Assembly (NCBI GenBank): GCA_903825615.1
Contig: CAIKBK010000015.1
Location: forward strand, 1 to 10,894
From: Candidatus Vogelbacteria bacterium
GTDB taxonomy: Bacteria > Patescibacteriota > Minisyncoccia > Phycocordibacterales > XYD1-FULL-46-19
DNA length: 10,894 bases
Direction of reading: 5' to 3'
The position numbers and the translations under genes were made by a program. Of the stretch, positions 1-10,894 are shown piece after piece (positions within the stretch are counted from its first letter, which is position 1; each line of letters begins with the position of its first letter). The notes under the pieces are model-generated. The model did no database searches. It saw only the letters and a list, made by a program, of their open reading frames with translations, and had not been told where the DNA came from.

Positions 1-42
1 TGGGTAATAGAAAATATTTTGAATAGAGCAGAGGTAAAATAA
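1..42 (+). CDS. Possible C-terminal end of a truncated CDS
   Basis: Frame 1 is open from the window edge to a TAA at 40-42 and encodes WVIENILNRAEVK. The stretch is AT-rich like the real genes of the window, and GC-rich structured DNA follows from about base 88. A 12-codon ORF (MDDEVFELWQRM) starts immediately after, at base 44. Thirteen codons are too few to identify a family, and the open frame could be chance. Confidence 0.25.
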   Translation, partial: WVIENILNRAEVK

Positions 43-118
43 CATGGACGACGAAGTTTTTGAGCTCTGGCAAAGAATGTAATTTCCGCGTCGTTCTGGC
101 TAATCCTACCCTTCACAA

Positions 119-860
119 ATGCCCCCTAGGCTCTCAGAGGCCTCTAGGTTTGTTGTATCCTCAGAAAGTCCTAAACTACTGCTATTTGGGAGTCTCCCCG
201 CGGGCGCGCACGGGTGGGATAGCCCGCGCGTTTTAGCGCGGGCTGGGGCAAGCCCAATGCGGTTAGAGACTCGGACATTTCCGCTAGGGCGCCCGGCTAA
301 AGGATGAGCGCCGTCGTGGACGAAGCCAATAAAGAAACAAAGCAAAGCGACACTTCTAACTCTAAAATGAAAACGAGAAGGGGGGTTGGCTGAGCCGGTC
401 GGTCGAGCCCTGCCGAGACGAGGCGAAGCTGGGGGGAGGATCCCTTCCTCCCCCCAAAAAGAGGCGCGCCCTTTTGCTTGAACGGCTCATTTCCTCGGTG
501 TTTGAGCCGTTGGCAAGCAAAAAGCGCGCACCTAGACATCTAGGCGCGAGTAGCCCTAGCGGAAATGTCCGAGGCGGATGCCGAGGATGAAGCCCCTTTA
601 GTAACCGGGCGAAAAATGATAGTATGGACGAGGTACGATAATGTGGTTGGGGTTTAGAGTTCCGCCTGCTTCCTGTCTCAACAGGAAGTCCGCCCGAAGC
701 CCCACCGCCCATACCGAAGCAAAAAAATTCCCCCCGCCAAACAATGAAGAATGGAAAGCGAGCGGTGGGGCGAGGGCGGGACGCCGAGGTTCATGCCGAG
801 GCGTGGCGGAAGTCGTTAGGTTTCTTGTTCGAAAAAAGTTCGCGCAAAAGTTAGCAATTC
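119..860. ncRNA. Candidate large structured RNA region, no gene
   Basis: I see no convincing protein in these ~740 bases, only long, mostly perfect stems. They include 431-440/446-455; a nested hairpin 464-469/524-529, 472-480/514-522, 481-489/503-511; 531-535/540-544; 669-676/681-688; and 699-708/762-771 stacked on 690-695/774-779 across a purine internal loop. A hairpin AGCCCGCGC/GCGCGGGCT lies near 220-244. A 21-bp perfect helix joins 270-290 to 553-573. The bases right after its 5' strand (291-303) can pair with 595-610 (13 pairs, one 3-nt bulge), which gives an A-B-A'-B' pseudoknot. GC content is well above the neighbouring genes. I could not match it to rRNA, tmRNA, RNase P RNA, SRP RNA or a self-splicing intron by eye. 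The strand is unknown, and perfect stems could also mean packed palindromic repeats rather than one RNA. Confidence 0.45.
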
Positions 861-1007
861 TCCACAAATCGAAACCTCCCCGAAAAATTGCTCCGCGCGC
901 TCACGCGCGATGGTGATGAGTGGGTGGTGGAACGGCTCGCCCGTGCGACGGGCGCTCGCGAATTCGGTGGGTGGGCAGAGAGCAAGAAATGAGATCTTAA
1001 CGGACTT
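861..1007 (+). repeat. Left inverted-repeat arm, remnant of a recombinase 3' end
   Basis: Bases 861-976 match the reverse complement of 2450-2565 with six differences in 116 positions. Past that, similarity continues to 1007 with a 9-bp in-frame insertion relative to the right arm. Read on the minus strand, the arm encodes CPPTEFASARRTGEPFHHP and onward, nearly the same as the C-terminus of the resident recombinase and preceded by a matching KSV..SF. I therefore read it as the leftover 3' end of a second, oppositely oriented recombinase copy. The arm also has two internal perfect palindromes, 894-899/904-909 and 938-944/948-954. Confidence 0.8.
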
Positions 1008-1035
1008 TCTTTTTTCATAATCCAAAAGCAAATTT

Positions 1036-2628
1036 ATGATCAAACCAAAATATTTTCTTTACGCCCGCAAATCAACCGAAGATGACGACCATCAGATTAT
1101 GTCGATTGAAGCGCAATTGTTTGAGTTGCGAGAATTTGCGCGCAAAGAAAATCTGGAAATTCTTGAGGAATTTACCGAATCAAAAAGCGCTAAGAAACCC
1201 GGTCGTGAGAAATTCGGCGAGATGATGGGAAAAATTGAGAATATGGATGGTATGGGTATTCTCGCGTGGCACCCTGACCGTTTGGCTCGTAATAGTATTG
1301 ATGGTGGACGCATCATCTACGCCGTGGACACGACCAAGATCGTTTCTTTACGCTTCCCGACTTTTTGGTTTGAACCGACCCCGCAAGGCCTCTTTATGTT
1401 ACAAGTGGCGTTCGGCCAGTCCAAATATTATTCTGACAACTTAGTCGAGAATATCAATCGCGGTATCCGCCAAAAATTGCGCCGTGGCGAGTGGCTAACC
1501 AAAGCGCCGTTTGGTTATGTGAATAATCCGCGAACGAGAAATATTGAACCTGATGTGGTGAAGTCGAAAATTATTGTTCGCGCTTTTGAAGAATACGCCA
1601 CCGGTCGCCACGGCTTAGAATCGTTGGCTCAGTTTTTGGCTCTGTATGGTGTGACCACTAAAGCCGGAACGCCACTGGCCAAAGCTTCCGTTTCTTGTTT
1701 GTTGTCCAACAAAGCCTATCTCGGTTTAACCAAACATCATCGCGAGTATTTTGCCGGAAGCTTTGCGCCAATTCTTTCTCATGATTTATTCGAAGCCGTG
1801 CAAAAAAGATTGAGAGAGCGAGCTCATCCTCGCCGAACCAAAATCGGCCACAATTTTCCTTTCACCGGTTTATTCCATTGTGGCGAGTGCGACAGTATGA
1901 TTACCGCTCAATGGTGCACGGGAAAATCCGGTGGTCGTTATCGTTATTATCGTTGCACTAAGAAGAAAGGAAAATGTGGTCAAAAATATCTGCGCGAGGA
2001 CTTGCTCGTCTCGCAATTAAGAGCACGGCTTGAAAAAATCGCTCTGCCCGACGACTGGACCGACTACATGTTGCGCCAAACGGATATTTGGGACAAAGAA
2101 GACAAGGTGTCGTCGAGCAGTCGGCTCGAGCAAGTCAAAAATGAGGAGCGAGAGACCGAACAAAAGCTCGATGAGTTGGTTAATTTATATTTGGATGGTG
2201 ACATCCCAAAAGAAAATTATCTTATTAAGAAAAACGAGCTTTTGAAGCAAAAAATGTCTCTCGCGCAAAAAATTGACTCTGCTCGAGCCGAGAGAAAGAA
2301 TTGGGTCGAACCCTTGCGGTTATGGATTTTAGATATGAAAAAAGCCACGCAATTGCGTACCAGTGAAGATTTTTTTGAAATTCGTGATTATTTCAAAAAA
2401 ATCGGAACGAACCCGCAATTGAGGGACAAGTCCGTCTCGGTCTCATTTTGCCCACCCACTGAATTCGCGAGCGCTCGTCACGCGGGCGAGCCGTTCACCC
2501 ACCCACTCATCACCATCGCGCGTGAGCGCGCGGAGCAATTTTTCGGGGAGGTTTCGATTTGTGGACCTACGGGGAGTCGGACCCCGACCTGTTCCATGCC
2601 ATGGAACCGTTCTACCGCTATACTATAG
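1036..2628 (+). CDS. Serine recombinase, zinc-ribbon type
   Basis: This is a site-specific serine recombinase (resolvase/invertase superfamily), which cuts and rejoins DNA at att sites through a phosphoserine link. Visible parts are: an N-terminal resolvase domain with the ARKST motif and catalytic Ser13, and the HPDRLARNS segment (79-87) with conserved arginines; a Recombinase domain at about 155-265; a zinc ribbon with C282, C285, C307 and C314; and a charged helical, probably coiled-coil segment at about 360-420. The final ~65 residues are unusual. Residues about 465-509 are encoded by the inverted repeat, and 510-530 (PTGSRTPTCSMPWNRSTAIL) are the antisense translation of the tRNA-Ala gene, which supplies the TAG stop. 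The normal family end is therefore probably near residue 465-470. The ATG at 1036 has no Shine-Dalgarno, but residues 6-14 match the family N-terminus. The family call is secure; whether it transposes, integrates or inverts DNA is unknown. Confidence 0.93.
   Translation: MIKPKYFLYARKSTEDDDHQIMSIEAQLFELREFARKENLEILEEFTESKSAKKPGREKFGEMMGKIENMDGMGILAWHPDRLARNSIDGGRIIYAVDTTKIVSLRFPTFWFEPTPQGLFMLQVAFGQSKYYSDNLVENINRGIRQKLRRGEWLTKAPFGYVNNPRTRNIEPDVVKSKIIVRAFEEYATGRHGLESLAQFLALYGVTTKAGTPLAKASVSCLLSNKAYLGLTKHHREYFAGSFAPILSHDLFEAVQKRLRERAHPRRTKIGHNFPFTGLFHCGECDSMITAQWCTGKSGGRYRYYRCTKKKGKCGQKYLREDLLVSQLRARLEKIALPDDWTDYMLRQTDIWDKEDKVSSSSRLEQVKNEERETEQKLDELVNLYLDGDIPKENYLIKKNELLKQKMSLAQKIDSARAERKNWVEPLRLWILDMKKATQLRTSEDFFEIRDYFKKIGTNPQLRDKSVSVSFCPPTEFASARHAGEPFTHPLITIARERAEQFFGEVSICGPTGSRTPTCSMPWNRSTAIL
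2428..2565 (-). repeat. Right inverted-repeat arm, inside the recombinase CDS
   Basis: This arm is the inverted counterpart of 861-1007. Unlike the left arm it lies wholly inside the resident recombinase frame, where it encodes the tail from KSVSVSF to VSICG. Its last four bases are the 3' end of the tRNA-Ala gene. One internal palindrome that is perfect in the left arm (938-954) is broken here by substitutions. Confidence 0.8.
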
Positions 2629-2632
2629 GCCC
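2562..2632 (-). tRNA. tRNA-Ala (anticodon GGC)
   Basis: A full cloverleaf of 71 nt can be drawn on the minus strand. The acceptor is GGGCCTA/TAGGTCC with discriminator A, the D-arm is GTAT-AGCGGTA-GAAC, the anticodon stem is GTTCC/GGAAC with loop ATGGCAT, the variable loop has four bases, and the T-arm is CGGGG-TCCGACT-CCCCG. The anticodon is GGC. The alanine identity pair G3-U70 is present, and the loop has the A32/U38 combination known from tRNA-Ala(GGC). CCA is not encoded. Two oddities are C instead of U at position 55 and an A12/A23 mismatch in the D-stem. The recombinase ORF runs antisense across the gene, and the GIY-YIG ORF ends inside its first 15 bases. With a nuclease gene directly upstream and no clear promoter of its own, the tRNA may be processed from a longer transcript. 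Confidence 0.9.
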
Positions 2633-2881
2633 TTGTATTATCTTATTTTTTAAAAATCTTCGACCAGCTGCACTTTTAAAATACAATTCTCTTTTTCTTG
2701 CTGTTGAGAAATCATTATATTCTTCAGTATAAACCAGGGATAAACCACCCATCTTTCTGGTAGTAATTGTTCTACCTGTTTCATGCTCCCGGATCCTCCT
2801 CTTGAGATTATTCGTCAAACCCTTATAAAGTTTACCATAAGAATCCCTAAGAACGTATACTGTGTAATTTTCAATTTTCAT
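2618..2881 (-). CDS. Small GIY-YIG nuclease family protein
   Basis: This 87-residue stand-alone GIY-YIG domain protein has the same length as the small UvrC-like nucleases that are frequent in CPR genomes. Visible motifs are the degenerate GIY (YTVYVL, residues 6-11), the YIG equivalent LYKG (18-21), the helix NLKRRIREH (25-33) with the conserved arginine, and the ARKREL segment with the likely metal-binding Glu65, then the family's GRRFLK end (73-78). The last codons (QGPIV and the stop) come from the 5' end of the tRNA-Ala gene, so the target DNA provides the stop codon. The ATG at 2881 follows directly on a partial tRNA-Ala copy and has no Shine-Dalgarno. The position between a tRNA half and an intact tRNA suggests a homing-type cassette that cuts tRNA-Ala. 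This is inference; the general family has other members with unknown roles. Confidence 0.85.
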   Translation of the reverse strand: MKIENYTVYVLRDSYGKLYKGLTNNLKRRIREHETGRTITTRKMGGLSLVYTEEYNDFSTARKRELYFKSAAGRRFLKNKIIQGPIV

Positions 2882-2882
2882 A

Positions 2883-2955
2883 CCATGCCATGGAACCGTT
2901 CCCCGCCCGTACCGAATGGCACGTTCGGGCGGGTACCGCTATACTATAGGCCCTT
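2883..2955 (-). pseudogene. 5'-half copy of tRNA-Ala, interrupted in the D-loop
   Basis: On the minus strand this repeats 41 bp of the intact tRNA-Ala (2594-2634), from two bases before the acceptor to just past the anticodon (ending GGCATGG). The repeat is identical except for a 32-nt insertion after the D-loop sequence GCGGTA. The 3' half of the tRNA is absent, so it cannot give a tRNA. It is a direct repeat flanking the GIY-YIG gene, as expected if a cassette inserted in the anticodon region and carried or duplicated the 5' half. Confidence 0.88.
2902..2933. repeat. 32-nt hairpin inserted in the tRNA D-loop
   Basis: The inserted sequence folds back on itself. An outer 7-8 bp stem CCCGCCC/GGGCGGG surrounds an inner stem GTGCC/GGTAC (minus-strand reading) with loop ATTC and a GAAC bulge. 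Its plus-strand core CCGCCCGTACCGAA resembles CCGCCCATACCGAA at 706-719, and CCGCCCGAA recurs at 690-698. It may therefore belong to a family of small palindromic repeats in this genome. Confidence 0.7.
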
Positions 2956-2969
2956 ATCGGACACTTGAT

Positions 2970-2994
2970 AATATAGCAAATTTCTTGAAATTTG
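2970..2994 (-). promoter_or_regulatory. Possible promoter of the original tRNA-Ala locus
   Basis: Upstream of the tRNA half-copy on the minus strand, TATATT/TATTAT (around 2970-2975) could serve as a -10 box 15 bases before the tRNA sequence. The -35 region is poorly matched. Next to it, CAAATTT/AAATTTG (2977-2983/2988-2994) forms an AT-rich hairpin that could instead belong to the 3' end of the preceding gene. Confidence 0.3.
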
Positions 2995-3007
2995 GGAAGT
3001 TAAAATT

Positions 3008-4477
3008 TTAGAATAAATTCCAAAAACCTGACCACGAATTAGTGACCCAGTCTCGCGATCTGGTTAACCAGGAGGAAGATTTGGTGACTGTTTGCGCAGG
3101 GGTTGGAGAAGATTTGGTAAGTGAGTGATAGTTGCGACCGCAATCTTTATCGACAAATTTGCCATCATCAGGGTGATAATCAGTACCAGAGAAATCACCA
3201 AGATAGACCATGTTCATATAAAAACTAGTCCAACCGAAACAATTCCCCGCCTCCCCAAAATTTCCCAAACTAACCAAATTATTCTTTAACCATTCGGTAG
3301 GCTTGCGTCCACAGAGGTCAGGAAAATCGGAAGAATTAGACGCATCACAAAAACCAAGCCATTTAACAGCTAAATCAGTTTGAAAGTCAAAACGAATAAT
3401 CAAAACTTGACCGTCGGCTTCATAAGTAGGAGAATCACAAGCTAAACCATAATTGTACCCGTCTAATCCTGAGGTTGTTGTTCTCATAACAGAGTAACGA
3501 CAATTTCGTAGATAAGTAACTTCACTAGGGACATTGGGGTCAATTAGCTCAAAGCTATAGACATCACCAATTGATTGCTCCGCACCAACTAGAATACAAG
3601 AGTGAGATGTTTTAATTATCGTATTATTAAGAATTTTGACTGGCCACTCAACAGAAGCAAAAGTAATCGTCATTGGATAACCCTTATTTATTTCCCCAAT
3701 AATGTAACTAAGGTTTTCCCGTTCAGCTTGAGGTATTGCCTGAGTAGTAATACTGGAATTAAAATAAACCGGTTTAGGACAAGTATTCTTGCCACCAATT
3801 TTATTATAAAGACAGGCCCGCATTTCACACTGAGTGTCGGTCATGATTGAAACAATATTTCTTTTATCACCCGAACCTGGCCCATCACCATTTGGCCCGG
3901 CATAATCCTTATCATCAGTCTGGGAATAGCCATTTAGATTCTCTTCCGTAATATGAGTTGGCTGGCCAGCTAAAATATTTTGTTTAATTGACGAGTAGCT
4001 CACCTCACACGGTGCGACGCTAACAATCGCAACTTTGGAACTGGTGGCTATGACCAGATCTCCCCCGAAGAGACTCCCAGACACGTGACAAAATTTTTGA
4101 TAAATATTACCAACAATAGTATCACCAACTCCTTTAAGATAAACGGTGCCGGTGGGAGTGATTTCTGAAGAAGTCATGGGTACGTACTCTTCGCCAGCAA
4201 TCTTATAAAATCCGGCAGTGCCACTTCGACAATCCCCCCCGTCAGATCGGGAGCAGCCAGACCAACAAAGCTGGCCAGCCGGGATATTACCAGAAACATC
4301 TAAGCCAGATTCTACTTCCACCGCAATTGAACCCAGCATGGGATTGAAGGGACACTTAATGCCTTCGGCGTAAGGATAACAGTCAGGTCCAGTCGAGGCT
4401 GCGAAAGAAAGAAGGGGTAAAAGAAAAACGGCCAAACCCAGAGTTAAGAGAAGTTTTTTATTAAGATTTATTTTCAT
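3008..4477 (-). CDS. Secreted cysteine-rich protein with papain-like motifs, order permuted
   Basis: I chose the ATG at 4477 (489 aa). An in-frame TTG at 4495 directly abuts the upstream stop, but the ATG gives a clean signal peptide (MKINLNKK, then about 17 hydrophobic residues, then SFAA). The mature protein is rich in cysteine. Two segments resemble papain-like/C39-type peptidases: around 261-320, INKGYPMTITF, then SHSCILVG with His292, then FELIDPNVPSEV; and around 405-425, GEAGNCFGWTSF with Cys412-413. In ordinary members Cys precedes His, whereas here His precedes Cys. Permuted papain-like folds are known (LRAT and some NlpC/P60 relatives). The C-terminus is a Ser/Thr-rich linker and an aromatic tail ending FWNLF. 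The gene lies 18 bp downstream of the next gene on the same strand, so the two probably form an operon. Peptidase activity is only suggested. Confidence 0.7.
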   Translation of the reverse strand: MKINLNKKLLLTLGLAVFLLPLLSFAASTGPDCYPYAEGIKCPFNPMLGSIAVEVESGLDVSGNIPAGQLCWSGCSRSDGGDCRSGTAGFYKIAGEEYVPMTSSEITPTGTVYLKGVGDTIVGNIYQKFCHVSGSLFGGDLVIATSSKVAIVSVAPCEVSYSSIKQNILAGQPTHITEENLNGYSQTDDKDYAGPNGDGPGSGDKRNIVSIMTDTQCEMRACLYNKIGGKNTCPKPVYFNSSITTQAIPQAERENLSYIIGEINKGYPMTITFASVEWPVKILNNTIIKTSHSCILVGAEQSIGDVYSFELIDPNVPSEVTYLRNCRYSVMRTTTSGLDGYNYGLACDSPTYEADGQVLIIRFDFQTDLAVKWLGFCDASNSSDFPDLCGRKPTEWLKNNLVSLGNFGEAGNCFGWTSFYMNMVYLGDFSGTDYHPDDGKFVDKDCGRNYHSLTKSSPTPAQTVTKSSSWLTRSRDWVTNSWSGFWNLF

Positions 4478-4495
4478 ATTTATTTTCAGCGCCAA

Positions 4496-6334
4496 TTAAA
4501 AACTAAACAAACTGCCAAGAGAAGCCGTTAGCCAATTACCCAAACTGGTAAGACCGACTTTGACAGGCCCACCACACGCTGGGCAACCAGTACCCGGTTG
4601 CATGGGGTTACCACAACGCTTGGGTTGGCCATAAACGCAAACACAAGTATTGTCGATACAAACTTGGCCGTTGTGTGAACTCCCTCTCCCCGCAGCCAAA
4701 ATCTTCACAGGAGCACTAAAACCGTTGCCGGCATAAGTGTTGGAAGAATCACCATTTTTTCTGGTATAGAGATAATAGGTAATACCAGGGATAGCGGTGC
4801 TGGGAGCAGTGAGCGAAACACTCCCGGTATTGGGGAAATTGTAGCCCAGCCTAATACGGCAATAGGTATTAGCGGTTTGAGCCACACTTAACCCAGAACT
4901 GGAGTCAGATTGGGTGCAAAGCCAAACTTCAATGTTGCTATCAAATACAGAAATTGGCCAGTTTATAGTTTTAATTGCTCCTATCGCCCAATCCCCGGCC
5001 GGGGCATAAGTTGGCGCACAGACTCGCATAAGAACCGGGCTAACACAACTCCCCGTATAAGATCTTGTCTGAAAAACATGAGAACAGGAACTCCAAGCGC
5101 TATAAGTGCAGGGTATGACGACAGGAGCATTTTTCACCATTACTGGATCACTGCTAAAACCATTGCCGGCATAGGTGTTAGCCGAATCATTAATTTTTCT
5201 CACATAAAAATAATAAGGATAGAGAGAATAAGCGGTGGAGGAGGTAGAGAATGTCGCACTCCCAGTGTTAGCCAGATTATAGCCTAATCTAATACTACAA
5301 TAATGATTAGCTGTGTACGCCACAGTTTGACTAGCGGTGGTGGAAGATTGAGTGCACAACCAAACTTCAACAGGAGTAGTGAAAGACGCCGTTGGCCATT
5401 TGACGGTTTTATTTGTGCCTCTAACCCAGTCACCGGTCGGGGTATAAGTTATTGCTACCACCGTTGGAGCAGCAATCACTGTTATGGAAACATCATTTGA
5501 AATAACTTGGGCTGAACCACTGCCGACTTTGGCATATTCAATCCAATAACCGATTCCAGAAGTGTCAAAAGAACCAGTGCCAATCCAATTACCTGAAGCG
5601 TCAGTAGTGGCCGGCAGAGGCGGAACAAGTTGACCGGCCGGAGTACAGGAAGTGGTTTGCGAAAGATTAACAGTATTTCTGAGACAAAGGGTAACGGGCT
5701 GATTGGCCAAGGCCGGATTAGTAGTGATTCTGAGCGTCCAAGCCTCACCAACTTTAAAATTGCCTGTTGTCGGAGTGTTGATAGTAAAAGAGGCTACTGT
5801 TGATGCAATAGTAACAGAATTATCACTTAATCTTGGGATGCTCGTTTCGGTAGCATTTTTGGCAGACACTTCATAGCGATAAGTACCAGCAGTGAGCACC
5901 TCAGAAACAGGCGAGGTAGGTCGACTAATGGCACTACCATCAGCAACCCAAGCATTATTATTACTATTAAATTTATAACGTTGATAAATATAACCAGTGG
6001 CGCCAGTTACCGTCGACCAATAAAGAGTTACTGTTGTGCCCGAGACAGTAGGATAGACTGAATCTGGTCGTGCGATACCAGCTGTTTTTGTCGGTGGAGT
6101 AGTCGGTGGCGGAGTAGTGGTAGTGGTTGGGCAACGTCGCATCATATCAGCCAAAGTACAAGATCCAATACAAATTCTCCTCTGCAAAGCGCCACTGGTA
6201 CAGGTGCTAGGAGACCACGAACCACAATTACAACTGGCTGTAACTACAGCCGAAGCGTTATGATAAAAACTAAAACCAACAACTAAAACGATAATGATTA
6301 ATAAAAAACCAAAACCAAGCCGATAATGTCTCAT
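4496..6334 (-). CDS. Secreted multidomain protein with TSP1-like, FN3 and Ig-like repeats
   Basis: A 612-residue exported protein with an N-terminal signal peptide (hydrophobic 8-25, end about ASA at 27-29). Next come a small cysteine module resembling a thrombospondin type-1 repeat (about 35-68: W40, paired cysteines, RR), a Pro/Thr linker (70-84), an FN3-like domain (about 86-178), and an Ig-like domain (about 180-288). Two homologous ~100-residue modules follow (about 298-400 and 445-545), sharing GDW, EVWLCTQS, IRLGYN and SNTYAGNGF. They are separated by a second TSP1-like module (409-440, SAWSSC). The C-terminus has a cysteine-rich knot (559-588) and a tail WLTASLGSLFSF. These are typical adhesion or cell-surface modules, and I see no catalytic motif. 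It is first in an operon with the 489-aa gene and has a -10 box nine bases before its ATG. Confidence 0.85.
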   Translation of the reverse strand: MRHYRLGFGFLLIIIVLVVGFSFYHNASAVVTASCNCGSWSPSTCTSGALQRRICIGSCTLADMMRRCPTTTTTPPPTTPPTKTAGIARPDSVYPTVSGTTVTLYWSTVTGATGYIYQRYKFNSNNNAWVADGSAISRPTSPVSEVLTAGTYRYEVSAKNATETSIPRLSDNSVTIASTVASFTINTPTTGNFKVGEAWTLRITTNPALANQPVTLCLRNTVNLSQTTSCTPAGQLVPPLPATTDASGNWIGTGSFDTSGIGYWIEYAKVGSGSAQVISNDVSITVIAAPTVVAITYTPTGDWVRGTNKTVKWPTASFTTPVEVWLCTQSSTTASQTVAYTANHYCSIRLGYNLANTGSATFSTSSTAYSLYPYYFYVRKINDSANTYAGNGFSSDPVMVKNAPVVIPCTYSAWSSCSHVFQTRSYTGSCVSPVLMRVCAPTYAPAGDWAIGAIKTINWPISVFDSNIEVWLCTQSDSSSGLSVAQTANTYCRIRLGYNFPNTGSVSLTAPSTAIPGITYYLYTRKNGDSSNTYAGNGFSAPVKILAAGRGSSHNGQVCIDNTCVCVYGQPKRCGNPMQPGTGCPACGGPVKVGLTSLGNWLTASLGSLFSF

Positions 6335-6343
6335 TATGTTTGT

Positions 6344-6372
6344 ATTATATCATTTAATTCCCCCATTATTAA
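6344..6372 (-). promoter_or_regulatory. Promoter of the TSP1/FN3 operon, near-leaderless
   Basis: On the minus strand a perfect TATAAT (6344-6349) lies 9 bases upstream of the ATG at 6334. A weak -35, TTAATA (6367-6372), sits 17 bp further up. Transcription would start within a few bases of the start codon, so the mRNA is leaderless or nearly so. This fits the missing Shine-Dalgarno. Confidence 0.6.
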
Positions 6373-6393
6373 AGACTAGTTTATCCACCGCCC

Positions 6394-6421
6394 TTTACAA
6401 AGAAGTGTGATCAGCTAAAAT
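6394..6421 (+). promoter_or_regulatory. Promoter of the plus-strand small RNA
   Basis: TTTACA (6394-6399) and TAAAAT (6416-6421), each one mismatch from consensus, are separated by 16 bp on the plus strand. The expected start is about 6428, three bases before the first stem of the predicted RNA. The downstream region on this strand has no ORF, so the product would be non-coding. Confidence 0.5.
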
Positions 6422-6427
6422 TATAGT

Positions 6428-6640
6428 AGAGATGCCTTGGGTCGACCCTCCGTAAAAAACAGACCCGAGGTATCCTTCCAGTCGCAGCCCATAAAATCGG
6501 CTGGATTTCATCCCAAAGTGGCGAGTGTCAGTTGTTATCCCCTAACAACTGATACTCGCCTCCATTTATTTACCCTATCGAGTATGACGCTTTAGCGTCA
6601 TAAAATCTTCACCAAAAAGATTTTTACTCTATAGGGTGAA
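6428..6640 (+). ncRNA. Candidate structured small RNA
   Basis: This intergenic stretch folds into consecutive stems: 6431-6443/6462-6474 (13 bp), 6485-6489/6499-6503 (5 bp), 6520-6537/6543-6560 (18 bp), and a three-way junction at 6572-6637. The 13-bp and 18-bp stems contain three non-Watson-Crick positions. All three are G-U on the plus strand and would be A-C on the minus strand, which argues that the plus strand is the transcribed one. A promoter sits just upstream, and no ORF or target gene follows on this strand. It is divergent from the TSP1/FN3 operon and runs toward the 3' end of the 704-aa gene. I did not recognise a known riboswitch, 6S or SRP core. Confidence 0.5.
6572..6637 (+). 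repeat. Three-way-junction element with terminal inverted repeats
   Basis: Outer arms ACCCTATCGAGTA (6572-6584) and TACTCTATAGGGT (6625-6637) pair over 12 of 13 positions. They enclose two perfect hairpins, 6585-6590/6595-6600 and 6602-6609/6617-6624, with a single unpaired base between them. The end sequence TTTTACTCTATAGGGTGAA recurs in inverse orientation at the right window edge, so this is probably a dispersed repeat. It lies 5 bp beyond the stop of the 704-aa gene and could act in 3' end formation. Confidence 0.65.
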
Positions 6641-6642
6641 TT

Positions 6643-8757
6643 TTACCAAATTCTCCAGAACGGCTTTGTAACTGAAGTAGTTGCGGTATTATCGGTAGTT
6701 GAAGTGAGAGTAGTCGTAGAAGTAGAGGCCACAACCCCGCCAAACAATCCTCTCAATTCTGGGTGCTCAATCAGCAATAATTCATACTTAATTTGAAGCA
6801 ACCTTCTCCTAAAATGATTAAGTCTTCTCTGCCTTACTAAATCGGAATATCGGCTAGTACTGGTGCCAAGAACTTGCCCCGTTGTTGTACCAACAAGAAT
6901 AGTTGGCCCCCAACCAACAACATAACCCTGGCCACCATGACCAGAACTTGATGGAATAGTAGTGATAGGCGTTGTTTTGTCGATATTAGTAATCATCACT
7001 GTGCTAGTTGAGATATTACCAGCCGAATCAGTGGCAACAAAATCAAAGCTACCATTGGCGGTAAAGGTATGCGAGTCGGCATTTAAGGTGCCCTCGTTTG
7101 CTGTTGCCGTTACGGTGATATCTTGATTAGTCGGGGCCGTAATATAAGGATCAATGGTAATAACGGGAACAGCCTTATCAATATTAGTAATCATCACTGT
7201 GCTAGTTGAGATATTACCGGCTGAATCAGTAGCCACAAAATCAAAGCTACCATTGGCAACAAAAGTATAACTAGTAAAATTTAAATTGCCCTCGTTAACT
7301 GTCGCTGTTACCGTAATGTCTTGGTTGGTTGGTGTCATATTGTATGGATCAATTGTGATAATAGGAGCAGTAACATCACAACTATACACTCCTAAATCGG
7401 TAAAGGTATTGGTAGTATACCCATCCCATTCAGTTGCCGGATCAAAAGAATCATTCTCAACCCGGTCACCTTGATGAACAGAGCATTTACGAGTTAGAGT
7501 ATGGTCCTTAGTACTGGTCAGACCTACCCCCCATTCGGTGCCAGGGTTAGAGCCAATCTGACCAATTACGTCCAAAATTATAGTCCCTTTATTTAAAGCA
7601 ACCGCATCATTACCATTAAAAGTAAGGAGGTTTGATAACTGATCACAACGACTAACATTAGCCAAATCAAATGATGGGTGACAAAGGACAAAAATGTCGC
7701 CATTAGAAATGGTGCCAGAAAGATTTATGTTTGTTGCCGAAATGCTTCCATTAGTGTAAACCGCTATCTTATAACCGCCAGCAGACAAATCAATATCAGC
7801 CCCAGTACCATTGTAAATTTCTATTGCCTTGTTAAAACTAGTACCTTCAACATACTCCGAAAGAAAAAATCCATTGGGAGGAAGTCTCCCCGCTTCAAAA
7901 GTGGCAACAGCCGAATTCAAGACAGTGACGGCATTGTCAACCTCAGATTGAGTAGAGGCAGCATTAGTGGCGACGGCGCTAGCTGTATCTATTGCAGTTT
8001 GAAAATTGGCCTTAAGCGGTAAGGGATATTGTTCTGGGCCGATACCTTCTATTGCTCCGTCATGCAGAGTTTGCGCCGGGGTAATAATTGAAGCTAAAAC
8101 AGAAAAATCAACTGCCGTTTCGTTAACATCAGTAATATTAATGGTAAAAAGCTTGTCAAAAGGTAAACCGCTGGTGTCTGTTACGCGAATTATTAAACCG
8201 ATAGAAGTAGTCGCCTCGTAATCTATAGCACCACCCACTTCTAATTGACCCCCGTTAATTTGGAATGGTACGCCCGGGGTCACAATCGAATAAGTAAAAG
8301 TATCCCCGGCATCAGGATCGGTGGCAGAAAGGGTCCCAACGACAGTGCCTGTCGAACTATTCTCGGGAACGGTGTCAGACGAAAGGACAATATCCGTCGG
8401 AGCGCTATTTACCGGAGGATTTACTGTAACGGTATAATAAACCACGGCGTGGTTATCTGACGCAGTCACCTTTAACATCTCCCCAGTGGCAACAGGATCG
8501 CTTAAATTTGAATCGTCCCAATTTTGGTTCGGCTCGTTCTTGCTCAGATTGGATAGGAACGTCGCTTTGGATGTTCCCGCCAGAATATTAGTGATAGTTT
8601 CATTCTGCGTTCCACCGGCGCTGATTGTATAAGCTAACGAAGAAATGGTGGCGATATTACTGGGGCCTACCACCGCTTCGGCCGGCTTAACGCTCAAAAA
8701 ACTGCCAAAAATTAAAACAAGAGCTAGTAATGAGACTAATCCAAATTTTTTGGACAT
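6643..8757 (-). CDS. Secreted cadherin / lamin-tail / Ig-repeat surface protein
   Basis: A 704-residue exported protein with a signal peptide (hydrophobic 7-23, AEA at 26-28). Modules are: an S-layer-associated-type beta domain (about 31-112) ending in YYTVTV; a cadherin-like domain (about 118-212: PENSSTGTVVGTLSATDPDAGD, DYE, VTDTSG, ITDVNE); a helical FIVAR-like segment (about 248-290); and a lamin-tail (LTD) domain (about 296-460) with IEIYN, ISNGDIFVL, NGNDAVAL and HTLTRKC. Two near-identical 66-residue bacterial Ig-like repeats follow (about 464-528 and 530-594). The end holds a Gly-rich linker, a basic helix (about 637-667), a Ser/Thr-rich stretch and a tail KPFWRIW. No catalytic site is evident; binding or adhesion at the cell surface is likely. 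The ATG has no Shine-Dalgarno. Confidence 0.85.
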   Translation of the reverse strand: MSKKFGLVSLLALVLIFGSFLSVKPAEAVVGPSNIATISSLAYTISAGGTQNETITNILAGTSKATFLSNLSKNEPNQNWDDSNLSDPVATGEMLKVTASDNHAVVYYTVTVNPPVNSAPTDIVLSSDTVPENSSTGTVVGTLSATDPDAGDTFTYSIVTPGVPFQINGGQLEVGGAIDYEATTSIGLIIRVTDTSGLPFDKLFTINITDVNETAVDFSVLASIITPAQTLHDGAIEGIGPEQYPLPLKANFQTAIDTASAVATNAASTQSEVDNAVTVLNSAVATFEAGRLPPNGFFLSEYVEGTSFNKAIEIYNGTGADIDLSAGGYKIAVYTNGSISATNINLSGTISNGDIFVLCHPSFDLANVSRCDQLSNLLTFNGNDAVALNKGTIILDVIGQIGSNPGTEWGVGLTSTKDHTLTRKCSVHQGDRVENDSFDPATEWDGYTTNTFTDLGVYSCDVTAPIITIDPYNMTPTNQDITVTATVNEGNLNFTSYTFVANGSFDFVATDSAGNISTSTVMITNIDKAVPVITIDPYITAPTNQDITVTATANEGTLNADSHTFTANGSFDFVATDSAGNISTSTVMITNIDKTTPITTIPSSSGHGGQGYVVGWGPTILVGTTTGQVLGTSTSRYSDLVRQRRLNHFRRRLLQIKYELLLIEHPELRGLFGGVVASTSTTTLTSTTDNTATTSVTKPFWRIW
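6983..7375 (-). repeat. Tandem 198-bp repeat encoding Ig-like domains
   Basis: Two tandem units with a 198-bp period inside the 704-aa gene are nearly identical for about 90 bases (6983-7070 and 7181-7268) and less so elsewhere. Each encodes one Ig-like domain of 66 residues with VANGSFDFVATDSAGN-like text. Few silent changes point to a recent duplication or gene conversion. Confidence 0.85.
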
Positions 8758-8764
8758 AAAGAGT

Positions 8765-8794
8765 TATTTAAATTAGAGAATTAATAATTTTCAA
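8765..8794 (-). promoter_or_regulatory. Candidate promoter of the 704-aa gene
   Basis: TTGAAA (8789-8794), an 18-bp spacer and TAAATA (8765-8770) on the minus strand end seven bases before the ATG at 8757. As for the TSP1/FN3 operon, the transcript would start almost at the start codon. The region is AT-rich, so a chance match is possible. Confidence 0.4.
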
Positions 8795-8891
8795 TATATA
8801 AACAAAGCTACCACCACTAGCAAAATAATGCAATTGGGTGGTAAACCAAGCCTAGTAATCTGTGGAAAACTTTGCTATTATCCCCTTTGGA

Positions 8892-8902
8892 AAGGAGGTG
8901 AT
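8892..8902 (+). promoter_or_regulatory. Strong Shine-Dalgarno before a GTG start
   Basis: AAGGAGGTGAT is a near-complete complement of the 16S rRNA 3' end, six bases before GTG at 8908. It fixes the start of the AlaE-like gene and stands out because the other genes of the window lack such a site. A hairpin TACCACC/GGTGGTA (8809-8815/8837-8843) lies in the upstream region. Confidence 0.8.
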
Positions 8903-8907
8903 TCCAA

Positions 8908-9414
8908 GTGAATCCCAAACAAAAGGATATTCTGGTCGGCTGGCTGGCAAGCGTCTTATCCATAAATCTCGTCGGGATAATCAGAGGAATTATCGGCTGG
9001 CCTCTCGAGTGGTGGTTAGGGCTATCGATCTTTAATCTCGTTAGTTTTAGACTCTTCAGTCTGGTCATTGATGCTCTTCTCGCGTTTTTCTTTTGGCTGG
9101 CGAGAGAGAAGCTCTATGACCTACACTTTGCCAACAGAAACAAGGTCTGGCATAAGTTCACTCTTGATACGATTTCATTCTCCATCTACAAGAGTCTGTC
9201 TTATGTCTTTAGCCTTTGGCTGATGACAAATCTACCAGAACGAACTTTTTACTTATTGACCGGGGTCAATGTGTTTCTCCTTGTCACGACTGGAGCCTTC
9301 AATTGTTGGCATATGGATGTGATGAAGAAGCAGTTACCAGACCTCACCAGGCGATTGATGGCTCAATGGGCAAAGAAAAAAGCTAAGAGAAAAACAAGGA
9401 AAAGGAAAAACTAA
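8908..9414 (+). CDS. Four-helix inner-membrane protein resembling alanine exporter AlaE
   Basis: A 168-residue membrane protein starting at GTG, supported by a strong Shine-Dalgarno. Four hydrophobic segments are visible (about 8-28, 41-64, 88-107 and 111-131), followed by a very basic tail (KKKAKRKTRKRKN) likely facing the cytoplasm. The layout recalls AlaE (L-alanine exporter, about 150 aa): a first helix, then GWPLEWW, an R-led second helix running into the charged WLAREKLYD, then a KFTLDTISF helix. This matches the family's arginine-led helix, YRD and D-x-LAY pattern in position but not residue for residue. If right, it would export alanine; a convergent D-Ala-D-Ala ligase lies next door. 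It could equally be an unassigned small membrane protein. Confidence 0.5.
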   Translation: MNPKQKDILVGWLASVLSINLVGIIRGIIGWPLEWWLGLSIFNLVSFRLFSLVIDALLAFFFWLAREKLYDLHFANRNKVWHKFTLDTISFSIYKSLSYVFSLWLMTNLPERTFYLLTGVNVFLLVTTGAFNCWHMDVMKKQLPDLTRRLMAQWAKKKAKRKTRKRKN

Positions 9415-9443
9415 GGGCCGGTTTTGTGAAGCAAAACCGGCCC
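9415..9443. terminator. Bidirectional intrinsic terminator
   Basis: A perfect 12-bp stem GGGCCGGTTTTG/CAAAACCGGCCC with a 5-nt loop begins directly after the TAA of the AlaE-like gene. On the plus strand a T7 run follows after a short gap. On the minus strand T-rich DNA follows directly, so it can also end the receiver-ddl transcript. Confidence 0.8.
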
Positions 9444-9470
9444 ATCGTCTTCCTGTTTTTTTAATAAATT

Positions 9471-10445
9471 TTAGCGCTTATTTAAAGCCAAGGTAATGAT
9501 ATGGTCTAAGAAATGATCATAGGGAATGCCAGCGGCCTTAAGCGATTTAGGAATAAGCGATTCCTCGGTCATGCCGGGCAAAGTGTTAACTTCTAACACA
9601 TAAATGCCTTTGGGTGTAACGATAAAGTCGGAGCGTGAATAATGGCGTAAACCAAGAACCTTATGGATCTCGGCGGCTAAGCGTTCTAACTCCGCCTTCT
9701 CTTCATGAGTAAAGCGCCCGGGACAAATCTCCGATGTCTCGCCACCATATTTAGCCTCATAATCAAAAAGTTTTTTGTCAGGCGTTGTCACAATCTCAAT
9801 GGGCAAGAGCGAGTAGTGATCTTGGTTGCGGAAATTCTCAACTACACCGCAAGTGGCTTCTTTACCCTTAATATATTCTTCGACAATTACCCTATCACTC
9901 ACCCCAAAACAGGCTTCAAGCGCTTGAATGAGTTCAGGGAAAGTACGGGCCAAGTATAACCCAATTGAGGAACCACTCCCCACTGGCTTAATAATCCAGG
10001 GCGGGGCTATTTTTTGGAAAGCGTCATAGGCAATAGCCTCGACATCGGTTTGATAATCTCGCTTAACAACTACCCCATTAGGCACCTTGAATCCGGCTTT
10101 TTTGAAAATTTCTTTGGTCTTGTGCTTATCCATCCCCAGAGCCGAAGCCACCACCCCCGAACCAGTATAGGGCGACCGTACAGCCTCCAAAATCTGCTGA
10201 ACCTGACCATCTTCACCAAACTGGCCATGCAAAGCGTTAAAAACTACGTCCACGCCGCGGATAGCTTGCTCTGGTGAGACTTCTTTGCCATTTAGATGCC
10301 AAGCCCCATCACGAGTGATAAGAATATCCACCGGCTGATATTTGTGAGCCGGCAAATTCTTCATGACACTAGCACCAGTTTTAAGCGACACTTCATATTC
10401 GTGCCCTATCCCACCACGCAAGATACCAACTCGAATAAGTGCCAT
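9471..10445 (-). CDS. ddl: D-alanine--D-alanine ligase
   Basis: This ATP-grasp enzyme joins two D-alanines for peptidoglycan precursor synthesis in the cytoplasm. At 324 aa it has the normal family length. Visible motifs are HEYEVSLKTG (15-24), the HGxxGEDGxxQ signature (73-83), the ATP-binding lysine near IIKP (151-154), the glycine loop GSGSSIGL (156-163), VEEYIKGKE (188-196), the omega-loop segment FDYEAKYGG (227-235), RSDF (271-274), and EVNTLPGMTEESLIP (285-299) with metal and substrate ligands Glu285, Asn287 and Ser296. The omega-loop tyrosine is of the D-Ala-D-Ala type rather than the VanA depsipeptide type. The ATG lies seven bases after the stop of the receiver gene, so the two are probably co-transcribed. 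I see nothing missing. Confidence 0.97.
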   Translation of the reverse strand: MALIRVGILRGGIGHEYEVSLKTGASVMKNLPAHKYQPVDILITRDGAWHLNGKEVSPEQAIRGVDVVFNALHGQFGEDGQVQQILEAVRSPYTGSGVVASALGMDKHKTKEIFKKAGFKVPNGVVVKRDYQTDVEAIAYDAFQKIAPPWIIKPVGSGSSIGLYLARTFPELIQALEACFGVSDRVIVEEYIKGKEATCGVVENFRNQDHYSLLPIEIVTTPDKKLFDYEAKYGGETSEICPGRFTHEEKAELERLAAEIHKVLGLRHYSRSDFIVTPKGIYVLEVNTLPGMTEESLIPKSLKAAGIPYDHFLDHIITLALNKR

Positions 10446-10452
10446 TAGTTAA

Positions 10453-10836
10453 TTATTTTAAAGCTTCTTTAATCTTTACTACCACATCATCTAGGGTGAA
10501 ATTGGCCTTGACTAAGAAATCCTCAGCGCCTAAATCACGAGCCCTCTTGATATCCTCTTTTTGTCCCAAATTAGAAAAAACAATAACCGGAATATTTTTA
10601 GTTTTCTCATCAGCCTTAATCGCCGCCAGAACATCAAACCCATCTTTTCCCCCGGGGAGCAATAGATCCAAGAAAATTAGGTCTGGGGCATTCTCAGGGA
10701 TGGCCGTAATGGCACTGGGGCCATCAATCGCGACAGCCACTTCATAACCTTCATCTTCAAGCTTCTTAGCATTAAGCGAACGTAAGAACTCGTCGTCCTC
10801 AACTATAAAAATCTTTTTCTTTTTTTCTTCTGCCAT
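10453..10836 (-). CDS. CheY-like single-domain response regulator
   Basis: A 127-residue stand-alone receiver domain. The acidic pair Asp14/Asp15 (VEDD), the phospho-acceptor Asp57 (FLDLLLPG), the switch Ser88 (VFSN) and Lys110 (LVKAN) are all present. There is no output domain, so it would act by protein-protein contact or in a phosphorelay. It is the first gene of an apparent two-gene operon with ddl. No histidine kinase lies in the window. The AT-rich leader has only weak -35/-10 matches (TATAAA four bases before the ATG), and the upstream DNA carries the end of a dispersed repeat. Confidence 0.95.
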   Translation of the reverse strand: MAEEKKKKIFIVEDDEFLRSLNAKKLEDEGYEVAVAIDGPSAITAIPENAPDLIFLDLLLPGGKDGFDVLAAIKADEKTKNIPVIVFSNLGQKEDIKRARDLGAEDFLVKANFTLDDVVVKIKEALK

Positions 10837-10875
10837 ATTTTTTATATTGTTATTAAATAATAAACAAATTTAAGT

Positions 10876-10894
10876 TTCACCCTATAGAGTAAAA
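10876..10894 (-). repeat. Partial second copy of the three-way-junction repeat end
   Basis: The minus strand here reads TTTTACTCTATAGGGTGAA, identical over 19 bases to the outer end of the element at 6572-6637. The rest of this copy would lie beyond the window. It sits about 40 bp upstream of the receiver gene. Confidence 0.7.

What the first reader, a model, noticed from the sequence alone, without database searches (positions are those of the whole stretch)
2594..2955. GIY-YIG cassette splits and rebuilds a tRNA-Ala gene
A 41-bp direct repeat, the 5' half of tRNA-Ala through the anticodon, flanks a small GIY-YIG gene. The downstream copy is a complete tRNA; the upstream one is a stranded half. 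The nuclease ORF starts two bases after the half-copy and takes its stop codon from the intact tRNA. This is what a homing-type element would leave if it broke the anticodon region and restored the tRNA with its own 5' half. It also makes the tRNA depend on transcription through the nuclease gene. I know of no described family with this layout, but I cannot search.
Basis: partly seen in the sequence, partly recalled or inferred. Interest (0 to 1): 0.85.

Follow-up and report, generated by a model that had tools for sequence, protein, structure and literature searches.

The report
Tiny nuclease element inside tRNA genes
A very small DNA-cutting enzyme gene sits at the start of a tRNA gene together with a broken, hairpin-carrying copy of that tRNA's first half, and the same arrangement recurs in front of many different tRNA genes in distant bacteria, which points to a mobile element that settles in essential genes without destroying them.

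Summary
It is not a one-off. The one other GIY-YIG gene found in this genome sits the same way on tRNA-Asn. Of the best 80 relatives from a scan of 84,980 species, 64 lie within 150 nt upstream of a same-strand tRNA; none has one on the opposite strand. Of 97 non-redundant tRNA-adjacent loci, 79 carry a stranded 5' tRNA copy; in 66 of the 71 with a plausible insertion point the interrupting sequence folds strongly. ORF-less copies exist, two with empty sites in a sister genome. Hairpin type follows nuclease clade (6 changes; minimum 27 in 300 shuffles). Stranded copies match the local tRNA although related nucleases sit at other isotypes (22 of 23), against a rescue half carried from a donor. 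Best reading: a tRNA-targeting mobile element, hairpin plus minimal GIY-YIG nuclease, that duplicates its target's 5' part and leaves a working tRNA. Mobility and chemistry are unshown. Nine PMC searches found no description.

The parts
2970..2998 (-). promoter-like site (TTCCCA-17-TATATT, TG before second hexamer) upstream of the stranded half
   Evidence: pattern scan; resembles the region before the paralogous tRNA-Ala on C97 (TTATATTATCAA against CTATATTATCAA). Consensus match only
2934..2955 (-). stranded tRNA-Ala copy, first block: 2 leader bases plus tRNA positions 1-20
   Evidence: 22/22 identical to 2613-2634
2902..2933 (-). GC-rich hairpin (type CCCGCCCG...CGGGCGGG) interrupting the stranded copy in the D-loop
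   Evidence: -20.3 kcal/mol, z -3.4
2883..2901 (-). stranded tRNA-Ala copy, second block: tRNA positions 21-39 (through the anticodon)
   Evidence: 19/19 identical to 2594-2612
2618..2881 (-). GIY-YIG nuclease ORF, 87 aa, single recognised domain; last 15 bases lie inside the tRNA
   Evidence: Y19, R29, E65, K69 invariant in 97 of 97 aligned relatives
2561..2632 (-). intact tRNA-Ala (anticodon GGC)
   Evidence: ARAGORN; Rfam RF00005

Best explanation
It is one copy of a family of minimal mobile elements that live in tRNA genes. Each copy is: tRNA 5' part interrupted by a GC-rich hairpin, then (in autonomous copies) a one-domain GIY-YIG nuclease gene, then the complete tRNA. SHOWN: layout; recurrence in several phyla; presence and absence within one genus (for ORF-less copies); strong purifying selection on the nuclease; agreement of hairpin type with nuclease clade. 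INFERRED: insertion happens in the 5' part of a tRNA gene, most often marked by the hairpin in the D-arm; the target's own 5' part is duplicated, so the broken copy stays upstream behind the native promoter and a full copy remains downstream; the nuclease drives this, probably by nicking or cutting tRNA-gene DNA and acting with its cognate hairpin; the tRNA is transcribed through the element and freed by RNase P. UNKNOWN: how the second copy of the 5' part is made, and what spares the intact copy from the nuclease.
For: Position: 40 of 91 order-level relatives (tRNA 37, tmRNA 3) and 64 of 80 database-wide relatives (tRNA in all 64) have one within 150 nt downstream on the same strand. All neighbours within 150 nt: 41 downstream same strand, 6 upstream same strand, 0 opposite strand in the first sample; 65, 7 and 0 in the second. 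ORF ends inside the tRNA in 48 of 97. Left copy: 79 of 97. Hairpin: 66 of 71 inserts fold at -8 kcal/mol or better against 10 of 69 neighbouring segments. Duplication starts within -5..+2 of the tRNA 5' end in 59 of 71. Hairpin type against nuclease tree: 6 changes, shuffles at least 27 (65 of 97 rows typed). Local origin: 22 of 23 (exception L139). Empty sites: tRNA-Ile(gat) occupied in G001, empty in G000; tRNA-Arg(gcg) the reverse. ORF-less copies: L096, L097, L102, L107, L109. dN/dS 0.08-0.17 in the 6 of 12 pairs not saturated; active-site-like residues invariant. G000 and G001 share the flank upstream of the stranded tRNA-Asn copy (85% over 103 bases) but carry nucleases from different branches.
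Against: No movement was observed, and I read of no biochemistry on this sub-family. The rebuilt copy has the same sequence as the stranded one here (41 of 41), and 13 of 25 ARAGORN calls in G000 share the D-arm TAGARC, so a nuclease cutting by tRNA sequence alone should attack its own and other tRNAs. 18 of 97 tRNA-adjacent loci show no significant left copy. Two of four empty-site pairs had no shared flanks, and both good ones concern ORF-less copies. The window's own locus has no orthologous empty site: the neighbour gene in G001 has no tRNA beside it. Hairpin types were defined by me on the same data, and the tree has many unresolved forks. CCCGCCCG hairpins also occur away from tRNAs (by eye, 7 of 20 sampled loci lie in tRNA sequence), and G001 has such hairpins although the three of its four matched nucleases that I placed are not window-like.
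Confidence: 0.6

Rival explanations
1. Classical homing with a carried rescue half: the nuclease cuts the tRNA gene, the donor allele is copied in, and the donor's 5' half completes the recipient's 3' half.
For: Layout resembles fungal mitochondrial mobile ORFs that split a gene and supply a replacement end (PMC3630166). Outside the window-like group, isotype follows the nuclease tree (24 changes, shuffles at least 41), as allelic homing predicts.
Against: Inside the window-like group isotype does not follow the tree (16 changes; shuffles from 15, mean 17.8), yet left copies match the local tRNA (22 of 23). The supplied copy is not divergent here (41 of 41). The D-arm TAGARC is in 13 of 25 ARAGORN calls of the host.
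Confidence: 0.2
2. RNA-level role: the half tRNA with hairpin is a leader that controls nuclease expression or tRNA processing, and the nuclease is a host RNA or DNA enzyme fixed beside tRNAs, not mobile.
For: No neighbouring tRNA on the opposite strand in either sample, and 48 of 97 ORFs end inside the tRNA. A GIY-YIG domain fused to a TrmH-type tRNA methyltransferase domain led earlier authors to suggest a role in RNA metabolism for prokaryotic Slx1 relatives (PMC1564403, passages).
Against: Presence and absence between sister genomes, ORF-less copies, many isotypes, and hairpins also outside tRNAs.
Confidence: 0.1
3. Two unrelated things: dispersed palindromes (like Rickettsia palindromic elements) collect in dead tRNA copies, and nuclease genes merely survive beside tRNAs.
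For: CCCGCCCG palindromes occur outside tRNAs, one apparently inside a lysine-rich reading frame (L101). L100 and L111 are hairpin-bearing tRNA-like copies without a nuclease.
Against: 66 of 71 inserts fold strongly against 10 of 69 controls; hairpin type tracks the nuclease tree.
Confidence: 0.08
4. Assembly artefact or chance repeat.
For: The window is from a fragmented genome (117 contigs).
Against: Same layout with different sequences in many assemblies, including isolates.
Confidence: 0.01

Closest known systems
Fungal mitochondrial mobile ORFs making gene hybrids (Allomyces atp6; Glomus atp6, atp9, cox2, nad3; PMC3630166, abstract and section 18 part 1 read)
   Same: An endonuclease ORF splits a gene, one copy of the split part is stranded, a full-length gene remains; the Glomus atp9 case is GIY-YIG
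   Different: There the supplied end is divergent, taken as foreign, and is the 3' end of a protein gene; here the copy is local, is the 5' part of a tRNA, and carries a hairpin
Free-standing phage homing endonucleases such as T4 SegB, GIY-YIG between tRNA genes (PMC2988022, passages read)
   Same: GIY-YIG gene beside tRNA genes, same orientation
   Different: Intergenic rather than in a split gene; the intron-encoded enzymes of that review join the catalytic domain to DNA-binding domains, while the ORF here is 87 aa with only PF01541 found
REP/RAYT and Rickettsia palindromic elements (PMC3733652, passages read)
   Same: Short palindromes associated with a mobilising enzyme; palindromes inside genes; copies without the enzyme
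   Different: RAYTs are IS200/IS605-family tyrosine transposases; here the recognised enzyme is GIY-YIG and the palindrome sits inside a tRNA copy; copy numbers are low (0-10 exact copies of CCTGCCTGCCGGCAGGCAGG per genome, 21 of 99 genomes)
Integrative elements that rebuild tRNA genes (tyrosine integrases; recalled, no call)
   Same: Insertion into a tRNA gene with the gene restored
   Different: Integrase-driven, usually restore the 3' part; no integrase gene was found in this 300-bp element
Group I introns in rRNA and tRNA genes (CPR rRNA insertions with LAGLIDADG enzymes, PMC11270868, abstract and section list read; tRNA-Asn introns in G009 and G010)
   Same: Inserts in RNA genes of the same kinds of bacteria, often with a nuclease
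   Different: Self-splicing; here a complete tRNA copy follows and no intron family matches in the window

Membership tests
GIY-YIG nuclease superfamily | Pfam PF01541 match above cut-off | tested here: met
   46.2 bits against 22.6
GIY-YIG nuclease superfamily | conserved Tyr, Arg, Glu active-site positions | tested here: met
   Y19, R29, E65 in 97 of 97; their catalytic role is recalled
Small single-domain UPF0213 proteins | sequence similarity to solved members | tested here: met
   1ywl E 7e-4, 1zg2 E 9e-4
Group I intron with homing endonuclease | intron structure at the site | tested here: not met
   no intron match at the gathering score in the window, (introns were found in L209, L210, L220)
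Fungal-type mobile ORF with carried rescue end | supplied copy divergent from the native one, taken as foreign | tested here: not met
   41 of 41 identical here; left copy local in 22 of 23
Free-standing homing endonuclease | gene lies between genes without splitting or duplicating them | tested here: not met
   stranded tRNA copy here and in 79 of 97 relatives
Homing endonuclease (activity) | cuts the empty allele, spares the occupied one | not testable with these tools
   needs biochemistry
REP/RAYT system | IS200/IS605-type transposase gene | tested here: not met
   the only ORF of the element with a recognised domain is PF01541; two overlapping frames of 57 and 61 aa on the other strand were not scanned
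tRNA-integrating element | integrase gene within the element | tested here: not met
   none recognised between the copies; the serine recombinase lies on the other side of the tRNA

The most novel reading that the evidence does not exclude
A new class of minimal bacterial transposable element: a GC hairpin plus an 80-90 residue GIY-YIG nuclease matched to its own hairpin type, which inserts by DNA structure (tRNA arms, loops of RNase P RNA, palindromes at gene starts), duplicates the local target so that essential genes survive, and has hairpin-only copies: a low-copy GIY-YIG counterpart of the RAYT/REP system, present in several bacterial phyla.
Probability: 0.35. Interest if true: 0.93.

Novelty: new variant of a known kind. 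Interest (0 to 1): 0.82.

Why it matters
tRNA genes are among the most conserved and essential genes, and a parasite that inserts into them must avoid killing its host. This family appears to solve that with about 300 bp, one protein of some 87 residues and a hairpin, in several bacterial phyla. If confirmed it adds an enzyme type to those that mobilise palindromes, gives a natural case of insertion into an essential gene that leaves it working, and would explain many small GIY-YIG genes of Patescibacteria and Bacteroidota. It also warns annotators that stranded, hairpin-bearing tRNA halves are remnants, not tRNAs.

Tried and rejected
Rejected: chance or misassembly (recurrence). Rejected: self-splicing intron in the window. 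Set aside on thin evidence: phage-borne spread (one confirmed relative among 16 pattern matches in viral contigs). Weakened: rescue half carried by the donor. Weakened: cleavage by tRNA sequence alone.

Led nowhere: an orthologous empty site for the window's own tRNA-Ala (neighbour gene 40% identical in G001, no tRNA beside it). Empty-site pairs for tRNA-Arg(cct) and tRNA-Tyr had no shared flanks (2 of 4 pairs). A first hairpin score (median 5.3 in 97 tRNA-adjacent loci against 2.0 in 59 without a neighbouring tRNA) handled bulges badly and was replaced by folding the inserts.

Limits of the counts: loci are the best-scoring matches plus the own tRNA-Asn locus, not all matches; one search kept 80 of 368 confirmed. 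From 101 tRNA-adjacent loci four repeats of earlier loci were dropped, giving 97. The chaining favours two-block solutions; it mis-split the hairpin of L004, and 8 of the 79 had insertion points outside tRNA positions 5-40 and were left out of the fold count. 32 of 97 loci got no hairpin type from my patterns and were left out of the tree test. The 'window-like' group is the 28 rows left after cutting off a branch of 64 rows (SH-aLRT 99) and one of 5 (100) on the unrooted tree; it is not shown to be a clade. In one search, 23 of these 28 were used (L008, L009, L118, L119, L128 dropped; none has a significant left copy). In one search the tRNA-Pro(cgg) and tRNA-Thr(cgt) hits of G001 look like other things (no hairpin; a stretch that reads as coding). 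dN/dS pairs share some members (L161 and L127 occur in more than one). Hairpin sampling took 22 of the 32 sites, in 20 stretches. No structure prediction was run.

Searches behind 'no description found': (PMC open-licence papers only, no preprints; listings read, five papers opened in part: PMC11270868, PMC3630166, PMC2988022, PMC1564403, PMC3733652).
Full report
WHAT IS THERE. On the minus strand, 5' to 3': a promoter-like site (2998-2970); a stranded tRNA-Ala 5' part in two blocks, 2955-2934 and 2901-2883, with a 32-nt GC hairpin between them at 2933-2902; a GIY-YIG ORF 2881-2618; and an intact tRNA-Ala(GGC) 2632-2561. The two blocks equal leader bases -2 and -1 plus tRNA positions 1-20 and 21-39. 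The ORF ends on a TAG at tRNA positions 13-15.

SURROUNDINGS. The genome (578 kb, 117 contigs, 93.3% complete) has a second tRNA-Ala(GGC) on C97, preceded by a similar promoter-like stretch, which in the window lies before the stranded half. A simple pattern scan found no promoter-like site on that strand between the ORF start and the intact tRNA. Beyond the tRNA 3' end lies a serine recombinase gene with 117-bp inverted repeats on either side of its larger part.

NOT A ONE-OFF. The PF01541 search found one other GIY-YIG gene in this genome. It sits directly upstream of tRNA-Asn and has a stranded tRNA-Asn half with a GC-rich insert in the D-loop. A search with the window protein hit 77 of 99 genomes, own included. 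Of 91 loci examined (the best-scoring ones plus the own tRNA-Asn locus), 40 have a tRNA (37) or tmRNA (3) within 150 nt downstream on the same strand; for 4 the nearest lies upstream on the same strand; 47 have none. A scan of 84,980 species kept 80 of 368 confirmed relatives: 64 have a tRNA downstream on the same strand, 3 only upstream, 13 none. Counting every neighbour within 150 nt, none in either sample is on the opposite strand. By record title the tRNA-adjacent loci come from Patescibacteria, several Bacteroidota groups, Chlorobiota, Nitrospirae and Elusimicrobia.

THE STRANDED COPY AND HAIRPIN. After removing repeats and tmRNA, 97 tRNA-adjacent loci remain; 79 have a stranded 5' copy that at most 1 of 100 shuffles equals, 18 do not. 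In 71 of the 79 the interruption falls at tRNA positions 5-40; 66 of these 71 inserts fold at -8 kcal/mol or better, against 10 of 69 neighbouring segments of the same length. The interruption lies at positions 11-25 in 57 of 71, at 5-10 in 9, at 26-40 in 5; some tRNA-Asn copies are broken near 7-9 and some tRNA-Ser copies after the anticodon. In 59 of 71 the duplication starts within -5..+2 of the tRNA 5' end. The ORF ends inside the tRNA in 48 of 97; in 26 of 97 its stop is a TAG at tRNA positions 8-10.

NUCLEASE AND HAIRPIN BELONG TOGETHER. On a tree of 97 nucleases (78 columns; 50 of 94 inner branches unresolved), hairpin type needs 6 changes over 65 typed rows and 6 states; 300 shuffles gave at least 27. 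tRNA isotype follows the tree outside the window-like group (24 changes, shuffles at least 41) but not inside it (16, shuffles from 15, mean 17.8). In that group the stranded copy still matches the local tRNA better than any other isotype in 22 of 23 loci; L139 is the exception. So these nucleases have changed tRNA targets, and the duplicated part comes from the target. Types were drawn up by me on the same sequences, which is a weakness.

EMPTY SITES AND ORF-LESS COPIES. Sampling by hairpin instead of protein (22 of the 32 sites, in 20 stretches) gave five ORF-less copies, stranded half plus hairpin shortly before the intact tRNA: L096, L097, L102, L107, L109; two tRNA-like copies with a hairpin (L100, L111); and 13 loci where I recognised no tRNA sequence by eye. 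For tRNA-Ile(gat), G001 is occupied and sister genome G000 empty, with the upstream flank conserved to the tRNA start; for tRNA-Arg(gcg), G000 is occupied and G001 empty, with both flanks conserved. Two other pairs had no shared flanks. For ORF-bearing tRNA-Asn, G000 and G001 share the flank upstream of the stranded copy (85% over 103 bases) but carry nucleases from different branches, and seven other genomes of the family show, by eye, no stranded copy in the 120 nt before tRNA-Asn.

THE PROTEIN IS UNDER SELECTION. dN/dS is 0.08-0.17 in six pairs; six further pairs were saturated at synonymous sites. Y19, R29, E65 and K69 are invariant in 97 of 97, H33 in 96, Y9 in 95. The nearest solved relatives are UPF0213 proteins 1ywl and 1zg2. 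At 87 residues, with no further Pfam domain found, it has little room for a separate DNA-binding domain, which is why I lean towards structure or hairpin recognition; this is inference.

OTHER SUB-FAMILIES. Of 51 order-level relatives without a downstream tRNA or tmRNA, 26 have inverted flanking matches of 10 nt or more (shuffles 0.8%). Several lie at the start codon of a protein gene, with ATGA(A/G) on both sides. L049 lies inside an RNase P RNA gene, in the loop of a helix near model position 255, and L038 apparently in another RNase P RNA loop. Sparing the host gene may therefore be a habit of the wider group.

MECHANISM. Shown: layout, recurrence, presence and absence, selection, hairpin-nuclease agreement. 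Inferred: nuclease-driven insertion with local duplication, read-through transcription, release of the tRNA by RNase P. Open: what spares the intact copy. 13 of 25 ARAGORN calls in G000 and 21 of 47 in G001 carry the same D-arm TAGARC, so sequence-only cleavage is hard to accept. A hairpin-recognising, RAYT-like role meets its own difficulty: the palindromes are few per genome (0-5 CCCGCCCG sites in 41 genomes; 0-10 copies of CCTGCCTGCCGGCAGGCAGG in 99 genomes), and G001 has CCCGCCCG sites without a window-like nuclease among the three of its four matches that I placed.

AGAINST KNOWN SYSTEMS. Fungal mobile ORFs supply a divergent gene end taken as foreign (PMC3630166); here the copy is local. 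T4 SegB sits between tRNA genes and is reviewed as a free-standing, intergenic enzyme (PMC2988022, passages). RAYT/REP pairs use a tyrosine transposase (PMC3733652, passages). More than half of CPR rRNA insertions are group-I-intron-like, with enzymes centred on LAGLIDADG (PMC11270868, abstract). Nine literature searches listed no paper that I recognised as describing this layout.

VERDICT. A real and widespread element family; I class it as a new variant of endonuclease-driven, host-gene-sparing mobile DNA. A distinct class of hairpin-plus-GIY-YIG transposable element is the bolder reading, at 0.35.

Noticed in passing
window 861-977 and 2449-2565: 117-bp inverted repeats, 95% complementary, lie around the larger part of the serine recombinase gene (1036-2628 +); the right arm lies inside that gene and ends in the 3' end of the tRNA-Ala, and the recombinase frame reads antisense through most of the tRNA.
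   Followed up: partly
L049 (minus strand 535-1120) and L038: GIY-YIG genes in loops of RNase P RNA genes; the flanking inverted repeats there look like native RNA stems.
   Followed up: partly
L017, L019, L020, L022, L029, L035, L045: GIY-YIG elements at start codons of protein genes with end repeats of the type CCCGTTAGAGAT / ATCTCTAACGGG and ATGA(A/G) on both sides.
   Followed up: partly
L042, L044, L069: Relatives 65-84 nt upstream of tmRNA genes, without a detectable stranded copy.
   Followed up: no
L101 809-838: A CCCGCCCG hairpin of 30 nt inside what looks like a lysine/alanine-rich reading frame, apparently in frame, as described for Rickettsia palindromic elements.
   Followed up: no
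L209, L210: tRNA-Asn genes of two genomes of the same family (G009, G010) carry group I introns.
   Followed up: no
L013 and L229: Another small ORF with an HNH-like stretch (motif recalled) beside tRNA-Thr genes.
   Followed up: no
L032 and L033: Sister genomes keep the same stranded tRNA-Ser half while the intact tRNA of L032 differs on both sides of its anticodon stem, as if the stranded half were a fossil of the older tRNA.
   Followed up: no
L182, L009: Second hairpin-bearing tRNA copies in tandem or downstream, suggesting repeated insertion at one tRNA.
   Followed up: no
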